From the NCBI RefSeq assembly GCF_004346865.1, contig NZ_SMGR01000004.1, positions 1 through 64,000 of the forward strand: a DNA stretch of 64,000 bases. The letters are read 5' to 3'. A model generated the notes under the pieces. The model saw only the letters and a list, made by a program, of their open reading frames with translations, did not search any database and was not told the DNA's origin. Each line of letters starts with the position of its first letter. Within the stretch, counting starts at the first letter, position 1. Below, one piece after another: positions 1 through 64,000 of the stretch. Made by a program: the position numbers and the translations under genes. The stretch is from Shimia isoporae (GTDB lineage: Bacteria > Pseudomonadota > Alphaproteobacteria > Rhodobacterales > Rhodobacteraceae).

Positions 1-91
1 GGTGGCTACTCGATACGACAGGTGCCCAAAGGTCTTCCTGTCGGCAATCGCGTTGGCAGCCCTTGTCATTTACTGGTTATGAGTCCTGAGC
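1..91 (+). mobile_element. Right end of an IS5-family insertion sequence
   Basis: The window opens inside an insertion sequence. Its transposase stops at 80-82 and the element probably ends within the next 10 to 15 bases, because from base 95 onward the minus strand is clean carbamoyltransferase coding sequence. A CTAG sits at the junction (92-95), fitting the short TA-type target preference of some IS5 groups. The left end and the rest of the element lie outside the window, so the exact boundary and target duplication cannot be read. Confidence 0.6.
2..82 (+). CDS. IS5-family transposase, C-terminal fragment (5' end outside window)
   Basis: Only the last 26 codons are present, starting mid-gene at base 2 and ending with TGA at 80-82. 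The residues read VATRYDRCPKVFLSAIALAA followed by LVIYWL. ATRYD followed by a hydrophobic tail ending in WL is the typical C-terminus of IS5-family transposases common in Rhodobacteraceae and Sphingomonadaceae. The protein would bind the IS ends and catalyse transposition. Because the ORF is so short, the call rests on that motif and on the gene disruption next to it. It is not an intact gene within this window. Confidence 0.6.
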   Translation: MATRYDRCPKVFLSAIALAALVIYWL

Positions 92-430
92 CTAGTCCAG
101 GACCTTTTGGTGGTCCAAATCGCGGATCGTGATGCCTGACAAGAAGCGCGAGAGGACTTTGGCAGTGTCGTAGTTTCCTTCATAGCCGGTGCCGAGGTGG
201 ATTTCGCCGGGTCGCAGGTATTGGGCGTGGCCGCCAAGTTTGGTCAACGCCGCCTCGAAGGAAACGCGGGTGCGGGTAGATTGTTCGGCAAAGATCATGC
301 CTACAGAGTGACCTTTGAGAAGTTCGGGTAGGGTGCCTTTCTTGTCCAGTTTCTTGAACAGGAAGCCCAATTCAACCATGTCTTTCAGCTCGTCAACAGA
401 CCAATCCCAAGTGTCGAGAAAGTGTTTCAT
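92..430 (-). pseudogene. Ornithine/putrescine-type carbamoyltransferase, truncated by an IS
   Basis: The start is taken at the ATG at 430, where the family N-terminus MKHFLDTWDW begins; upstream codons look non-coding. The 112 residues carry the carbamoyl-phosphate binding motif STRTRVSFE and the following LGGH, YLRPG and DTAKVLSR blocks of ornithine and putrescine carbamoyltransferases. Complete members are about 310 to 340 residues and continue into the ornithine- or putrescine-binding domain. Here the frame stops at TAG right after HQKVLD, exactly where the IS5-family end begins, so the C-terminal two thirds is missing or displaced. The product would have no complete active site. It is divergent from the LysR gene at 578, its likely former regulator. 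Confidence 0.8.
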
Positions 431-577
431 CATGTGCTCCATACGCGTTTTGGCGGGGTGACCAGTGTGGGGGTGAGCAGCGGTTTTCTGCTCTTGAAAA
501 TTAGGTAGTTGACGGTGTTCGCGATTGGAAATTACAAAACCCAAGGAGGGTATTAGCTGAAGTAATGAGGTGTGCTT

Positions 578-1471
578 ATGCGCCATCACTTACCATCCCT
601 GAACGCACTTCGCGTCTTCGAAGCTGCCGCCCGCCACATGAACATGAGCAACGCTGCGGATGAGCTCGGAATTTCACAGAGCGCCGTCAGTCAACAAGTC
701 CGCCGCCTCGAGGAGTGGATGGGCACAGACCTTTTTCGTCGAGAGAAGAGTCGACTTCACCTAACTCAAGCCGGAAGCGATCTCGGGGCGCTCTTGAAGC
801 GCCAACTCAATGAATTGTCAGAGACAATAAACGTGCTCTCGCAAACAAATGTTCCGGACAAGCTTGTCTTGCGCGTCGAGCCGGCTTTTGGCGCCAAGTG
901 GCTCCGTCGCAGGTTACAGCCCCTTAGTGTTCATTTGGGAGGTGTTCATATGGAAATGCGCACGGATCATCTCATCCCTGCAAAGTTTCCAGAGGAGGCA
1001 GATGCCCTTATTCACTACGGTGAAGCGCCGGATTGGGCAAATGTAACAGTCTTTCCCTTGTTGGAGTTGCATGGATTCCCAGCCTGCAGCCCGTCATTGG
1101 TCCAGAAACATGGACCTCTCGCGTCCGCTGAAGACATTGCGTCTTACCATTTGTTGCACGGGGAAGATCGAACCAATTGGCGTGATTGGCTGAATGCGGC
1201 TGGTGTCGTCTCTGCCAGCCATCTTGGCGGCACTCTCTACGATGACTTCGGACTCACCATAGAAGCAGCGGTAGATGGCGAAGGCGCCCTGATTGCAGAT
1301 CCTGTGCTCTGCGAACGCGAATTGGCCAACGGCATGCTGGTACCGCTTTCGAGTCGTAAAGTCTTTTGCGCGCGCTTTTTTCTCGCGATTAAGGACACTT
1401 CCATGCAGCGGGCCGTAGTCCGCAAAATGCGTGATTGGTTATTGGCAGAGTCGGATGCGATGAACCGATAA
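578..1471 (+). CDS. LysR-family transcriptional regulator (GcvA-like)
   Basis: This is a 297-residue LysR protein. A winged helix-turn-helix occupies about residues 5 to 65 (SLNALRVFEAAARH, then SQSAVSQQVRRLE), followed by a linker helix and a periplasmic-binding-protein-like effector domain. The opening LPSLNALRVFEAAARH is typical of the GcvA subgroup. The ATG at 578 is preferred over the GTG at 572 because GAGG at 567-570 is 7 bases from the ATG and would be too close to the GTG. It is transcribed away from the broken carbamoyltransferase gene, the classic LysR arrangement, so that gene was probably its target. The effector is unknown. Confidence 0.85.
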   Translation: MRHHLPSLNALRVFEAAARHMNMSNAADELGISQSAVSQQVRRLEEWMGTDLFRREKSRLHLTQAGSDLGALLKRQLNELSETINVLSQTNVPDKLVLRVEPAFGAKWLRRRLQPLSVHLGGVHMEMRTDHLIPAKFPEEADALIHYGEAPDWANVTVFPLLELHGFPACSPSLVQKHGPLASAEDIASYHLLHGEDRTNWRDWLNAAGVVSASHLGGTLYDDFGLTIEAAVDGEGALIADPVLCERELANGMLVPLSSRKVFCARFFLAIKDTSMQRAVVRKMRDWLLAESDAMNR

Positions 1472-1783
1472 GTGAGACGATTTTCTGTCCTCTTAAAAGC
1501 CATACGTCAGTTAAGGGCGGAAACCGAAAGTTCGCTGCACGGCGCGTCAACGGCCGAATTTGGAGTAAAGTGTTACAAGCGAAAGGGACGTGATCTTCGT
1601 CTTTAGGAGCATGCCTTCAATATGTTCCGATGAACGCCTTCGCTCATCTGTTCCATTGGAAACAGACAAAATTCTTGAAAAAAAACGTTTTTTTGGGGAG
1701 TTTGGATCTGCAGCAATTTGAATTGATGTGACAGCGAAGCTGTAACGTCGCCGACAAAATCTCCTATTTAGAGAGGCGCTCTC
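1472..1783. other. Intergenic stretch, no gene seen
   Basis: These 312 bases hold no convincing gene. They contain the A/T palindrome at 1679-1694, and near the 3' end a good ribosome site (GAGAGG at 1771-1776, 7 bases before the ATG at 1784). The promoter of the three-gene membrane operon must lie here, but I cannot point to clear -35 and -10 boxes. Confidence 0.5.
1679..1694. repeat. Perfect palindrome A7-CG-T7
   Basis: AAAAAAACGTTTTTTT is a perfect 16-base palindrome, flanked by one more A on the left and GGGG on the right. It could be an intrinsically bent or nucleoid-protein binding site, or a weak bidirectional terminator. There is no GC-rich stem, so a classical terminator is unlikely. 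Confidence 0.5.
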
Positions 1784-2899
1784 ATGGAAAGATCGACAGA
1801 AGACCTCAGCAAGGCCCTAACCGACGCCTTCACAGCTTCCCTCATTCGTTTCGCTTTAATCGCCTTTGTGCTTTTGGTGTGCACTTGGGTTTTTGCTCCG
1901 TTTTTGCCAATTATGCTTTGGGGTATTGTGCTTGCAGTCGCGCTCTATCCGGCCCAGACAGCCCTCCAGAAAAGGTTCGGATGGTCGCCCGGTCGAGCGG
2001 CCACTGTGATCGTTTTGATCGGCATTGTCCTCATCGGTGTTCCTACCTGGTCTATTGGCAACGCGTTCGCGGTTAGAACTCTTGAGGCCTATTCGGCATA
2101 CGAGGCGGGAACCCTTACAGTACCTGCAGCAAACCCCGCCGTTGCCGAGTGGCCTCTGATTGGTGAAGATCTGCACGCGGCGTGGGTCGCTGCTGCCACC
2201 GATCTTCCCGATTTCTTGGAAACAAAACAGCCACAGCTGAGCAAATTCGCTTCGTGGGTGCTTTCCATGGCGTCCAGCACCGCGGGCAGTGTCTTCCAAC
2301 TCATAGGTGCTCTTATCATTGCGGGTATCATGTTGGCGTGGGCAGAGGCCGGGACAAAATCGATCCGTCGCATTCTGATTGGGTTGTCTGATGCCCAGCT
2401 CGCGCCAGAGCTGCATGAACTCGCAACGAAAACAATTCGCCAGGTCGCAATTGGGATCATCGGCATCGCCTTTATCACGGCCATAGTGTTTGGCATCGTT
2501 GCCTTCATTGCAGGTGTGCCAGCCGCGCCTCTGTTGACCATCATCGCTCTTTTGCTGGCCATAATGCAGGTGCCGGTCACACTCGTCGCTCTCGTGGCTG
2601 CCGGGCTACTATGGGCAGGGGATAATTCGGTGCCTTGGAATGTGACCTTCACGATCCTTCTCCTAGCGGCAAGCATGACGGACAACTTCCTCAAACCGAT
2701 GGTGTTGGGACGCGGGCTGGATGTGCCAATGCCCGTTGTGCTGATCGGCGCCATTGGCGGCATGATGGCCGGTGGCATTCTGGGAATGTTCATCGGCGCG
2801 GCGTTCCTGTCGGCCGGATATCAAGTGTTTATGAAATGGGTCGATTCCGAAAACCAACCCGCTGACGCAGAGGTCGCAAATGACGCAGGAGCAGGCTGA
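1784..2899 (+). CDS. AI-2E family transporter (PerM/YdiK type)
   Basis: This is a 371-residue inner-membrane protein with about seven to eight hydrophobic segments. Two lie near the N-terminus (FALIAFVLLVCTWVFAP), a long extracellular or cytosolic domain spans about residues 90 to 165, and a C-terminal bundle includes ASMTDNFLKPMVLG and GGMMAGGILGMFIG. The motif DNxLKPxxLG followed by a glycine-rich segment is characteristic of AI-2E/PerM proteins, whose substrates range from autoinducer-2 to Na+/H+ and unknown solutes. It overlaps the next gene by 20 bases and heads a three-gene operon with a HlyD-type protein and a DUF2955 permease. This suggests shared export or envelope work rather than quorum signalling. 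Confidence 0.85.
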   Translation: MERSTEDLSKALTDAFTASLIRFALIAFVLLVCTWVFAPFLPIMLWGIVLAVALYPAQTALQKRFGWSPGRAATVIVLIGIVLIGVPTWSIGNAFAVRTLEAYSAYEAGTLTVPAANPAVAEWPLIGEDLHAAWVAAATDLPDFLETKQPQLSKFASWVLSMASSTAGSVFQLIGALIIAGIMLAWAEAGTKSIRRILIGLSDAQLAPELHELATKTIRQVAIGIIGIAFITAIVFGIVAFIAGVPAAPLLTIIALLLAIMQVPVTLVALVAAGLLWAGDNSVPWNVTFTILLLAASMTDNFLKPMVLGRGLDVPMPVVLIGAIGGMMAGGILGMFIGAAFLSAGYQVFMKWVDSENQPADAEVANDAGAG

Positions 2900-3974
2900 C
2901 AAATCCACAAATCGCACCACAGCCATCATTTTGGCTGTGCTTGCGCTTGTGTTTGTTTGGTATCTGGTTGCTGACCGAGCAACCCCATACACGGCCTCTG
3001 GACGGGTCAAGATGTTCACCGTTCCGGTGGTCTCTGATGTGTCAGGTTTTGTCGTCGATGTGCCGGTTTCTCAAAACGCTTTGGTCGAAGCCGGGCAGAC
3101 CTTGTTGCAACTCGAAACCACGCGGTTCGAGACAGCGGTGGAAGTCGCCGAAGCGGCATTGGAGGCCGCTGGTCTGAATGTCGGCGCAAGCACGGCAAGC
3201 GTTGCCGCAGCGACGGCGGGGCTGACCAAGGCGCGTGCGCAACTCGAAGAAGTGCGCACGCAGGCGGCCCGTATCTTTGAGCTGGAGCAGAAAGGCATTT
3301 ACGCAAAGGCCCGAGGCGACCAAGCCCGCGCGGAGATCGAAACGGCAGAGGCAGGGGTGTCAGCCGCTGAAGCTGAACTGAACCGCAGTCGGGAGCAGCT
3401 TGGGCCGCAGGGCGCAGACAATCCACAAGTCCGTCAAGCAGTGGCCGCATTGGCAGAGGCACAGCTCAACCTCGAGCGCACGCAAATTCGTGCTCCGATG
3501 CAATCCGTGGTTGGAAACTTGCAAATTGATGCAGGGTATTACGTCAATGGCGGACAGCCGGTCATGACACTGATCTCTGGCGATGAGGTTTGGATCGAGG
3601 CCAATCTCTCGGAAAACAATCTCTCGCACGTCAAGCAGGGCGACCGTGTATCGATTGCTTTTGACGCTTTCCCCGGTCAGTTGTTTGAGGGCCAGATCCG
3701 CAGTGTAGCCGTCGGTGTTTCGACCGGCGAGCAACCCAATCTCGGTGCTTTGCCCATGCCAGAAGAGGTCACCGGGTGGCTGCGGCCTGCCCAAGTGTTT
3801 CCCGTGATCATTGAAACCACCAACTACGAACTGGCTGAAGACATCCGACAAGGGGCCGCTTTGCGCCTCAACGCGCGGGCAAACGTCATGGTGTTTACTC
3901 AGGAGAGCGGCTTGTGGAACGCGCTGGGGGCCATGTGGATCCGATTGGTGAGTTGGTCACTATATCTGTATTGA
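2880..3974 (+). CDS. HlyD/EmrA-type membrane fusion protein
   Basis: The 364-residue protein has one N-terminal membrane anchor (about residues 12 to 30, TTAIILAVLALVFVWYLV). A biotinyl-lipoyl half-motif follows (VSDVSGFVVDVPVSQNALVEAGQTLLQLE), then an alanine- and glutamate-rich coiled-coil hairpin at about 75 to 190. The second lipoyl half (RAPMQSVVGNLQIDAGYYVNGGQPVM) and a beta-barrel complete it. Such proteins bridge an inner-membrane pump to an outer-membrane channel across the periplasm. GAGG at 2870-2873 lies 6 bases before the ATG, inside the AI-2E gene, so translation is probably coupled. The partner permease is the DUF2955 protein 15 bases downstream. No TolC-type channel gene is nearby. 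Confidence 0.88.
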   Translation: MTQEQADKSTNRTTAIILAVLALVFVWYLVADRATPYTASGRVKMFTVPVVSDVSGFVVDVPVSQNALVEAGQTLLQLETTRFETAVEVAEAALEAAGLNVGASTASVAAATAGLTKARAQLEEVRTQAARIFELEQKGIYAKARGDQARAEIETAEAGVSAAEAELNRSREQLGPQGADNPQVRQAVAALAEAQLNLERTQIRAPMQSVVGNLQIDAGYYVNGGQPVMTLISGDEVWIEANLSENNLSHVKQGDRVSIAFDAFPGQLFEGQIRSVAVGVSTGEQPNLGALPMPEEVTGWLRPAQVFPVIIETTNYELAEDIRQGAALRLNARANVMVFTQESGLWNALGAMWIRLVSWSLYLY

Positions 3975-3989
3975 CAGGGCACAATCCTG

Positions 3990-5024
3990 ATGACGGATGA
4001 CCAAGACACACAGGTTGGCTTTCATCGAATGGCTTTGCGTCTGACACTTGGTGTGGGCGGAGCTTTTCTGATTTCGCAGATTTGGCCCTGGCCGCTCAGC
4101 TACGTGATGCCGGTCTTTGTGGCACTGTTGCTGCAGGAAAAGCACCCGATGACCTACCGCGCAGGGATCGGCGCTGTCGGGTTGGCCTGGCTGTTGATGG
4201 CTATCGGCTATGGTATGGCCGTTATTCTCACGCCCTTCCCAGTGCTGTTTCTGGCCGCTGCGACTTTCCTGTTGTGGAGCCTGTATATGTTCATGCTGAC
4301 GTCCGGCGCGCCGATGTTGGCCGTTGTCGGCGGCATCATCGGGGCTCTGGTCATACCAGTATTGGTGCCCAACCTGCCTGATGTCGCGCGGAGTGTAACA
4401 ATCGGGTTGATGTTCAATACATTGGTCGCACTCTTGATCACACAAGTTGCCTTCCTTTTGGTGCCGCCCCTTCCAAACACACCGACTGAAGCGAAACCGC
4501 TGCCCAGTCGTGAAATGGCTGCATCGATGGCCTCGAAACTTGTCGTGGCCATTGGTCCAATTATGGCAGTGTTTTTGCTGTTTGGGTTGACTGACATTCT
4601 GTTGCTCAGCGTCGCGGCGATGATTGCTCTGTCCATGGGCGCCAAAGGAGGATGGTCCATGGGTATGGGGCTGGTGATTGCCAACTTGGCTTATGGCGGT
4701 GTCGTAATGTTGCTGTTTTACGAAGCGACGGTCATCGCTCCCGTACTACCGCTATTTTTGGCCACTAGTTTTTTCGTGGTCTGGATTTTTGCGTCCCGTA
4801 TTGCACAAGGAACAGCGAAGTCCGCGATGTGGTCCAGTGCCCTCACTGGCTTCCTAATCCTCTCGGGCAGCATCATGTTGGCAACTGATGTCGATGCAGG
4901 CCAGAAGTTCGCTACCCGCGTTGGGCAATTGCTCGCAGCCGCGCTTTATGTCGCTTTGGCGTTCCAAACCGTTGATCTACTCTCGAGTGTTCTCAAGAGC
5001 AGAAGTAACCGAGAGGCGCCTTGA
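3990..5024 (+). CDS. DUF2955 / FUSC-like inner-membrane permease
   Basis: The 344-residue protein is almost entirely hydrophobic, with about ten predicted membrane segments arranged as two similar halves (around residues 15 to 165 and 180 to 335). This is the organisation of DUF2955 and the related AaeB/FUSC aromatic-acid efflux permeases. DUF2955 proteins are usually encoded right after a HlyD-type fusion protein, as here. The likely role is export of small organic acids or other toxic solutes with the upstream fusion protein. It lacks the large cytoplasmic domain of AaeB. No clear hairpin terminator follows. Confidence 0.8.
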   Translation: MTDDQDTQVGFHRMALRLTLGVGGAFLISQIWPWPLSYVMPVFVALLLQEKHPMTYRAGIGAVGLAWLLMAIGYGMAVILTPFPVLFLAAATFLLWSLYMFMLTSGAPMLAVVGGIIGALVIPVLVPNLPDVARSVTIGLMFNTLVALLITQVAFLLVPPLPNTPTEAKPLPSREMAASMASKLVVAIGPIMAVFLLFGLTDILLLSVAAMIALSMGAKGGWSMGMGLVIANLAYGGVVMLLFYEATVIAPVLPLFLATSFFVVWIFASRIAQGTAKSAMWSSALTGFLILSGSIMLATDVDAGQKFATRVGQLLAAALYVALAFQTVDLLSSVLKSRSNREAP

Positions 5025-5175
5025 AGGCTCAAATGTGCCCATCGCACAGATTTTCCCTATCTGCGCGCTCGGTCGATAGCAAAGAACTTAGGGACTGGGA
5101 CTTCTACAAACTTCAGATCGAGCGGATGAGTTCGCAATTCGCTGGCAGTCTTTGTCTATACCTGCTTTCAAGTCT

Positions 5176-6813
5176 TCACCGCTTGAGAAGGTCAAACGCT
5201 GTTTTCTCACTGATTTGCGCCATTGACTGGCAATCAAAGATTGGCCCAGAAACATCGCTCACGGTTATCTGAGATTTGGCGATCTTGTTGGTGGCGGTGC
5301 GTGGGAATTCCTGCACAAAACCTATATAGCGCGGACGCTTAAACGCAGCGAGACACTCGGCGTGGTTCTTGACAGCGGTAGCGGGCATATCGGCCTCTGA
5401 AAACCCCTCCGCCAGCTTCACCAAAACCATCACTTCTTCACGTCGCATGTCGTCGGGCACGGCAAAGGCGGCGGCTTCGGCAATTTGCGGGGCTTCGCGC
5501 ATGGCGGTTTCAACCTCGGTTGCAGAGATGTTTTCGCCAGCGCGTTTGATCATTTCTTTCAGGCGGCCAACGATGCGATGATAGCCGTCCTCGTCTTTGA
5601 CAAAGAGATCGCCAGAGCGGAACCAATCTCCATCAAAGCTGTCGGCGTTCGCATCGGGGCGTTTGTAGTAGCCCAACATGATAGCACGACCGCGAATCTG
5701 CAGCTCTCCGGGATCGCCGGGCGCACATTCCTGTCCGTCATCTCCGACCACACGGGTCTCGCGATAGGGCGCGGCGATGCCACAGGTGTTATTTTCCAAT
5801 TTTTCCTGACTGTTCTGCGGACAAATGATCGCCGGGCCGACTTCGGTCATACCGAAGCTGTCGCGTGCCGCGAGATTGAAGCGTGCCTCGGCCTCGGCCC
5901 GGGCCGAAGGGCGCCAACCGAAGGCATGCACAAACTTGAGTGGGATGTTGGCATCCTCTGGTGCTGGCGGCACGGTCTTCAAGATCGGTTCCGGCAGCAC
6001 ACAATAATGCGCGTCATGTTCATGCATCCAGCCCAGGAACTTTGTAAGGCTCATTTTCGAGGCTACAATTGCCTTGCCACCAATCGCCATCGCAGACAGG
6101 AAAGACCATTGTCCGTCCATGTAAAAGAATGGCGCCCAGAAGAAGAGATTGCGGTTGCCATAGTGGTTGTGCACCTGCGCAATCGAGTGGCTGAGCACAA
6201 TCCAATAGTCCTGTGTCAGCATGCAGCCTTTCGGGAAACCGGTGGTGCCGCTGGTGTATTGCAGGTTGGCGAGGTCAGTGGCCACGACAGGGTAGCCGGG
6301 GTCAAAATCCGCTAGAGGCCCGCCTTCTTCGAGGGCACCGAGATCTCCGTTCCGAACCACAATTGGCGTATCCAGCAGCGCGGGACGTTTGGACATGGCG
6401 TCAAAAGCGTCACGGAATTGATCCCCGAGGATCAGCGCCTGTGCGTCAGATTGGTTCAGGATATAGTCCAGCTCTTTGCCGCCGTAAGCAATGTTCACCG
6501 GCACAATGACCGCACCGATCTTCATGATCGCAAACCACAAGAGCACAGAGGCTGGTCCATTGGGGAGCATCACTGCGATATGTGCGCCTTTGCGATAACC
6601 AAGGGCCAACAGATTTGCTGCCACCCGGTTGGAGCGTTCGTGCAAGGCGCGGTAGCTGAGTTGTACCCCGTCCTGAAAATAGTCCACAGCAATGGCTTCG
6701 CCGTACTTTTTTGCCTGTTCCGCACAAAAGGCCGGCAGACTTTCCGGGAAACCGGACGCGGCGAGGTTCGCTGCCAAACCGTCAACTTCGATCTGTCCTG
6801 GGTGTTTGGTCAT
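5176..6813 (-). CDS. AMP-dependent acyl-CoA ligase (CaiC-like)
   Basis: This is a 545-residue ANL-superfamily enzyme that activates a carboxylic acid through an acyl-adenylate to its CoA thioester. The P-loop YTSGTTGFPKG is at 186-196, followed by the A5 motif FGMTEVG, the A7/A8 hinge SGDLFVKDEDGYHRIVGR, KEMIKRAGENIS, and the A10 block TNKIAK with its catalytic lysine. Overall character resembles crotonobetaine/carnitine-CoA ligases, but the substrate cannot be read from sequence. It overlaps the crotonase-like gene by 4 bases (ATGA) and is the last gene of the ABC-importer operon. It therefore probably activates the compound that the importer brings in, or a product of it. Confidence 0.88.
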   Translation of the reverse strand: MTKHPGQIEVDGLAANLAASGFPESLPAFCAEQAKKYGEAIAVDYFQDGVQLSYRALHERSNRVAANLLALGYRKGAHIAVMLPNGPASVLLWFAIMKIGAVIVPVNIAYGGKELDYILNQSDAQALILGDQFRDAFDAMSKRPALLDTPIVVRNGDLGALEEGGPLADFDPGYPVVATDLANLQYTSGTTGFPKGCMLTQDYWIVLSHSIAQVHNHYGNRNLFFWAPFFYMDGQWSFLSAMAIGGKAIVASKMSLTKFLGWMHEHDAHYCVLPEPILKTVPPAPEDANIPLKFVHAFGWRPSARAEAEARFNLAARDSFGMTEVGPAIICPQNSQEKLENNTCGIAAPYRETRVVGDDGQECAPGDPGELQIRGRAIMLGYYKRPDANADSFDGDWFRSGDLFVKDEDGYHRIVGRLKEMIKRAGENISATEVETAMREAPQIAEAAAFAVPDDMRREEVMVLVKLAEGFSEADMPATAVKNHAECLAAFKRPRYIGFVQEFPRTATNKIAKSQITVSDVSGPIFDCQSMAQISEKTAFDLLKR

Positions 6814-7592
6814 TCTGCGGCACCCTTTTCGGCCAGCGGAGGCTGTGTAGGCTGAACAGAGCGGGCAAGGCGGTACATATGACCCGCGGTAGCCATGGCA
6901 TCGGATCGGCTCATGTCAAAGCTGCGCTGGTAGCTTTCCATCTCAACGCGAACACCCAAAGGCGGGTGAGATGCAATGCGTTCGGCCGCAGCCTGCGCGG
7001 TTTCCATCAGCTTCTCCGGAGCAACAACCTTGTTCACAAGGAACATGCGCGCTGCCTCCTCGGCATCTACTTTTTCTCCAAGCAGCAGCAACTCCATTGC
7101 CGCCGTGTGCGGGATCATGCGCCCAAGCGACAAAGCCGCGCCCGCGCCGCCCATGCCAAAAGCAATTTCCGGCATTCCGAAGACGGCATTGCTGGCTGCA
7201 TAGCGGATGTCGCTAAGCAGATTGAAATAGATGAAGCCTTGCCCGAAACAATACCCGTTCGCCGCCCCCACAATGGGTTTGAAACGCGCCATATTCATAA
7301 CTTCGTGTTCCCACCCAGGATACTCTTCGGTGTCAAAGGCCCGCGAAGGGGTCAGGTGACGCTCTACAACCTCTTCGCGGCTGCGGTCCGGGCGTTTGGA
7401 TTTGATATCATCTCCTGCAGAAAACGACCGCTCGCCGGCACCGGTAAAAACACCACAGCGCACGTCGCGGTCAGCAGTGAATTCCTGCAGGATCTCAAAC
7501 ATCTGCTTGTGCATCGAAGGCGTGAAGACATTTACCGGTGGATTATCGATTGTGATCGTGGCGACATGGCCGGATTTTTCGTATTTCAGCAT
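6810..7592 (-). CDS. Enoyl-CoA hydratase/isomerase (crotonase) family protein
   Basis: The 260-residue protein has the crotonase fold. The oxyanion-hole segment is GERSFSAGDDIK (about 53 to 64), the core is NGYCFGQGF then SDIRYAASNAVFGMPEIAFG, and a C-terminal helix follows. The second catalytic glutamate of rat enoyl-CoA hydratase (Glu164) matches Glu142 in PEI. The position matching Glu144 is Tyr122. A classic hydratase needs both, so an isomerase, decarboxylase, hydrolase or atypical lyase is as likely. It sits 18 bases after the ABC permease gene and overlaps the acyl-CoA ligase gene, so it probably acts on the CoA ester that enzyme makes. Confidence 0.85.
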   Translation of the reverse strand: MLKYEKSGHVATITIDNPPVNVFTPSMHKQMFEILQEFTADRDVRCGVFTGAGERSFSAGDDIKSKRPDRSREEVVERHLTPSRAFDTEEYPGWEHEVMNMARFKPIVGAANGYCFGQGFIYFNLLSDIRYAASNAVFGMPEIAFGMGGAGAALSLGRMIPHTAAMELLLLGEKVDAEEAARMFLVNKVVAPEKLMETAQAAAERIASHPPLGVRVEMESYQRSFDMSRSDAMATAGHMYRLARSVQPTQPPLAEKGAAE

Positions 7593-7610
7593 CTTTTCTA
7601 TTCTCCGGTC

Positions 7611-8399
7611 TTAGTCGTGGTGTTTGGTTTCGGTGCGGCGGCGAAGGAGTTCTGCTCCAGTCATGGCGACGGTTGTCACCAGCACAAAGAACACGCTCAC
7701 TGCAGCGATGGTCGGATTGATTTCAAACCGCAGGTCGTTCCAGATCCGCATTGGAAGCGTCTCGGCGCTCGACATCAGGAAGAGCGAGATGATCAACTCG
7801 TCAAAGCTGACAAAGAAGGCAAAGATGCCAGCCGAAAGGATTGCCGGTGTGAGAGGTGGGAGAGTTGCGGTCAGAAAGGCGCGTACGGGGCCTGCGCCCA
7901 TGATGCGGGCAGCTTTTTCAAGTGTCGGATCGATCTGCCGATAGGCAGAACCGACCATCAACACCACAAACGGCAGACCAATGGCGGCATGGGCACAGAT
8001 CAGGGTGAACTCGTTGTCGCTCACACCCATGCGGATTGCGAAGATAAAGACGCCCAGCGCGACGATGATGTTGGGCACGATGGCGGGTGCCACGAAAACG
8101 CCTGTCAGGATGCCCGCGGTTTTGGTACGGCGGCGGCCAAGCCCGACGACGGACAGGGTACCGACAAAAGTCGCCAGAAGGCTGGCGCCAAGGGCCACAC
8201 GCAAACTGCGGAAGGTGGCGGCCATCCAGACAGGATCACTGAAATAGGCCTGATACCATCGGAGACCGAACTCCTGTGGTGGAAAGCTCAGAAAGCGCCC
8301 GTTGGAAAAGGAGATCGGCACAACGATCAGGATCGGGAAGAAAAGGAACAGCACAACCAGCACATAGAAGGTCAGCAGAAGCGGGTTTCTGTCACGCAT
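7611..8399 (-). CDS. ABC transporter permease, PotC-type (polyamine-like)
   Basis: The 262-residue inner-membrane permease has about six membrane segments. A cytoplasmic EAA loop contacts the ATPase (AARIMGAGPVRAFLTATLPPLTPAILSAG). It belongs to the spermidine/putrescine class of binding-protein-dependent importers. Its start overlaps the stop of the partner permease by one base (TGATG), which points to coupled translation and a heterodimeric membrane core. The charged tail (LLRRRTETKHH) is cytoplasmic. The substrate is set by the binding protein upstream. Confidence 0.9.
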   Translation of the reverse strand: MRDRNPLLLTFYVLVVLFLFFPILIVVPISFSNGRFLSFPPQEFGLRWYQAYFSDPVWMAATFRSLRVALGASLLATFVGTLSVVGLGRRRTKTAGILTGVFVAPAIVPNIIVALGVFIFAIRMGVSDNEFTLICAHAAIGLPFVVLMVGSAYRQIDPTLEKAARIMGAGPVRAFLTATLPPLTPAILSAGIFAFFVSFDELIISLFLMSSAETLPMRIWNDLRFEINPTIAAVSVFFVLVTTVAMTGAELLRRRTETKHHD

Positions 8400-9220
8400 C
8401 AGTGCGCCTCCTCGTTGTGGTGCACAAGTCTCGTCGACAGGCCGCGCACCACCGTCAGGATCAAGAGTGTCGCAACCAAAAGTACGATCGCGAGCGCCGC
8501 AGCAAAACCCCAGTTGGTCTGGCTAACCTGGCTGCTGATGACGTTGGCCATCAGCACATCTTTCCGGCCGCCAATCAAGGCGGGCACAATGAAGAAGCCC
8601 ATAGACAGGATAAAGACAATCAACGTGCCGGTGATCGCACCCTCGGCAGAAAGCGGAAGAAAGACTTCGCGGAACGCTTTGCGCGGGCTGGCGCCCATGA
8701 TGCGCGCCGCGCGCAGCAGGGATTGGTCGATTTCGGTCATGGAGGAGAAACAGGTCACAATCAGGATCGGCAGCATGATTTGAACCATACCCACATAGAC
8801 TGCGCCTGTGGTGAAGAGCATCTTGACCGGTTCGTCGACAAACCCAAGCGCCATGAGAATTTGATTGATGATGCCCTCTTTGCCTAGCACCACCATCCAC
8901 GCATATGTGCGGGCCAAAATGGACATCCACATCGGGACCAGCACAAGAAACATCAGGAATGGGCGGCGGTTTGGTGGTTGGCGCACGATGAAATAGGCAA
9001 TCGGATAGCCAATCAGCAAACAGGCCAACGAGACAACCGCAGAAACCTGAAGCGTGTTCCAGAATATCCGCATATAGGCGCCACGAGTCGCGAACCTCTC
9101 GAAATGATCCATCGTGAAAACGGGATCAAACAGCCCCTGCTGAAACACGATCCCGACCGGGATCAGAAACATCACAGCAATCAGGACGATGCCCGGTATC
9201 AATGTCAGCCGCTTGCGCAT
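8399..9220 (-). CDS. ABC transporter permease, PotB-type (polyamine-like)
   Basis: The 273-residue inner-membrane permease begins with a signal-anchor-like helix (LTLIPGIVLIAVMFLIPVGIVF) and has about six membrane segments. The EAA loop reads AARIMGASPRKAFREVFLPLSAEGAITG. It pairs with the PotC-type permease just downstream to form the channel. It follows the substrate-binding-protein gene by about 67 bases, a space that may allow the excess of binding protein usual in ABC operons. Confidence 0.9.
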   Translation of the reverse strand: MRKRLTLIPGIVLIAVMFLIPVGIVFQQGLFDPVFTMDHFERFATRGAYMRIFWNTLQVSAVVSLACLLIGYPIAYFIVRQPPNRRPFLMFLVLVPMWMSILARTYAWMVVLGKEGIINQILMALGFVDEPVKMLFTTGAVYVGMVQIMLPILIVTCFSSMTEIDQSLLRAARIMGASPRKAFREVFLPLSAEGAITGTLIVFILSMGFFIVPALIGGRKDVLMANVISSQVSQTNWGFAAALAIVLLVATLLILTVVRGLSTRLVHHNEEAH

Positions 9221-9287
9221 GACGAGGCTCCGATAGAGGAAAGGAAGGCCACCGGAGGAGGATTCGGTGGCCCCGGGGGTAACAAGA

Positions 9288-10340
9288 TTATTCGAAGATC
9301 CAGTCTTCCCAGCGCTCCTTCAGTTCTCCAAGATGCATACCCCAGAACACCGCGTCGGTGACGAACTGGCCGCTGACGTTGTCCGGATGTGTTGGCATCA
9401 TCGCGCCTTTTTCGGCAGGCAGGTGGTCGTACAAACCGTTCACCATGCCTGGATATGGCACCATCGAAGCGAACTGCGCCGCGCGCTCGGGATCAGTCAT
9501 CATGTAGCTGATGTATTGCTGGCCCAATTCCGCTTTCTCTGAGCCTTTCACGATGGCAACGTAAGACGCCTTGATACCGCCGCCGTTCCAGTTGATTTCA
9601 ACCGGTACACCTTCTTCAGCCAATTTGGTGATGCGGCCGTTCCACGCCGATGTGTAAGCGACTTCGCCGTCGGACAGCATCTGTACCGGTTGCGCGCCAG
9701 CAGTCCACCATGCGGTGACATGTGGCTTGATTTCATCCAGCTTGGCAAAGGCACGGTCCTGCCCTTCTTCGGTCGCCAACACGGTGTAAATATCAGCGGG
9801 CGCCACGCCATCTGCGAGCAGCGCGAACTCAAGGTTGTCTATCGGCTGGTTCTGAAGTGCACGGCCGCCGGGGAACGTTTCCACATCCCAGAAATCCGCC
9901 CAGGAAGTCATCTGCTTGCCTTCAGGCAGCTTGTCGGTGCGCACCGCCATAATGGTCGAAAAGGTTGCAGCGATTCCGGCGTCTTCGAGTTTCGCCTCCG
10001 CCGGAAGCACGCCATCGGGGTCCATCGCGGCCCAATCCAGCGGCTCCAGCCAACCCGAGAGAGACGCGGTAGCGTATTCAATCGGGTTCAACTCGGCTAC
10101 GTCCCAGGTGACCTTGCCCGCCACTTGCATCGCTTTCAGTGCAGACGCGCGGTCAGAAGTCGCGAGTGCATTCACAGTGACGCCTGTTTCTGCGGTGAAG
10201 GGATCGTCAAAAACTCCCTTCATGACTTGCGCCAGACCGCCGCCGGAACCGGCATAGGTCAGACTGTCCTCTGCCACGGCGGCACCTGCCACCAAGGTTG
10301 CGCCAAAGGTCAGCGCCGTAAGTTTGGTTGTCAGTGTCAT
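9288..10340 (-). CDS. Extracellular solute-binding protein, PotD-like
   Basis: The ATG at 10340 is chosen over an upstream in-frame start because it begins a normal signal peptide (MTLTTKLTALTFGATLVAGA, cleavage near AVAED) and has GGGAGAG just upstream. The mature protein (about 325 residues) has the two-lobed type-II binding fold of the PotD/PotF family, including TWDVAELNP and a C-terminal region with YISYMMTDPERAAQFA. It captures the substrate in the periplasm and delivers it to the two permeases. The conserved aspartates that grip polyamines could not be assigned with certainty, so a different organic ligand is possible. That would fit the acyl-CoA enzymes in the operon. Confidence 0.88.
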   Translation of the reverse strand: MTLTTKLTALTFGATLVAGAAVAEDSLTYAGSGGGLAQVMKGVFDDPFTAETGVTVNALATSDRASALKAMQVAGKVTWDVAELNPIEYATASLSGWLEPLDWAAMDPDGVLPAEAKLEDAGIAATFSTIMAVRTDKLPEGKQMTSWADFWDVETFPGGRALQNQPIDNLEFALLADGVAPADIYTVLATEEGQDRAFAKLDEIKPHVTAWWTAGAQPVQMLSDGEVAYTSAWNGRITKLAEEGVPVEINWNGGGIKASYVAIVKGSEKAELGQQYISYMMTDPERAAQFASMVPYPGMVNGLYDHLPAEKGAMMPTHPDNVSGQFVTDAVFWGMHLGELKERWEDWIFE

Positions 10341-10363
10341 GTCTCTCTCCCTGTTATATTTTC

Positions 10364-11440
10364 TCAATCAGCCAGAGGCGCGGCATCTGCCGGATCAAAG
10401 GCCAGCTTGATCGCTTCGCCCGCATGCGGCATCCGGTCATGCCCTGACCGTTGGCTGCGCACTTCGAGCAACCGGCCCGAGGTAAGGCGCACCATCTGCG
10501 CGACCACTGGACCGAAAAAAGTTTCTTCCTGCACGACGCCTTCAAAGATTGTCTTGTCAGCGGGCTCTTCCCCCAACACCACGCGGATTCGCTCTGGGCG
10601 GAGACTGATTGCGACAGCGGACTCGTCGGACATCGGAATATCGATGCCCATATCCGGCACAGACGCGCGGCCATCTTTGACATCTCCAAGACTGAACATG
10701 TTGGACTGGCCGATGAAGTCAGCGACAAAACGCGTGCGCGGACGATCATATAAGGCCTCAGGCGCATCGATTTGTTCGATCTTGCCGCCTTCGAGAATGG
10801 CGATCCGATCCGACATGGTCAGCGCCTCGGTCTGGTCATGGGTCACAAAAAGAACCGTTGTTCCGATCTCGCGGTGAATGCGGCGGATCTCTCCCTGAAG
10901 CTCTTCGCGCAGCTTCAAATCCAACGCGCTAAGGCATTCGTCCATCAGCAGAACCGGCGGCTCGAACACGACGGCACGGGCTAAAGCGACACGCTGCCGC
11001 TGCCCACCTGAGAGCGCTGCGGGTTTGCGTGCCGCAAATTCGCCCAACCGCACCATTTCGAGGGCGGCTTTCACGCGCTTGTCGATTTCGGGCTGGGGCA
11101 CCTTCCGCATTTTAAGCGGAAAGGCGACGTTGTCGGCCACCGTCTTATGCGGGAAAAGTGCGAAGCTTTGGAAAACCATGCCCACGTTGCGATGCTCCGG
11201 CGCCACTCCGGTCAGGGGTCGATCATCGATAAAGACCTCTCCCGATGAGGCGTCCGAAAACCCCGCGAGGATGTTGAGAGCGGTAGACTTACCAGATCCG
11301 GAGGCACCAAGAAGCGTCACGAATTCTCCCGGCGCGATATCGAGATTGAAGTCCGAAAGCGCCACCGTCGCCCCGAAGGACTTGGTCACATTTTCAAAGC
11401 GAACGCGGGAACCCTGCATGCGTGATCCATTTTTGAACAT
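10364..11440 (-). CDS. ABC transporter ATP-binding protein, PotA-like
   Basis: The 358-residue ATPase energises the importer. Walker A is GASGSGKST (about 42 to 50), the signature is LSGGQRQRVALARA, Walker B is VLLMDECLSALD, the H-loop is FVTHDQTEALTMSDR, and a C-terminal TOBE domain follows from about 280. Walker B has DEC where most relatives have DEP. The start may be 11440 or the ATG at 11419; neither has a strong ribosome site. It is the first gene of the operon (ATPase, binding protein, two permeases, crotonase, acyl-CoA ligase) and is divergent from the TetR gene at 11495. Confidence 0.9.
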   Translation of the reverse strand: MFKNGSRMQGSRVRFENVTKSFGATVALSDFNLDIAPGEFVTLLGASGSGKSTALNILAGFSDASSGEVFIDDRPLTGVAPEHRNVGMVFQSFALFPHKTVADNVAFPLKMRKVPQPEIDKRVKAALEMVRLGEFAARKPAALSGGQRQRVALARAVVFEPPVLLMDECLSALDLKLREELQGEIRRIHREIGTTVLFVTHDQTEALTMSDRIAILEGGKIEQIDAPEALYDRPRTRFVADFIGQSNMFSLGDVKDGRASVPDMGIDIPMSDESAVAISLRPERIRVVLGEEPADKTIFEGVVQEETFFGPVVAQMVRLTSGRLLEVRSQRSGHDRMPHAGEAIKLAFDPADAAPLAD

Positions 11441-11472
11441 CGTGTCTTATTTTCAAAGGTTGACCAAAATTA

Positions 11473-11483
11473 GACACTGTGTC
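11473..11483. promoter_or_regulatory. Candidate TetR operator (GACAC-T-GTGTC)
   Basis: A perfect inverted repeat GACACTGTGTC lies in the 54-base gap between the importer operon and its divergent TetR gene. The longer context TTGACACAGTGTCTAA on the minus strand includes a good -35-like TTGACA for the importer operon. A further GTGTC half-site lies at about 11442-11446. Position and symmetry fit an operator that could block both promoters at once. This is inferred from the sequence and location only. Confidence 0.45.
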
Positions 11484-11494
11484 AATAAAAATTC

Positions 11495-12196
11495 ATGCAG
11501 ACGAAACTCGATACTGAAGTTCACGAAAAAATATTTTCTTTGGAAGGGTTTAGCGCCGCCGAAGTTCTAGAAGATCGGGCGCGGGCCATGCAAAATCGCC
11601 GCAAGCGCGTCCGTACCCGAGCGGCATTGTTGGCCGTTGCAGCGCGAGAAATCGAAGTTGTCGGATATGATTCACTCACTGTGGATCACTTGGCAAACGC
11701 CGCAGGGATGGTGCGCGGAACGTTCTACCTCTACTTCCACAGCCGATCAGATATCATCAAAGCGGTATTGCGAAAGTACTGGGCATTGATGCGCGTACAC
11801 CGACCTCGCGGTGGCGGGCTGGACCTGAAAGCCTCTATCCATCGCGCCAACACCTACTCCGTGATGCTGGCCGCGAAAAACCCGCGCCTTTTGGAAGCGA
11901 GAGAACGATTGTTGCGGGAAGAGCCGGAGGTTGCCGCCCGAATGGCATCGGTTAATCGAATTTGGTCCGAGCGCATCGTGCGCGACCTGATCAAACGCGA
12001 GTTAACCGCGCCAGACGATACCGATCATCAGTTTATTCGGCTCAAAGCACGCGCGGTGATCAACATGTCTGACACACTCCTGTCCGACGTGCATCGTCTG
12101 TCGGGTTGGGACGACGCTGAAGGTCCGATAGACCACGACCTGATAATCCGAGTGATGGACGATCTTTGGTACCGGTCACTCTACTTGACGGAATAG
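11495..12196 (+). CDS. TetR-family transcriptional regulator
   Basis: The 233-residue protein has a TetR DNA-binding domain after a 35-residue N-terminal extension. The segment RTRAALLAVAAREIEVVGYDSLTVDHLANAAGMVRGTFYLYF holds the helix-turn-helix and the FYLYF hallmark (about residues 43 to 85). The C-terminal ligand domain shows no familiar signature. It lies divergently to the ABC-importer/acyl-CoA operon, so it probably represses that operon and responds to the transported compound or its CoA ester. The start at 11495 has no obvious ribosome site; an internal ATG at codon 32 is an alternative just before the DNA-binding domain. Confidence 0.85.
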   Translation: MQTKLDTEVHEKIFSLEGFSAAEVLEDRARAMQNRRKRVRTRAALLAVAAREIEVVGYDSLTVDHLANAAGMVRGTFYLYFHSRSDIIKAVLRKYWALMRVHRPRGGGLDLKASIHRANTYSVMLAAKNPRLLEARERLLREEPEVAARMASVNRIWSERIVRDLIKRELTAPDDTDHQFIRLKARAVINMSDTLLSDVHRLSGWDDAEGPIDHDLIIRVMDDLWYRSLYLTE

Positions 12197-12521
12197 ACGG
12201 CAGCTTTGATCGGAACCTCGGCTTATGAGACTACGTTGGCTCACAAAGCGCAAAGTTCAAAGCGACGCCAAGCTTTCTTGCACCCATCAGGAAAACTGAC
12301 GTTTGGCGTATACGCAGCGAAAGCCTGCTGTTCGCATTATGCAGCTGGGCCGAGTGCGGCGACATACTGGCCACACACGCCATTTCTGGAACATGGCTGC
12401 GCCGAAACCGATGGTTTGTGTTGCGCACCACCAAACTTTCTTTTCTTGACGGATTGTGCGTGCAGGATCAGCGTCGAGACGGAACGGACTGCTTTCTCAA
12501 CACTCGGGAAACCAAACAGCG
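12197..12521. other. Intergenic stretch with no supported gene
   Basis: These 325 bases separate the TetR gene from the FAD oxidoreductase. A frame at 12206-12541 is open but gives a cysteine-rich, low-complexity peptide without family features and runs into the oxidoreductase start, so I do not call it. The stretch has GCAGCGAA at 12314-12321, the reverse complement of an octamer also seen in other gaps (1531-1538 and 39956-39963). Confidence 0.5.
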
Positions 12522-13826
12522 ATGAAGACAGAACACACTGAAGTCCTTGTTATCGGCGGCGGTACCGCTGGTTTCGGGGCTGCCATCGCGGCGGCGCGTG
12601 AAGGGCTTCAGGTCACATTGTTGGAAGCGACCAGCAAGATCGGCGGCGTAATGGCCTTCTGCCCCGGTATGCCTTGGGGCGGTGCGTACCCGATGGATCA
12701 GATTATCGGCGGCATAATTGAAGAACTCACAGATCGCCTCATATCGATGGACCCACCAGCCGCCGAAAAACGCGCCTGCACGCTAGACAATTTCGGGCCT
12801 GAAATCATTTACGACCATGACATGGCGACGCTCACAATGTTCGAGATGCTCGAGGAAGCAGGCGTACGTGTCAGGCTGGGAACCATCGCGCTCGAACCCG
12901 ACATGGACGGCACTAAAATTGCATCGGTCTCCTGCTGTGATCGACATGGGCCTTTCGTAATTCAGCCAAAGATCGTTATCGATTGCTCCGGAGACGGCGA
13001 CATCTCCGCAAAGGCTGGAGTGCCATATGTTCTTGGTGATGCATCCGGCAACATGATGGCCGTGACGATCTCCTTTTTCATGATTGGGGTCGACTGGGAC
13101 CGCGCTTTCGCCAATCCGGACCCGTACTTTCAGAAATACGCAGCGATTGGTGTCGCAGATGGCAGGTTGCACAAGGATCTAAGGAAGCTGTACCTCATGC
13201 GAGGATTTCATGAGGGCACCGTCTTTTGCAATTCAGTCCATGTCCGCGATGTGGACGGCACCGACTCATTAGCCGTGGGTGCCGCGACCCAAGAGGGGCG
13301 TCGTAGGTGCCGCCAGCTAGCTATGTTTCTACGTACTGAAGTTCCAGGTTTTGAGCGTGCGCATATGGCAATGCTTTCACCAACAGTCGGCGTGCGTGAG
13401 ACGCGTAAATTGCAAGGCATTTACCGCCTGACGGGCAAGGACTTGGCACGTGCGACCAAGTTCGCAGATGGGATCGTCGCCTGTGACAATCCTATCGATG
13501 ATGTGATGCGCGCCGAGGGTGACATGACTCATCTCGCCGCCCTCCGATCTGGGCAATACTATACAATTCCGTTCCGGTCTCTGGTTCCCGAGGAGATCAC
13601 GAACCTGATGTTCGCGGGCCGCATTTTGTCAGCAGATGCTGTTGCTTTCGCCTCAGTACGCGGCATGCCCCAATGCATGGCAATGGGACAAGCCGTCGGA
13701 ACAGCAGCGGCGATGGCCATACAATCAAACATCGCCGTTCAATCAGTCCCGACTACCAACCTCATTCAGCGCTTGTCTTCAAATGGCATCAACCGATTGA
13801 ACGTGCTTGAACACGACGTTCCGTGA
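12522..13826 (+). CDS. FAD-dependent oxidoreductase (FAD_oxidored family)
   Basis: The 434-residue protein starts at the ATG at 12522, ten codons before the Rossmann motif VIGGGTAGFGAA; the in-frame extension upstream looks non-coding. The ADP-binding glycines, VTLLEATSKIGG, a second FAD contact (VIDCSGDGDISAKAGVPY) and a C-terminal MFAGRILSADAVAFASVRG segment match the FAD_oxidored (PF12831-like) proteins, which oxidise small organic substrates of mostly unknown identity. No N-terminal signal or [4Fe-4S] cysteine cluster is visible. It stands alone with no clear operon partner. A related protein, similar at both ends, is encoded at 38517-39875. Confidence 0.82.
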   Translation: MKTEHTEVLVIGGGTAGFGAAIAAAREGLQVTLLEATSKIGGVMAFCPGMPWGGAYPMDQIIGGIIEELTDRLISMDPPAAEKRACTLDNFGPEIIYDHDMATLTMFEMLEEAGVRVRLGTIALEPDMDGTKIASVSCCDRHGPFVIQPKIVIDCSGDGDISAKAGVPYVLGDASGNMMAVTISFFMIGVDWDRAFANPDPYFQKYAAIGVADGRLHKDLRKLYLMRGFHEGTVFCNSVHVRDVDGTDSLAVGAATQEGRRRCRQLAMFLRTEVPGFERAHMAMLSPTVGVRETRKLQGIYRLTGKDLARATKFADGIVACDNPIDDVMRAEGDMTHLAALRSGQYYTIPFRSLVPEEITNLMFAGRILSADAVAFASVRGMPQCMAMGQAVGTAAAMAIQSNIAVQSVPTTNLIQRLSSNGINRLNVLEHDVP

Positions 13827-13893
13827 CAGTTGCGCAGGCAATTGCGTGGACCTGGCCAATGCCGGTTTTCAGCTGCCGGGTGTGAAAGTTCGT

Positions 13894-14415
13894 TCAGTCC
13901 AGCAAAGCTTCTATCTGGCCGACGATCTTGTTAGACATCGGTTCTGTTTTTGAGCTGTATGTGGCAACGACCGTACCCTCTGGGCCAATCAGAACCTTGC
14001 TGAAATTCCAGCGTGGCACATAATTCTCTTCCTCACGCAAGGACGCAAAAAGAGGATGCGCCGTCTTGCCTTTTACGGAAGTGATCCCGGTCATCGGCAT
14101 ATCGATGCCATACTGCAATTCGCAAAACTCTTTGACTTCTGCGTTCGATCTCAACTCTTGCTTAAAGTCGTCAGAAGGAACCGCAAGCACCACCAGGCCT
14201 TGATCGCGATAGGCATCATACAAGTCTTGCAGACCACGATATTGCTTGGTGAACGCGCATTGAGAGGCTGTGTTCACCACCAACACGGGCTGGCCTGCCC
14301 AATCGGACACCGCAATCTCTCCACCGTCGATAGACTCAAACGTCGCGGATAAATCCAACGCGTCGGCCGTTCGTGCCAAGGACATCACCGCAATCAAAGC
14401 AATCAGATATTTCAT
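13894..14415 (-). CDS. Exported glutathione peroxidase (cysteine type)
   Basis: The 173-residue protein has a signal peptide (about residues 1 to 19, MKYLIALIAVMSLARTADA), so it should act in the periplasm. It then has the glutathione/thioredoxin peroxidase fold. The catalytic residue is Cys53 in VVNTASQCAFTKQY, where mammalian enzymes have selenocysteine. The partner residues appear in the later WNFSK block, with LAVPSDDFKQEL between them. It reduces peroxides with a thiol donor. In bacteria such enzymes often use thioredoxin, and in the periplasm the donor is uncertain. It is convergent with the FAD oxidoreductase and divergent from the ABC1 kinase. Confidence 0.9.
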   Translation of the reverse strand: MKYLIALIAVMSLARTADALDLSATFESIDGGEIAVSDWAGQPVLVVNTASQCAFTKQYRGLQDLYDAYRDQGLVVLAVPSDDFKQELRSNAEVKEFCELQYGIDMPMTGITSVKGKTAHPLFASLREEENYVPRWNFSKVLIGPEGTVVATYSSKTEPMSNKIVGQIEALLD

Positions 14416-14695
14416 CTCAGCCCTCCATTGATAGTTTTACGTCATGGAAACGGGTTCGGATGTCATTGCTGCATTTGTTGGTCACTCATCAACGAATAGA
14501 ACTCACCAACGAGTTGTTGCAGAGAGATCTTATCACGACGTGAGAGCGTATGACTTCCGTCATCAGCCAACTGGCGGGGGAGGCCCTGCGTTTCATGGTA
14601 TTGCACGCGTCACTTCTGGTCCGGCATTCGTGAAACCCCCCGCTCAAACGGCGCAAGAGCAAATTTTTGGGCACGATTTGATCGGGAAGAGCGAT

Positions 14696-16024
14696 ATGAG
14701 TGTTTTCAGAACCACCCCACGTGCTTCGAACGTGCCCTCGGGACGACTGACTCGTTTGGCCCTCTTGGGCACCATGACGACGAGCGTTGCGGGCAACATG
14801 GCAGTGGCCGGTTTGCGTGAGGCTGCGCGTGGGAAAAAGCTGGATGCGAAAGACCTCTTGCTGACACCCTCAAACATACGACGGATTGCCGATGATCTCG
14901 CGCGGATGCGGGGTGCGGCCATGAAAATTGGCCAGCTTCTCTCTATGGATACCGGTGACATTCTACCACCAGAGCTCAATCAAATCATGGCGCGGCTCCG
15001 AGCAGATGCGGATTACATGCCACCAAAACAACTCAAAACCGTTCTGAACAAGAGCTGGGGCGACAAATGGTTGAGGCAATTTGAACGCTTTGATGTACGG
15101 CCAGTGGCGGCCGCATCAATTGGCCAAGTTCACCGCGCCAAAACGCGGGACGGGCGAGACATGGCAATCAAGGTTCAATATCCCGGTGTCGCCCGCAGCA
15201 TCGACAGCGACGTCGCCAACGTCGCCGCGCTGATCAGGGTGTCAGGACTAATCCCAAAGGGTTTTGAGCTGAAACCATACATGGAAGAAGCTCGTCGCCA
15301 GCTGCATGAAGAAGCGGACTATGAGCGCGAAGGCCAGTTTCTTCAAAGCTTTCGGCGGCTGTTACGGGACGACAACGCTTTCGTCGTTCCCGAGCTTCAC
15401 GCGGACTACACAACCAAGCACGTGCTTGCGATGTCCTTTGTAACCTCGCACCCCATTGAGGACGCCTTCAAACTGGACCAGAAGCAACGAAATCAGATTA
15501 CGGAAAATCTAGTGACCCTCTTGTTGCGGGAACTTTTCGAATTTGGCTTGATGCAAACCGACCCAAACTTCGCCAACTACAGGTTTGACCCAATTACAGG
15601 CCGGATTGTCTTGTTGGATTTTGGCGCCACTCGACGCTTCCAGTCCAAAATTGTGGATCAATATCGGCGGCTCTTTCAGTTTGGCATTGCCGGGGACAGT
15701 GAAGGTCTTCGCGCAATTGCGCTGGAAATCGGCTTCATTGTACCGGAGACAGAAGCTCATCATCAACAAGCCCTGCTCGACATGATTGAAATGGCTTTCA
15801 CCGCGTTCCGCGACCAAGAAGCATTCAACTTTGGAAACACGGTGCTCGTGCAAAAAATGAATAACGCAGCGAACGCTTTGGCCGCGGACGGTTTTGTTCC
15901 GCCACCCGTTCCAATGGACGTCCTGTATCTTCAACGAAAATTCGGCGGCATGTTCCTGCTGGCCAATCGTTTGAAAGCACACCTGCCAATCACGGAAATT
16001 GTCAGACGTTTTGTACCAATCTAA
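14696..16024 (+). CDS. ABC1/AarF/UbiB-family atypical kinase
   Basis: The ATG at 14696 is chosen because GGGAAGAG lies about 6 bases upstream and the protein then begins like other family members; the longer in-frame extension is unsupported. The 442-residue protein has the ADCK/UbiB hallmarks. These are KIGQ at 77-80 (the KxGQ motif), an alanine-rich loop (AAASIGQVHRA), MAIKVQYPG with the ATP-binding lysine, a catalytic region QTDPNFANYRF and LLDFGATRRF. Family members support coenzyme Q biosynthesis or lipid homeostasis. The usual HADPHPGN is QTDPNFAN here, a subgroup variant. The protein lacks the C-terminal membrane helices of E. coli UbiB, so it is probably an ADCK3-like paralog rather than the main UbiB. 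Confidence 0.85.
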   Translation: MSVFRTTPRASNVPSGRLTRLALLGTMTTSVAGNMAVAGLREAARGKKLDAKDLLLTPSNIRRIADDLARMRGAAMKIGQLLSMDTGDILPPELNQIMARLRADADYMPPKQLKTVLNKSWGDKWLRQFERFDVRPVAAASIGQVHRAKTRDGRDMAIKVQYPGVARSIDSDVANVAALIRVSGLIPKGFELKPYMEEARRQLHEEADYEREGQFLQSFRRLLRDDNAFVVPELHADYTTKHVLAMSFVTSHPIEDAFKLDQKQRNQITENLVTLLLRELFEFGLMQTDPNFANYRFDPITGRIVLLDFGATRRFQSKIVDQYRRLFQFGIAGDSEGLRAIALEIGFIVPETEAHHQQALLDMIEMAFTAFRDQEAFNFGNTVLVQKMNNAANALAADGFVPPPVPMDVLYLQRKFGGMFLLANRLKAHLPITEIVRRFVPI

Positions 16025-16330
16025 CCGCGGCGCAATTGTTTTTCTGCGGCTCCTTCACCCGAAACTGATTAGCTTGACTGCGCTGGTGCACCCATGGGGC
16101 CGAAGGGAACACTCTGAAACCTAAAGGTTTTGCCAGCAAACTTTATACCGTCTCGGTTGCAAAGGCACATTGTGGCCAGTGCAGCAACCATGCTCGTTAC
16201 CTGCCGTTGATGATGCCCTGCGTCGGCTAGCCTGCCACGGCCGGTGAAGTGAGGATGCGCCGGTAAACGGTTTATCAAGACTACTTCAGCATATAACGCG
16301 AAACATCCCGCGAGTAGAAACCCGGTTAAT
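16025..16330. other. Intergenic stretch, nothing convincing
   Basis: These 306 bases lie between the ABC1 kinase and the lysozyme-like gene. A minus-strand frame at 16069-16458 crosses the next gene's start and has no recognisable features. No terminator or repeat stands out. Confidence 0.45.
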
Positions 16331-17083
16331 ATGTCTTCAGTCTCATCACTACGTTTCAGTCTTCTGATCCTTTGCCTTGCGGCTTCAGATGTGCAGGCAA
16401 ACAATGTCTCGCTGATCCAGAACGGTTTCTTTGGGCAGCGCGCCTCCCACAGCGACACCTCTCAGGTTGAGGCGCACCGCCCTGCCCTTGTGCAGCCGTC
16501 GGGTGCCCATCTCGGACGTGGCGCGGTGGCACTGCGCCCCGGGGTTGCGAGCCTTTTTCGCGGTCGCGCAAGCGGTGGCCTTTTTGCGCCAGTGCTGGCC
16601 GTACCGTCCACTGCCAAGCAGCTTTTGACCCTTATCGCTGGAGCGGAAGCCGGCAAAGGCGAGTATGATGCTGTGCAGCATGGTGCACGAACGCAACCTG
16701 GCAAACGGCCAACCGAGATGACGATCGCCGAGATTTACCAGTGGATCGAAGACACCCCGGGACAGCCTCATGCAATCGGGCGCTATCAGCTTATCCCCGC
16801 CACTTTGCGACGTCTCGTCGGTCATCAAGAAGTGCCGCTCAGCGAGCGATTCAGCCCGGAATTACAAGATCAGCTTGCACTCCAGCTGTTGGAAGAGGCC
16901 GGACTAAGCGATTTCCTGTCCGCCGATATGCCGCGCGCAGATTTCATGCTCAATCTGGCCAAAATCTGGGCGGGTCTGCCCACATTGAACGGCAGATCTT
17001 ACTATGAAGGCTATGCTGGGAATAGCGCAGTCTACACTTGGGATTATTTCGATACCCAATTCAGAAAGATCTTTCCTGGCTGA
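16331..17083 (+). CDS. Exported lysozyme-like (muramidase-fold) protein
   Basis: The 250-residue protein starts with a signal peptide (LRFSLLILCLAASDVQA, cleavage near residue 24), then a low-complexity linker to about residue 95. The C-terminal region follows: LLTLIAGAEAGKGEYDAVQHG, MTIAEIYQWIEDTPGQPHAIGRYQLIP, and YYEGYAGNSAVYTWDYF. The pattern of a glutamate after LIAGAE and IGRYQLIP is that of lysozyme-superfamily domains in phage endolysins and secreted muramidases. Glu in AGAEAG is the likely acid. It is expected in the periplasm, cutting or binding peptidoglycan. No phage genes are near. Confidence 0.65.
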   Translation: MSSVSSLRFSLLILCLAASDVQANNVSLIQNGFFGQRASHSDTSQVEAHRPALVQPSGAHLGRGAVALRPGVASLFRGRASGGLFAPVLAVPSTAKQLLTLIAGAEAGKGEYDAVQHGARTQPGKRPTEMTIAEIYQWIEDTPGQPHAIGRYQLIPATLRRLVGHQEVPLSERFSPELQDQLALQLLEEAGLSDFLSADMPRADFMLNLAKIWAGLPTLNGRSYYEGYAGNSAVYTWDYFDTQFRKIFPG

Positions 17084-17235
17084 CACCGGAACCAGTTTAG
17101 GAGCCCGCGCGCATTGAAACGCTGAACGTCCGGGTTAGTCGCACTACGGGCACCTCGGGGACCTGCTCTGTTGCAATTTGGTCTATGCTGCACGGCGTTG
17201 AAAATATTGAGAGTTATCGACCAAACTTCGATATT

Positions 17236-17985
17236 CTATCGCATTACCCGTTCCGCGACTTTAGGCGACACCCGATGTAAAAGGCGCAGCAGTTTAGCCT
17301 TGGAAACCCAGATTTCGTCTTTTTCTTTTTCAAGTCCTGAAATGACTTCGGCGGCAGCTTGTTGTGCCGAGATTTTTCTGGATGCCCTCCCAGCAGTCAT
17401 GTCCGTCTCAACCAGAGCCATGATGGCTTCAACAACAATAATATGCGCTGCACGCTGACTACATTGATATCGCAAGGCCTTTGTAAATGACCGGACGGCT
17501 GATTTTGTCGCGCTGTAAACCGGGGACGCAGCTTTGGGCGCAATCGCAAGACCAGAACTGATGTTCACAATTGCTGCACGCTCGTGATGCTCGAGCAAAG
17601 CCAGTATGCCCAACGTGAGTGCTACGACCGCATCAAAGTTTGTCGCTATTTCCAGACGCGCCAAATCGATGTTTGGCCTCTGATCAAACCCGAATAGGTC
17701 CATCTCGAATTGGACACCTGCATTGTTGATCAGGATGTTGATGTCCGGGTGATCCGCTGCAAGACCGGCCACGAGCGCATCGACCTCAGCTGAGGAAGAG
17801 ATATCCGCGACCCAAGTCGTAACGGCGCTCGGGAATGCTGCACTTAGCTCATCCAGTTGGCGCTGGTTTCGACCAACGGCGACCACCTCGCAACCTTTGG
17901 CGACCAGTTGCTTCGTTAACTCCAGTCCAATCCCACGTGCGCCGCCAGTGACAAGCGCCTTGCTCTGGCTGATATCGAATTTCAT
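17236..17985 (-). CDS. Short-chain dehydrogenase/reductase
   Basis: The 249-residue SDR has the cofactor motif TGGARGIG (about 14 to 21), the structural NNAG, and the catalytic set Ser in NISSG plus YSATK. It is most like DltE-type cytosolic SDRs with broad substrate range. Its start overlaps the stop of the darcynin-like gene by 4 bases (ATGA), so the two are co-translated. The cofactor preference (NADP or NAD) and substrate are unknown. It is convergent with the lysozyme-like gene. Confidence 0.88.
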   Translation of the reverse strand: MKFDISQSKALVTGGARGIGLELTKQLVAKGCEVVAVGRNQRQLDELSAAFPSAVTTWVADISSSAEVDALVAGLAADHPDINILINNAGVQFEMDLFGFDQRPNIDLARLEIATNFDAVVALTLGILALLEHHERAAIVNISSGLAIAPKAASPVYSATKSAVRSFTKALRYQCSQRAAHIIVVEAIMALVETDMTAGRASRKISAQQAAAEVISGLEKEKDEIWVSKAKLLRLLHRVSPKVAERVMR

Positions 17986-18317
17986 GTGCTACGAGCCAAC
18001 TCAGATTCTTGAAAAGCCTGAAAGCCGTTTTCCAGTGCCGGAATAATGTCGAGGATTTCGAAATAGGGCTCAGAGAGCAAAGCTGTGTTTCGGAACCGCT
18101 CCATAACGAAATAATAGGAACCCATGTCATCCGTTTCGAAAACGGCGAGGTCGGAACAAACACCGCTAAACGCCTCTGCGTCGTAAAATCGCATTTTGAC
18201 CCGTTCATCTGTCGCCGCTTGACCAAGACAGCTTGACGCAATTTGGTCCCGCTCCTTCAGCGAGAGGGACAGCCACTTAGGAGTGGCGCGTAGAGAAACG
18301 AAAATTGTCCAATTCAT
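17982..18317 (-). CDS. Darcynin-family small protein
   Basis: The 111-residue protein matches the darcynin family, small bacterial proteins of about 100 to 120 residues and unknown function. Recognisable blocks are LRATPKWLSLSLKERD near the N-terminus, VKMRFYDAEAFSGVCSDLAVFET in the middle, and EPYFEILDIIPALENGFQAF near the C-terminus. There is no signal peptide or membrane segment, so it is cytosolic. It is the first gene of a two-gene unit with the SDR and is divergent from a TetR regulator, which probably controls both. Confidence 0.75.
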   Translation of the reverse strand: MNWTIFVSLRATPKWLSLSLKERDQIASSCLGQAATDERVKMRFYDAEAFSGVCSDLAVFETDDMGSYYFVMERFRNTALLSEPYFEILDIIPALENGFQAFQESELARST

Positions 18318-18395
18318 AGTGGTTGCCTTTGCGGTTGCGTTTCACACAATGATGAGTAATTGCTCGGGTAATCCAACTCGTATTTCAGGCAGACC

Positions 18396-18995
18396 ATGGA
18401 CCCCGCGATAAACCCCAGAAAAAAACCAAAACAAGAAAGGGCGCGCGCAACTTACGAGGCCATTCTGGAAGCGGCTGCTCGCATTCTTGTGCGTGGCGGC
18501 CTTGATGCATTGAATACCAACCGCGTCGCGGAGGTCGCCGGTGTCAGCATTGGGACGCTGTATCAGTATTTCCCAACGAAGCAGGCAATCTTGACCGAGA
18601 TAATCCGCGAGAAAAGAAAGCTATTGCTCGATGATCTGAGGGTCGCGTCTGACAACATGAAGAACGAGACGTTCGATGAAACTTTGGACAAGCTGCTTTC
18701 GGCGGCGATCGCCCATCAGTTGCGCTGGCCAAAACTGGCAAGAATCTTGGAATTTGCAGAGGCTTTTCTGCCTTTGGAAGCCGAAACCAACGAACTTAAC
18801 CTGGCAATTCATGACGTAGTTGCGGATTTTCTAACCCATGCAGGTCACCCGGAGCCTGACCAGAACGCACGTGACCTCGTCTCGGCTCTAAGAGGCCTAA
18901 TTGACGCAGCGGGTCTAGCTGGTGAAACCGACTCGGCGGCCCTGTTTACTCGGGTGAAGAAACTGGCCACTGGCTTTTTGGCGCATGATCAGTAA
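18396..18995 (+). CDS. TetR-family transcriptional regulator
   Basis: The 199-residue regulator has the TetR helix-turn-helix in KQERARATYEAILEAAARILV and NTNRVAEVAGVSIGTLYQYFPTKQAIL (about residues 8 to 60). Its C-terminal domain looks like the AcrR-type ligand-binding fold with no diagnostic motif. It is divergent from the darcynin-SDR pair with a 78-base gap, so autoregulation and control of that pair are likely. Confidence 0.87.
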   Translation: MDPAINPRKKPKQERARATYEAILEAAARILVRGGLDALNTNRVAEVAGVSIGTLYQYFPTKQAILTEIIREKRKLLLDDLRVASDNMKNETFDETLDKLLSAAIAHQLRWPKLARILEFAEAFLPLEAETNELNLAIHDVVADFLTHAGHPEPDQNARDLVSALRGLIDAAGLAGETDSAALFTRVKKLATGFLAHDQ

Positions 18996-19171
18996 GCCAT
19001 TCTGCAAGAAATACACGTTGCCCAGCTTCCAATAGGAGTGAAGGCGGTGCCGAAGAGGCGCAAACGGCCCATCGGTGCGCAATCAATGAGCAGCTGAGAG
19101 CCCAATGTAGCTGATGAAGAGACGAATTCTAAGGTCGGCGCGGGTATTTTCGCCAACGTGAATGGACCGAG

Positions 19172-20005
19172 CTAAATCAGTTCTTCGCTATGCTCCCACA
19201 ATTTTTTCCCCATCACATCATCGACAGCCCAAGCGCGTGGATTTGTGATCTTTGAATTGCGCAAGTAAACACCGGAAACGCCGTCGAGATCATGAGATGC
19301 ACAAGCATAAATAGACGTGCGGGCTCCTTTGACGGGATTTTGCAAAGTAAGCGACAGGACATGTTTGAGTCCCCACCCGATCCACCCGTTTTGCGTGCCC
19401 AAATTGGTAGAGACTTCACCCGGATCGACAACATTCGAGGTCACACCGGTCCCTTGAAGCCGGTACGCGAGAGTATGCCCGAACAGGCAGTTTGCAAGCT
19501 TCGAATGGCTATAGACTTTGAGCGCAGAAAATCCGTCCTCAAAGGTCACGTCACTGAAGTTTATGGACTTCACCAGCATATGCGCACCCGATCCAAGGGT
19601 AACGACACGAGCCCCGCCCGCCTCTTGCAAGAGATCAAGCAACTCCGTCGTCAGTAGGAAATGTGCAAGGTGATTGACCGCAAACATCTCTTCGTGCCCG
19701 TCCACCGTCAACCGGCGGCTTAGGTTGAAGACACCCGCATTGTTGACCAGAACGTGCACGGGGCAATCGAGCGCGCGTACTGCGGCGGCAATCATGCGCA
19801 CCTGTGCGAGATCGGCCAAGTCACCAACAATCAGTCGCGCTCGATCTTCGCCCGTCGCCAGGCGAATACGTTCCGTCACACGCCGGCCCTTGTCGCGGTT
19901 ACGACACACCAAAATGAGATCGGCGCCGAGACTCGCCAAGGCGTATGCCGTTTGCTCACCTATTCCGCTGGTCGCACCCGTGACAACACATGTCTTTCCG
20001 CGCAT
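19172..20005 (-). CDS. Short-chain dehydrogenase/reductase (retinol-dehydrogenase-like)
   Basis: The start is placed at the ATG at 20005, which overlaps the stop of the DUF6326 gene as ATGA and begins directly at MRGKTCVVTGATSGIGEQTA. A longer reading frame upstream would run into that gene. The 277-residue SDR has the cofactor motif TGATSGIG, NNAGVFNLS, the active site YSHSK, and a C-terminal extension seen in retinol- and protochlorophyllide-reductase-like SDRs. It ends a three-gene operon with two small membrane proteins (DUF6326 and DUF2306). The substrate is unknown. Confidence 0.85.
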   Translation of the reverse strand: MRGKTCVVTGATSGIGEQTAYALASLGADLILVCRNRDKGRRVTERIRLATGEDRARLIVGDLADLAQVRMIAAAVRALDCPVHVLVNNAGVFNLSRRLTVDGHEEMFAVNHLAHFLLTTELLDLLQEAGGARVVTLGSGAHMLVKSINFSDVTFEDGFSALKVYSHSKLANCLFGHTLAYRLQGTGVTSNVVDPGEVSTNLGTQNGWIGWGLKHVLSLTLQNPVKGARTSIYACASHDLDGVSGVYLRNSKITNPRAWAVDDVMGKKLWEHSEELI

Positions 20006-20427
20006 CAGCTCGCCTCGATCGCGGTTTCTTCCAGCGGCTTGGTCTCCCATCCCCACGCCAACCACCAGATGACACAGAATGTGACAATTTCGATGGCCGC
20101 AAAAATGAAATCGTCGGGATCGCTCGGGCGTGACGCGAGGGTTCCGAGTATAGCAATCGGCGCGAGAAACAAATTGAGACGACGCGCAATGCTTGGGCGG
20201 GCAAAACTGGAAAACAGGAAGCCCAACAACAGCAACTCGACGATGATGGCCCCGACAACCAGAAGCCCTTCGGACATTGCCACACCATTGAGATGCCCCG
20301 TCAGAATCTCTTCGATCGTCGAAGACATGGTGAGCTCATGGACGTCACGGAAGAGAATATTGAGAATTGCGAACAGCCACAAAAGCGACAGTTTTGTACC
20401 AAGTAACAGGGGATTTTTGTAACTCAT
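20005..20427 (-). CDS. DUF6326-like membrane protein
   Basis: The 140-residue protein has about four membrane segments (LSLLWLFAILNILF, LLVVGAIIVELLLLGFLF, LNLFLAPIAILGTLA, IFAAIEIVTFCVIWWLAW) and a short acidic tail. It resembles DUF6326 proteins of unknown function. It overlaps the upstream DUF2306 gene and the downstream SDR gene by 4 bases each, so the three are translated together. The pair of small membrane proteins with an SDR suggests a redox activity on a lipid-like or membrane-soluble compound; that is inference. Confidence 0.65.
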   Translation of the reverse strand: MSYKNPLLLGTKLSLLWLFAILNILFRDVHELTMSSTIEEILTGHLNGVAMSEGLLVVGAIIVELLLLGFLFSSFARPSIARRLNLFLAPIAILGTLASRPSDPDDFIFAAIEIVTFCVIWWLAWGWETKPLEETAIEAS

Positions 20428-21062
20428 CTATCATTCCTTTTCAGTGACTTATGGTCCAACTGGACCTCGACAAAGGCGAGGCAGGCCAGCCAGCTAACGC
20501 CGAATGCGAATGCGCGGTGAACTCCTTCCGGATTTTCGCCAATGGCGTGCCAGAAAAAGACGACATAGGACTGAACGCCAGTCGCTACGCACAAGGCGTA
20601 GGCCCGCATCATCCATTTGCGGTGGTGTCCAAGGTGACGCGCTCGAACAGCCCGGTAGCCCATGACGATACACGTCGCGATCCCCGACGCGGCGAAGACC
20701 CGAATGACATTCAGCACCGGCCCGTCTTGGGGCGCGTGCGGGTAGAAGAACGTCAGCCAAATCGCCGAGAGTCCTGTAAGCAAGGCGGCGCAGGCCGCGA
20801 AGCGACCTGCCGCTCGATGCCAACCCAGGGTCCGAGGGTTTCCGTGGGTAGTGAACTGGAACGCGCCAAGCCCGACAAAGAGAAAGGCGCAAACGATATG
20901 GGCGACAAAAACGGCCTGAAGGCCCGTCGATACAGGCGGATAAGCAGTGAGTGGAGTCTCTACGCCCGCGATCTGGAGGAGCCGCGCCAATCCTGCGGCA
21001 AGCGGCAAGGTACAGATCGCGATCAATTTTGCTGGAAGCGGAATGTTTCTGAGCAGTGACAT
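20424..21062 (-). CDS. DUF2306-family membrane protein
   Basis: The start is put at the ATG at 21062, just downstream of AGAGAG, rather than at a further upstream in-frame start. The 212-residue protein has about six to seven membrane segments and the family features TTHGNPRTLGWHRAAGR and HRKWMMRAYAL, in which conserved histidines sit near the membrane surface. DUF2306 proteins are predicted membrane proteins of unknown function, some in heme-like or redox contexts. It is the first gene of the three-gene operon and is divergent from a LysR gene. A hairpin touches its start codon (see the regulatory feature). Confidence 0.75.
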   Translation of the reverse strand: MSLLRNIPLPAKLIAICTLPLAAGLARLLQIAGVETPLTAYPPVSTGLQAVFVAHIVCAFLFVGLGAFQFTTHGNPRTLGWHRAAGRFAACAALLTGLSAIWLTFFYPHAPQDGPVLNVIRVFAASGIATCIVMGYRAVRARHLGHHRKWMMRAYALCVATGVQSYVVFFWHAIGENPEGVHRAFAFGVSWLACLAFVEVQLDHKSLKRNDR

Positions 21063-21088
21063 TGGTCTCTCTTTTCTTTTGAGACCAA
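21062..21088 (-). promoter_or_regulatory. Hairpin over the start of the DUF2306 gene
   Basis: TTGGTCTC at 21062-21069 and GAGACCAA at 21081-21088 are perfect 8-base inverted arms with an 11-base loop. In the minus-strand message the 3' arm ends at the A of the start codon at 21062, and the purine-rich ribosome site (AGAGAG) partly overlaps the arm. If it forms in the RNA it could hide the start. It might instead be a DNA operator for the divergent LysR protein. Confidence 0.5.
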
Positions 21089-21149
21089 ATAACCCATACA
21101 AATAAACAACATAATTGCGCAAATATCTATACTAGGCATACGTAAATAT

Positions 21150-22055
21150 ATGAATATTCACGGGAGAGAGTTCGACTGGAACCATATTCGCGCCTTTCTA
21201 GCCGTCGTAGAGGAAGGGTCTCTTTCCGGTGCCGCACGGGTGCTTGGCCAAACTCAACCAACTCTCAGCCGTCAGATCGGCAACCTCGAAGAGGCCCTAA
21301 ACGCGAGTCTCTTTATCCGCGGAACACGCGCCGCGCGCCTGACCGATACCGGAGCAGCACTTTTTGAACAGGTGCAGACCATGGCCGACGCGGCCACCCA
21401 AATTTCACGAATTGCAAAAGGGCGGAACCAGACACTCGAGGGCACGATCAGGATCGCCGCAACCGATGCGATGGTGTCCTACGTCTTGCCGCAATGCCTC
21501 GACACGCTCCGCAGGAACCATCCGGGAGTGGATGTCGAGCTCGTTCCCTCCAACGCTCTGGCAGATCTGACTCGCCACGAAGCAGACATCGCCGTGCGAC
21601 ATGTAAGACCGTCGCAGCCCGATCTGATTGCGCGACAGATCGGAGAATTTGACGTTTCTCTATTCGCGTCCGAACGGTACCTCACCGCGTTGGACGGTGA
21701 CCTGACATCTGAGACAGTCGCCAACGCCGATTTCATTGGCTTCGAACACCGTGACCGATTGGTCCGGCAAATTCGTGATCTAGGGTTGGACGTCTCGCCT
21801 GCCAACTTCAAAATCGTCGCCCATTCAGGCGTAGTTCTGTACGAACTCGCCGCGGCCGGCCTTGGAATAGCACTCTTGCCGTCGGTGGTCGCCACACGGC
21901 ATTTCGGACTGACTCGTGTCCTGCCTGATCTGGGGGAAATGCGTCTGCCAATTTGGCTGGTCTCCCACAGAGACGTTCAAACCAACATGCGGATCCGCCT
22001 GTGCTACGACCTGCTCGCAAACGCCCTGAAAGACTACCTGAAAGCTGACGGTTGA
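21150..22055 (+). CDS. LysR-family transcriptional regulator
   Basis: The 301-residue LysR protein has its N-terminal winged helix in WNHIRAFLAVVEEGSLSGAARVLGQTQPTLSRQIGNLE (about 11 to 50), then the linker helix and an effector domain with periplasmic-binding-protein fold (RIAATDAMVSYVLP, ADIAVRH). It is 87 bases from and divergent to the DUF2306-DUF6326-SDR operon, its most likely target. An imperfect palindrome with TTGCGCAA as core (about 21111-21126) lies between them and could be its site. The start at 21150 is adjacent to an AT-rich stretch without an obvious ribosome site. Confidence 0.87.
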   Translation: MNIHGREFDWNHIRAFLAVVEEGSLSGAARVLGQTQPTLSRQIGNLEEALNASLFIRGTRAARLTDTGAALFEQVQTMADAATQISRIAKGRNQTLEGTIRIAATDAMVSYVLPQCLDTLRRNHPGVDVELVPSNALADLTRHEADIAVRHVRPSQPDLIARQIGEFDVSLFASERYLTALDGDLTSETVANADFIGFEHRDRLVRQIRDLGLDVSPANFKIVAHSGVVLYELAAAGLGIALLPSVVATRHFGLTRVLPDLGEMRLPIWLVSHRDVQTNMRIRLCYDLLANALKDYLKADG

Positions 22056-22407
22056 CGACGGTCGTGTGAAAAAGCCGCAAAATAGGGAACAAGGCCTTGT
22101 GACGCCCGGCGCTTTCTGTGTGCCATGCTCAATGTTGCTCTGCCATTTTTTCACCCACGTGCCTGTGATTGATTTGTGATCAGCTTCGCCGCCATGAAAG
22201 CCCCACACCCAGATCCGCAGATTGCGCGCCCTGCAATTTCGCCCTTAAAACAAAGGAAAATGCGCAACCTGCGTCTCGTCTGACCTATTTGTGATCCGTT
22301 CGAGTTTGGCGCTACCACCGGAATTCCACCGATGATCCATCCCAACCGGGTTGCCGTAGCCCGACACATCAGCATTCCCGCTGGCAATCATTTTTGGGAG
22401 ACAACTT
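22056..22407. other. Long leader before the fasciclin gene, with a 10-base direct repeat
   Basis: The 352 bases contain no gene. The decamer ATTTGTGATC occurs twice, at 22172-22181 and 22287-22296, 115 bases apart and both on the plus strand upstream of the fasciclin gene. They might be activator or repressor sites. A ribosome site GGGAG lies about 7 bases before the ATG at 22408. Confidence 0.4.
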
Positions 22408-22896
22408 ATGTTCCGTCGTCAATTCTTGGCAGCCACTGCTGCCGTAACGCTTTTCGCCTCCGCACCTGCCTTCGCCGATGGCCATTCAAAAGACATCGTC
22501 GACACGGCCGTTTCTGCGGGCTCGTTCACCACTCTGGTCGCAGCGGTTCAGGCGGCGGGTCTCGTGGACACTCTCAAGGGCGATGGCCCATTCACAGTCT
22601 TTGCACCGACAGACGAGGCGTTTGCCGCTCTGCCCGAAGGTACCGTCGAAATGCTCCTGAAGCCCGAGAACAAGGACCAGCTGATTGCCGTTCTGACCTA
22701 CCACGTTGTACCGGGCAAAGTGATGAGCGGTGACCTGTCCAACAACATGATGGCACCAACCGCTCAAGGCGGTGACGTCACGATCATGACCGAAGGCGGC
22801 GTGATGGTGAACGAAGCCAACGTTGTTACCGCAGACATCGGCGCATCCAATGGCGTTATCCACGTCATCGATTCGGTGCTTCTGCCGAAGTCGTAA
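22408..22896 (+). CDS. Exported fasciclin (FAS1) domain protein
   Basis: The 162-residue protein has a signal peptide (about residues 1 to 23, ending ASAPAFA before DGHSK), then one FAS1 domain. The two hallmark blocks are present: [15 protein letters not shown] (H1) and YHVVPGKV through [12 protein letters not shown] (H2). FAS1 proteins are secreted or surface adhesion proteins. Single-domain bacterial versions of about 160 residues are common in alphaproteobacteria and their partner is usually unknown. A strong terminator follows 17 bases after the stop, so it is a one-gene unit. Confidence 0.92.
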
Positions 22897-22913
22897 GGTC
22901 TTTCAATCTTCAG

Positions 22914-22946
22914 AAACGCCCTTTGCCACCGGCAGAGGGCGTTTTT
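22914..22946 (+). terminator. Rho-independent terminator of the fasciclin gene
   Basis: AAACGCCCTTTGCC at 22914-22927 pairs with GGCAGAGGGCGTTT at 22931-22944 around a short loop, with one internal mismatch, and ends in TTTTTT. It follows the fasciclin stop. Confidence 0.85.
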
Positions 22947-23066
22947 TGTGGGGCAAAACTCACCCAACGTCAGCGCAAAGCCGCTGAAAGGCCGAAACTC
23001 CATAAAATTAAGCATCAATCAAGATTTTGAGTCTACCCGTCAAGCAACGGGAACAAGGACGTAGAA

Positions 23067-23960
23067 ATGAACTTGATGAAACGCCTGGCTTTGGCGCTGG
23101 TGTGTCTGCTGCCCACGCATGTGGTGACGGCTGAAACACTCGTTCTCGGAAGCCTCGAAAATGACATTCGTCGCGAGGTGGTCCGTTTCACTCCGCTTGC
23201 AGAGTATTTGAAACAAGCGTTGGCACCGCACGGCATCACTGACGTGCAAATCACGGTCAAACAAGAAGATCACGACATTGCAGGCGCGATCGCGAACGGT
23301 GACATAGACCTCTACTTCGACACACCAGTCGTTGCAGCCAAGGTCGCGCGCGATTCCGGAGCCGTGCCGCTGTTACGACAGTACCGCGACCGTCACGCCG
23401 CCTATCGCTCGCTCATCGTTGTACCTACGGATGGTCAGATTCAGTCTTTGAACGACCTAGTTGGCCGCAAGATTGCGTTTGAGGAACATTCGTCCTCTTC
23501 CGGCTTTCTTCTGCCCGTCTATCTTCTGGACCAAGCGGGACTTGAGGTCGCCAAACTCCGCACCCGTAACCGCAATGTACCAGACGGCAAGGTCGGCTAC
23601 GTGTTCACCCGTGACAGCGCCAACACCATGTACTGGATGGTTCGTGGCTGGGCTGACGCCGGTGCAATGAACGACATCGACTTCCGCCATCTTGATGCAG
23701 CATTTCCCGGACAGTTCCGCGCAATTGCCGAAAGCCCGCTGATCCCCCGCGAGGTGGTCATGCAACGCCCGAGAATGGATCACGATTTGTCAGATGCGAT
23801 CGCCGAAGCGCTGACCACAATGCACCACACCCAAAAGGGTCGCGAAGCAATCAGGGCCTTCTCCGATATGGACCGTTTCGTGAGCTTTCCCAGCGTCTAC
23901 GACACCTTTCAGCCGATCTTTGCGATCCTCAATCGCCTGACGACCATTGGCATTATCTAG
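23067..23960 (+). CDS. PhnD-like periplasmic binding protein
   Basis: The 297-residue protein has a signal peptide (about residues 1 to 22, [16 protein letters not shown]). The mature fold is that of phosphate/phosphonate ABC binding proteins: [26 protein letters not shown], an [31 protein letters not shown] block, [23 protein letters not shown] and a DPG-like [14 protein letters not shown] tail. No ABC permease or ATPase is nearby. Its stop precedes the hybrid kinase start by about 10 bases. This argues for a sensory role, presenting a ligand to the kinase, rather than transport. The ligand may be a phosphonate or another oxyanion. Confidence 0.82.
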
Positions 23961-23970
23961 GAAGACCGAT

Positions 23971-26376
23971 TTGACCTACGTTTCGCATATGGATGCGCCG
24001 TCCTTCTGGCGCCGGGCAACCCACGGTCTTCGCCGCCGAATGCTGTTCTATTTCGGCGCGCTGTTCACGGCCTGCGTCACCGCGCTGATCATCTCCAACA
24101 CGTTGACACAACAGCAATTGGTGGAACAGAGGTTTCAAGAACGTGCCGAGTCCCTTGGCAAGCTGATCCTCGAAGTGTCGCTGCCCTACCTGTTCGAAGG
24201 ACATCCGTCCGAACTGGACGTCATCTACGAGGAGCTCGAGGAGCAACCCGACGTGGTGTCGCTCTCGCTCGTAGATGCGGAGAACCATCTGATCGTAACA
24301 GGTGCAAACTTCGGCCACTCGCTGTTCCTCGGCAAGATTGAAGATCCACTTGTGGAAGAAGCGCGCCGCACAAACCAAGTCGCCTACCGCGACAACGACG
24401 GTCTGATTGAAATCGCTTTGCCTGTGAACTACGGCAACTTCAATTTTGGCACCATCCGGTTCGATCTGGACGGGACGATAGCATTGCGAGAGGTCGCCCT
24501 GTTGCGACAGCGTAACATGATGCTTGGCACCCTGTTCATCCTCGCCGGTTTGGGGCTCAGCTTTTTTGTGTCGCGCCGCCTGACAAATCCGCTGGCAAAG
24601 CTCACGCAGGCCACCGAACAAGCTGCCGCTGGCAGCCTTGATCACCGCATCACGATCCGCACCAACGACGAAGTCGAAAGCCTTGCCAAGTCTTTCAACA
24701 CAATGATGGATCACCTTGCGGAGAGGGTTCAGAAACTTGAGGACACCAAGGAACAACTCAAGGCCTTTTCTGACGAAGTGCACCAGAAAAACCAGCAGCT
24801 GCAAATTGCGGTTGAAACGGCACAGCATGCTGAGAACGCCAAGTCACAGTTCCTTGCCCGCATGAGCCACGAGATCCGAACGCCAATGAACGGTGTTTTG
24901 GGCATGGCAGAACTCTTGTCCGATACCGATCTAAATCCGGCACAGCGCGGCCTGTTGGAGTCGATGCACTCTTCCGGATCGTCCCTGCTCAATATCATCA
25001 ACGATATTCTGGACTTCTCCAAAATTGACAGCGGCCACATGACGGTTCGTCAGGAACCTTGCAAACCTGTAGATGTGATCGAAAAAACCGCTCAGATCTT
25101 GGCGTTCCAGGCATCTGACGCCGGCGTTGATCTGATCACCCGTATTGATCCGACCCTGCCGGAACACATTCTTGGCGATAGCCCTCGCCTCAAGCAGATC
25201 ATCATCAACCTGGCCGGAAACGCGCTGAAATTCACCGACGAAGGGTACGTGATGATCGACGCCCGTCGCGTTGAGGATGACGACGGCCGAGCCCACATGC
25301 AGGTCAGCGTCTGCGACACGGGTGTCGGCATTCCTCAGGACAAGATCGACACAGTCTTTGACCAGTTCACCCAAGTGGACGGCAGCTACAGCCGTAAACA
25401 TCAGGGTACCGGTTTGGGTCTCGCGATCTCCAAGGGCTTCGCAGAATTGATGGGCGGTCGCATCTGGGCGACGTCCTGTGTTGGCGAGGGATCAAAGTTC
25501 TGCTTCTCGATCCCGATCGTCGAACCATCCTCTGATCAGGTTCCGGCACCCACCACGGTGGACCTCGAGAAAATGCGGGTCCTAATTGTCCAGAAAGAGC
25601 CGATGGCCCTGTATGTGACCAACGAACAGCTGGAACACTGGGGAGCAAAACCGGAGGCCTGCGAGGATGGCGCCACCGCGCTTTCAACGCTCAAGGACGC
25701 AACAAAAACAGATGCTCCTTTCGACGTGGTTCTGGTCGAGAGCCGCCTTCCGGACATGAATGCAGAAACCTTCCTTCGGGCCTGCCGGACACTCAAGGGA
25801 ATCAAGCAACCGCGCGTGATTTTTATCAACGAGCTTCAGGACAGCATCGAAGATGGCCACGCGCCCGACGTCACGCCCGACGCTGAGCTGCAGAAACCAA
25901 TTCTGCTCGGCAACCTTCTCCGCTCGTTGACCAATTGTCCCGAAGCACAGGACGATTTCGGACCTGAGAAAGAAGCGAAAGACGTTGAGGTTGCAAAAGA
26001 AAAGAAAGACATCAAACCGATCCTGATCGTTGACGACAACCGCACCAACCGTAAGTTGATAGAGGTTTTCCTCGACCGTCACGGCCTGCCACATGCAAGT
26101 GCGGAAAACGGGATCGAAGCGATCGCGCAGAATGAAAGCCTGCGTCCCGACCTGATCCTGATGGATGTTTCCATGCCGGTGATGAACGGCCTGGATGCTG
26201 CGCGCAAAATCCGCGCACGCGAACAAGGCACCAACGACAGTCCTACGCGCATCATCGGTCTCACTGCCCACTCTGCGCCCGAGGACAGACAAGCCTGTCT
26301 GGACGCCGGAATGGACGAGCATATGGCCAAGCCGATCAAGTTGGCCTTGCTCAAGGAAATTGTCGCCGAGTTGTAA
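23971..26376 (+). CDS. Hybrid sensor histidine kinase (HAMP, kinase, two receiver domains)
   Basis: The TTG at 23971 is preferred because AGGAAGA at 23959-23965 lies 5 bases upstream; an ATG at 23989 is the alternative. The 801-residue protein has a membrane helix, a periplasmic sensor region (about 45 to 180), a second helix, HAMP, a coiled coil, HisKA with His300 in MSHEIRTP, an ATPase domain ([21 protein letters not shown]), a degenerate receiver with Glu590 (VLVESRLPD) where the phosphoryl Asp should be, and an intact receiver with Asp732 ([13 protein letters not shown]). No Hpt domain is present. It is co-transcribed with the PhnD-like protein, its probable ligand partner. Confidence 0.9.
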
Positions 26377-26400
26377 AAACCGGCTTCCGGGCGAATTGAA

Positions 26401-26432
26401 AAAAGGCGGGATCCCATGATCCCGCCTTTTTC
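26401..26432. terminator. Bidirectional terminator between the hybrid kinase and the HemY-like gene
   Basis: AAAAGGCGGGATC at 26401-26413 and GATCCCGCCTTTT at 26418-26430 form a perfect 13-base stem with loop CCAT. A-run and T-run flanks let it work from both sides, ending the plus-strand kinase and the minus-strand HemY-like gene. Confidence 0.92.
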
Positions 26433-26454
26433 ACTTGTCCCTTCAAGCGGATCC

Positions 26455-27936
26455 TCATCCGGCCTTCGTGTCAGTCTCCTCGACCACCTCGGCGTCTACG
26501 GTTTCGACATCCTCGTCAGACGTCTCGCTTTCTTCCGCATCATCGCGCGTCTGATCGGCGATCGCGCCAACGATCAACGGTAGCATTTCGACACCGGAGC
26601 CGGACTTCGCCTCGGTCTCTGGCGGGGCTACCCAACTCAGGGTGTCAAAGCTGCCGCAATTCGCACACGTAGGCGCCCATTCCGCATGAATGTTGTGGCA
26701 GTTGTCGCAAACCCACTGAGGACCTCGCGGCGCTGTAAGCGCCTTCGCCAGAAAGCCCTTGACCACCGCATCGTCTCCCCCTTCACCACGCACAATCGCC
26801 GCCATAATGGTCAGCGAGCGCTGCGTTGGCTCCTTTTCGTAAAGGTCGCCCAGCGCGCGGCGTGCCTCAGGGAAATCTTCCGCCGCAATCTGCAACTCGG
26901 CATTCAACATCCGGGTCTCGGGATGATCCTGTGTGGCCTTGGTCAGTGTCTTGAACCGTTTGATCCGTTCTTGAGGAGTCTCGTTCGGCTCAATTGCGGC
27001 AAAAGCAGCGGCGAGATCCGGATGCGGACTCACATCCCATGCCTTACGCAACAGGCGGGCCGCGTTTCGAGGACGGCCTTGTTCTATATATCCTTTCGCC
27101 GCCAATGCTGCTGCGGGCACGAGATCAGGCGACAACCGGTTTGCCTCGATCGCGCGTTCGCGGGCTTCGATGGAGCTATCTTCGTCAAGAATACCTTTAG
27201 CCTCACCCAAGGCCAGAACCGCATCCCGTCGACGATGTACGTCTCGCGGCAACGTGCCATGCTTGAGTTTGGCATTCAGGGTTCCGCGCGCACCACTCCA
27301 GTCTTCATTCTCCGTCTGAAGGCGTAGGAGTGTATCCTGCACTTCCTCATGCCTTGGTTTTAGAGCAAACGCCGTTTCCGCAAGCTTGAGGGCCACATCG
27401 GTTTTGCCTTCAACCAGCTTCTGCTTCATCAGGCCGCGCACGCCCACGAACCGCGTGTTGTCGTCCTTGAGCAGGGTTTTGTAGACTTCCTCCGCCTTTT
27501 TGGTGTCACCGCTCATCTCAGCGGCCTGCGCCACGATCAGGTTGGTCAGTTCCGGCTTTTTCAGGAACTTTTCCGCCTTGCGGGCCTTGTCCATGGCCAG
27601 GCGCCCTTCGCCCGAAGACAACGCCATAAGACCGTCGGCCAACGCCTGATAACCTTTCTTTTCGCGGTTGCGATCGAAATAGCGGCTGATTGCGGTCTCG
27701 TCGCCATTCAGAAATTTCAATGTCGCCACCAAGAGCGCAAGCAATTTGATCGCCAGCCACGTGGCCGCCACCAGCGCGATCAAGGCCAAAGCAGTCTGGA
27801 ACGGTCCAAGCGTGAACTCGACACCGCCCATGGTGATCATCACCCCGCCTTCGCTTTCAAGCAGATGGATCGCGCCAAAGGTCACAGCCCCGATAATGGC
27901 GACAAAAACAAGTATCTTAATCAAAGACCACAGCAT
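26455..27936 (-). CDS. HemY-like tetratricopeptide protein with C-terminal zinc ribbon
   Basis: The 493-residue protein begins with two membrane helices (about 1 to 26 and 48 to 70), the HemY N-terminal domain, then TPR-like helices to about residue 400. Near the end WVCDNCHNIHAEWAPTCANCG is a CxxC-CxxC zinc ribbon resembling the rubredoxin-type tail of LapB. An acidic tail follows. It should sit in the inner membrane with TPRs in the cytoplasm. Despite the name it is not protoporphyrinogen oxidase. It is the last of a hemD, Mic60-like, HemY-like minus-strand unit. Confidence 0.85.
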   Translation of the reverse strand: MLWSLIKILVFVAIIGAVTFGAIHLLESEGGVMITMGGVEFTLGPFQTALALIALVAATWLAIKLLALLVATLKFLNGDETAISRYFDRNREKKGYQALADGLMALSSGEGRLAMDKARKAEKFLKKPELTNLIVAQAAEMSGDTKKAEEVYKTLLKDDNTRFVGVRGLMKQKLVEGKTDVALKLAETAFALKPRHEEVQDTLLRLQTENEDWSGARGTLNAKLKHGTLPRDVHRRRDAVLALGEAKGILDEDSSIEARERAIEANRLSPDLVPAAALAAKGYIEQGRPRNAARLLRKAWDVSPHPDLAAAFAAIEPNETPQERIKRFKTLTKATQDHPETRMLNAELQIAAEDFPEARRALGDLYEKEPTQRSLTIMAAIVRGEGGDDAVVKGFLAKALTAPRGPQWVCDNCHNIHAEWAPTCANCGSFDTLSWVAPPETEAKSGSGVEMLPLIVGAIADQTRDDAEESETSDEDVETVDAEVVEETDTKAG

Positions 27937-27946
27937 GTTCTGACTT

Positions 27947-29194
27947 TCAGTTTGTGTTCAGGGCTTGCGCCATTGCTTCGGCTGCCTCGGTCGCCGCCAG
28001 TCGAGTTTCCGCCTGCGCCCGCCATTCCGCAATTTCAGCTTTGGGAGCATCGGCGAGACTGTCCAGTTCGGCCAATGCATCAAAAAGTTGCCCATCGCGC
28101 AGCGCAGCTTCCGCACGGCTCAGTATGGCATCGGTATCAGTGCCGTCCTTGGCTTCTACAGACCGCGCACCAAGCTGGTTTTTCAAAAAATTCCCAAGCG
28201 CGCTGCCCTGGGCATCATCAATTTTCTCCGCACGGGCCTTTGCCAACGCCGCGCGCGCAGCCTCAGGATAGCCCTCGATCAAAGCCGCCAAGGTGATCAC
28301 GCCGGTACCAGCATTCTCTGCAAGCACCTCAGGCACCTCTTCACCAGTTGCGGAACGGTAGTCCACCAATGCACCGCTGTAAGCCGCACCGCTATCCAAA
28401 GCCGCCACAATCCGTGTTGTTGCCGACCGCGCAAGCGCCGCTTTGGCGGACAGATCGGCCTTGTCTTTCAGCTGTGCCGCTTCCGCCTTCTGCTCGGCTA
28501 CCAGCGCCTTCAAGTCCTCGACCTCTCGCTCGTATGCGGCAATTGCCGCGGCCCCAAGGCCTTCGTTCAATGGTCGTTTCTCAATGTCGTTCAGCCGGCT
28601 GTCAAATTCGGCCACAGTCTGCGAAAGCGTGCCTAATTCGGTCGTGTAGGCGTCCAGAAGTTCACGTAGTTTCGCCACCTCCGCTGCCGCATCACTGGCG
28701 TTTTGCGATGCGCTCGAGGCACGCTCAGATGCCGACCCGGATTGCTCACCCAAAGAAGCAAGCGCTTGTTTTTGGGCTTCCAGCTCGACGGCCACCTTTG
28801 CCAACGTTTCTTCGGTGTCTGAACCGATCCCCAACTGGTCACCAAAAAAAACAGCGCCACCAAACCCGATAGCCGCGGCCACGACACCACCCAACACCAT
28901 GGGAGCAAATCCGCCGCGCTTCTCTGGCGCTGAAGCAGCGTCAGGTGTTTCTTCTACGTCGGGAGCATCAGCATCAGGCGCCGTCTCTTCCACAACGTCT
29001 GATACGGCTTCGCTAACCACATCTTCCGTCGCCTCGACCGGTTCGGCATCAGGTTCATCAAGCTCTACAGGCGTTTCCCCGTCCGCGTTCGTTTCCTCGT
29101 CAACGAGTTCGGCGTCCTCGATCTCTTCAGCCTTGGCGTTCTCAGCCTTAACCTGATCGTCTTCCGGTTTGTCGGTCTTGTCAGAGTTACCCAC
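27947..29194 (-). CDS. Mic60/mitofilin-like membrane protein (alphaproteobacterial COG4223 type)
   Basis: The 415-residue protein has a long acidic N-terminal region (residues 1 to about 90, low complexity), one membrane helix (APMVLGGVVAAAIGFGGAVFFG), a coiled coil rich in Ala, Glu and Gln (about 130 to 250), and a C-terminal helical domain. This is the layout of alphaproteobacterial homologs of Mic60, which shape inner-membrane cristae-like invaginations and contact outer-membrane partners. It sits between the hemD and HemY-like genes, the neighbourhood reported for these homologs. Coiled-coil proteins are easy to misname, so the confidence is moderate. Confidence 0.72.
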   Translation of the reverse strand: MGNSDKTDKPEDDQVKAENAKAEEIEDAELVDEETNADGETPVELDEPDAEPVEATEDVVSEAVSDVVEETAPDADAPDVEETPDAASAPEKRGGFAPMVLGGVVAAAIGFGGAVFFGDQLGIGSDTEETLAKVAVELEAQKQALASLGEQSGSASERASSASQNASDAAAEVAKLRELLDAYTTELGTLSQTVAEFDSRLNDIEKRPLNEGLGAAAIAAYEREVEDLKALVAEQKAEAAQLKDKADLSAKAALARSATTRIVAALDSGAAYSGALVDYRSATGEEVPEVLAENAGTGVITLAALIEGYPEAARAALAKARAEKIDDAQGSALGNFLKNQLGARSVEAKDGTDTDAILSRAEAALRDGQLFDALAELDSLADAPKAEIAEWRAQAETRLAATEAAEAMAQALNTN

Positions 29195-29239
29195 CTGAAG
29201 TCCTTTCGAATCCGGTTATTTCGCAGTTGCAGCACCAAT

Positions 29240-29986
29240 CTAGGTCAGGCGACTGCGCTCCTCAACATGAACTGCCGCGGCCAACAGTCTCGACACTGCG
29301 TCAATCATCGAATTGACATCAGATTTTTCCGCCACAACGACGTCTTGGGTCAAATTCTCGCTCAACGCCTCGGCAACAGCTGCGCTCATTGCAGCCACAA
29401 AAACGTGCGACGTCGTCGTCAGAAGCGCCGCCTCTTTGGAAAACTGCGCCGCCGTCCGCGGAGAAAAAAGGGGAACTATTACCGGATTTTCCCGCAACAA
29501 CAATGATTTGGCCGCTTGCGTCAACGGAACCAACCGCTGTTCGTAGACGACCGCTTCCCCTGTCTCAACTTCTGCTGCGCAAAGTCTCTTGGCAATGTCA
29601 CCACGAGCAAAGGCACCCCGAAAGTGCAATAAGGGACCGAAGACCTTGCCCGCTCGCTTGTCGGCCAAAACCCGCTCGACCAAAGCCTCCGCATCACCGC
29701 CTGCCGCAATCGCATGCCACCCTTTTGCCCGTGCCGCTTCCGCAGTTGCCTCTCCAACGCACCATGCAGGCAGGTTTCCTTCAGGTGCGAAGGCGACACC
29801 ATTCGCAGAGGTAAAAATAACGCCCGACACGCCGGCCAGCGGCACACCTGCATCTGTCGGTTCCACCTTCATCAAAGGAGAGATTACCACCGGAGCGTCA
29901 ATTCCCGCCCCTTGCAACGCCGCCGCAAACCGCTCCGCCGCAGCCAAAGGGCGCGAGATCAGGATGGTTGGGGACAATTCACTCAT
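29240..29986 (-). CDS. hemD: Uroporphyrinogen-III synthase
   Basis: The ATG at 29986 is chosen because the protein then starts [14 protein letters not shown], the normal family opening; the longer frame overlaps the divergent tsaD leader. The 248-residue enzyme closes hydroxymethylbilane with ring-D inversion to uroporphyrinogen III in tetrapyrrole synthesis. Family blocks include [28 protein letters not shown] (the cleft Ser/Thr segment) and the [13 protein letters not shown] segment. It heads the heme/membrane unit and is divergent from tsaD with a 76-base gap. Confidence 0.85.
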
Positions 29987-30062
29987 GAAAAATGCGCCGG
30001 GATTGTTTGAACCGCCTTCCGGTGTTACCTGCCTGACAGCACCGGTGCAACGGCAAGGACAG

Positions 30063-31160
30063 ATGACAAAGCCTCTCACAATCCTAGGACTGGAAAGCAG
30101 CTGCGACGATACCGCCGCCGCAGTCTTGCGCCAATCAGGTGACGATGCGCCGGAAATTCTGGCGTCGATTGTCTATGGACAGACCGAATTGCACGCGCCG
30201 TTTGGCGGAGTCGTGCCTGAAATCGCCGCACGGGCACATGCCGAAAAGCTCGATCTCTCTGTCCAAGAAGCACTCTCCGCCGCCAACCTAAGCTTGTCCG
30301 AGATCGATGCCATCGCAGTCACGTCGGGTCCGGGTCTAATCGGTGGAGTGCTCTCAGCTGTAATGTGCGCAAAGGGTCTGTCCGCCGGGCTGAACATTCC
30401 CCTTGTCGGCGTGAACCATCTTGCCGGCCATGCGCTGACCCCGCGTCTGACCGATCAGGTGACTTTCCCTTACCTCATGTTGCTTGTTTCAGGTGGCCAC
30501 TGCCAGTTCCTCATTGCGCACGGTCCCGAAAAATTCACACGTCTGGGCGGCACAATAGACGATGCACCAGGCGAGGCTTTTGACAAAACCGCACGTTTGC
30601 TCGGACTGCCCCAGCCCGGCGGCCCGTCTGTTCAAAAAGAGGCCGAGGCAGGTGATCCGAAAGCACACCGTTTCCCGCGCCCTTTGCTGGATCGTCCGGG
30701 ATGCGACATGTCTTTCTCTGGTTTGAAAACGGCACTGCTGCGCGCTCGGGACGCAATCATCTCAGAAAAAGGCGGTCTGACGATCAAAGATCGCGCTGAT
30801 CTTTGCGCCAGCTTTCAAGCCGCCGTGGTTGATGTGCTGGCGGAAAAGACGCGGCGTGCGCTCGAGGTCTACATGGCCGAAAACCCGTCTGAACCGTTGC
30901 TCGCCGTAGCCGGCGGAGTTGCTGCAAATTCGGCAATTCGGGCAAGGTTAGAGACTGTTTGTGCGGAATCTGGTGCTGCCTTTACCGCACCACCTTTGGC
31001 CCTCTGCACTGACAATGCCGCCATGATCGCTTACGCAGGTCTTGAGCGATTCAAATCCGGTGCACGGGATGACATGGGTCTGTCCGCACGTCCGCGCTGG
31101 CCACTTGACCAAACAGCGCCGGCACTGCTGGGCAGCGGAAAAAAAGGAGCCAAAGCATGA
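30063..31160 (+). CDS. tsaD: tRNA N6-threonylcarbamoyladenosine synthase subunit TsaD
   Basis: The start is at the ATG at 30063, with AAGGA just upstream; an in-frame extension to 29589 lies in the hemD antisense region and is rejected. The 365-residue protein has [15 protein letters not shown], the metal-binding HLAGH, the ATP loop LMLLVSGGH, and the later [13 protein letters not shown]. TsaD transfers threonylcarbamoyl from the intermediate to A37 of ANN-decoding tRNAs, with TsaB and TsaE (tsaE is at 50385). It overlaps gpsA by 4 bases. Confidence 0.95.
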
Positions 31161-32110
31161 TTTCGGTTCTTGGCGCTGGAGCTTTTGGTACCGCACTCGC
31201 CGTCGCCATTGCTCGCAACGATAATCCCGTGACGCTTTGGGCCCGCGACCCTTCTGCGACTGCTCTTATGCAAGATACGCGTCAAAACCCTCGATTGCCT
31301 GGGGTCTCGCTGCCTGAATCCATTACCTTCACATCTGATTTCTCGGCAGCACTCTCGGAAGTTGTTCTGCTCGCGGTTCCGATGCAAAAACTTCGAAGTC
31401 TGTTGCAGGAGCACCCCGAGCTTGCAGGACGGACCCTCGTTGCCTGTTGCAAGGGGGTTGAGCTCGGCACGCAATTGGGCCCAGTGGCCGTGATCCGTGA
31501 TGTTCTACCCGACGCCATACCGGCCATTCTGACCGGCCCCAGTTTTGCTGCCGACATTGCGCGTGGCCTTCCAACGGCACTGACACTAGCGGTTGCAGAC
31601 GAGACGGCCGGAAAAAACCTGCAACGCCGCCTGAAGTCGCCAAATATTCGCGTTTATCGCACAACCGATACTGTCGGCGCGGAACTGGGCGGCGCGTTGA
31701 AGAACGTGATTGCAATTGCCTGTGGCATTGCCATCGGCGCTGGTCTTGGTGACAGCGCCCGGGCCGCGCTCATGACACGCGGTTACGCCGAAATGCAACG
31801 CATGGCCCGTGCGCTGGGCGCCCAGCCTGAAACTCTGTCCGGCTTGTCCGGCTTCGGTGATCTCACCTTGACCTGCGCGTCCGAACAGTCGCGCAACTAC
31901 CGCTTTGGGCTTTCGCTGGGGCGGGGTGAAACCTTTGATCCGACCGTCACCGTCGAAGGCGCCGCCACTGCCCGTGCGGCTCTGGATCGGGCCAAAACCA
32001 TGAACATCGAGATGCCCATCACGGCCGCCGTTGTCGCAGTGCTGGATGGGGACTTGCAAATTCGCGACGCCATGGAAATGCTGCTCGCAAGACCACCCAA
32101 GGAGGAATAA
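31157..32110 (+). CDS. gpsA: NAD(P)H-dependent glycerol-3-phosphate dehydrogenase
   Basis: The 317-residue enzyme makes sn-glycerol-3-phosphate for phospholipid synthesis from dihydroxyacetone phosphate. It has the Rossmann motif [12 protein letters not shown] (residues 4 to 15), CKGVE, GPSFA, and the catalytic-lysine segment [21 protein letters not shown]. Its ATG overlaps the TGA of tsaD, and a YciI-family gene follows 3 bases after its stop. This tsaD-gpsA order is common in alphaproteobacteria. Confidence 0.95.
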
Positions 32111-32113
32111 CTT

Positions 32114-32389
32114 ATGCTGATCGCGCTCATCGCCAAGGACAAACCCGGCGCTTTGGAGATCCGCAAAGCCAACCGTGACGATCACGTCGCCTACCTCAAA
32201 GGGTCCGGCGACACGATCATGATGGCCGGCCCGTTTCTAGACGACTCTGGCGACATGTGCGGATCACTTATCATCCTGAACGTAGCGGACATGTCCGAAG
32301 CGGAAAATTGGGCTGCGAACGACCCCTACAAGGCTGCCGATCTCTTCGAGAGCGTCGAACTGAAGCCTTGGAACAAGGTTCTGGGCTGA
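32114..32389 (+). CDS. YciI-family small protein
   Basis: The 91-residue protein has the YciI ferredoxin-like fold pattern: MLIALIAKDKPGALEIRKANRDDHVAYLK (with the conserved His) and the later MAGPFLDD with its Asp. YciI proteins are small dimers thought to bind or act on small organic molecules. The function here is unproven. It is translationally coupled to the EVE-domain gene (TGATG) and directly follows gpsA. Confidence 0.88.
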   Translation: MLIALIAKDKPGALEIRKANRDDHVAYLKGSGDTIMMAGPFLDDSGDMCGSLIILNVADMSEAENWAANDPYKAADLFESVELKPWNKVLG

Positions 32390-32808
32390 TGCGCTACTGG
32401 CTGTTCAAATCCGAGCCGTCGACCTGGAGTTGGGACCAGCAAGTTGCCAAGGGAGATGTAGGCGAAGAGTGGGACGGTGTACGAAACTATCAGGCACGCA
32501 ATTTTATGCGGGAAATGGCCGTGGGTGACCGCGGCTTTTTCTACCACTCGCAAAAGGAGAAATCCGTTGTTGGCATCGTCGAGGTTTGCGCAGAAGCCCA
32601 CCCCGACAGCACAACCGATGACGAGCGCTGGGAATGCGTGGACATCAAAGCTGTTGCGCCAGTGAAAACGCCCGTCAGTTTGGACATGATCAAAACAGAC
32701 CCGCGTCTTGCGGACATGGTTTTGGTCAGAAATTCCCGACTTTCCGTTCAGCCGGTAACCGAAGCAGAGTGGCAGATCATCTTAGAGATGAGCGGTTCTC
32801 AAACCTGA
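32389..32808 (+). CDS. EVE-domain protein (PUA-like fold)
   Basis: The start is the ATG at 32389 because it overlaps the YciI stop (TGATG) and gives the standard opening MRYWLFKSEPSTWSW. The 139-residue protein is one EVE domain: GVRNYQARNFMREMAVGDRGFFYHS and GIVEVCAEAHPD. EVE domains are related to YTH/PUA modified-nucleobase readers and are common beside tRNA and restriction genes. Here it lies at the end of a tsaD-gpsA-YciI unit, which fits a link to modified RNA or DNA bases. Confidence 0.9.
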   Translation: MRYWLFKSEPSTWSWDQQVAKGDVGEEWDGVRNYQARNFMREMAVGDRGFFYHSQKEKSVVGIVEVCAEAHPDSTTDDERWECVDIKAVAPVKTPVSLDMIKTDPRLADMVLVRNSRLSVQPVTEAEWQIILEMSGSQT

Positions 32809-32856
32809 TTTTTCCGGCATACTCCCCGAATAAACCTAAAAAACGGGGAGACAGTT

Positions 32857-33252
32857 ATGGAATATGTCGCAGTGCTGGCCGCAGCAGTGGCCTCATATGT
32901 GTTTGGATCAATCTGGTATATGGCGCTGGCCAAACCTTGGATGGAAGCCGCCGGTGTGGAAACAGGCGACGACGGGCGCCCCGTCAATTCCAAGGATCCA
33001 ACGCCACACATCCTGGCCTTCGTCTGCGCCATAGTAGTGGCTGGAATGATGCGCCATGTTTTCGCCCTTTCCGCTATCGATACCGTGGACAAAGGGCTGA
33101 CTTCCGGCCTTGGCATTGGTCTGTTTCTGGCCGCTCCGTGGATCGTCACGAACTATGGTTTTGCCGGTCGTCCGCGCAAACTGATGCTGATCGACGGTGG
33201 CTACGCCACTATCGGATGCACCATCATGGGCACTGTGCTTACACTGTTCTGA
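32857..33252 (+). CDS. DUF1761-family membrane protein
   Basis: The 131-residue protein has four membrane segments and matches DUF1761 (VAVLAAAVASYVFGSIWYMALAKPWMEAAG near the start, then HILAFVCAIVVAGMMRHVFAL). These are small inner-membrane proteins of unknown function. It starts after GGGGAG (7 bases before the ATG). An inverted repeat of nine bases (33259-33267 with 33286-33294) follows the stop and may help end the transcript, although no T-run is next to it. Confidence 0.78.
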   Translation: MEYVAVLAAAVASYVFGSIWYMALAKPWMEAAGVETGDDGRPVNSKDPTPHILAFVCAIVVAGMMRHVFALSAIDTVDKGLTSGLGIGLFLAAPWIVTNYGFAGRPRKLMLIDGGYATIGCTIMGTVLTLF

Positions 33253-33440
33253 AACGCACACGGGGGTCCCGACGACCGCGCCAGAACCCCCGTGACCCCA
33301 CGCGCTCCCATACCAACGCACGTGTATTCAAACTCTCGGTTCTGGCCGTCCTGGCCCGATGCTCTTTTGCTACCCCACGGTCGCTGAGTCGCACAAACAC
33401 GAACTGCTTAGAAGTTGACTCAAAGGGCAGAAATGCAAGG

Positions 33441-33465
33441 CGCCCGCCGACGGTTGCGGCGGGCG
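33441..33465 (-). terminator. Possible terminator of the DUF2853 gene
   Basis: CGCCCGCCG at 33441-33449 and CGGCGGGCG at 33457-33465 form a GC-rich 9-base stem with a 7-base loop, 23 bases past the DUF2853 stop on the minus strand. The T-tract is weak, so it is a tentative terminator. Confidence 0.45.
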
Positions 33466-33487
33466 TTGCTGAAGTCTCTGGGCAATC

Positions 33488-33829
33488 TCAGCCGTACACG
33501 GACTCTTTGCCGAAATGCTTAGTCAGCATGTAGTAAACCACTGCGCGATATTTATTGCGCTCCGATTTGCCGTATGTCTCGATCACGGCATTGATGCCTT
33601 CCATCAGTTCCGGACCATCTTTCAGCCCCAGCTTCTTGACCAGAAAGTTATCTTTGACAGTTTCCAGCTCGCTCTCCTGAGAGCTCGCAACGGTGGACGC
33701 GTCATCATTATAGATCGCCGGACCACAACCGATCGTGACTTTGGTCAGCAGGTCCATATCGGGTGTCATCCCGCATTTGTTCTTCAGATCATCCGCGTAT
33801 TTTTCGATCAACTCGTCGCGTTTGCCCAT
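33488..33829 (-). CDS. DUF2853-family small cytosolic protein
   Basis: The 113-residue protein matches DUF2853: MGKRDELIEKYADDLKNKCG at the start, TKVTIGCGPAIYNDDASTVA in the middle, and an AVVYYMLTKHFGKE end. No signal or membrane segment is present. The function of the family is unknown. A run of T/C (GGGAGAAAAAA on the minus strand) precedes its ATG. It is flanked by long intergenic stretches, so it is probably a single-gene unit. Confidence 0.85.
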   Translation of the reverse strand: MGKRDELIEKYADDLKNKCGMTPDMDLLTKVTIGCGPAIYNDDASTVASSQESELETVKDNFLVKKLGLKDGPELMEGINAVIETYGKSERNKYRAVVYYMLTKHFGKESVYG

Positions 33830-34182
33830 TTTTTTCTCCCAGGTTTGGCCCTCAAGCCTTGTTCATTTTGGCGCCCTTTTTGGCTGGTTCGGACAGTAAA
33901 CAGGGAACTGGTACAGACAAAGGGAAATCTAGTACGCATTTCCCCTCAAACCACGAAACGCATGTTAAAACATGAATGGGTCGGTCCATTAGCTTGGCAA
34001 TAGCTCGCAAATCAATCGGCCAAGAAACGCCCGCCAACTGACATAATCATTGAAAGCGGCTTGGTGATTTAATAGGTCCGATTAACTAGGATTCAGCTTT
34101 TCTGTCCGAACCGTAGCTACTTGCCACGTTCAACAGTCTTTTGGTGTACAACCGAGTCCACGCAAACCGGAGCGCATGCATC
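33830..34182. other. Intergenic stretch with a 14-base palindrome
   Basis: Over 350 bases separate the DUF2853 gene from the DegT-family gene. CATGTT-AA-AACATG at 33961-33974 is a perfect palindrome and could be an operator. A minus-strand frame of 61 codons (33852-34037) shows no family features and is not called. The DegT gene has no strong upstream ribosome site; CCGGAG at about 34168-34173 lies 9 bases before the chosen GTG. Confidence 0.45.
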
Positions 34183-35439
34183 GTGTCCAACTATCCTTTT
34201 AAGGCCTCGTCTGACGACAACTCCGAAGGTGGGGAATTCCAAAAGTCCCGCACACCTGCCGGCGAGTATGGCGTTAGAACCTCCGGCCTTGTTGAGATTG
34301 CGTCAAGCCATGGAGTTCCGAAGCCAACGTCCTGCGATGACATTCCCGTTCCTATGCCCGATCTGGAACAACCTCTGCCGTTCATCGAAAACAAGGCCTA
34401 TGATCACAGCCGCATTGCAGATTTTCTGTCCCTGTCCGTCGCACGCAATCACCATGCAAATGGTGGTCCCGTCGCCGCCCTGCTGGAAAAGGTCGTTGCG
34501 GCAATAGTCGGCTTGCCCGACAGCCGCGAAGTCGTGGCCGTCTCCAATGGCACATTGGCGCTGCATCTGGCAGCCGCCGCGCATAGCCCCGACGGCACGC
34601 CATTGCGCTGGGTCGCAAGTGCCTTCAACTTTTTCTCCTGCGGCGTCGGTCCCCTCAGCAACACACGCATCATTGATTGCGACGAAAACGGGCGATTTGA
34701 TCTCGACCGACTGAAATCACTGCCTGAAGACAGCTATGACGGCGTCATCTATACAAACGTCTTTGCCCAACAATCGGATTGGGACGCGGTTGCCGACTTC
34801 TGCGCAAGTCGGGGCAAAGCATTCATCGTCGACAACGCCACCGGTCTTCTCGACCGCCCCCGAAGCGCCCTCTCCTCAGATGGACCGATCGAGACAATCT
34901 CAGCCCACCACACAAAGCCATGGGGTGTCGGTGAAGGCGGCTTAGTTATTTGCGATAAGACACAGGCAGCACGCATTCGCGCTCTGGCAAACTTTGGGTG
35001 GTCGCATGACGAAAACTGGAACGGCTTGGCCAACAATGCCAAGATCAGTGACCTCGCAGCGTCGGCAATTCTGGATCGCTTGGAAAAAATGGAGTTCTGG
35101 GCTGCATTGTATCACGCTCAAGACGGAAGAATGCGCGAGATCGTCGCTGACGCAAATTGCGGTGCGGCGCCGTTTTCCGTCAAAGTACCAATCCATTCTC
35201 CCAGAACCCACACCCCGTTTCTTGCAACAAACCCAGTAGATGTTTTTGCAGAGCGTGCCGCCGGTCCTGTGATCCTGCGCAAATACTATCTGCCAATGAA
35301 AACCAACCATCCGGCCAACGAGCCTGCACCAATGGCGGAGTCGCTCTTTGCACGCATATTCTGCCTGTCCAATGCGCCGGAAATGTCTCTGATCCCCAGC
35401 GCCAAGATCGCGGACCAAGTCCGCCGCTTGTGCGAATAA
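34183..35439 (+). CDS. DegT/DnrJ/EryC1/StrS-family aminotransferase-like protein
   Basis: A GTG at 34183 is chosen for its CCGGAG upstream; a TTG at 34141 or later starts remain possible. The roughly 418-residue protein has the fold-type-I PLP pattern of the sugar aminotransferase family: VSNGTLALHLA for cofactor contacts, DNATGL, and AHHTKPWGVGEGG with the Schiff-base lysine at about residue 245. It should make amino sugars for surface polysaccharides or act as a related dehydratase. The N-terminal 60 residues are unlike the core and may be an extension or miscalled start. It is followed by a sulfotransferase, WbqC and Gfo/Idh/MocA genes. Confidence 0.78.
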   Translation: MSNYPFKASSDDNSEGGEFQKSRTPAGEYGVRTSGLVEIASSHGVPKPTSCDDIPVPMPDLEQPLPFIENKAYDHSRIADFLSLSVARNHHANGGPVAALLEKVVAAIVGLPDSREVVAVSNGTLALHLAAAAHSPDGTPLRWVASAFNFFSCGVGPLSNTRIIDCDENGRFDLDRLKSLPEDSYDGVIYTNVFAQQSDWDAVADFCASRGKAFIVDNATGLLDRPRSALSSDGPIETISAHHTKPWGVGEGGLVICDKTQAARIRALANFGWSHDENWNGLANNAKISDLAASAILDRLEKMEFWAALYHAQDGRMREIVADANCGAAPFSVKVPIHSPRTHTPFLATNPVDVFAERAAGPVILRKYYLPMKTNHPANEPAPMAESLFARIFCLSNAPEMSLIPSAKIADQVRRLCE

Positions 35440-35458
35440 TCCCAAGAGCCCGCAATTC

Positions 35459-36496
35459 ATGCCCGTCAAACTCACCAGCCCAATTGTTCTTTTGTGTTCC
35501 GAACGCTCGGGCAGCAACTTGATCGCCAAAGTTTTTGACGCGCACCCGAAAGTAAGCGGACCCGGCGCAGCGCATCTCTTCAAGGTCATGAGCGAAGTGG
35601 CACATACCTTTGATCCCGATAGCGAGGATCTTCGCGAAGCGGTTCTGGAACTCTTTCAAGCCAAAGTCAGCGCGTGGCAAATAGATGAAATGGGCATCGA
35701 AACGCACCGCGGCCTTTTGGAAAATTGCGAGACCGCTGCACAGATGTGCGCCTCCCTCTATCAGGCCGAAGCCGACAGACAGGGCAAGCAGCACGTACTG
35801 CTAAAAGAAAACTCGGCTTTTGCATATCTGCCTATGTTGTCGGGAATATCCAGTGATTTGCGGTTGCTGTTCATGGTCCGCGACCCTCGTGACATGGCCG
35901 TGTCATGGATCAACGGACCGGTAATGCGCGGAGGTGCGATTAGGGCCGCAGAGCGTTGGCTGAAAGATCAAAGCGGGACGTTCAGAACCTTTGCCACCAC
36001 TGGCGCCGACATCAAAAAGGCGACCCTGCGGTATGAAGACCTGCTTGCTGACCCCGAGATCCATCTCAAGCGTGTGTGCACTGAACTAAAGCTCGACTTC
36101 TCAGAGGAAATGTTGCGCTTTTCAGAGAAAAGCACCTCGGCCAAAAAAGATTCCGGAAGGTCCTCCATGTGGTCCAACCTGAACAAACCCCTGATCTCGG
36201 GGAACACGCAGAAATTCCGAAAATCGCTGACGACCGAACAAATTCAATACATCGAGACCGTTTGCGGAGACTACATGGAGGTGTTGGGGTATCCTTTGGT
36301 GAACGACCCTGCGACTCTACCAGGCACACCTGAGGAACTGGCGGAACTTCGCAGATCAATCGAGCCGATCGAACCGTACGACAAACCCGCTTATCAGGAA
36401 CTGCCACAGGAAGAACGTGACCGGTTCGAAAAATGGTCGCGTCTCTATAAGCAGCTCTCCGCGCGCGCGCCGCGTCCCGTTCAAGTGAGCAAATGA
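35459..36496 (+). CDS. PAPS-dependent sulfotransferase
   Basis: The 345-residue protein has the two phosphate-binding loops of sulfotransferases. CSERSGSN at 13 to 20 grips the 5'-phosphosulfate, and RDPRDMAVSW at about 141 to 150 grips the 3'-phosphate. It should transfer sulfate from PAPS to a hydroxyl of a glycan, lipid or small molecule. There is no signal peptide, so it works in the cytosol on a precursor. It overlaps the WbqC gene by 4 bases and lies 19 bases after the DegT gene, so the three are one unit. Confidence 0.8.
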   Translation: MPVKLTSPIVLLCSERSGSNLIAKVFDAHPKVSGPGAAHLFKVMSEVAHTFDPDSEDLREAVLELFQAKVSAWQIDEMGIETHRGLLENCETAAQMCASLYQAEADRQGKQHVLLKENSAFAYLPMLSGISSDLRLLFMVRDPRDMAVSWINGPVMRGGAIRAAERWLKDQSGTFRTFATTGADIKKATLRYEDLLADPEIHLKRVCTELKLDFSEEMLRFSEKSTSAKKDSGRSSMWSNLNKPLISGNTQKFRKSLTTEQIQYIETVCGDYMEVLGYPLVNDPATLPGTPEELAELRRSIEPIEPYDKPAYQELPQEERDRFEKWSRLYKQLSARAPRPVQVSK

Positions 36497-37245
36497 TGAC
36501 CACATCCGGAAAAAGCGGACGCATAGCAATTATGCAGCCCTATTTGTTTCCTTACATTGGCTACTTCCAACTCATGGCGGAAGTTGACGAATTCTGGTTG
36601 CTAGACACTGTTCAGTTCATTCGCAGAGGCTGGATGAACCGCAACAACCTGAATTCGGCAACCGGGAAAAAACTATTCACGATCCCTACGGCGCAGGCAG
36701 ACAGGGATGCACCAATCACAGCGATCAGCTATGCGCCTGACGCCGGTCGAGCCGTAAAAAAGCTCTGCGCTACAGTTGGCCACACCTATGCTTCAGCGCC
36801 CTTCAAAAATCAGGTTCTGGAGATATTGGAATCCGTGCAGACCGCTTTGGAAGCCTCCAACGCAGGCCCAGACTTTACCGACGTTACCGAACTCGCTCTT
36901 CAGAAGTGTGCACATCGAATTGGCATCAAGACGCCCATTCAACGCGTTTCACAATTGGGACTTGATGCGACGCTTTCCGCTCAAGATCGCATTGTCGCCG
37001 CATGCCGCGAGATCGGGGCGCGACAATATCTCAATATGATCGGTGGAAGTGACCTGTACGATGCAGAAACTTTTGAACAAGCAGGGATAGAGCTTCTATT
37101 TCTCGAACCTGCTTTGCAGCACTACGATCAAGGGTCTTCCGACTTCTTGCCCGGTCTCAGTATCCTCGATGCGATCGCGTATGTCTCACCCGACGCATTT
37201 CCAGAATTGATAAGCGCTGGCAACGTCGTAAAATCAGGCGTTTGA
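36493..37245 (+). CDS. WbqC-family protein
   Basis: The 250-residue protein matches WbqC-like proteins: IAIMQPYLFPYIGYFQLMAEVDEFWLLDTVQFIRRGWMNRN at the start and HYDQGSSDFLPGLSILDAIA at the end. These occur in O-antigen and other surface-glycan clusters, where they are thought to help modify amino-sugar residues; the exact reaction is not established. It is co-translated with the sulfotransferase gene (ATGA overlap) and ends before a strong terminator. Confidence 0.85.
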   Translation: MMTTSGKSGRIAIMQPYLFPYIGYFQLMAEVDEFWLLDTVQFIRRGWMNRNNLNSATGKKLFTIPTAQADRDAPITAISYAPDAGRAVKKLCATVGHTYASAPFKNQVLEILESVQTALEASNAGPDFTDVTELALQKCAHRIGIKTPIQRVSQLGLDATLSAQDRIVAACREIGARQYLNMIGGSDLYDAETFEQAGIELLFLEPALQHYDQGSSDFLPGLSILDAIAYVSPDAFPELISAGNVVKSGV

Positions 37246-37264
37246 CCTCGCTTTCGACCAACGG

Positions 37265-37284
37265 AAAGGCGTTCGCCTTTTTTT
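37265..37284 (+). terminator. Terminator after the WbqC gene
   Basis: AAAGGC at 37265-37270 and GCCTTT at 37275-37280 form a stem with loop GTTC and are followed by TTTT (7 T in total). It ends the DegT-sulfotransferase-WbqC unit, so the Gfo/Idh/MocA gene may have its own promoter or partial read-through. Confidence 0.8.
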
Positions 37285-37337
37285 GGCGACGCCTCAAACC
37301 GAAACAAAATCCAAACCAGTAAAAGGTGCCATCACAC

Positions 37338-38321
37338 ATGATCCGTTGGGGAGTTGTCGGAACAGGGTTCATTTCGCACGCCATGTTGGGCGCAATTGCA
37401 AAATCCGAAAGATCCGTCACAACGGCTGTCGCCGGTCGGAACGAAACCGCCTTGTCTGGCTTGCAGGCTCAATACGCGATCCCCAATGCCTTCACGGACA
37501 TTGCCGATTTGCTGTCCAGTGATGACGTCGACGTGGTTTACATCGCGCTGCCCAACCACATGCACGCCGACGTTACAACGGCGGTGATAAATGCAGGCAA
37601 ACCCGTTCTGTGCGAGAAGTCCCTGACGGTAACCATGGCCGATGCCAATAGACTGTCAGAGGCGGTAGAACCTTCGGGCCTGTTTTTTGCCGAAGGTCTG
37701 ATGTACCTGGCCCACCCCTTGATAACCCAACTTGTCTCTCTGCTTCAGGATCCCTCTTTTGGGGACCTGCGTTCGGTCTCCGGCAGCTATGCAGCCGACA
37801 TCTGGAAAGTCGTGAATCCGGCCGGTGGCGGCACACTCTATAATCTTGGCTGCTATCCTGCTTCCCTGCTGCATCTTGTGGTGCAAACCATGTGTGGCGA
37901 AAAGGCGTTTGCCCAACGCCGGATCGCAGCATTCGGCAGTCTGAACAAGGACGGGAATATTCAGGATACCGCAGCCACGGTCCGCTTTGACAACGGCGTC
38001 ATGGCCACATTGCAAAGCACGGACAGCCACGGAATGTCGCATAGCTTCGAGATTGTGACCACCAAAGGGATGCTCCGCTTTGCAACCAATCCGTGGCTAC
38101 CGGCAGCAGGAGACAACCGCATGATCTGGCAGCCTTTCGAGGGACCGGCGCGGGAGATTGTGGTCACGGATGACAACGACGCGTTCTATCACCAGACACG
38201 CATGGTCGAACGCGCATTGGCGTCGGGTGCCGCAGAAGCTCCTCGCCCCTCACCGCGCCTTAAGGACAGCATGGAAATCATGCAATTCCTGGCAGATTGG
38301 GAAGCGGCGGCTCGAGGATAG
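37338..38321 (+). CDS. Gfo/Idh/MocA-family oxidoreductase
   Basis: The ATG at 37338 is used because it starts the Rossmann fold directly (IRWGVVGTGFIS) and AAAAGGTG lies about 10 bases upstream. The 327-residue NAD(P)-dependent protein has the family hallmark of a cofactor domain plus a C-terminal alpha/beta domain. It carries GKPVLCEKSLTV (the EKP-like lysine motif reads EKS) and GCYPASLLHLV. Such enzymes oxidise or reduce sugars and sugar nucleotides. The neighbouring glycan genes suggest a sugar substrate. Confidence 0.85.
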   Translation: MIRWGVVGTGFISHAMLGAIAKSERSVTTAVAGRNETALSGLQAQYAIPNAFTDIADLLSSDDVDVVYIALPNHMHADVTTAVINAGKPVLCEKSLTVTMADANRLSEAVEPSGLFFAEGLMYLAHPLITQLVSLLQDPSFGDLRSVSGSYAADIWKVVNPAGGGTLYNLGCYPASLLHLVVQTMCGEKAFAQRRIAAFGSLNKDGNIQDTAATVRFDNGVMATLQSTDSHGMSHSFEIVTTKGMLRFATNPWLPAAGDNRMIWQPFEGPAREIVVTDDNDAFYHQTRMVERALASGAAEAPRPSPRLKDSMEIMQFLADWEAAARG

Positions 38322-38516
38322 ACGCCTCTAGCGGAATGAGAGTTGGCATTTCCCTGTGAAGGATATGACCACAATGCGGTCTGTGCTGCTGTTCTTTGCT
38401 GCAGCGAGATCGACCATTTTCTGGCGCGGTTTCTTGAACTGAACCGTCGCTAAACAGATAGAATTGCGCACCCAGCTCGCTTAGCCGGAAATTGAGTCAA
38501 CTTGAATGAGGCAGAA

Positions 38517-39875
38517 ATGAAGATCACCGAACCTTCCCGTCAGATAGACGTCGTACATCGCACGGATGTGTTGGTTGTAGGCGCGGGCCCCGGTGGTTTG
38601 GCTGCGGCCTTGGCTGCAGCGCGGTCGGGCGTGGACGTCACGCTGGTGGAACGCTTTGGTTGCTTTGGCGGGAACATTACGACCGTTGGCGTCGAGGGCT
38701 TTGCTTGGTATCGCCATGAAAAGACCGTTGAAGCGAACGGCGTCGGGCGTGAATTTGAAGAACGGGCCAAAGCGATGGGTGCCGCCGTTCCTGAATCGCA
38801 ATCGCTAAGCTATGAACTCGACAGTGAAGGGTTCAAAGTTGTTGCAGATCAGTTGGTTGAGGAAGCTGGAATAACACCAATGCTGCATCGTCTATTCGTC
38901 GCTCCGATCATGGAAGGCGATCGGATCACCGGAATCATCACAGAATCCAAGGCTGGGCGCGAGGCGATCTTGGGAAAAGTTGTGATCGACGCAACAGGAG
39001 ACGCAGATATTGCCCATCGGGCGGGGGCGCCGGTGACACATCCCCCGCGCGAAGAGTTACAGGCCGCCAGTGTTATGTTCCACGTCGCAGGCGTCGATAA
39101 GGCCCGCTTTATGGAGGACGTGCGCGCCAATCCGCAAACCTATTCGGATTGGTCATCGGGAGAATGGACGGTCGAGACCGACGGAAAGGAAGACGAAATG
39201 TTTTCGCCCTTCCTGAAGAAACCATTTGAGACTGCGCGCAAGGCAGGGGTTATCCCCGCCGATCTGACGACCATCGCGGGAACATGGGGCGCTGTGCATG
39301 ATAGCGGTGAAATGACTTACATGAACCTCGTCCATCTGGACAATTGCGATGGTACCGACCCCGGGGATCTGACTCATTTTGAAATTGAAGGTCGACGTCA
39401 GGCGATGATGGCCATCGAGGCACTGCGCCGCTTTGCCCCGGGGTGCGAAGGCGTCCGTTTACGTAACTTCGGAATGACTTTGGGCGTGCGGGACACGCGA
39501 AAAATTGATGCGGCCTATAACATGACCGAAACTGACGTGCGCAACGAGGCGCGTTTCGAAGACAGTATCGGCATTTATCCAGAGTTCATTGACGGTTATG
39601 GAATCCTGATTTTGCCAACAACAGGGCGCTATATGCACATTCCGTACCGGTCATTGCTGCCGAAAAAGATCAAGGGATTGCTGGTGGCAGGACGCGCTAC
39701 CGGCGGAGACCGCATCGCCCATGCGGCCACGCGCAACATGGCTTGCTGTGCAGTAGCGGGCCAGGGCGCTGGCATCGCGGCGGCGCAGGCGGTCAAATCG
39801 AATACAGAGCTGGATAGCGTCGATCTAGTTGCCATCCACAAAGAGTTGGATCGGCAGGGCGTGCGCAGGGTGTAA
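38517..39875 (+). CDS. FAD-dependent oxidoreductase (FAD_oxidored family), relative of the protein at 12522
   Basis: The ATG at 38517 has GAGG at 38508-38511, five bases upstream; a TTG at 38502 is possible. The 452-residue protein has the Rossmann FAD motif VVGAGPGGLAAALAAARSG (about 18 to 36), GNITTVG, VIDATGDADIAHRAG, and a C-terminal LLVAGRATGGDRIAH. It matches the FAD_oxidored family, and both ends align well with the protein at 12522-13826, so the two are paralogs. No gene-neighbour partner is obvious. Substrate and electron acceptor are unknown. Confidence 0.85.
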   Translation: MKITEPSRQIDVVHRTDVLVVGAGPGGLAAALAAARSGVDVTLVERFGCFGGNITTVGVEGFAWYRHEKTVEANGVGREFEERAKAMGAAVPESQSLSYELDSEGFKVVADQLVEEAGITPMLHRLFVAPIMEGDRITGIITESKAGREAILGKVVIDATGDADIAHRAGAPVTHPPREELQAASVMFHVAGVDKARFMEDVRANPQTYSDWSSGEWTVETDGKEDEMFSPFLKKPFETARKAGVIPADLTTIAGTWGAVHDSGEMTYMNLVHLDNCDGTDPGDLTHFEIEGRRQAMMAIEALRRFAPGCEGVRLRNFGMTLGVRDTRKIDAAYNMTETDVRNEARFEDSIGIYPEFIDGYGILILPTTGRYMHIPYRSLLPKKIKGLLVAGRATGGDRIAHAATRNMACCAVAGQGAGIAAAQAVKSNTELDSVDLVAIHKELDRQGVRRV

Positions 39876-39986
39876 CTTAGTATCAAATCTCGTTGAATCG
39901 AGCTCGGACGATAGTACAGCCCGCACAATTCTGCTCTTTGGGCTCTCATTTTCCCTTCGCTGCAACCGCAGCTTAATTTAAAAAGC

Positions 39987-40014
39987 AAAACGGCGCCCCA
40001 ATCAGGAGCGCCGT
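39987..40014 (-). terminator. Terminator of ahcY
   Basis: On the minus strand ACGGCGCTCC pairs with GGGGCGCCGT around TGATT, and TTTTGCTTTTT follows. It lies 25 bases after the ahcY stop. Confidence 0.85.
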
Positions 40015-40039
40015 CTTAATCTCTCAATCAAACACTTGA

Positions 40040-41422
40040 TTAGTAGCGGTAGTGCTCCGGCTTGAACGGGCCCTCAGGCGTTACGCCGATATAAGCCGCC
40101 TGCTCCGGCGTCAGCTTCGACAGTTTCGCACCCACCTTGGAGAGGTGTAGCGCAGCCACTTTCTCGTCCAGATGCTTGGGCAGGATGTAAACTTCGTTGT
40201 TGTACTGCTCACCTTTGGTGAACAACTCGATCTGCGCCAGCACCTGGTTGGTGAAGGAGGCAGACATCACAAACGACGGGTGACCGGTGGCGTTTCCGAG
40301 GTTCAGCAGACGCCCCTCAGACAGCAGGATCAACCGGTTGCCGTTTGGCATCTCGATCATGTCCACCTGCTCTTTGATGTTGGTCCACTTGTGGTTCTTC
40401 AGGCTTGCTACCTGAATTTCATTGTCGAAGTGGCCGATGTTGCCAACAATCGCCATGTCCTTCATCTCACGCATATGCTCGATGCGGATCACGTCCTTGT
40501 TGCCGGTGGTGGTGATGAAGATGTCTGCATCCAGCGACTCTTCGAGCAGCACCACTTCAAACCCATCCATTGCCGCCTGCAAGGCGCAGATCGGGTCGGC
40601 TTCGGTCACCTTCACGCGCGCACCTGCGCCCGCCAGCGAAGCAGCAGAGCCTTTGCCGACGTCGCCGTAGCCACAAACAACAGCCACTTTGCCTGCCATC
40701 ATGGTGTCTGTGGCGCGGCGGATGCCGTCAACGAGGCTCTCTTTACAGCCGTATTTGTTGTCGAACTTCGACTTGGTCACAGAGTCGTTCACGTTGATCG
40801 CAGGGAAGGGCAGCTGGCCGTTTTTCTGCAGGTCATACAGACGGTGCACACCGGTGGTGGTTTCCTCGGACACACCCATGATCGCTTCGCGGGTTTTTGT
40901 GAACCAGCCCGGGCTTTCCGCCATGCGTTTAGCGATTTGCTTGTGGATGACTTCTTCTTCCTCGGAGGTCGGCACGCCGAGGTCTTCGCCCGCTTCGGCG
41001 CGCGCGCCCAGCAGGACGTAAAGCGTTGCGTCGCCGCCATCGTCAAGGATCATGTTCGGGCCCTCAGGGAAAAGGAACGACTTGTCCAGATAGTCCCAGT
41101 GCTCTTCCAGAGATTGACCCTTGATTGCAAAAACAGGCACGCCAGCTTGCGCGATTGCAGCCGCAGCATGGTCTTGGGTGGAGAAGATGTTGCAGCTCGC
41201 CCAGCGCACGTCCGCGCCCAAAGCCACCAGCGTCTCGATCAGACAGGCGGTCTGGATCGTCATATGAAGCGATCCGACAATACGCGCGCCCTTGAGCGGC
41301 TGTTGTGCGCCGTATTCCTCGCGCAGTGCCATCAGGCCCGGCATTTCGGTTTCGGCAATATCAAGTTCCTTGCGGCCAAAATCAGCCAGCGAGATATCTT
41401 TTACAATATAGTCGGTCGCCAT
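40040..41422 (-). CDS. ahcY: S-adenosylhomocysteine hydrolase
   Basis: The start is the ATG at 41422, preceded by AAGGAG, and it gives the usual opening [17 protein letters not shown]. The 460-residue enzyme splits S-adenosylhomocysteine to adenosine and homocysteine with bound NAD. It contains [23 protein letters not shown], SSTDxA-like [21 protein letters not shown] with the catalytic lysine, and the NAD-binding [10 protein letters not shown]. The C-terminus [11 protein letters not shown] is the conserved tail that closes on the neighbouring NAD site. A short hairpin lies just upstream of its ribosome site. Confidence 0.97.
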
Positions 41423-41441
41423 TGCGCCCAGCTCCTTACGG

Positions 41442-41465
41442 GTTATCCATTCGCGCTGAGATAAC
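41442..41465 (-). promoter_or_regulatory. Hairpin in the ahcY leader
   Basis: GTTATC at 41442-41447 and GATAAC at 41460-41465 are six-base inverted arms with a 12-base loop. On the minus strand the hairpin ends four bases before the AAGGAG ribosome site of ahcY (41432-41437). The leader is only about 60 bases because another gene ends at 41481, so it is too short for a standard SAH riboswitch. I report it as a small candidate control element. Confidence 0.35.
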
Positions 41466-41480
41466 ACCGAAGGGCCTTTT

Positions 41481-41816
41481 CTACAACGGCACCTCGCCCG
41501 GTTTGATGGCGTCACTTTGTAATAGTTGTCCCTGACGCCAGTCGGTACCGGCGGCAACGATGCAGCTCACGCCCTGTGGGTTGGTCAAGATAACTGTGAA
41601 AGTTCCGGTTTTCTCTGAGGCCCAGACCTCGACCAGAGTGGTCTGGTTGGTGGTTGCGCCCTGCAACCCTCCGGCCGTAAGAACCTCGGAATATTTGTTC
41701 GCGAGCCGCTCCACCACACGGTTGCGGTCAGCACAATGCAGCCCCTGCGCGGACACCGGTGGCGCCGCCGCGGCCATGCCGAAAAGCACGGCTCCACTAA
41801 TCAGTCGTTTGAACAT
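41481..41816 (-). CDS. Exported small protein, function unknown
   Basis: The 111-residue protein has a signal peptide (about residues 1 to 23, [19 protein letters not shown]) and a short mature domain with two cysteines (LHCADRN and GVSCIVA) that could form a disulfide. AGGAGG lies just before the ATG. I recognise no family. It precedes ahcY on the same strand with a 58-base gap, so the two may be co-transcribed. Confidence 0.75.
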
Positions 41817-42115
41817 GACGACCTCCTGCTCATTCTGGTTTCAGCAAATGTGAGGAGGACACGCGGGAGGAAGCAATGAAACGTGCCCCCCTCGCTATTG
41901 ATGTCGGTATCGCCGTGCCGATTTTCAAAACACGGTTGATCACGATGTTTTGCTGGCAGCCCGCGATCCCGTCATGGGAAAAAGGATGCCTTTGAAATGT
42001 GGCTTTTTTGGGGCAATCGTGATTTTCTACAATTCAGCAGGCGCACCGGTCCCGCACCAAATTTTGTCTAACCTTCTGTATATATTTATGAATATCTACA
42101 TCGACACCATTGAAT
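41817..42115. other. Divergent intergenic stretch, nothing clear
   Basis: About 300 bases separate the exported-protein gene from the glycosyltransferase gene on the opposite strand. The end is AT-rich (TATATATTTATGAATATC) and probably holds promoters. No repeat or riboswitch is obvious. Confidence 0.4.
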
Positions 42116-43063
42116 ATGCTCCAGCCGGGATCACTTGAAACAGGCAACGCACTTGCCTTTTGCACCGATGCTGCCGGCCTTCCGGCGGCTCTCTTTGCAG
42201 CGCACAGCGTTGCGCAAATGTCGGCGCCAAATGCCTTCGATATCTGGATTTGCAGTTTTGAGCCTCTGCCCATCCCCGAACCTTTGGCCGCGACCGGCAT
42301 TCGTAACCACACAATAGCCAGACAAGCGGACCTCGCTCATCTGCCCGACACGGGTATTCCTCGCTCAACCTACTTGCGATTGCACCTGCCACAGGCATTT
42401 GGCGCGCGATATGACAGAATTGTTTATCTCGACTTTGATACCCGCTGCATGGCGACCGATGTTCACCGCCTTTTTGGCATCAATCTTGGGCCGCATGCCT
42501 TCGGCGCGGTGCTGGACAAGATGCAATGGCACCATCCCGACGAACCCGTCCTCGATTTTCGCAATCACGGTATCGAATGCACCCGATACATCAACTCGGG
42601 CGTGCTGCTGATAGATGCGGCCGTCTGGCGAACCCGAAATCTAACCGATAAAATCCTCGATAGTTTTGACGCCGCAACCCATCGTATGTTCAACGACCAA
42701 AGCCTCATCAATCTCGCCCTGCAGGGCAACATGGCCGAGCTCAGCCCAGTCTGGAACTGGCAACTGCCAATGCAGTTTCCAAAGGTGAAAACAAAAACAC
42801 CGCCAAAAATCTTGCACTTCACAGGGCGGCGCAAACCTTGGGAAATGGGCAGGCACCAAAACGACATGGATCGCCAACATATTATCGCCTACCGGGACTT
42901 CTTTGCCGAGCACGACCTTGCGCCAAGCTTCGACATCGATCCGTCCGCCATGCGATTGCCAAGCCACATCCGCCTCAAGCGCGCTTACAAATCCTTCATG
43001 TGCCAACGTCGGATCGACAAATTGATGCGCCGTTACCCAGACCCGTTCCAAGCCCTGATTTGA
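42116..43063 (+). CDS. GT8-family glycosyltransferase
   Basis: The ATG at 42116 (after a TTG at 42110) begins MLQPGSLETGNALAFCTDAAG. The 315-residue protein has a GT-A fold of the GT8 family, with the metal-binding DxD motif in YLDFDTR (about 105 to 110), the later NSGVLLIDAAVW and a C-terminal LHFTGRRKPWE. GT8 enzymes use UDP-sugars to add galactose or glucose to lipopolysaccharide or glycoprotein. No signal peptide is present, so it works at the cytosolic face. It stands alone here, 73 bases before the HD-domain gene. Confidence 0.9.
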   Translation: MLQPGSLETGNALAFCTDAAGLPAALFAAHSVAQMSAPNAFDIWICSFEPLPIPEPLAATGIRNHTIARQADLAHLPDTGIPRSTYLRLHLPQAFGARYDRIVYLDFDTRCMATDVHRLFGINLGPHAFGAVLDKMQWHHPDEPVLDFRNHGIECTRYINSGVLLIDAAVWRTRNLTDKILDSFDAATHRMFNDQSLINLALQGNMAELSPVWNWQLPMQFPKVKTKTPPKILHFTGRRKPWEMGRHQNDMDRQHIIAYRDFFAEHDLAPSFDIDPSAMRLPSHIRLKRAYKSFMCQRRIDKLMRRYPDPFQALI

Positions 43064-43135
43064 CGTTGCGCGCACGTCTCTCCATCGGCTAGCACTCAGA
43101 AACCAATTGAATGCACCCACCAAAGGACATCCCTC

Positions 43136-43720
43136 GTGGCAAGAGCCTGGCAACGCATGCTTTCGGGACGCAGGTTAGACCTGCTGGATCCGACTCCCAT
43201 GGATATCGAAATCGAGGACATCGCTCACGGGCTTGCCTTTGTTGCGCGATGGAACGGTCAGACGCAGGGCGATTTCGCCTATTCCGTCGCTGAACACTCA
43301 CTGTTGGTGGAACAGCTCTTCGCCCGCATGTACCCGTCCGCTCCCATAAAGTGGCGCCTTGCAGCCCTGCTTCACGACGCTCCCGAATATGTAATCGGTG
43401 ACATGATTTCGCCTGTGAAAGCAGCCGTTGGTCCCTCTTACGGTGAACTGGATGACCGGCTCACAGCCGCCATTCACTTGCGATTTGGTCTGCCCGCGGC
43501 TACCCCGAAACGCATAAAGGCCCAAATCAAAAAAGCTGACAAAGTAAGCGCGTGGATGGAGGCAACGCAGATTGCTGGTTTCTCCGTGAGCGAGTCCAAC
43601 AAACTCTTCGGCCGCCCCGACCCAACCGTAGTAGAAGGTCTCAATATCCGCCTCAGGCCACCCGTCGAAGTCCGAAACGAATATACAGCCCGTCACGAAG
43701 AGTTACTTGCCAAAATCTAA
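43136..43720 (+). CDS. HD-domain phosphohydrolase (YfbR-like)
   Basis: The 194-residue protein has the HD metal-site histidines and aspartate spread across SVAEHSLLVEQLF and LLHDAPEYVIGDMISPVK. The pattern is that of YfbR 5'-nucleotidases, which dephosphorylate deoxynucleotides. GTG at 43136 is used as start with AAAGGACA about 9 bases upstream. There is no evidence of a partner gene; it is followed by a GNAT gene 47 bases on. Confidence 0.82.
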   Translation: MARAWQRMLSGRRLDLLDPTPMDIEIEDIAHGLAFVARWNGQTQGDFAYSVAEHSLLVEQLFARMYPSAPIKWRLAALLHDAPEYVIGDMISPVKAAVGPSYGELDDRLTAAIHLRFGLPAATPKRIKAQIKKADKVSAWMEATQIAGFSVSESNKLFGRPDPTVVEGLNIRLRPPVEVRNEYTARHEELLAKI

Positions 43721-43767
43721 GTGTTGGGCTGAATTAGTCTCTGTTTCTCCTACAAGTCAGATTGCCT

Positions 43768-44259
43768 ATGTCTCAAATTACTATCCGAAAGGGCGCCGAT
43801 CTCGACTTGCGCCAGTCCCTGAATCTTCTGAATGAAATTATTGCGATCGGGGGAACCACGGCTCTCACCAAACCACTCACTCGCGAAGACCTCCGCGATT
43901 GGCTTATGGCAGATCCGGACAGTGCGGCATGGCACATTGCCGAAGATCAGGATGGCACGCTTCTCGGGTTTCAATGGATTGGTCCATGGGGGGACCTTCC
44001 CCCAGAGGCCTGCGAAATCGGTACATTTGTGAAAGCCGGCCGGACCGGTCTTGGCATCGGCTCAAAGCTGTTCGAGGCCACAAAAGTCGCGGCCAGAGCG
44101 ATGGGCTATGACTGGATTGATGCAGAAATCCGGGCCGATAACACCGGCGGCCTGACTTACTACCAATCGCGCGGTTTCGAGGACTACAAACGCAAGGACG
44201 GCATCGCTCTTGATGACGGGACGATCGTCTCCAAGTGCCTCAAACGCTACCGGCTCTAA
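43768..44259 (+). CDS. GNAT-family N-acetyltransferase
   Basis: The ATG at 43768 starts MSQITIRKGADLD. The 163-residue protein has the acetyl-CoA pyrophosphate loop pattern in FVKAGRTGLGIGSKLFEATKVAA (R/QxxGxG/A reads RTGLGIG), followed by GYDWIDAEIRADNTGGLTYYQSRGF, a typical GNAT end. The acetyl acceptor cannot be predicted. It is convergent with the Lrp regulator, overlapping its stop by 4 bases. Confidence 0.82.
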   Translation: MSQITIRKGADLDLRQSLNLLNEIIAIGGTTALTKPLTREDLRDWLMADPDSAAWHIAEDQDGTLLGFQWIGPWGDLPPEACEIGTFVKAGRTGLGIGSKLFEATKVAARAMGYDWIDAEIRADNTGGLTYYQSRGFEDYKRKDGIALDDGTIVSKCLKRYRL

Positions 44260-44711
44260 TCTGACGGCAACACATCCCGCTGAACCATCGCCCTCAAAGC
44301 GAAATTGGATCGCATGTTGCGAATGCCTTTAACCGCCATCAAGCGGTGTTCAAGGAAAGCATCGAAGGCATCAAGGTCAGCAGCCACAACGCGCAAAAGA
44401 ATGTCACGCGATCCCGACATCAAATAACACTCCATCACCTCTTCAAGCGGGCGAATGGCCCTCTCAAAGGCCTCGATCGCCTCTGATCCCTGCTTCTCCA
44501 GTTCAACTGACACGAAAATTGTGACAGGCAGGCCAACTTTCCGCGCATCCACGCGCGCGCCATAGCCCGTGATCACGCCATCAGCCTGCAGGCGCTCCAA
44601 CCGACGGGCGCAAGGTGTGGCCGACAAGCCGACCGACTCGGCAAGGTCCGACAACTTCATGCGACCGTCGGATTGCAGTGACTTCACAATTTTTCGATCA
44701 ATGGCATCCAT
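44256..44711 (-). CDS. Lrp/AsnC-family transcriptional regulator
   Basis: The ATG at 44711 gives MDAIDRKIVKSLQSDGR, the normal family start, with GGGGAAA upstream. The 151-residue protein has an N-terminal helix-turn-helix (LSDLAESVGLSATPCARRLERLQADG) and a C-terminal RAM/AsnC effector domain (VVAADLDAFDAFLEHRL). It is divergent from the leucine-type dehydrogenase gene and is probably its regulator, responding to leucine or a related amino acid. Confidence 0.92.
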   Translation of the reverse strand: MDAIDRKIVKSLQSDGRMKLSDLAESVGLSATPCARRLERLQADGVITGYGARVDARKVGLPVTIFVSVELEKQGSEAIEAFERAIRPLEEVMECYLMSGSRDILLRVVAADLDAFDAFLEHRLMAVKGIRNMRSNFALRAMVQRDVLPSD

Positions 44712-44856
44712 AGTGATTTTCCCCACACTTTTGGCCTAGATTAGGGAAAGTCCCCAAATTTTACCAGGTGGTCGCCAGATATTTGGTCAAAACTCGTGTT
44801 GGCATTGTGCGAAATTCTCTCAACTTCGCGCTCAGGATGACCCAAAGGAAACCAAC

Positions 44857-45903
44857 ATGCAGATCACACCCGTTCAGGCCCCTTCCCACGAAACCGTTTT
44901 GCGCGTGCATGACGCCGAAATCGGCCTGACTGGTTTCATAGCCCTGCATTCCACACATCTGGGTCCTGCGGCAGGCGGCCTGCGTATGCGCCCATATGCA
45001 AGCGAAGATGCCGCTCTGACAGACGCGCTGCGACTGAGCCGCGGGATGACCTACAAGAACGCTGCCGCGGGTCTTCCACTGGGTGGCGGCAAGGCCGTGA
45101 TCATGGGTGACGCCTCCAAGAAAACACCAGAACAACTGGTGACTTTTGCGCGCGCCGTTCAATCACTTGAAGGCCGCTACTGGACCGCCGAAGACATGGG
45201 CATGAGCCCGTCCGACATGGAACTGATGACGCAGGAGACCAAATTCGTCGCCGGCCTGCCAAATGGTGCGCACGCTTCGGGTGATCCGTCTCCGATCACC
45301 GCGCGGGGGATTTTCAACTCCATAAAAACCACCGCGCGTCACCGGTTCGGGTCTGATGACCTGAACGGGCGTACGGTATCTGTCCAGGGTCTCGGCCATG
45401 TAGGTGGATACCTCTGCCAATACCTGAACGAGGCAGGTGCAAAACTGATCGTTGCAGACATCGATACCGATCGCGTTCAGGAAATCTGTGCCCTCTATGA
45501 TGCGGAGGCAGCAACCGCCGAAGATATCCTCACGGCAAAGGCTGATATTTTCGCACCTTGTGCAATCGGTGCAATCCTGAACGAAGCCTCGATTGCCAAT
45601 CTGAATGTCGAGGCCGTTTGCGGTGGGGCCAACAACCAACTCGCCACCCAAGAAGACGGTGGTCGCCTGCACGCGCGCGGCATTCTTTATGCCCCAGACT
45701 TCGTGGCAAACGCCGGCGGCATCATCAACGTTGCAACCGAGATCCTCGAAGTCGCGGACCGCGCGGCCTATGTGGACGAAAAACTCGCGACACTTGATGT
45801 GACATTGGACGCAATTCTGACCCGCGCCAAACAGATGGATTGCAGCCCCGACGCGGTAGCGACTTCAATTGTCGACGAAATGCTCGCGGCAAAGGCCGCC
45901 TGA
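44857..45903 (+). CDS. Leucine-type amino-acid dehydrogenase (Glu/Leu/Phe/Val family)
   Basis: The 348-residue enzyme deaminates a branched-chain or aromatic amino acid with NAD(P). The glycine-rich region GPAAGGLRMRPYASEDAALTDALRLSRGMTYKNAAAGLPLGGGKA holds the catalytic lysine (GGGKA), and the Rossmann motif is VQGLGHVGGYLCQYL. The length and sequence fit leucine dehydrogenase better than glutamate dehydrogenase. An Lrp regulator is divergent and about 145 bases away. A good terminator follows. Confidence 0.9.
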   Translation: MQITPVQAPSHETVLRVHDAEIGLTGFIALHSTHLGPAAGGLRMRPYASEDAALTDALRLSRGMTYKNAAAGLPLGGGKAVIMGDASKKTPEQLVTFARAVQSLEGRYWTAEDMGMSPSDMELMTQETKFVAGLPNGAHASGDPSPITARGIFNSIKTTARHRFGSDDLNGRTVSVQGLGHVGGYLCQYLNEAGAKLIVADIDTDRVQEICALYDAEAATAEDILTAKADIFAPCAIGAILNEASIANLNVEAVCGGANNQLATQEDGGRLHARGILYAPDFVANAGGIINVATEILEVADRAAYVDEKLATLDVTLDAILTRAKQMDCSPDAVATSIVDEMLAAKAA

Positions 45904-45966
45904 CTTCCTCCAAAGAAGCTGATGCCGACGAAGCATCAGTACCGCCCGCGTTTGCGGGATGACTCA

Positions 45967-45996
45967 CCCGGCCTCCCTAGGGGCCGGGCTTTCTTT
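45967..45996 (+). terminator. Terminator of the amino-acid dehydrogenase gene
   Basis: CCCGGCC at 45967-45973 and GGCCGGG at 45982-45988 form a stem around TCCCTAGG, followed by CTTTCTTTT. It lies 64 bases past the stop. Confidence 0.78.
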
Positions 45997-46016
45997 TGGA
46001 ATTTTTGAAAATCGCA

Positions 46017-46060
46017 CCGACGTAATACCGACGTCTTGCCGACGCGATGCAGACGCAGCT
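46017..46060. repeat. Four imperfect 11-base tandem units
   Basis: CCGACGTAATA, CCGACGTCTTG, CCGACGCGATG and CAGACGCAGCT are consecutive 11-base units sharing CCGACG. They lie just after the regA stop on the minus strand. An 11-base period puts the shared blocks on one face of the DNA helix, as for cooperative protein binding. Confidence 0.5.
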
Positions 46061-46067
46061 TTTGGCC

Positions 46068-46622
46068 CTACCTCGGGCTCCGCTTCGCCAAAATACGTTG
46101 CAAGGTGCGTCGATGCATGTTGAGTCGCCGGGCGGTCTCCGAAACATTCCGATCACACAATTCGTAGACTCGCTGAATATGCTCCCAGCGCACCCGATCC
46201 GCACTCATCGGATTCTCAGGAGGAGGTGGTAGCTCGTCCTCAGCGCTCAGCAGAGCATGCATGATGTCGGTGGCATCGGCCGGTTTGCTAAGATAGTCCG
46301 TCGCACCGATTTTTACTGCCGCAACTGCCGTCGCAATCGCACCATAACCGGTCAGGACAACCACGCGCGATTCCTCACGTTTTTCGCGAAGCACCTCGAC
46401 TACATCGAGGCCGTTTCCGTCTTCCAGTCGGAGATCAACGACAGCATAGGCCGGCGGCCGCGCAGTTGCTATCGCCTTGCCCGCTGCAACCGATCCGGCG
46501 GTTTCAACCTCGAACCCGCGCTTTTCCATTGCCTTCGCCAGACGCCTCAGAAACGGCTCGTCATCATCTACGAGTAGAAGAGTTTTATCCGGCCCGATCT
46601 CCGGCAGCTCTTTGTCCGCCAT
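46068..46622 (-). CDS. regA: Redox response regulator RegA/ActR/PrrA
   Basis: The 184-residue response regulator has a receiver domain (phosphoryl Asp63 in VVDLRLEDG, matching the family Asp63) and a Fis-type DNA-binding helix-turn-helix at the C-terminus (RNVSETARRLNMHRRTLQRILAKR). It is activated by RegB phosphorylation and controls respiration, carbon and nitrogen fixation and other redox-linked genes in alphaproteobacteria. SenC lies upstream on the same strand, and regB is divergent. Confidence 0.96.
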   Translation of the reverse strand: MADKELPEIGPDKTLLLVDDDEPFLRRLAKAMEKRGFEVETAGSVAAGKAIATARPPAYAVVDLRLEDGNGLDVVEVLREKREESRVVVLTGYGAIATAVAAVKIGATDYLSKPADATDIMHALLSAEDELPPPPENPMSADRVRWEHIQRVYELCDRNVSETARRLNMHRRTLQRILAKRSPR

Positions 46623-46689
46623 GCCTCATCCCCTTGAGAATTTCACAAGTATTAGCGGCACAGACAAAGAGGGTCAAACGCACCGCCTG

Positions 46690-47319
46690 CTACATCTTGT
46701 CTACGAAGCACCCAACGCGCTGGGCCATATCCTCGGGCGTTGTGTCGCGGCGGAAGTATTCCACGAACCCATGACCGGGCAGGGTAAGGTAAGTGAAGGT
46801 CGAGTGGTCAACGAGGTAATATTCTTCGTCACCCGCCTCCGGCTCCTGCTTTTTGTAATAGGTGCGGTACGCCTGACTCGCTGCCTTTACCTGCTCCAAA
46901 GATCCCGTGAGTCCAATCATCCGTTCATGCAAATAACCCGCATAGTCCTTAACAACCTCGGGCGTGTCGCGCTCTGGGTCAATCGTAATGAACGCGCCGT
47001 TCACGATTTTCCCTTGCTCTTCAAGGAGATCCATTGCCTCGGCATTGCGGCCTGCATCCAGCGGACACACATCCGGGCAGAAGGTATAACCGAAGTAAAT
47101 CAACGTGGGTTCCGTGAGAACGTCAGCATCCGTAACTGATCTACCATCCCCATCTACAAGCGTGAACGGCCCCCCAATTGCACTGGTGCCGCCCGCAACT
47201 TGACTGGTCCGACATTGTGCAAACTGGTCAGCGCCTTCATTCGGACGAGACAAAAACCACATCCCGCCAAGGGCCAGGATCATCACAAAAACAGCAATAG
47301 CCGCCAACGCGCGCAACAT
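46690..47319 (-). CDS. senC: SCO/SenC-family copper chaperone
   Basis: The 209-residue protein has one N-terminal membrane anchor (about 3 to 25) and a periplasmic thioredoxin-like domain with the copper motif TFCPDVCP and the copper histidine in LVDHST. SCO proteins deliver copper to the CuA site of cytochrome c oxidase. Gene order regB / senC-regA is the family's classic arrangement. It precedes regA by 67 bases. Confidence 0.93.
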   Translation of the reverse strand: MLRALAAIAVFVMILALGGMWFLSRPNEGADQFAQCRTSQVAGGTSAIGGPFTLVDGDGRSVTDADVLTEPTLIYFGYTFCPDVCPLDAGRNAEAMDLLEEQGKIVNGAFITIDPERDTPEVVKDYAGYLHERMIGLTGSLEQVKAASQAYRTYYKKQEPEAGDEEYYLVDHSTFTYLTLPGHGFVEYFRRDTTPEDMAQRVGCFVDKM

Positions 47320-47403
47320 TATTGAATTCCCAATGCCAAGTTGATTGATAGGTGTCAGAGACCTAACAATTGCACGTCTGAACTCAAGGGTACAACACGC
47401 CGC

Positions 47404-48777
47404 ATGACTGATTTCTCCACCGAACTCCTGTCCAGCGACCGCCGCAGCAACTGGGTCCGCTTGCGCACAATCATTCTGGTACGCTGGATTGCCATATTCG
47501 GACAGGTCGCAGCGCTGCTAGTCTCCCAGTTTGCCTTCGGTCTCGAAATTGAATACGGGCTTTGCTACCTCGCCGTTGGCGTATCGGTCATCGGCAATCT
47601 CATCGCGATATTTGTGTTCCCGGAAAACAAACTGCTCAGCCAGCCCGAGAACATGTTCATGATCCTGTTTGACATTTTGCAGCTGGGATTCCTGCTGTTC
47701 CTGACCGGTGGTCTGAACAACCCGTTTTCCTTTTTGGTGGTTGGTCCGGTTATCGTCTCCGCGCTGGTGTTGTCCGTTCGATCGTCTTTGGTGGTTGCTT
47801 CTCTTGCGATTGTGATGGTCACTCTGCTGCTGAATTTCTATATGCCGCTACGCACCGAAGAATTTTTCATTCTCCGTATTCCGAATGTGTTCCTCTATGG
47901 AAACTGGTGCGCGATCGTCATCGCAATTCTGTTCTCTTCGCTCTATTCGCGCCGTGTTGTCACCGAGATGTCTTCAATGGCAGATGCTCTGGCTGCCACC
48001 CAAATGGCTCTGGCTCGAGAGCAAAAGCTGACCGATCTCGGCGGCGTTGTCGCCGCCGCCGCGCATGAATTGGGAACACCGCTGGCGACCATCAAGCTGA
48101 CAAGTTCGGAACTGATGGAGGAACTCGACGGACAACCAGAACTGCGAGAAGACGCGGCCCTGATCCGCGAACAGGCCGACAGATGCCGCGATATTCTCAG
48201 ATCCATGGGACGAGCAGGGAAGGATGATCTACACATGCGCCGCGCTCCACTTTCAACCGTGGTGGAAGAGGCAGCCGAACCGCACATGGAAAGAGGGAAG
48301 GCAATTTATTTCGAGCATCTTGATCTTATTGACGGGCCAGAGATTCCGCGCCAACCCGAGATCGTGCATGGTTTGCGCAATCTGATCCAGAATGCCGTCG
48401 ACTTTGCACACTCCACCGTTTGGGTGGAAACCGAATGGGATGAGGAGCGGGTTTTCGTTCGGATCATGGACGATGGGGAGGGTTTCCCACCGCATTTGAT
48501 CGGCAGGATCGGCGATCCTTTTATTCGTCGCCGTCGCAGCGAGCCTGAAAAAACAGCAAGACCGGGATACGAAGGTATGGGCCTTGGATTGTTCATTGCA
48601 AAAACTTTGCTGGAACGCTCCGGTGCTGAATTGAGTTTTGCCAACGGAACCCGTGAGGAACAACATCACGCCGAAGACGGATTGGGCGCCATTGTCGAAG
48701 TCGTGTGGCCCGCGTCAAATTTCGCCCCGGCGGCCACCACCGAACCTCTTGGACAGAACCCGCGTCACGAAGCTTAG
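47404..48777 (+). CDS. regB: Redox sensor histidine kinase RegB/ActS/PrrB
   Basis: The ATG at 47404 is chosen because it gives the family opening MTDFSTELLSSDRR. The 457-residue protein has six membrane segments (about 25 to 185) with the quinone-site heptad GGLNNPF at 102 to 108. The H-box AAAAHELGTPLATIK follows with His221, then the redox cysteine Cys261 in DRCRDIL, and an ATPase domain with GMGLGLFIAKTLL. Both key positions lie at a constant offset from the Rhodobacter residues (His225 and Cys265). It senses the quinone pool or cysteine redox state and phosphorylates RegA. Confidence 0.95.
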   Translation: MTDFSTELLSSDRRSNWVRLRTIILVRWIAIFGQVAALLVSQFAFGLEIEYGLCYLAVGVSVIGNLIAIFVFPENKLLSQPENMFMILFDILQLGFLLFLTGGLNNPFSFLVVGPVIVSALVLSVRSSLVVASLAIVMVTLLLNFYMPLRTEEFFILRIPNVFLYGNWCAIVIAILFSSLYSRRVVTEMSSMADALAATQMALAREQKLTDLGGVVAAAAHELGTPLATIKLTSSELMEELDGQPELREDAALIREQADRCRDILRSMGRAGKDDLHMRRAPLSTVVEEAAEPHMERGKAIYFEHLDLIDGPEIPRQPEIVHGLRNLIQNAVDFAHSTVWVETEWDEERVFVRIMDDGEGFPPHLIGRIGDPFIRRRRSEPEKTARPGYEGMGLGLFIAKTLLERSGAELSFANGTREEQHHAEDGLGAIVEVVWPASNFAPAATTEPLGQNPRHEA

Positions 48778-48799
48778 GCCGATCACAACCTTGCGAGCG

Positions 48800-48815
48800 T
48801 TAACACTCTGTTAAC
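48800..48815 (+). promoter_or_regulatory. Perfect CtrA-type box (TTAA-N7-TTAAC)
   Basis: TTAA-CACTCTG-TTAAC matches the CtrA consensus TTAA(N7)TTAA(C). It lies 50 bases before the start of the PAS-only gene at 48865 and after the regB stop. In Rhodobacteraceae CtrA controls motility, gene-transfer agents and its own phosphorelay genes. Confidence 0.65.
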
Positions 48816-48864
48816 CTTCTTCCCACGATCCTGAAGTCAGCACTTCACGATTGCGGGAAATGCT

Positions 48865-50346
48865 ATGTTTGATTCGAGTATTGATTTTCTTCTTGTCGCT
48901 CTGGGTATGTCAGCCGTTTTCCTGACCCTCGGGTTTTTGACACTGTTCCTGGGACCGCGACCCGCCAAAGCGGCGACCGTGTCTGAGGCCGTTTGCATCT
49001 ATCGCAATGGCATTCTGATTGAGGCCAACCCTGAAGGTATGCGTCAATTGGCGGTCCATGGCGGCGGCTCCGACACGAATTGGCGCGCGCTACGTAGTAT
49101 GCTTTCTGATCGCTTCCCGGACTTCCCTCAAAATCAAGGCACGTCCCAAGCGCAGGACATTACCATTCTTGCACCAACAGATAGCCGCGACACATCCTTT
49201 GTGACCATTGACCAAACAAATGACACCGCCCGCGTGACATTCTCTCTGCAGCATCCAGAAAAAACCGACACACGCCGGATTGAGACCGATATCTCCTTGC
49301 GTGCGCCGTACCCCATTTGGACTTGCGATGCACAAGGTTCAATTTCTTGGTGCAATGACGCTTACCGAGACCTTGCCGCGCGCATGGGATACGGAAACCA
49401 AACCCTTCCTCAACTGTTCGAAACAGCCAGAAATCAGGACGGCGCCACGCCTTTCAGAACCGGGATCGCGATGCCTGATGGTTTAACCCTTTGGTTTGAT
49501 GTAGCGCGGATCTCCATTGGTTCCAAAACTGTGTTTTTTGCCTCCGACGCAAACACTGTTGTGTATGCAGAGATGGCGCAGCGCAACATTGTTCAAACTC
49601 TGTCAAAAACATTCTCGCAGCTTCCAACAGGCTTGGCGGTTTTTGACCGTGGCCGAAAACTCATCCTGTTCAATCCACCACTCGCAACCTTCACCGGCCT
49701 GACACCGCCGTTCCTCTCAGCAACACCCCATATCACGGATTTTTTTGACCAACTTCGCGAAAAAAGAATTGCCCCCCAACCCAAGAGTTCCAAACCCTGG
49801 CAGAAACATGTCGCTGACATCATTCACGCGACAGAAGCAGGGCAATTCAACGAGTCGTGGGAGCTGCCCGACGGCAAAACCTATCGCGTCTGCGGCCGTC
49901 CTCTACAAGACGGCGCCATCGCTCTCATGATAGACGACATTACTGCCGAGATGACGCTCACGCGTCGGTTTAGGTCAGAAATCGAAGTTGCCCATGCAGC
50001 CATCGACGCATTGGACGATCCCGTGGCGCTATTTTCACGCTCCGGCGATCATCTCCTCTGCAATACATCCTACAGAAATTTCTGGAAGGTCGATCCCGAC
50101 TCCACTTTCGCTGATTATACCATTCATGATGCCACCACCCTTTGGGCTGGCGAGATCTGCGACTCGCCAGCCTGGAGAGCCTTTGAGGAAGCCGCGCTCA
50201 CCGACAGCCCGCGTCAGCTCTGGACGGGCACTCTTCCGCTTCGTAGATTTGGAGTAATGCAGGCAACTCTCACTCCCATTTCCGGAGGAGCCACACTGGT
50301 CACGTTTCGCCGAGCGGCCGAAGTAAAAATCACACAACCTGCATGA
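48865..50346 (+). CDS. PAS-domain-only protein, DivL-like
   Basis: The 493-residue protein has an N-terminal membrane helix (about 7 to 33) and three PAS-like domains (about 45 to 160, 165 to 280 and 370 to 485). The middle parts read RAPYPIWTCDAQGSISWCNDAYRDLA, LPTGLAVFDRGRKLILFNPPLATFTGL and ALDDPVALFSRSGDHLLCNTSYRNFW. No H-box or ATPase domain follows, so it cannot be an active kinase. In Rhodobacter capsulatus a PAS protein named DivL acts in the CtrA pathway. A CtrA box before this gene supports that comparison, but the identity is not proven. Confidence 0.65.
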   Translation: MFDSSIDFLLVALGMSAVFLTLGFLTLFLGPRPAKAATVSEAVCIYRNGILIEANPEGMRQLAVHGGGSDTNWRALRSMLSDRFPDFPQNQGTSQAQDITILAPTDSRDTSFVTIDQTNDTARVTFSLQHPEKTDTRRIETDISLRAPYPIWTCDAQGSISWCNDAYRDLAARMGYGNQTLPQLFETARNQDGATPFRTGIAMPDGLTLWFDVARISIGSKTVFFASDANTVVYAEMAQRNIVQTLSKTFSQLPTGLAVFDRGRKLILFNPPLATFTGLTPPFLSATPHITDFFDQLREKRIAPQPKSSKPWQKHVADIIHATEAGQFNESWELPDGKTYRVCGRPLQDGAIALMIDDITAEMTLTRRFRSEIEVAHAAIDALDDPVALFSRSGDHLLCNTSYRNFWKVDPDSTFADYTIHDATTLWAGEICDSPAWRAFEEAALTDSPRQLWTGTLPLRRFGVMQATLTPISGGATLVTFRRAAEVKITQPA

Positions 50347-50384
50347 CAGGTTGCGGGCAGGTGTCACCAATGTAAATTGACGCA

Positions 50385-50849
50385 ATGACGTCGATCTCAC
50401 TTTCTTCTGCGGATGAAACAGCCGCTTTGGCGGTGCGCCTTGGAGCGCACCTCAAACCAGGGGATGTTGTGTTGCTCGAAGGGGACATCGGTGCAGGGAA
50501 AACACACTTTGCACGCAGCATGATTCAATCACTGCTCGATGTGGTCGAAGACGTTCCGTCCCCTACATTCACGTTGGTTCAGGTATACGAAACAACGGAA
50601 TGCGAAATTTGGCATGCCGACCTCTATCGGCTCACGTCTCCGGACGAAGTGGTCGAGCTGGGTCTGGTTGATGCATTTGATGAAGCTATCTGTCTGGTAG
50701 AATGGCCAGACCGACTTGCCGAGTTGAAACCCGAAGATGCCTTGACGGTGCAATTCCAACTTGGCCACGAGGCAGGCACCCGTTTACTCAACTTGTTCAG
50801 CCCCTCGCCGCGCTGGAAGACGTTGATCAAGGCGCTTGTCGATGCCTGA
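50385..50849 (+). CDS. tsaE: tRNA t6A biosynthesis ATPase TsaE
   Basis: The 154-residue ATPase has the Walker A loop LEGDIGAGKTHFAR (P-loop at about 33 to 40), PTFTLVQVYE, and WHADLYRL. It cycles ATP in the TsaBDE complex that puts threonylcarbamoyl on A37 of tRNAs. Its stop overlaps the start of the amgK-like gene by 8 bases. Confidence 0.95.
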   Translation: MTSISLSSADETAALAVRLGAHLKPGDVVLLEGDIGAGKTHFARSMIQSLLDVVEDVPSPTFTLVQVYETTECEIWHADLYRLTSPDEVVELGLVDAFDEAICLVEWPDRLAELKPEDALTVQFQLGHEAGTRLLNLFSPSPRWKTLIKALVDA

Positions 50850-51864
50850 CCGTTCCGATCTGCTGGCACAATTCGTTGAACAAACCGACTGGCGGGATGC
50901 CAGTCGCACTATTGTTGCAGGAGACGCCTCCAACAGACGCTACGACCGATTAAAGAAACCAAACGGTGCCACGTCGATATTAATGGACGCGCCACCGGAA
51001 AAAGGCGAAGACGTGCGCCCGTTTATCGAAATCGCACAATATCTCCGCGACGTCGGAGTATCTGCTCCTGATATCCTCGAAGCAGATGTTTCACGAGGAT
51101 TTCTCATCATCGAAGATCTGGGCGACGCTCTGTTTGCCAAACTGATGGCGACCGAGCCAAACAGGGAGTTAGAACTGTATCAGGCCGCGACGGACGTCCT
51201 TTTGCACCTCCACAGCAACACGCCACCAGATACTCTGGAACCGTTTGACGCATCGACAATGGCGTCAATGATAGACCTCGCTTTCAGCTGGTACACTCAC
51301 GGCGCGGACAGTTCCTGGGCGGACGCCTTGGAGGAGCTCAATGATGTCTTTCCAAGAATTTTACAGGAGCATGTCGCGCCGCCATCGGTTTTCATGCACC
51401 GCGACTATCATGTGGAAAACCTTCTTTGGCTACCCGACCGCGCTGGCACCGCCCGCGTTGGAGTGATTGACTTTCAGGACGCAAAGATTGCCCATCCCGC
51501 CTATGATCTCGTCTCACTGTTGCAGGACGCTCGACGAGACGTTCCCAAAGATGTCGAGGCAGTCCTATTGTCCCGCTATATCTCTCGATCCGGACAGGAC
51601 CCCGAAGACTTTTTAGCCGCTTATCATGTTTTAGGCGCACAGAGAAACCTGCGCATCCTTGGTGTTTTCGCGCGGTTGTGTATGCATTTTGGGAAACCAC
51701 ACTACTTGCAATTCATTCCTCGCGTTTACAGTCTTTTGATGCGTGACCTGGACCATCCGGCCCTTGTTCCTGTCGCTGGACTTTTGCGTCGGACTTTGCC
51801 GGATCCCACACCTCAAACTCTGAAAAAACTGAAAGAAAAATGCGCGACTTTCCCAATGCCGTAA
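50842..51864 (+). CDS. amgK: Aminoglycoside-phosphotransferase-fold kinase, AmgK-type
   Basis: The ATG at 50842 overlaps tsaE. The 340-residue protein is a protein-kinase-like sugar kinase: GDASNRRYDRL (nucleotide loop), the catalytic HRDYHVENLLW and the metal-binding DFQDAKIAHPAYDLVSLLQDARR. In Pseudomonas the AmgK kinase phosphorylates the anomeric carbon of MurNAc and GlcNAc to recycle peptidoglycan sugars. The uridylyltransferase MurU follows, with a 25-base overlap, which supports the assignment. Confidence 0.85.
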   Translation: MPDRSDLLAQFVEQTDWRDASRTIVAGDASNRRYDRLKKPNGATSILMDAPPEKGEDVRPFIEIAQYLRDVGVSAPDILEADVSRGFLIIEDLGDALFAKLMATEPNRELELYQAATDVLLHLHSNTPPDTLEPFDASTMASMIDLAFSWYTHGADSSWADALEELNDVFPRILQEHVAPPSVFMHRDYHVENLLWLPDRAGTARVGVIDFQDAKIAHPAYDLVSLLQDARRDVPKDVEAVLLSRYISRSGQDPEDFLAAYHVLGAQRNLRILGVFARLCMHFGKPHYLQFIPRVYSLLMRDLDHPALVPVAGLLRRTLPDPTPQTLKKLKEKCATFPMP

Positions 51865-52532
51865 TGCTCTTTGCAGCCGGATTCGGCACCCGTATGGGAG
51901 CCTTGACCGCAAACACACCGAAACCGTTGGTGAAGGTGGCGGGAAAGGCGTTAATCGATCACACCTTAGACCTCGCGCGCAAAGTGGATCCAGCTACCAT
52001 CGTTGCCAACACACATTATTTGTCCAACCAGATCGAACGCCACTTAGAGGGCACCAGTGTGGTGGTTTCCAACGAAACACCAAACATTCTCGAAACCGGC
52101 GGAGGACTGCGCCAAGCTTTGCCTTTGCTTGATTCCAATCCGGTTTTTACCTCTAACACAGACGCCATCTGGCATGGCCCAAACCCCTTCCAAGTTGCAC
52201 TCGATGCCTGGTACCCCGATGTCATGGACGCTTTGCTTGTCTGCGTGCCGCCAGGTTCCGCACTAGGCCATAAAGGGCAGGGGGACTTTACTCTTGCCGA
52301 GAACGGTCTCCTGAAACGCGGCCCAGGGGTGATTTATGGTGGCGTACAAATTCTGCGGACGGACGGCCTATTTGATATTGAACAAGCGGCCTTCTCGCTC
52401 AACCGTCTTTGGGATCGAATACTTGCCAACGGCCGCCTCTTCGGAGTCTCCTATTCCGGAAAGTGGTGTGATGTGGGATCCCCCGAAGGCATCATACTGG
52501 CCGAAAACCTTTTGAGCGAAACCGATGTTTGA
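51840..52532 (+). CDS. murU: Nucleotidyltransferase, MurU-type
   Basis: The 230-residue enzyme has the sugar-1-phosphate nucleotidyltransferase core: MLFAAGFGTRMGALTANTPKPLVKVAGKALIDHTLD, then VFTSNTDAIW (metal site) and LFGVSYSGKWCDVGSPEG. With AmgK it would make UDP-MurNAc from MurNAc-1-phosphate, bypassing fosfomycin-sensitive steps. It overlaps amgK by 25 bases and addB by 8 bases, so it is part of the same translated string. Confidence 0.85.
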   Translation: MRDFPNAVMLFAAGFGTRMGALTANTPKPLVKVAGKALIDHTLDLARKVDPATIVANTHYLSNQIERHLEGTSVVVSNETPNILETGGGLRQALPLLDSNPVFTSNTDAIWHGPNPFQVALDAWYPDVMDALLVCVPPGSALGHKGQGDFTLAENGLLKRGPGVIYGGVQILRTDGLFDIEQAAFSLNRLWDRILANGRLFGVSYSGKWCDVGSPEGIILAENLLSETDV

Positions 52533-55452
52533 ACCAACAGACATACCCAGAGTTTTTGGCGTCCAGCCCGGCGCAGACTTTCCGAAGGCTCTTGTCGACG
52601 GTTTACGATTCCGCCTTTCAGGAAAACCACCTGAGGACACTGCAAGGGTCGACGTTATACTCAACACATCGCGCATGGCACGTCGGGTATCATCGCTGTT
52701 CGACGACGGACCCGCCATTCTCTTGCCACGTATCCGGGTCCTCGGCGATTTCTCTAGAGGCGTTGCCGCCGATCTTCCTCCGGCGGTTTCGCCGTTGCGG
52801 CAACGCTTCGAACTCATTCAGCTGATTACACGCTTGCTGGACCAGGAACCGGACTTGGCGTCGCGGGCATCCATCTACGATCTCGCTGACAGCCTTGCCG
52901 GGCTCTTTGACGAAATGGCTGGCGAGGGTGTGCCTATTGACGTCATTGAAACGCTCGACGTTTCTGACCAGTCCGGGCATTGGGCTCGAGCACAACATTT
53001 CTTTGCGATCGCGCGGCACTTTCTTGAAAATGTGGACACCGCGCCCGGCCAAGAAGCAAGACAGCGGCTGGCCATAGAGCGATTGGTCGCGAAGTGGGCA
53101 GACAACCCACCGCAACATCCCGTCGTCCTTGCGGGCTCTACGGGATCACGCGGTACGATGATGTTGCTTATGCAGGCGGTTGCCAAGCTGCCACAGGGGG
53201 CGGTTGTCCTTCCTGGTTTTGATACAGACATGCCTTCCAATGTTTGGGACCGGATGTCGGATGCACTAGAAGCTGAAGACCATCCTCAGTTTCGGTTCCG
53301 CAGATTGATGGACGCTGTGAGTATCGGACCACAGAAAGTGCAGCCGTGGCACGAATGCAACCCGCCAAACCCGGCGCGAAACAAACTGATTTCACTCGCC
53401 TTGCGCCCAGCTCCGGTTACCGATCAGTGGTTGAGAGAAGGGCCATCTCTTGGAAGTCTGAGCAACGCTGTAAAAGACCTGACGCTCATCGAGGCAACCA
53501 CTCAACGCGAAGAAGCTCTCACCATAGCTGCACGCATGCGTAAGGCCGCCGAGGAAGGTCAGACTTGCGCCCTGATCACCCCAGACCGCATGCTGACCCG
53601 TCAGGTGTCTGCTGCCCTTGACCGGTGGCGCCTGATACCGGACGACAGTGCCGGCCAACCCTTGCAACTGTCTCCCCCTGGCCGATTCCTGAGGCATGTT
53701 TCGTCTCTATTTCAGCGAAAATTGACCTCCGAGACACTTCTGGCTCTGCTGAAACATCCACTTACTCATAGCGGCGCAGAGCGCGGCAATCACTTGCTCT
53801 GGACCCGTGAATTGGAACTCTGGATCAGACGCAAAGCGATAACCTATCCGGACGCGGACTCTTTGCTCGGGTGGGGGCGGACACAGGATTTTGTCAAAGA
53901 CACCTGGATGGACTGGCTGGTCACCAGCTTCTGCAACAAGGAATGGACTGGTGATGTGGACCTTGCCCAGCGGCTTGAAAGTCACATCAAGCTCGCAGAG
54001 CAAATTGCTGGCGGACAAAGCGACGGTTCAGGTGAATTATGGCTTGAGGGATCGGGGAGAAAGGCCGCGCAGGTCATCGAAGAGCTTCGCAGGCACTCTG
54101 ACGTAGCTGGTCCCATTTCCGCCTCGGACTACAGCGACATGTTTGGCGCAATTTTGGCCAGAGAAGAAGTACGTGATCGTGATGAAGGCCACCCGAACAT
54201 CTTGATTTGGGGCACCCTAGAGGCCCGCGTACAGGGTGCTGACCTTGTCATACTTGGTGGTCTGAACGAAGGAAGCTGGCCTGAATCTCCGAACCCCGAC
54301 CCTTGGCTCAATCGCAAAATGCGGCACGACGCCGGACTTTTGTTGCCAGAGCGGCGCATTGGCCTGTCTGCGCATGACTTTCAGCAAGCGGTGTGCGCGC
54401 CCGAAGTTTGGATCACCCGTTCCATCCGGTCTGATGAAGCGGAAACCGTGCCCTCGCGCTGGGTCAACAGACTGCTCAACTTGCTTGGCGGCTTGCCAGA
54501 ACAGAACGGTCCCGAGGCGCTTGAGGATATGCGGAACCGCGGACGAGAATGGATAAACCATGTGCGCACACTTGAAACCTTTCGCGAAGTACTTCCGGAA
54601 ACACGGCCCTCTCCCGTACCACCAAAAGCCGCTCGCCCTCATCGTCTTTCAGTGACTGAAATTAAGAGGCTGATACGGGATCCCTACGCGATTTACGCCA
54701 AACACGTCCTTCGACTTCGACCGATGGACCCTTTGATGCGGACTCCCGACGCACTGCTGCGCGGTATCGTTGTTCACGAAATCCTGGAGCAACTGATCAA
54801 GGAAAGTGCCGACAACGGTATTTCAGTCACACGCGAACGCTTGATGGCAATATCAGAGACTGTTCTTGCCAAAAACGTGCCTTGGCCCACGGCCCGCGCG
54901 CTTTGGAAGGCAAGGCTCGAGCGGATTGCAGACCATATTGTCGCGCAGGAAGCCTTACGCCGCCAACGGGCTTTGCCATTTGCTTTTGAGGCACGGGCCC
55001 AAGACCGGATTGAAGAACTCGACTTCACGCTCACCGGCACCGCTGACAGATTGGATCGAACCCCGGACGGAGACCTCATCCTTTATGACTACAAGACCGG
55101 GACTCCGCCAAGTGCTGACGAGCAAACCTATTTTGACAAACAACTGCTTCTAGAAGCTGCGATGGCCGAGCATGGCGCGTTTGCCGAAATCGATCCGGCA
55201 GACGTTGCAGATGCCATTTATATTGGTCTCGGTCCTAAACCCAAAGATCAACCAGCGCCGCTGGCCGAAACACCACCCGAAAGGGTCTGGGAGGAATTCA
55301 CCCGCCTCATCGGTGCCTACCTTACTGACGGAAAAGGCTTCACAGCCCGGCGTGCTATGCGCACCGAGGCAGACGAAAGCGACTACGATCAACTGGCGCG
55401 TTTTGGAGAATGGGATGCGACAGATGATCCGAAGCCGGAGGTGTTGATATGA
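52525..55452 (+). CDS. addB: AddB-type double-strand break repair protein
   Basis: The 975-residue protein is the AddB subunit of the alphaproteobacterial AddAB helicase-nuclease. The N-terminal region has a degenerate helicase fold. The C-terminal region holds the PD-(D/E)XK nuclease core LILYDYKTGTPPSADEQTYFDKQLLLEAAM. AddAB resects broken DNA ends so that RecA can act. It overlaps murU by 8 bases and addA by 4 bases. Confidence 0.93.
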   Translation: MFEPTDIPRVFGVQPGADFPKALVDGLRFRLSGKPPEDTARVDVILNTSRMARRVSSLFDDGPAILLPRIRVLGDFSRGVAADLPPAVSPLRQRFELIQLITRLLDQEPDLASRASIYDLADSLAGLFDEMAGEGVPIDVIETLDVSDQSGHWARAQHFFAIARHFLENVDTAPGQEARQRLAIERLVAKWADNPPQHPVVLAGSTGSRGTMMLLMQAVAKLPQGAVVLPGFDTDMPSNVWDRMSDALEAEDHPQFRFRRLMDAVSIGPQKVQPWHECNPPNPARNKLISLALRPAPVTDQWLREGPSLGSLSNAVKDLTLIEATTQREEALTIAARMRKAAEEGQTCALITPDRMLTRQVSAALDRWRLIPDDSAGQPLQLSPPGRFLRHVSSLFQRKLTSETLLALLKHPLTHSGAERGNHLLWTRELELWIRRKAITYPDADSLLGWGRTQDFVKDTWMDWLVTSFCNKEWTGDVDLAQRLESHIKLAEQIAGGQSDGSGELWLEGSGRKAAQVIEELRRHSDVAGPISASDYSDMFGAILAREEVRDRDEGHPNILIWGTLEARVQGADLVILGGLNEGSWPESPNPDPWLNRKMRHDAGLLLPERRIGLSAHDFQQAVCAPEVWITRSIRSDEAETVPSRWVNRLLNLLGGLPEQNGPEALEDMRNRGREWINHVRTLETFREVLPETRPSPVPPKAARPHRLSVTEIKRLIRDPYAIYAKHVLRLRPMDPLMRTPDALLRGIVVHEILEQLIKESADNGISVTRERLMAISETVLAKNVPWPTARALWKARLERIADHIVAQEALRRQRALPFAFEARAQDRIEELDFTLTGTADRLDRTPDGDLILYDYKTGTPPSADEQTYFDKQLLLEAAMAEHGAFAEIDPADVADAIYIGLGPKPKDQPAPLAETPPERVWEEFTRLIGAYLTDGKGFTARRAMRTEADESDYDQLARFGEWDATDDPKPEVLI

Positions 55453-58400
55453 CACAGATGAACGACGCCTCCCGCCGCCAAATCACGGCAGCCCGTCCGG
55501 ATGCGAGTACTTGGCTTTCTGCGAATGCAGGGTCGGGCAAGACGCGCGTTCTGACCGATCGCGTGGCACGCCTTTTACTTGAGGGCGTGTTACCTCAGCA
55601 TATTCTCTGCCTGACCTATACCAAGGCCGCCGCCAGCGAGATGCAAAACCGGCTTTTTGCTCGACTTGGCAGCTGGGCAATGAAGGATGACGAGGCACTT
55701 GCCCATGAATTGGCAGATCTTGGTGCAGGTTCCCGACCTGCTCCTGAAAGTCTGGCCAATGCGCGAACGCTTTTTGCAAGAGCCATTGAAACCCCCGGTG
55801 GCTTGAAAATTCAGACGATCCACTCCTTTTGCGCATCACTTCTTCGGCGTTTCCCTCTCGAAGCAGGAGTTTCACCTTTGTTTTCCGAGATGGAAGACCG
55901 GGCTGCAGCGCTCTTGCGGGAAGAGATCGTAGAAGACATGGCAAGCGGTAGCGACGCCCCGCTCATTGAGGATTTGGCACGATATTTTACGGGTCAGGAC
56001 CTTGAAGGTCTGACGGGGGAAATCACTCGCAAGGCCGATCTCTTTCGGACCCCCAAATCACGTGCTGAATTATGTTCCCTTTTTGATGTCGCACCAGACA
56101 TCACCGCGGCTTTGGTGCTGGATTCGGTCTTTTTGGGTGGAGAGTTGGATCTCCTACAGGCTTTGGTCGCGCTTTTGCGAACCGGCGGTGTGAACGACAA
56201 CAAAGCGGCCGACAAACTACAAACACTCACGGAATGCGACGCGGCAACACTTGCCGTTCTAGAAGACGTTTTTCTCACTGGTGCAGGGTCAAAAGAACCG
56301 TTTTCGGCCAAAATGGGAGCCTTTCCCACCAAGAAGTTGCAAGCGGCCAATCCCGAACTTATCGCCAAACTCCAATCTTTGATGCTCCGTGTTGAAGCCG
56401 CTCGTGAAAGCCGCATCGCCGTAACGGCAATCGACAGAAGTCTTGCCTTACATCGGTTCGCGCACAAATTTGTCCAACACTATGATCACCAAAAACAACT
56501 TCGGGGCTGGCTCGACTTTGACGATCTGATCCTGCGCGCCCGCGCGCTTCTGAGTGACCGCAATGTGGCTGAATGGGTTTTGTACCGATTGGACGGGGGT
56601 ATCGATCATATCCTGGTCGACGAAGCTCAAGACACCAGCCCCGTCCAATGGCAAGTCATAGAAAGGCTCGCACAAGAATTTACGTCCGGATCTGGCGCAC
56701 GATCAGACATTACGCGGACGATCTTTGTGGTCGGAGACAAGAAACAGTCGATATACAGCTTTCAAGGTGCAGATCCCGCGGAGTTCGACCGAATGCGCGG
56801 CGAGTTCGCGGCACGACTTGAACCGTCTGGCCACGCCCTTCAGGACCTGAGTTTGGAATACTCGTTCCGGTCTTCTCCAGCGGTTCTGAACCTTGTGGAT
56901 GAGACGTTTAAAGATAACGTTGCTGCGGGTTTTCCGGAAGGCAATCGCCACATCGCCTTTCATGAACAGATGCCCGGCAGGGTAGATCTTTGGCCTGTGG
57001 TCGAACCCACTCAAAAGCCGGAAAAAGATGATTGGTTCGATCCTGTGGATCGTCTCGCGGACACCCATCACTCCGTAATTCTTGCTCGCCGAGTGGCCAA
57101 ACAGATAAGACGGATGATCGATGACGGTGCCACAATCGCTTCAACAAGAAACAAGGATGGCATGTTTTCGCAACGGCCTGTTCGCGAGGGTGATTTCCTG
57201 ATTCTAGTTCAGAGGAGATCCGATCTTTTTCACGAGATAATCCGTGCCTGCAAAACAGAGGGTCTCGCCATCGCCGGCGCGGACCGACTGAAAGTGGGCG
57301 CTGAAATGGCGGTGAGGGACTTGGGATCTTTGCTCAGCTTCCTTGCAACGCCAGAAGATGATCTTTCGCTGGCCACCATCCTACGCAGCCCGCTTTTCGG
57401 GTGGTCCGAACAACAACTCTTCGACCTCGCTCATCGACGCGCTCCGAAACAATACCTATGGGAAGCCTTGCGAAAAAAGCGGGAGAATTTCCCGGAGACA
57501 CTCGCTGTTCTTGACGACCTTCGCGGCCAAGCAGATTTCCTGCGTCCATATGATCTGGTCGAGCGCGTCCTGACGCGACACGAGGGACGAAACAAGTTAC
57601 TGTCACGGCTCGGTGGTGAGGCTGAAGATGGGATAAACGCTTTGCTTTCGCAGGCACTGGCGTATGAAAAATCGGCCATCCCAAGTCTCACTGGTTTTCT
57701 GCAATGGATGGAGACTGACGACCTGGAAATCAAACGCCAGATGGACAGTGCCTCCAATCGCATCCGTGTTATGACCGTACATGGTTCCAAGGGTCTTGAG
57801 GCGCCAATCGTCATCATGCCCGACACAGGCCGCAGAATTACCCGCTCCGATGCCCAAGTGATGAATGTTGACGGCACCGCGCTTTGGAGCATGTCAAAAG
57901 ATACTGCGCCAAGTCAGATGAACGCCACGCGCGAAGGTTTGACACAGAAACAAGAAGCAGAGCGTCTGCGCCTGCTCTATGTGGCCATGACGCGAGCCGA
58001 AAAATGGCTGATTGTTGCCGCTGCTGGCGAACTCGGTAAAGACGGCAAAAGCTGGTACGACACTATCGGCACAGCTATGAAGCGGTCAGGTGCCGTGCCT
58101 CACCCAATGCCTGGTGGCGAGGGTCTGCGCATTGATCATGGCGACTGGTCCGGGATCGTCGAGAAAACGATCGACGCGACAAAGACTTCCAAGCCTGACC
58201 TACCTCAGTTTCTCGCCACACCTGCTCCAGAGGCGGTTCCGACAAAAACATCTTTGTCGCCCTCTAGTCTTGGAGGTGCCAAAGCGCTTCCTGGTGACGT
58301 GGGCCTCGACGAAGACGCCGCCATGCGCCGCGGTTCCCAAATTCACCTGTTGCTGGAACACTTGCCGGACCACGACCAATCCAAATGGCCGGAGATTGCA

Positions 58401-58847
58401 GCAGCGGTTTTGCAAGACGACCTCTCGCTAGAAACCGATGCCGAAATGCAGGAACTCCTAGCCGAAGCTTCGGATGTTTTGACGGCGCCTGAACTCGCGT
58501 GGCTGTTTGCTTCACAGACGTTGGCAGAAGTTCCTCTGACAGCAGAACTCGGTGATCAGAGAATGCACGGAATAATCGATCGCCTGGTGGTGGAGCCAAA
58601 CCGAATCCTTGCGATCGATTTCAAGACCAACGCAACAGTTCCCCCGACGGCTGAAGAAACGCCGGAAGGGTTGCTGCGGCAAATGGGAGCCTATGCCCAC
58701 GCGCTCGCTCAAATCTATCCAAACCGCGAAATCCAAACAGGAATTCTCTGGACGCGCACGGCAACCTACATGCCGCTGACACACGATCTTGTGACAAATT
58801 CTCTGATGACCACAGGATACCTTGACGCCGTAACCGCGCAAACCTAG
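55449..58847 (+). CDS. addA: AddA-type double-strand break repair helicase-nuclease
   Basis: The 1132-residue SF1 helicase-nuclease has Walker A SANAGSGKTRVLTDRVARLLL near the start, LDFDDLILRA, DHILVDEAQDTSPVQWQ (motif II), VGDKKQSIYSFQGADP (motif III), RLRLLYVAMTRAEKWL (motif VI) and a C-terminal nuclease (RILAIDFKTN). Together with AddB it unwinds and trims double-strand ends. It is followed by trxA after 42 bases. Confidence 0.95.
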   Translation: MTQMNDASRRQITAARPDASTWLSANAGSGKTRVLTDRVARLLLEGVLPQHILCLTYTKAAASEMQNRLFARLGSWAMKDDEALAHELADLGAGSRPAPESLANARTLFARAIETPGGLKIQTIHSFCASLLRRFPLEAGVSPLFSEMEDRAAALLREEIVEDMASGSDAPLIEDLARYFTGQDLEGLTGEITRKADLFRTPKSRAELCSLFDVAPDITAALVLDSVFLGGELDLLQALVALLRTGGVNDNKAADKLQTLTECDAATLAVLEDVFLTGAGSKEPFSAKMGAFPTKKLQAANPELIAKLQSLMLRVEAARESRIAVTAIDRSLALHRFAHKFVQHYDHQKQLRGWLDFDDLILRARALLSDRNVAEWVLYRLDGGIDHILVDEAQDTSPVQWQVIERLAQEFTSGSGARSDITRTIFVVGDKKQSIYSFQGADPAEFDRMRGEFAARLEPSGHALQDLSLEYSFRSSPAVLNLVDETFKDNVAAGFPEGNRHIAFHEQMPGRVDLWPVVEPTQKPEKDDWFDPVDRLADTHHSVILARRVAKQIRRMIDDGATIASTRNKDGMFSQRPVREGDFLILVQRRSDLFHEIIRACKTEGLAIAGADRLKVGAEMAVRDLGSLLSFLATPEDDLSLATILRSPLFGWSEQQLFDLAHRRAPKQYLWEALRKKRENFPETLAVLDDLRGQADFLRPYDLVERVLTRHEGRNKLLSRLGGEAEDGINALLSQALAYEKSAIPSLTGFLQWMETDDLEIKRQMDSASNRIRVMTVHGSKGLEAPIVIMPDTGRRITRSDAQVMNVDGTALWSMSKDTAPSQMNATREGLTQKQEAERLRLLYVAMTRAEKWLIVAAAGELGKDGKSWYDTIGTAMKRSGAVPHPMPGGEGLRIDHGDWSGIVEKTIDATKTSKPDLPQFLATPAPEAVPTKTSLSPSSLGGAKALPGDVGLDEDAAMRRGSQIHLLLEHLPDHDQSKWPEIAAAVLQDDLSLETDAEMQELLAEASDVLTAPELAWLFASQTLAEVPLTAELGDQRMHGIIDRLVVEPNRILAIDFKTNATVPPTAEETPEGLLRQMGAYAHALAQIYPNREIQTGILWTRTATYMPLTHDLVTNSLMTTGYLDAVTAQT

Positions 58848-58889
58848 GTTCTTTCGAACCCAAAGCTTCCCTCTTTCAGGAGATCCCAA

Positions 58890-59210
58890 ATGGCAACCGT
58901 CGCCGTCACCGACGCCACCTTTGAACAAGAAGTCACCAACTCCGACGTCCCTGTTGTCGTCGATTTCTGGGCCGAATGGTGTGGCCCATGCAAGCAGATC
59001 GGCCCTGCGCTGGAAGAACTTTCCGCCGAATACGACGGTAAGGTGAAAATTGCCAAGGTCGACGTAGACAGCAACCCAGGCACCGCAGCTGCACTGGGCG
59101 TTCGCGGTATTCCCGCTCTCTTCATCTTCAAAGATGGTCAGGTTATCTCGAACCGCGCGGGCGCAGCACCAAAAGCCGCGCTGCAGAGCTGGATCGACGA
59201 CTCCGTATGA
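58890..59210 (+). CDS. trxA: Thioredoxin
   Basis: The 106-residue protein has the active site WCGPCK with Cys31 and Cys34 and the conserved [11 protein letters not shown] with its cis-proline. It is a cytosolic dithiol donor for ribonucleotide reductase and others. GGAG lies just upstream of the ATG. It ends a convergent pair with the hypothetical gene at 59260, separated by a terminator. Confidence 0.97.
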
Positions 59211-59230
59211 TCGCAAAGCGATAAAATTTC

Positions 59231-59257
59231 AAAGGCGTCCCTTTGGGGCGCCTTTTT
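59231..59257. terminator. Terminator between trxA and the gene at 59260
   Basis: AAAGGCGTCCC at 59231-59241 and GGGGCGCCTTT at 59245-59255 form an 11-base stem (one G-T pair) with loop TTT, followed by TT. It ends trxA and reaches the minus-strand gene's stop at 59260, so it may act on both. Confidence 0.8.
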
Positions 59258-59259
59258 GT

Positions 59260-60165
59260 TTAGACTGGCCATCCCAGTGTTTGAAAACGCGCGCGGATAC
59301 GGTCTTCGGCTTCGGGTCGTCCTGCATTTATCGACATTTTTTGCAGAAACCACCAAACGTACGGCGCATAGTCCGGTGCCGAGGTCCGCACCGTTTTGAA
59401 CGCCTCAGAAACACCCAGAAGCTCGACGTTGGCCGCAATATGGTGAAAATCAATCAGACCAAACAACACACAGGGCTTTCCAAAGAAGAACCCGGCGAAA
59501 GCCACGCTGGAATTTTGCGAAACCACGTAATCGCAACGTGGCAGCAGTGCTTCCATACCGCCCATTTGTAATTCGAGCTGCGAATACTCTGCTTCAAGCC
59601 GTTCCAGAACCGCAAACTCCTCCTCGGAATAGCTTTCCTTGGGGTGCAATGCAGCAATCACTTTCCGATTTGGTTCCTGCGCGAGAGTGTGGCCGATCAT
59701 CTCGACTGGGCTGCAGTACTGGAACGACCGTTTCTCAAGAATTTTACCCTGCAGCGGAACATAGACGAATCCGTCGTGGCCAAGATTGTGAAGCGGTTCG
59801 TCATAGAGGCGTTTTTGCCAGAACCGATAGAACCGTAACGCTTCATCAGGATCGATGCCCTCCGGATCGAAACGTGCTTTTGCCACATCCCAATGCCAGC
59901 GCTCATGCGTGCGTTCGATTTGCCAGAAAGGATAGTAATAGTTCCGTCGTATGGTCACGGAATTGCGCGTGAACGGTCGCTCCATGTGAAAAAGAGAATA
60001 GCCGCTGCGTCTCGGATCGGCCAAATGTGGAGGCTCAAAAACCACTTCGAAGTCTGCCGACCGCAATACCCCTGCCACTTTATTCAGGAAGTTATGCTCT
60101 CCCGCCTCGGCGCTTTGTCGAAGGCCCTCAGGCAGATAGAACCGGACTTTATTGGAGCTGCTCAT
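59260..60165 (-). CDS. Hypothetical protein, possible glycan-related
   Basis: The start is taken at the ATG at 60165 (MSSSNKVRFYLPEGL); the upstream frame adds 18 residues with no ribosome site. The 301-residue protein contains LHNLGHDGFVYVPLQGKILEKRSFQYCSP, a middle EPNRKVIAALHPKESYSEEEFAVL, and YVVSQNSSVAFAGFFFGKPCVLFG. The last two stretches resemble capsule or glycosyltransferase-like proteins that find a nucleotide-sugar product. I do not recognise a named family. It is divergent from hslV and convergent with trxA. Confidence 0.55.
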   Translation of the reverse strand: MSSSNKVRFYLPEGLRQSAEAGEHNFLNKVAGVLRSADFEVVFEPPHLADPRRSGYSLFHMERPFTRNSVTIRRNYYYPFWQIERTHERWHWDVAKARFDPEGIDPDEALRFYRFWQKRLYDEPLHNLGHDGFVYVPLQGKILEKRSFQYCSPVEMIGHTLAQEPNRKVIAALHPKESYSEEEFAVLERLEAEYSQLELQMGGMEALLPRCDYVVSQNSSVAFAGFFFGKPCVLFGLIDFHHIAANVELLGVSEAFKTVRTSAPDYAPYVWWFLQKMSINAGRPEAEDRIRARFQTLGWPV

Positions 60166-60264
60166 GTTTGCGACGCTAAGCACAAGCAAGCTCACGGGCA
60201 AGACCCGCCCTTGCCTCACTCGCAGTGCGGGCTCATATAGGGCAGGAATAACGAGGAGCGCTTT

Positions 60265-60822
60265 ATGTCAGACGATCAATTCCCAGGTTGGCACGGCACA
60301 ACAATTATGGGCGTCAAAAAAGGCGGTGAAGTGGTCATTGCCGGCGACGGACAGGTTTCGCTCGGTCAAACCGTCATCAAAGGCACCGCCCGCAAAGTGC
60401 GTCGCCTGTCGCCGGGCGGCTACGACGTTGTTGCCGGCTTCGCTGGTTCAACTGCCGACGCATTCACACTACTCGAACGCCTTGAGGCAAAGCTCGAAGC
60501 GACACCCGGCCAGCTGGCTCGGGCATCTGTAGAGCTGGCCAAGGACTGGCGCACAGACAAGTACCTGCAAAAGCTGGAAGCCATGCTGATTGTATCGGAT
60601 GGGGCAGATATATTCGTCATCACCGGTGCTGGCGACGTGCTTGAACCAGAACACGATGTAACCGCGATTGGATCGGGCGGAAACTACGCGCTTGCTGCAG
60701 GCCGAGCCCTCATGGACACAGATCTGACCGCAGAAGAAGTTGCGCGCAAAGCAATGGCAATCGCTGGCGACATCTGCGTTTACACCAACGGCAATCTGAC
60801 CGTGGAATCTATAAAGAAATGA
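60265..60822 (+). CDS. hslV: HslV protease subunit
   Basis: The 185-residue protein is the proteasome-like threonine protease of the HslUV complex. The catalytic Thr12 lies in [10 protein letters not shown] after an 11-residue N-terminal extension, as in many alphaproteobacteria. Later [21 protein letters not shown] and the [15 protein letters not shown] segment match the family. Its stop overlaps the start of the aldo/keto reductase gene by 4 bases. Confidence 0.96.
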
Positions 60823-61853
60823 CCGATATGAAATACACACGTCTTGGCAATTCCGGCCTCGTCGTCTCCCGCATGTCCTTAGGGACAATGACTTTTACAC
60901 ACGGCTCCGACTGGATCCCCGGTGTCGCCAAAGTTGACCTGCAACACGCTCAGCAGATGGTCGATCTTGCGTTGGATCGCGGTGTGAATTTCTTTGACAG
61001 CGCTGACGGCTATTCCAATGGCGAAGCCGAGGACATCCTCGGCAAAGCGTTAAAAGGAAAACGGGATCAAGCAGTGATCTGTACCAAACTCGGATTTCGC
61101 CAATCCGACAGGATCACCGATGCAGGGCTTTCGCGCAGCCATATCATCGCCTCCGTAGAAGGAAGCCTGCGCCGTTTCGGAACCGAATGGATCGATCTTC
61201 TGGTTCTGCATAAAACCGACTTCACCACCCCTTTGCAAGAAACTCTCTCCACCCTTCAAAACCTTATTGATGCCGGCAAGATCCGTCAGATCGGTGTCTC
61301 AAACTGGCCGGCATGGCAATTGGCTCGAGCGATCCAGTTCCAACGTGACAATGGCATGCAGCAATTCATTGCAGGCCAGTATCTCTACAACGCAGTTGGC
61401 CGCGATATCGAAGTGGACGTACTGAAGCTCGGCAAGGAAATGGGCGTCGGCCTGATGGCTTGGTCTCCACTTGCTGGCGGTCTACTCACTGGTAAGTACG
61501 ATCCCGCCGACCTTGAAAAGGGCGAAGGACGTCTGACAGAAGGAAATTTCCTACAGGTGTCACCGGAACAGGCGACGGCTACACTGAACGCATTGAACGC
61601 TGCTGCGGAAGAACACAGTGCCACCACAGCGCAAATCGCACAGGCCTGGATTCTGAACAAACGCCGCGATCACACTGTGATCCTGGGCGCATCCAAGATA
61701 AGCCAACTTGAATCCGGTATTGCGGCTGCCAATATCTCACTTTCCGAAGCGGAGATGGACTCGATCAACGCCGCTGCTGCACCCGCACGTCGCTACCCTG
61801 AGTGGTTCGACGATATGATGACCGACGAACAATTCACAAAGGCGCTCTCGTGA
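60819..61853 (+). CDS. Aldo/keto reductase
   Basis: The 344-residue NADPH-dependent enzyme has the catalytic tetrad in [14 protein letters not shown] (Asp, Tyr), KLGFRQSDR (Lys) and LLVLHKTD (His), and the cofactor part [14 protein letters not shown]. It most resembles the YhdN/AKR11-type subgroup. It is embedded between hslV and hslU with 4-base overlaps on both sides, so it is co-expressed with the heat-shock protease. Substrate unknown. Confidence 0.9.
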
Positions 61854-63160
61854 CCGATCTTACCCCCCGCGAAATCGTTTCCGAACTCGACCGTTTCATC
61901 ATCGGCCAGAACGACGCGAAGCGCGCCGTCGCCGTCGCGCTGCGCAATCGCTGGCGTCGCAAACAATTGTCCGATGACCTGCGCGACGAGGTCTACCCGA
62001 AAAACATCCTGATGATCGGTCCGACAGGTGTCGGCAAAACCGAAATCAGCCGCCGGCTGGCAAAACTTGCCAAGGCTCCATTCATCAAGGTCGAAGCCAC
62101 CAAGTTTACCGAAGTCGGCTACGTTGGTCGTGACGTGGAACAAATCATCCGGGATCTGATGGATGCCGCTATCCTGCAGACGCGGGAATATATGCGCGAA
62201 GACGTCAAAGCGCGGGCGCACCAGGCCGCCGAAGACCGCGTGATCGAGGCGATTGCCGGTTCTGACGCCCGCGAAGGTACCCGCGAGATGTTCCGCAAGA
62301 AACTCAAGTCAGGCGAGCTGGATGATACTGTGATCGAACTGGACGTTGCTGACACCTCCAACCCAATGGGCGGTCTTTTTGACATTCCCGGTCAACCCGG
62401 CAGCCAGATGGGCATGATGAACCTTGGCGACCTCTTCGGCAAAGCCATGGGTGGGCGCACCACACGCAAGTCCATGACCGTGGCAGAAAGCTACGACATC
62501 CTGATCTCGGACGAGGCAGACAAGTTGCTCGACGACGAGACCGTCAATCGTGCGGCTCTGGAGTCGGTCGAGCAAAACGGCATCGTTTTTCTGGACGAAA
62601 TCGACAAGGTTTGTGCTCGTCAAGAAGCCCGAGGTGGTGATGTTTCACGCGAAGGCGTTCAACGTGACCTGCTTCCGCTTATCGAGGGCACTACGGTTTC
62701 GACCAAATACGGTGCCGTGAAAACGGACCACATTCTGTTCATCGCTTCAGGCGCGTTCCATATCGCAAAGCCATCCGACCTGTTGCCCGAGTTGCAGGGG
62801 CGCTTGCCAATCCGCGTCGAACTGCGAGCGCTGACCGAAAAAGACTTTGTGCGCATCCTGACCGAAACCGATAACGCGTTGACGCGCCAATATACTGCCC
62901 TGATGGGAACCGAGGAGGTCACTGTCACCTTCACAGAAGAAGGCATTCACGCACTTGCGCGTATAGCTGCCGAGGTGAACCAATCCGTGGAAAATATCGG
63001 TGCAAGACGTCTCTACACCGTTATGGAGCGCGTTTTCGAGGACCTCAGCTTTACCGCACCTGATCAATCTGGCCTTGAAGTAACCGTTGATGCTGCATTC
63101 GTCGAAAAACACCTCGGAAACCTCGCAAAATCCACTGACGTAAGCCGGTACGTCCTCTGA
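61850..63160 (+). CDS. hslU: HslU ATPase subunit
   Basis: GTG at 61850 overlaps the TGA of the aldo/keto reductase gene and gives the family opening [19 protein letters not shown]. The 436-residue AAA+ unfoldase has Walker A GPTGVGKT (57 to 64), the intermediate I-domain rich in charged residues, Walker [10 protein letters not shown], and the C-terminal YVL tail that inserts into HslV to activate it. A very strong terminator follows 36 bases past the stop. Confidence 0.97.
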
Positions 63161-63196
63161 TTTTGCGGCTGGCCCCTTTAAGCGAACCACTGCATA

Positions 63197-63226
63197 GTCC
63201 CGCCAAATACCTTTGGCGGGACTTTT
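63197..63226 (+). terminator. Terminator of hslU
   Basis: GTCCCGCCAAA at 63197-63207 and TTTGGCGGGAC at 63212-63222 are perfect 11-base arms around TACC, followed by TTTT. The downstream lipoprotein gene begins at 63229. Confidence 0.93.
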
Positions 63227-63228
63227 CT

Positions 63229-64000
63229 GTGCGTATCGCGTTGCTTTTTTGTTTTCTGGGATTTCTTTCGGCATGCAGCGAAGTCGTGCATGCCCCAGTC
63301 TACCCGGAAGCCATGAACAGCCCGGCAAAGACGCGTGTTTTCGTTGCCACAAGCCGCGGTCAGGATGCATCCGGTTTCTACGATAGATCACGCAGTACCA
63401 GCCCGACCTATCTTGAAACGACAATTTCGTTGCCTGCTAACCGCCGTCCGGGAGATGCGCCAGCTATTAGCAATCGCCCGGACTTTGCAGAACACTACGT
63501 TGTTGCCGACCAGCGACAGTTCGACTCGGCTGACGAACTTGCCACGGAAATCCGTCGGGCGTCTCGCACGCAAAGCGGCGGCGGTTCAGAGGTCGTGGTA
63601 TTCGTACATGGCTTCTACAATTCCTACGCCCATTCCCTGTTTAGGGTCGCCCAAATCAAACAAGACCTCGGGGTCACAGCTCCCGTTGTCAATTTCAGCT
63701 GGCCCAGCGCGGGCAGAGCGCTGGCGTACAATTACGACAGCGAAAGCGTTCTTTTTGCTCGGGACGATTTGGAGAAACTGCTTTTAGCATTGTCTCGCAA
63801 AGGACCTGATCGGCTTGTTCTTGTCGGGCACAGCCGCGGCTCTCTACTGATCACAGAAGCTCTACGCCAAATGGAGATTCGCAGCCCTGGATGGTCAGAA
63901 CGCAATCTCAGCGGACTTCTGTTCATCGCGCCGGACATGCCCGTCGAAGTTTTCTTAAGAAGCATGGAACAGTTCAAGTCGGTTCCAACGCCGTTCATGA
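63229..64000 (+). CDS. Lipoprotein alpha/beta hydrolase (DUF900-like), 3' end outside window
   Basis: This open frame runs to the window edge. GTG at 63229 gives RIALLFCFLGFLSAC, a lipoprotein signal with the lipobox LSAC, so the protein should be attached to a membrane. The later VVVFVHGFYNSYAHSLFR and VLVGHSRGSLL (nucleophile serine in GHSRG) match the DUF900 subgroup of alpha/beta hydrolases. Substrate unknown. The start lies three bases after the hslU terminator, and GGCGGGA within the stem could serve as its ribosome site. A start at TTG 63163 would place the terminator inside the gene and is less likely. Confidence 0.78.
   Translation, partial: MRIALLFCFLGFLSACSEVVHAPVYPEAMNSPAKTRVFVATSRGQDASGFYDRSRSTSPTYLETTISLPANRRPGDAPAISNRPDFAEHYVVADQRQFDSADELATEIRRASRTQSGGGSEVVVFVHGFYNSYAHSLFRVAQIKQDLGVTAPVVNFSWPSAGRALAYNYDSESVLFARDDLEKLLLALSRKGPDRLVLVGHSRGSLLITEALRQMEIRSPGWSERNLSGLLFIAPDMPVEVFLRSMEQFKSVPTPFM

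Follow-up and report, generated by a model that had tools for sequence, protein, structure and literature searches.

The regB–divL region of Shimia isoporae carries a CtrA-type box directly upstream of a gene for a protein built of PAS domains, which raises the question whether the CtrA phosphorelay acts back on one of its own components. The region was studied within a stretch of 64 kb (hereafter the window) of a genome that comprises 4.23 Mb in 9 contigs. The idea of a CtrA–divL feedback is already known, having been in print since 2010; the contribution of the present analysis lies in how deep the footprint is (145 of 170 gaps in a non-random sample, with a single spacing) and in one clean evolutionary loss.

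The CtrA-type box and its genomic context

The box, GTTAACACTCTGTTAAC, is located at 48799–48815 and reads GTTAAC-ACTCT-GTTAAC, thereby matching the 9-base CtrA consensus on both strands. It includes TTAA-CACTCTG-TTAAC at 48800–48815, the sequence that a preliminary description of the window had placed 50 bases before the start of the gene, and which is indeed present there, with 49 bases between the end of the box and the divL ATG (48865) and 21 bases between the regB stop and the box. Two features of CtrA sites were thus found together, namely TTAA-N7-TTAA(C) with its fixed 7-base spacing and a position within promoter range upstream of a start. A consensus scan of the plus strand identified no sigma-70-type promoter.

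TTAA-N7-TTAA occurs only once in the window, as this box, and at least one copy was obtained in 14 of 100 shuffles of the whole window, so that the presence of the box is by itself unremarkable. TTAA-N7-TTAAC has two matches in the window, one per strand, while two or more were found in none of the 100 shuffles, and the stretch 48775–48900 contained the motif in 10 of 5000 dinucleotide shuffles. Genome-wide, TTAA-N7-TTAAC gave 25 hits at 18 distinct sites in 4.23 Mb, compared to 30 hits for the motif read backwards, a weak control because its dinucleotides differ from those of the motif. As the motif is no commoner than this control, single sites in the source genome are not self-evident CtrA targets, and the case for the divL box rests on its conservation.

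The gene upstream of the box is annotated as the sensor kinase gene regB (47341–48777, plus strand; NCBIfam NF045988, 750.5 bits), whose true start is probably the ATG at 47404, since residue 22 is the first that the NCBIfam match covers; senC and regA accompany it on the opposite strand. As divL starts 87 bases past the end of regB on the same strand, the regB promoter may also read divL, and read-through may be an additional source of divL transcript. Downstream of divL lies tsaE (50385–50849, plus strand), identified by profile matches and as a conserved neighbour. An inverted repeat of 10 pairs spans the divL stop (50333–50355), with a T-run on the minus strand only. The gene after tsaE resembles the sugar kinase AmgK (NF045698, 287 bits, under the cut-off of 500) and overlaps a nucleotidyltransferase gene (window 50836–52532), in the order of the AmgK–MurU pair of cell-wall recycling.

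Identity and architecture of the short DivL

The gene behind the box (48865–50346, plus strand, ATG start) encodes a protein of 493 amino acids. None of the NCBIfam models matches it, and phmmer retrieved no PDB sequence with E values up to 1; the protein was thus placed via its homologs rather than via a solved DivL structure. Homologs were detected in 54 of the 60 genomes of one survey and in 266 of the 295 family genomes of another, the source genome being included in both. Gene order is conserved as well, regB preceding divL in 193 of 198 loci and tsaE following it on the same strand in 134 of 138.

Outside the family the homologs are found in longer open frames, mostly of 560–880 amino acids. 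HisKA and HATPase domains were present in all three long homologs scanned, and the phospho-acceptor histidine is replaced by tyrosine in seven of the eight that were read and by glycine in the remaining one (L236). Tyrosine in place of the phospho-acceptor histidine is the hallmark of DivL (Tyr550 in Caulobacter). The window protein shares 17–22% identity with the eight long homologs, and in the alignment the short form ends with the last PAS domain of the long DivL, just ahead of the helix by which the long form passes into its kinase-like part. The window protein therefore lacks what defines a full-length DivL, a kinase-like part with tyrosine for histidine, and combines homology to the PAS part of long DivL with an end before the kinase part, a family-wide distribution and conserved neighbours. 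Homology and gene order identify it as the short DivL of Rhodobacterales, and the DivL-like identity initially suggested is supported by the homologs and by the regB and tsaE neighbours. Upstream of the long divL of eight genomes from other families (338–500 bases each) no exact CtrA box was found, the best site being one with a single mismatch in one of the eight.

Three genomes listed under the same family (G025, G028 and G032) carry their homologs in long frames, of 716, 812 and 772 amino acids respectively, which perhaps correspond to the long DivL reported for some Rhodobacterales in the osp paper (PMC9430884). Another genome has two separate divL matches (G033:C3:2932465-2933921), in frames of 346 and 286 amino acids, and this divL may be split. 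Finally, the source genome contains a second, weak PAS match (G000:C1:2334249-2334716; E 6.4e-5) in a frame of 1027 amino acids that also has kinase and receiver matches, perhaps a second divL-like gene like that of Dinoroseobacter shibae, for which two divL-like genes have been described in the excerpted literature.

The AlphaFold model of the window DivL (19-row alignment, mean pLDDT 81.8, pTM 0.37) contains an N-terminal helix followed by four PAS-like units, whose relative placement should not be read from the model given the low pTM. The helix (residues 5–28; 48877–48948), hydrophobic by eye, is a probable membrane anchor. PAS-like unit 1 (residues 40–128; 48982–49248) is tentative, as it appears in the model alone, has no Pfam match and falls outside the listed fold matches. 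Unit 2 (residues 136–228; 49270–49548) is accompanied by a Pfam PAS match at the cut-off (147–170) and by few fold matches. The third PAS domain with its leading helix (residues 230–358; 49552–49938) has Pfam matches above the cut-off (PAS_7, 251–363; PAS_8, 249–288) as well as fold matches, and the fourth with its leading helix (residues 360–483; 49942–50313) is indicated by a PAS_4 match just below the cut-off (381–480), by fold matches and by the alignment with long DivL; all these features are encoded on the plus strand. Pfam detected neither a kinase domain nor HisKA or HATPase in the 493 residues, in agreement with the kinase-less protein described at the outset. The same description had counted one helix and three PAS domains; the single helix is reproduced by the model, whereas the window DivL tentatively has four PAS-like units rather than three. 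Foldseek matched PAS proteins, and the VIA-align rows listed mostly span residues 248–493, a few starting from about 130. The top matches (PpsR, MmoS, FixL, DosP and LOV proteins) are general PAS relatives, and at the level of the model the fold comparison shows only the C-terminal two thirds of the protein to be of PAS type.

Conservation of the box in orthologous regB–divL gaps

Among 198 divL loci, 193 had a regB match, and removal of 23 duplicates left 170 distinct regB–divL gaps, that of the window included. Five loci without a detected regB were left out (L038, L118, L170, L190 and L197), one of which (L038) still holds an exact box. Eighty of the loci are the best 80 of 495 candidates among the matches listed, and a further 60 slices were hand-picked from lower-ranked genera, yielding 57 distinct usable gaps, so the set is not a random sample.

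Conservation in orthologous loci had been set beforehand as one of the checks on which the proposal could fail, and the box withstood it. An exact TTAA-N7-TTAA was present in 145 of the 170 distinct gaps of this non-random sample, 141 of them also having the flanking C or G, while other spacings (1–6 and 8–20) were found 0–6 times each. The gaps of the hand-picked genera contained the exact box in 52 of 57 cases, and the divL locus of P. italicus also holds it. When only the first 120 nt were considered, the observed number was 144 of 170, compared to 0.6 on average and at most 3 in 200 rounds of shuffled gaps. The distance from the end of the box to the likely start had a median of 50 bases in the 100 loci where it could be measured. 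In a profile anchored on the box (143 loci, chosen for holding all eight half-site bases; first T of the box numbered 0), the spacer is nearly free, the box is followed by C in 135 loci and by a further C in 103, and behind these lies an A/T-rich stretch with weaker preferences for A at +27 (78), A at +28 (84) and T at +32 (89). Based on this single-spacing footprint, divL is a well-supported predicted target of CtrA in the family. A link to GcrA/CcrM through the GANTC at 48871–48875, inside the start of divL, was also considered and rejected, GANTC being present in 46 of the 170 gaps compared to 53 expected from shuffles.

Other genes of the CtrA pathway

CtrA is encoded in the source genome alongside the box (NF045991, 431.3 bits, above the cut-off), as is ChpT (90.8 bits). 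At cckA the source genome likewise carries an exact box, TTAAGGTGCGTTTAAC, with 48 bases separating it from the likely GTG start. This cckA box was exact in 24 of 25 Shimia genomes, with other spacings found 0 or 1 times each; in the remaining genome (G008) no exact box was present in the 1500 bases before the match, which began at residue 178, the start being projected. Upstream of ctrA, the best site within 200 bases had one mismatch in all 25 Shimia genomes and was never exact. For chpT of the source genome, the 600 bases preceding the domain match contain no exact box, the best site there having one mismatch (position 1042, L045).

Among the other genome-wide sites, a full TTAA-N7-TTAAC (L055; G000:C1:1259252-1259267) is followed after 42 bases by a gene whose product looks like a membrane protein with a GGDEF-like end, its family assigned by eye. 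CtrA is linked with cyclic di-GMP, and a site before a diguanylate-cyclase-like gene fits this link. Five of the 18 TTAA-N7-TTAAC sites (L001, L004, L009, L052 and L053) lie near genes judged by eye to be RTX-like, with glycine/aspartate-rich repeats, or of the Hint type, which may point to a group of secreted proteins linked to CtrA.

A Shimia clade without the divL box

No exact box is present in 25 of the 170 gaps, among them the gaps of 11 Shimia genomes out of the 24 besides the source genome. One of these (G015) has a divL box with one mismatch and was scored as box-bearing in the tree, while the box is absent from ten of the 25 Shimia genomes (G003, G006, G009, G010, G011, G016, G018, G019, G021 and G024), the nearest approach to it being a one-mismatch site in G018. 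All ten have ctrA above the family cut-off and an exact cckA box. In a RegB tree of 29 rows these ten genomes form one side of a branch with a support of 100/100, and as the tree needs a single change, one loss of CtrA control over divL is probable for this clade. Seven of the ten (loci L017, L019, L021, L023, L025, L026 and L027) share, by eye, a common block before divL, around ATTAC(G/A)(T/C)ACTCC, which is perhaps a replacement promoter.

We consider the chances about even that this ten-genome clade has swapped CtrA control of divL for a different conserved promoter, with ctrA and the cckA box both retained. A Shimia clade that combines ctrA and the cckA box with the loss of the divL box is possibly new. 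If the swap is true, a single natural event has opened one of two loops that feed back in parallel on a master regulator, and the genomes of this clade would be an evolutionary test of the purpose of the DivL loop, for whose role they offer a ready comparison.

Proposed regulation of divL and alternative explanations

In the proposed mechanism the box would be a CtrA operator in the promoter of divL, at which CtrA~P would most likely bind both TTAA half-sites near −35 and raise divL transcription. The second half-site would overlap a −35 element, and in the osp paper (PMC9430884) CtrA-activated promoters of Caulobacter are described with CtrA at this position. CtrA~P would raise both divL and cckA, and DivL, with its PAS domains presumably serving as signal input, would promote the kinase activity of CckA, closing a positive feedback. 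We regard it as quite likely that the kinase-less short DivL and its CtrA operator box together place such a positive feedback on the CtrA phosphorelay; CtrA binding at 48799–48815, and activation rather than repression, are predicted accompaniments.

A positive loop is the best reading because divL transcripts are lower in mutants of relatives and because DivL is reported to promote CtrA phosphorylation in R. capsulatus. According to the excerpted text of Wang 2014 (PMC4046655), divL of D. shibae (Dshi_3433) has a predicted CtrA site and its transcript is lower in ctrA, cckA and chpT mutants, and that of a 2025 Phaeobacter study (PMC12363192) reports divL1, matched to the window divL by name, to be repressed in ctrA and cckA mutants. 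In R. capsulatus, DivL promotes CtrA phosphorylation through CckA, as summarized in a 2022 paper (PMC9143464) citing Westbye 2018. The auto-feedback of CtrA on its own phosphorelay, as first suggested for this locus, thus gains support as a prediction from the conservation of the box and from published transcripts in relatives.

A different sign of the loop appears unlikely. CtrA can act as a repressor as well as an activator, and at a full box near −35 it could stand in the way of the polymerase, so that CtrA bound at the box might repress divL in a negative loop; however, the divL transcript goes down, not up, in the ctrA, cckA and chpT mutants of D. shibae, as does that of divL1 in the ctrA and cckA mutants of P. 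inhibens, both being relatives of the species studied here.

We also think it improbable that the box works and DivL reports to a partner other than CckA, for instance the adjoining RegB. The kinase-like part is missing in its entirety and regB lies just upstream in nearly all loci, which would suit such a partner, but the reported action of R. capsulatus DivL runs via CckA, and the regB transcript of that species is unchanged on loss of phosphorelay genes.

Symmetric operators are usual for dimeric regulators and the window copy is symmetric, which would allow the GTTAAC pair to be the operator of another dimeric regulator, with CtrA uninvolved. This explanation is very improbable, as the symmetric form GTTAA-N7-TTAAC occurs in just 60 of the 170 gaps compared to 137 for TTAA-N7-TTAAC, and the motif recurs before cckA in 24 of the 25 Shimia genomes and, with one mismatch, before ctrA in all 25, as described above. 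That the box arose by chance and divL is merely read through from regB would agree with the window shuffles and the closeness of regB, but is barely credible in view of a single spacing in 145 of 170 orthologous gaps. The activating CtrA operator hence remains the preferred reading.

Comparison with known systems

For the cluster B Rhodobacterales, Brilli 2010 (PMC2877005) predicted that CtrA controls itself, CckA and DivL, and the excerpted text describes DivL there as devoid of a kinase domain and a feedback as theoretically created. The system described here is alike in operator, target gene, loss of the kinase domain and inferred feedback; it differs in that the earlier work was a prediction on the genomes of 2010, whereas here one Shimia locus and 169 other gaps show the footprint together with its exceptions. 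The wiring rule of 2010, a feedback of the CtrA phosphorelay on cckA and a kinase-less divL in Rhodobacterales, is thereby confirmed on many more loci.

Dshi_3433 of D. shibae resembles the window divL in its predicted CtrA site and in encoding PAS domains only, but belongs to another genus and was matched by gene name. A 2019 prediction for D. shibae (82.5% score, PMC6473078) names, in the excerpted text, ctrA and cckA as CtrA targets and not divL, unlike that of 2014. The divL of Rhodobacter capsulatus (rcc00042; Westbye 2018, in excerpt) likewise encodes a kinase-less PAS protein acting on the CtrA phosphorelay, and a short DivL has been described for Rhodobacterales by Vega-Baray 2022 (PMC9430884, in excerpt). 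Caulobacter DivL, as excerpted, shares with the short DivL its PAS domains and its action on CckA; it differs in having DivK as a partner and a pseudokinase part, which the window DivL lacks.

The closest parallel in circuitry is osp of Rhodobacter sphaeroides, which according to the excerpted text of the same 2022 paper (PMC9430884) encodes a regulator of CckA and is preceded by a CtrA-type site 54 bp upstream of its start, so that a loop fed by CtrA is formed, as is proposed for divL. The two would differ in sign: Osp inhibits CckA, giving a negative loop, whereas DivL is thought to promote CckA, giving a positive one.
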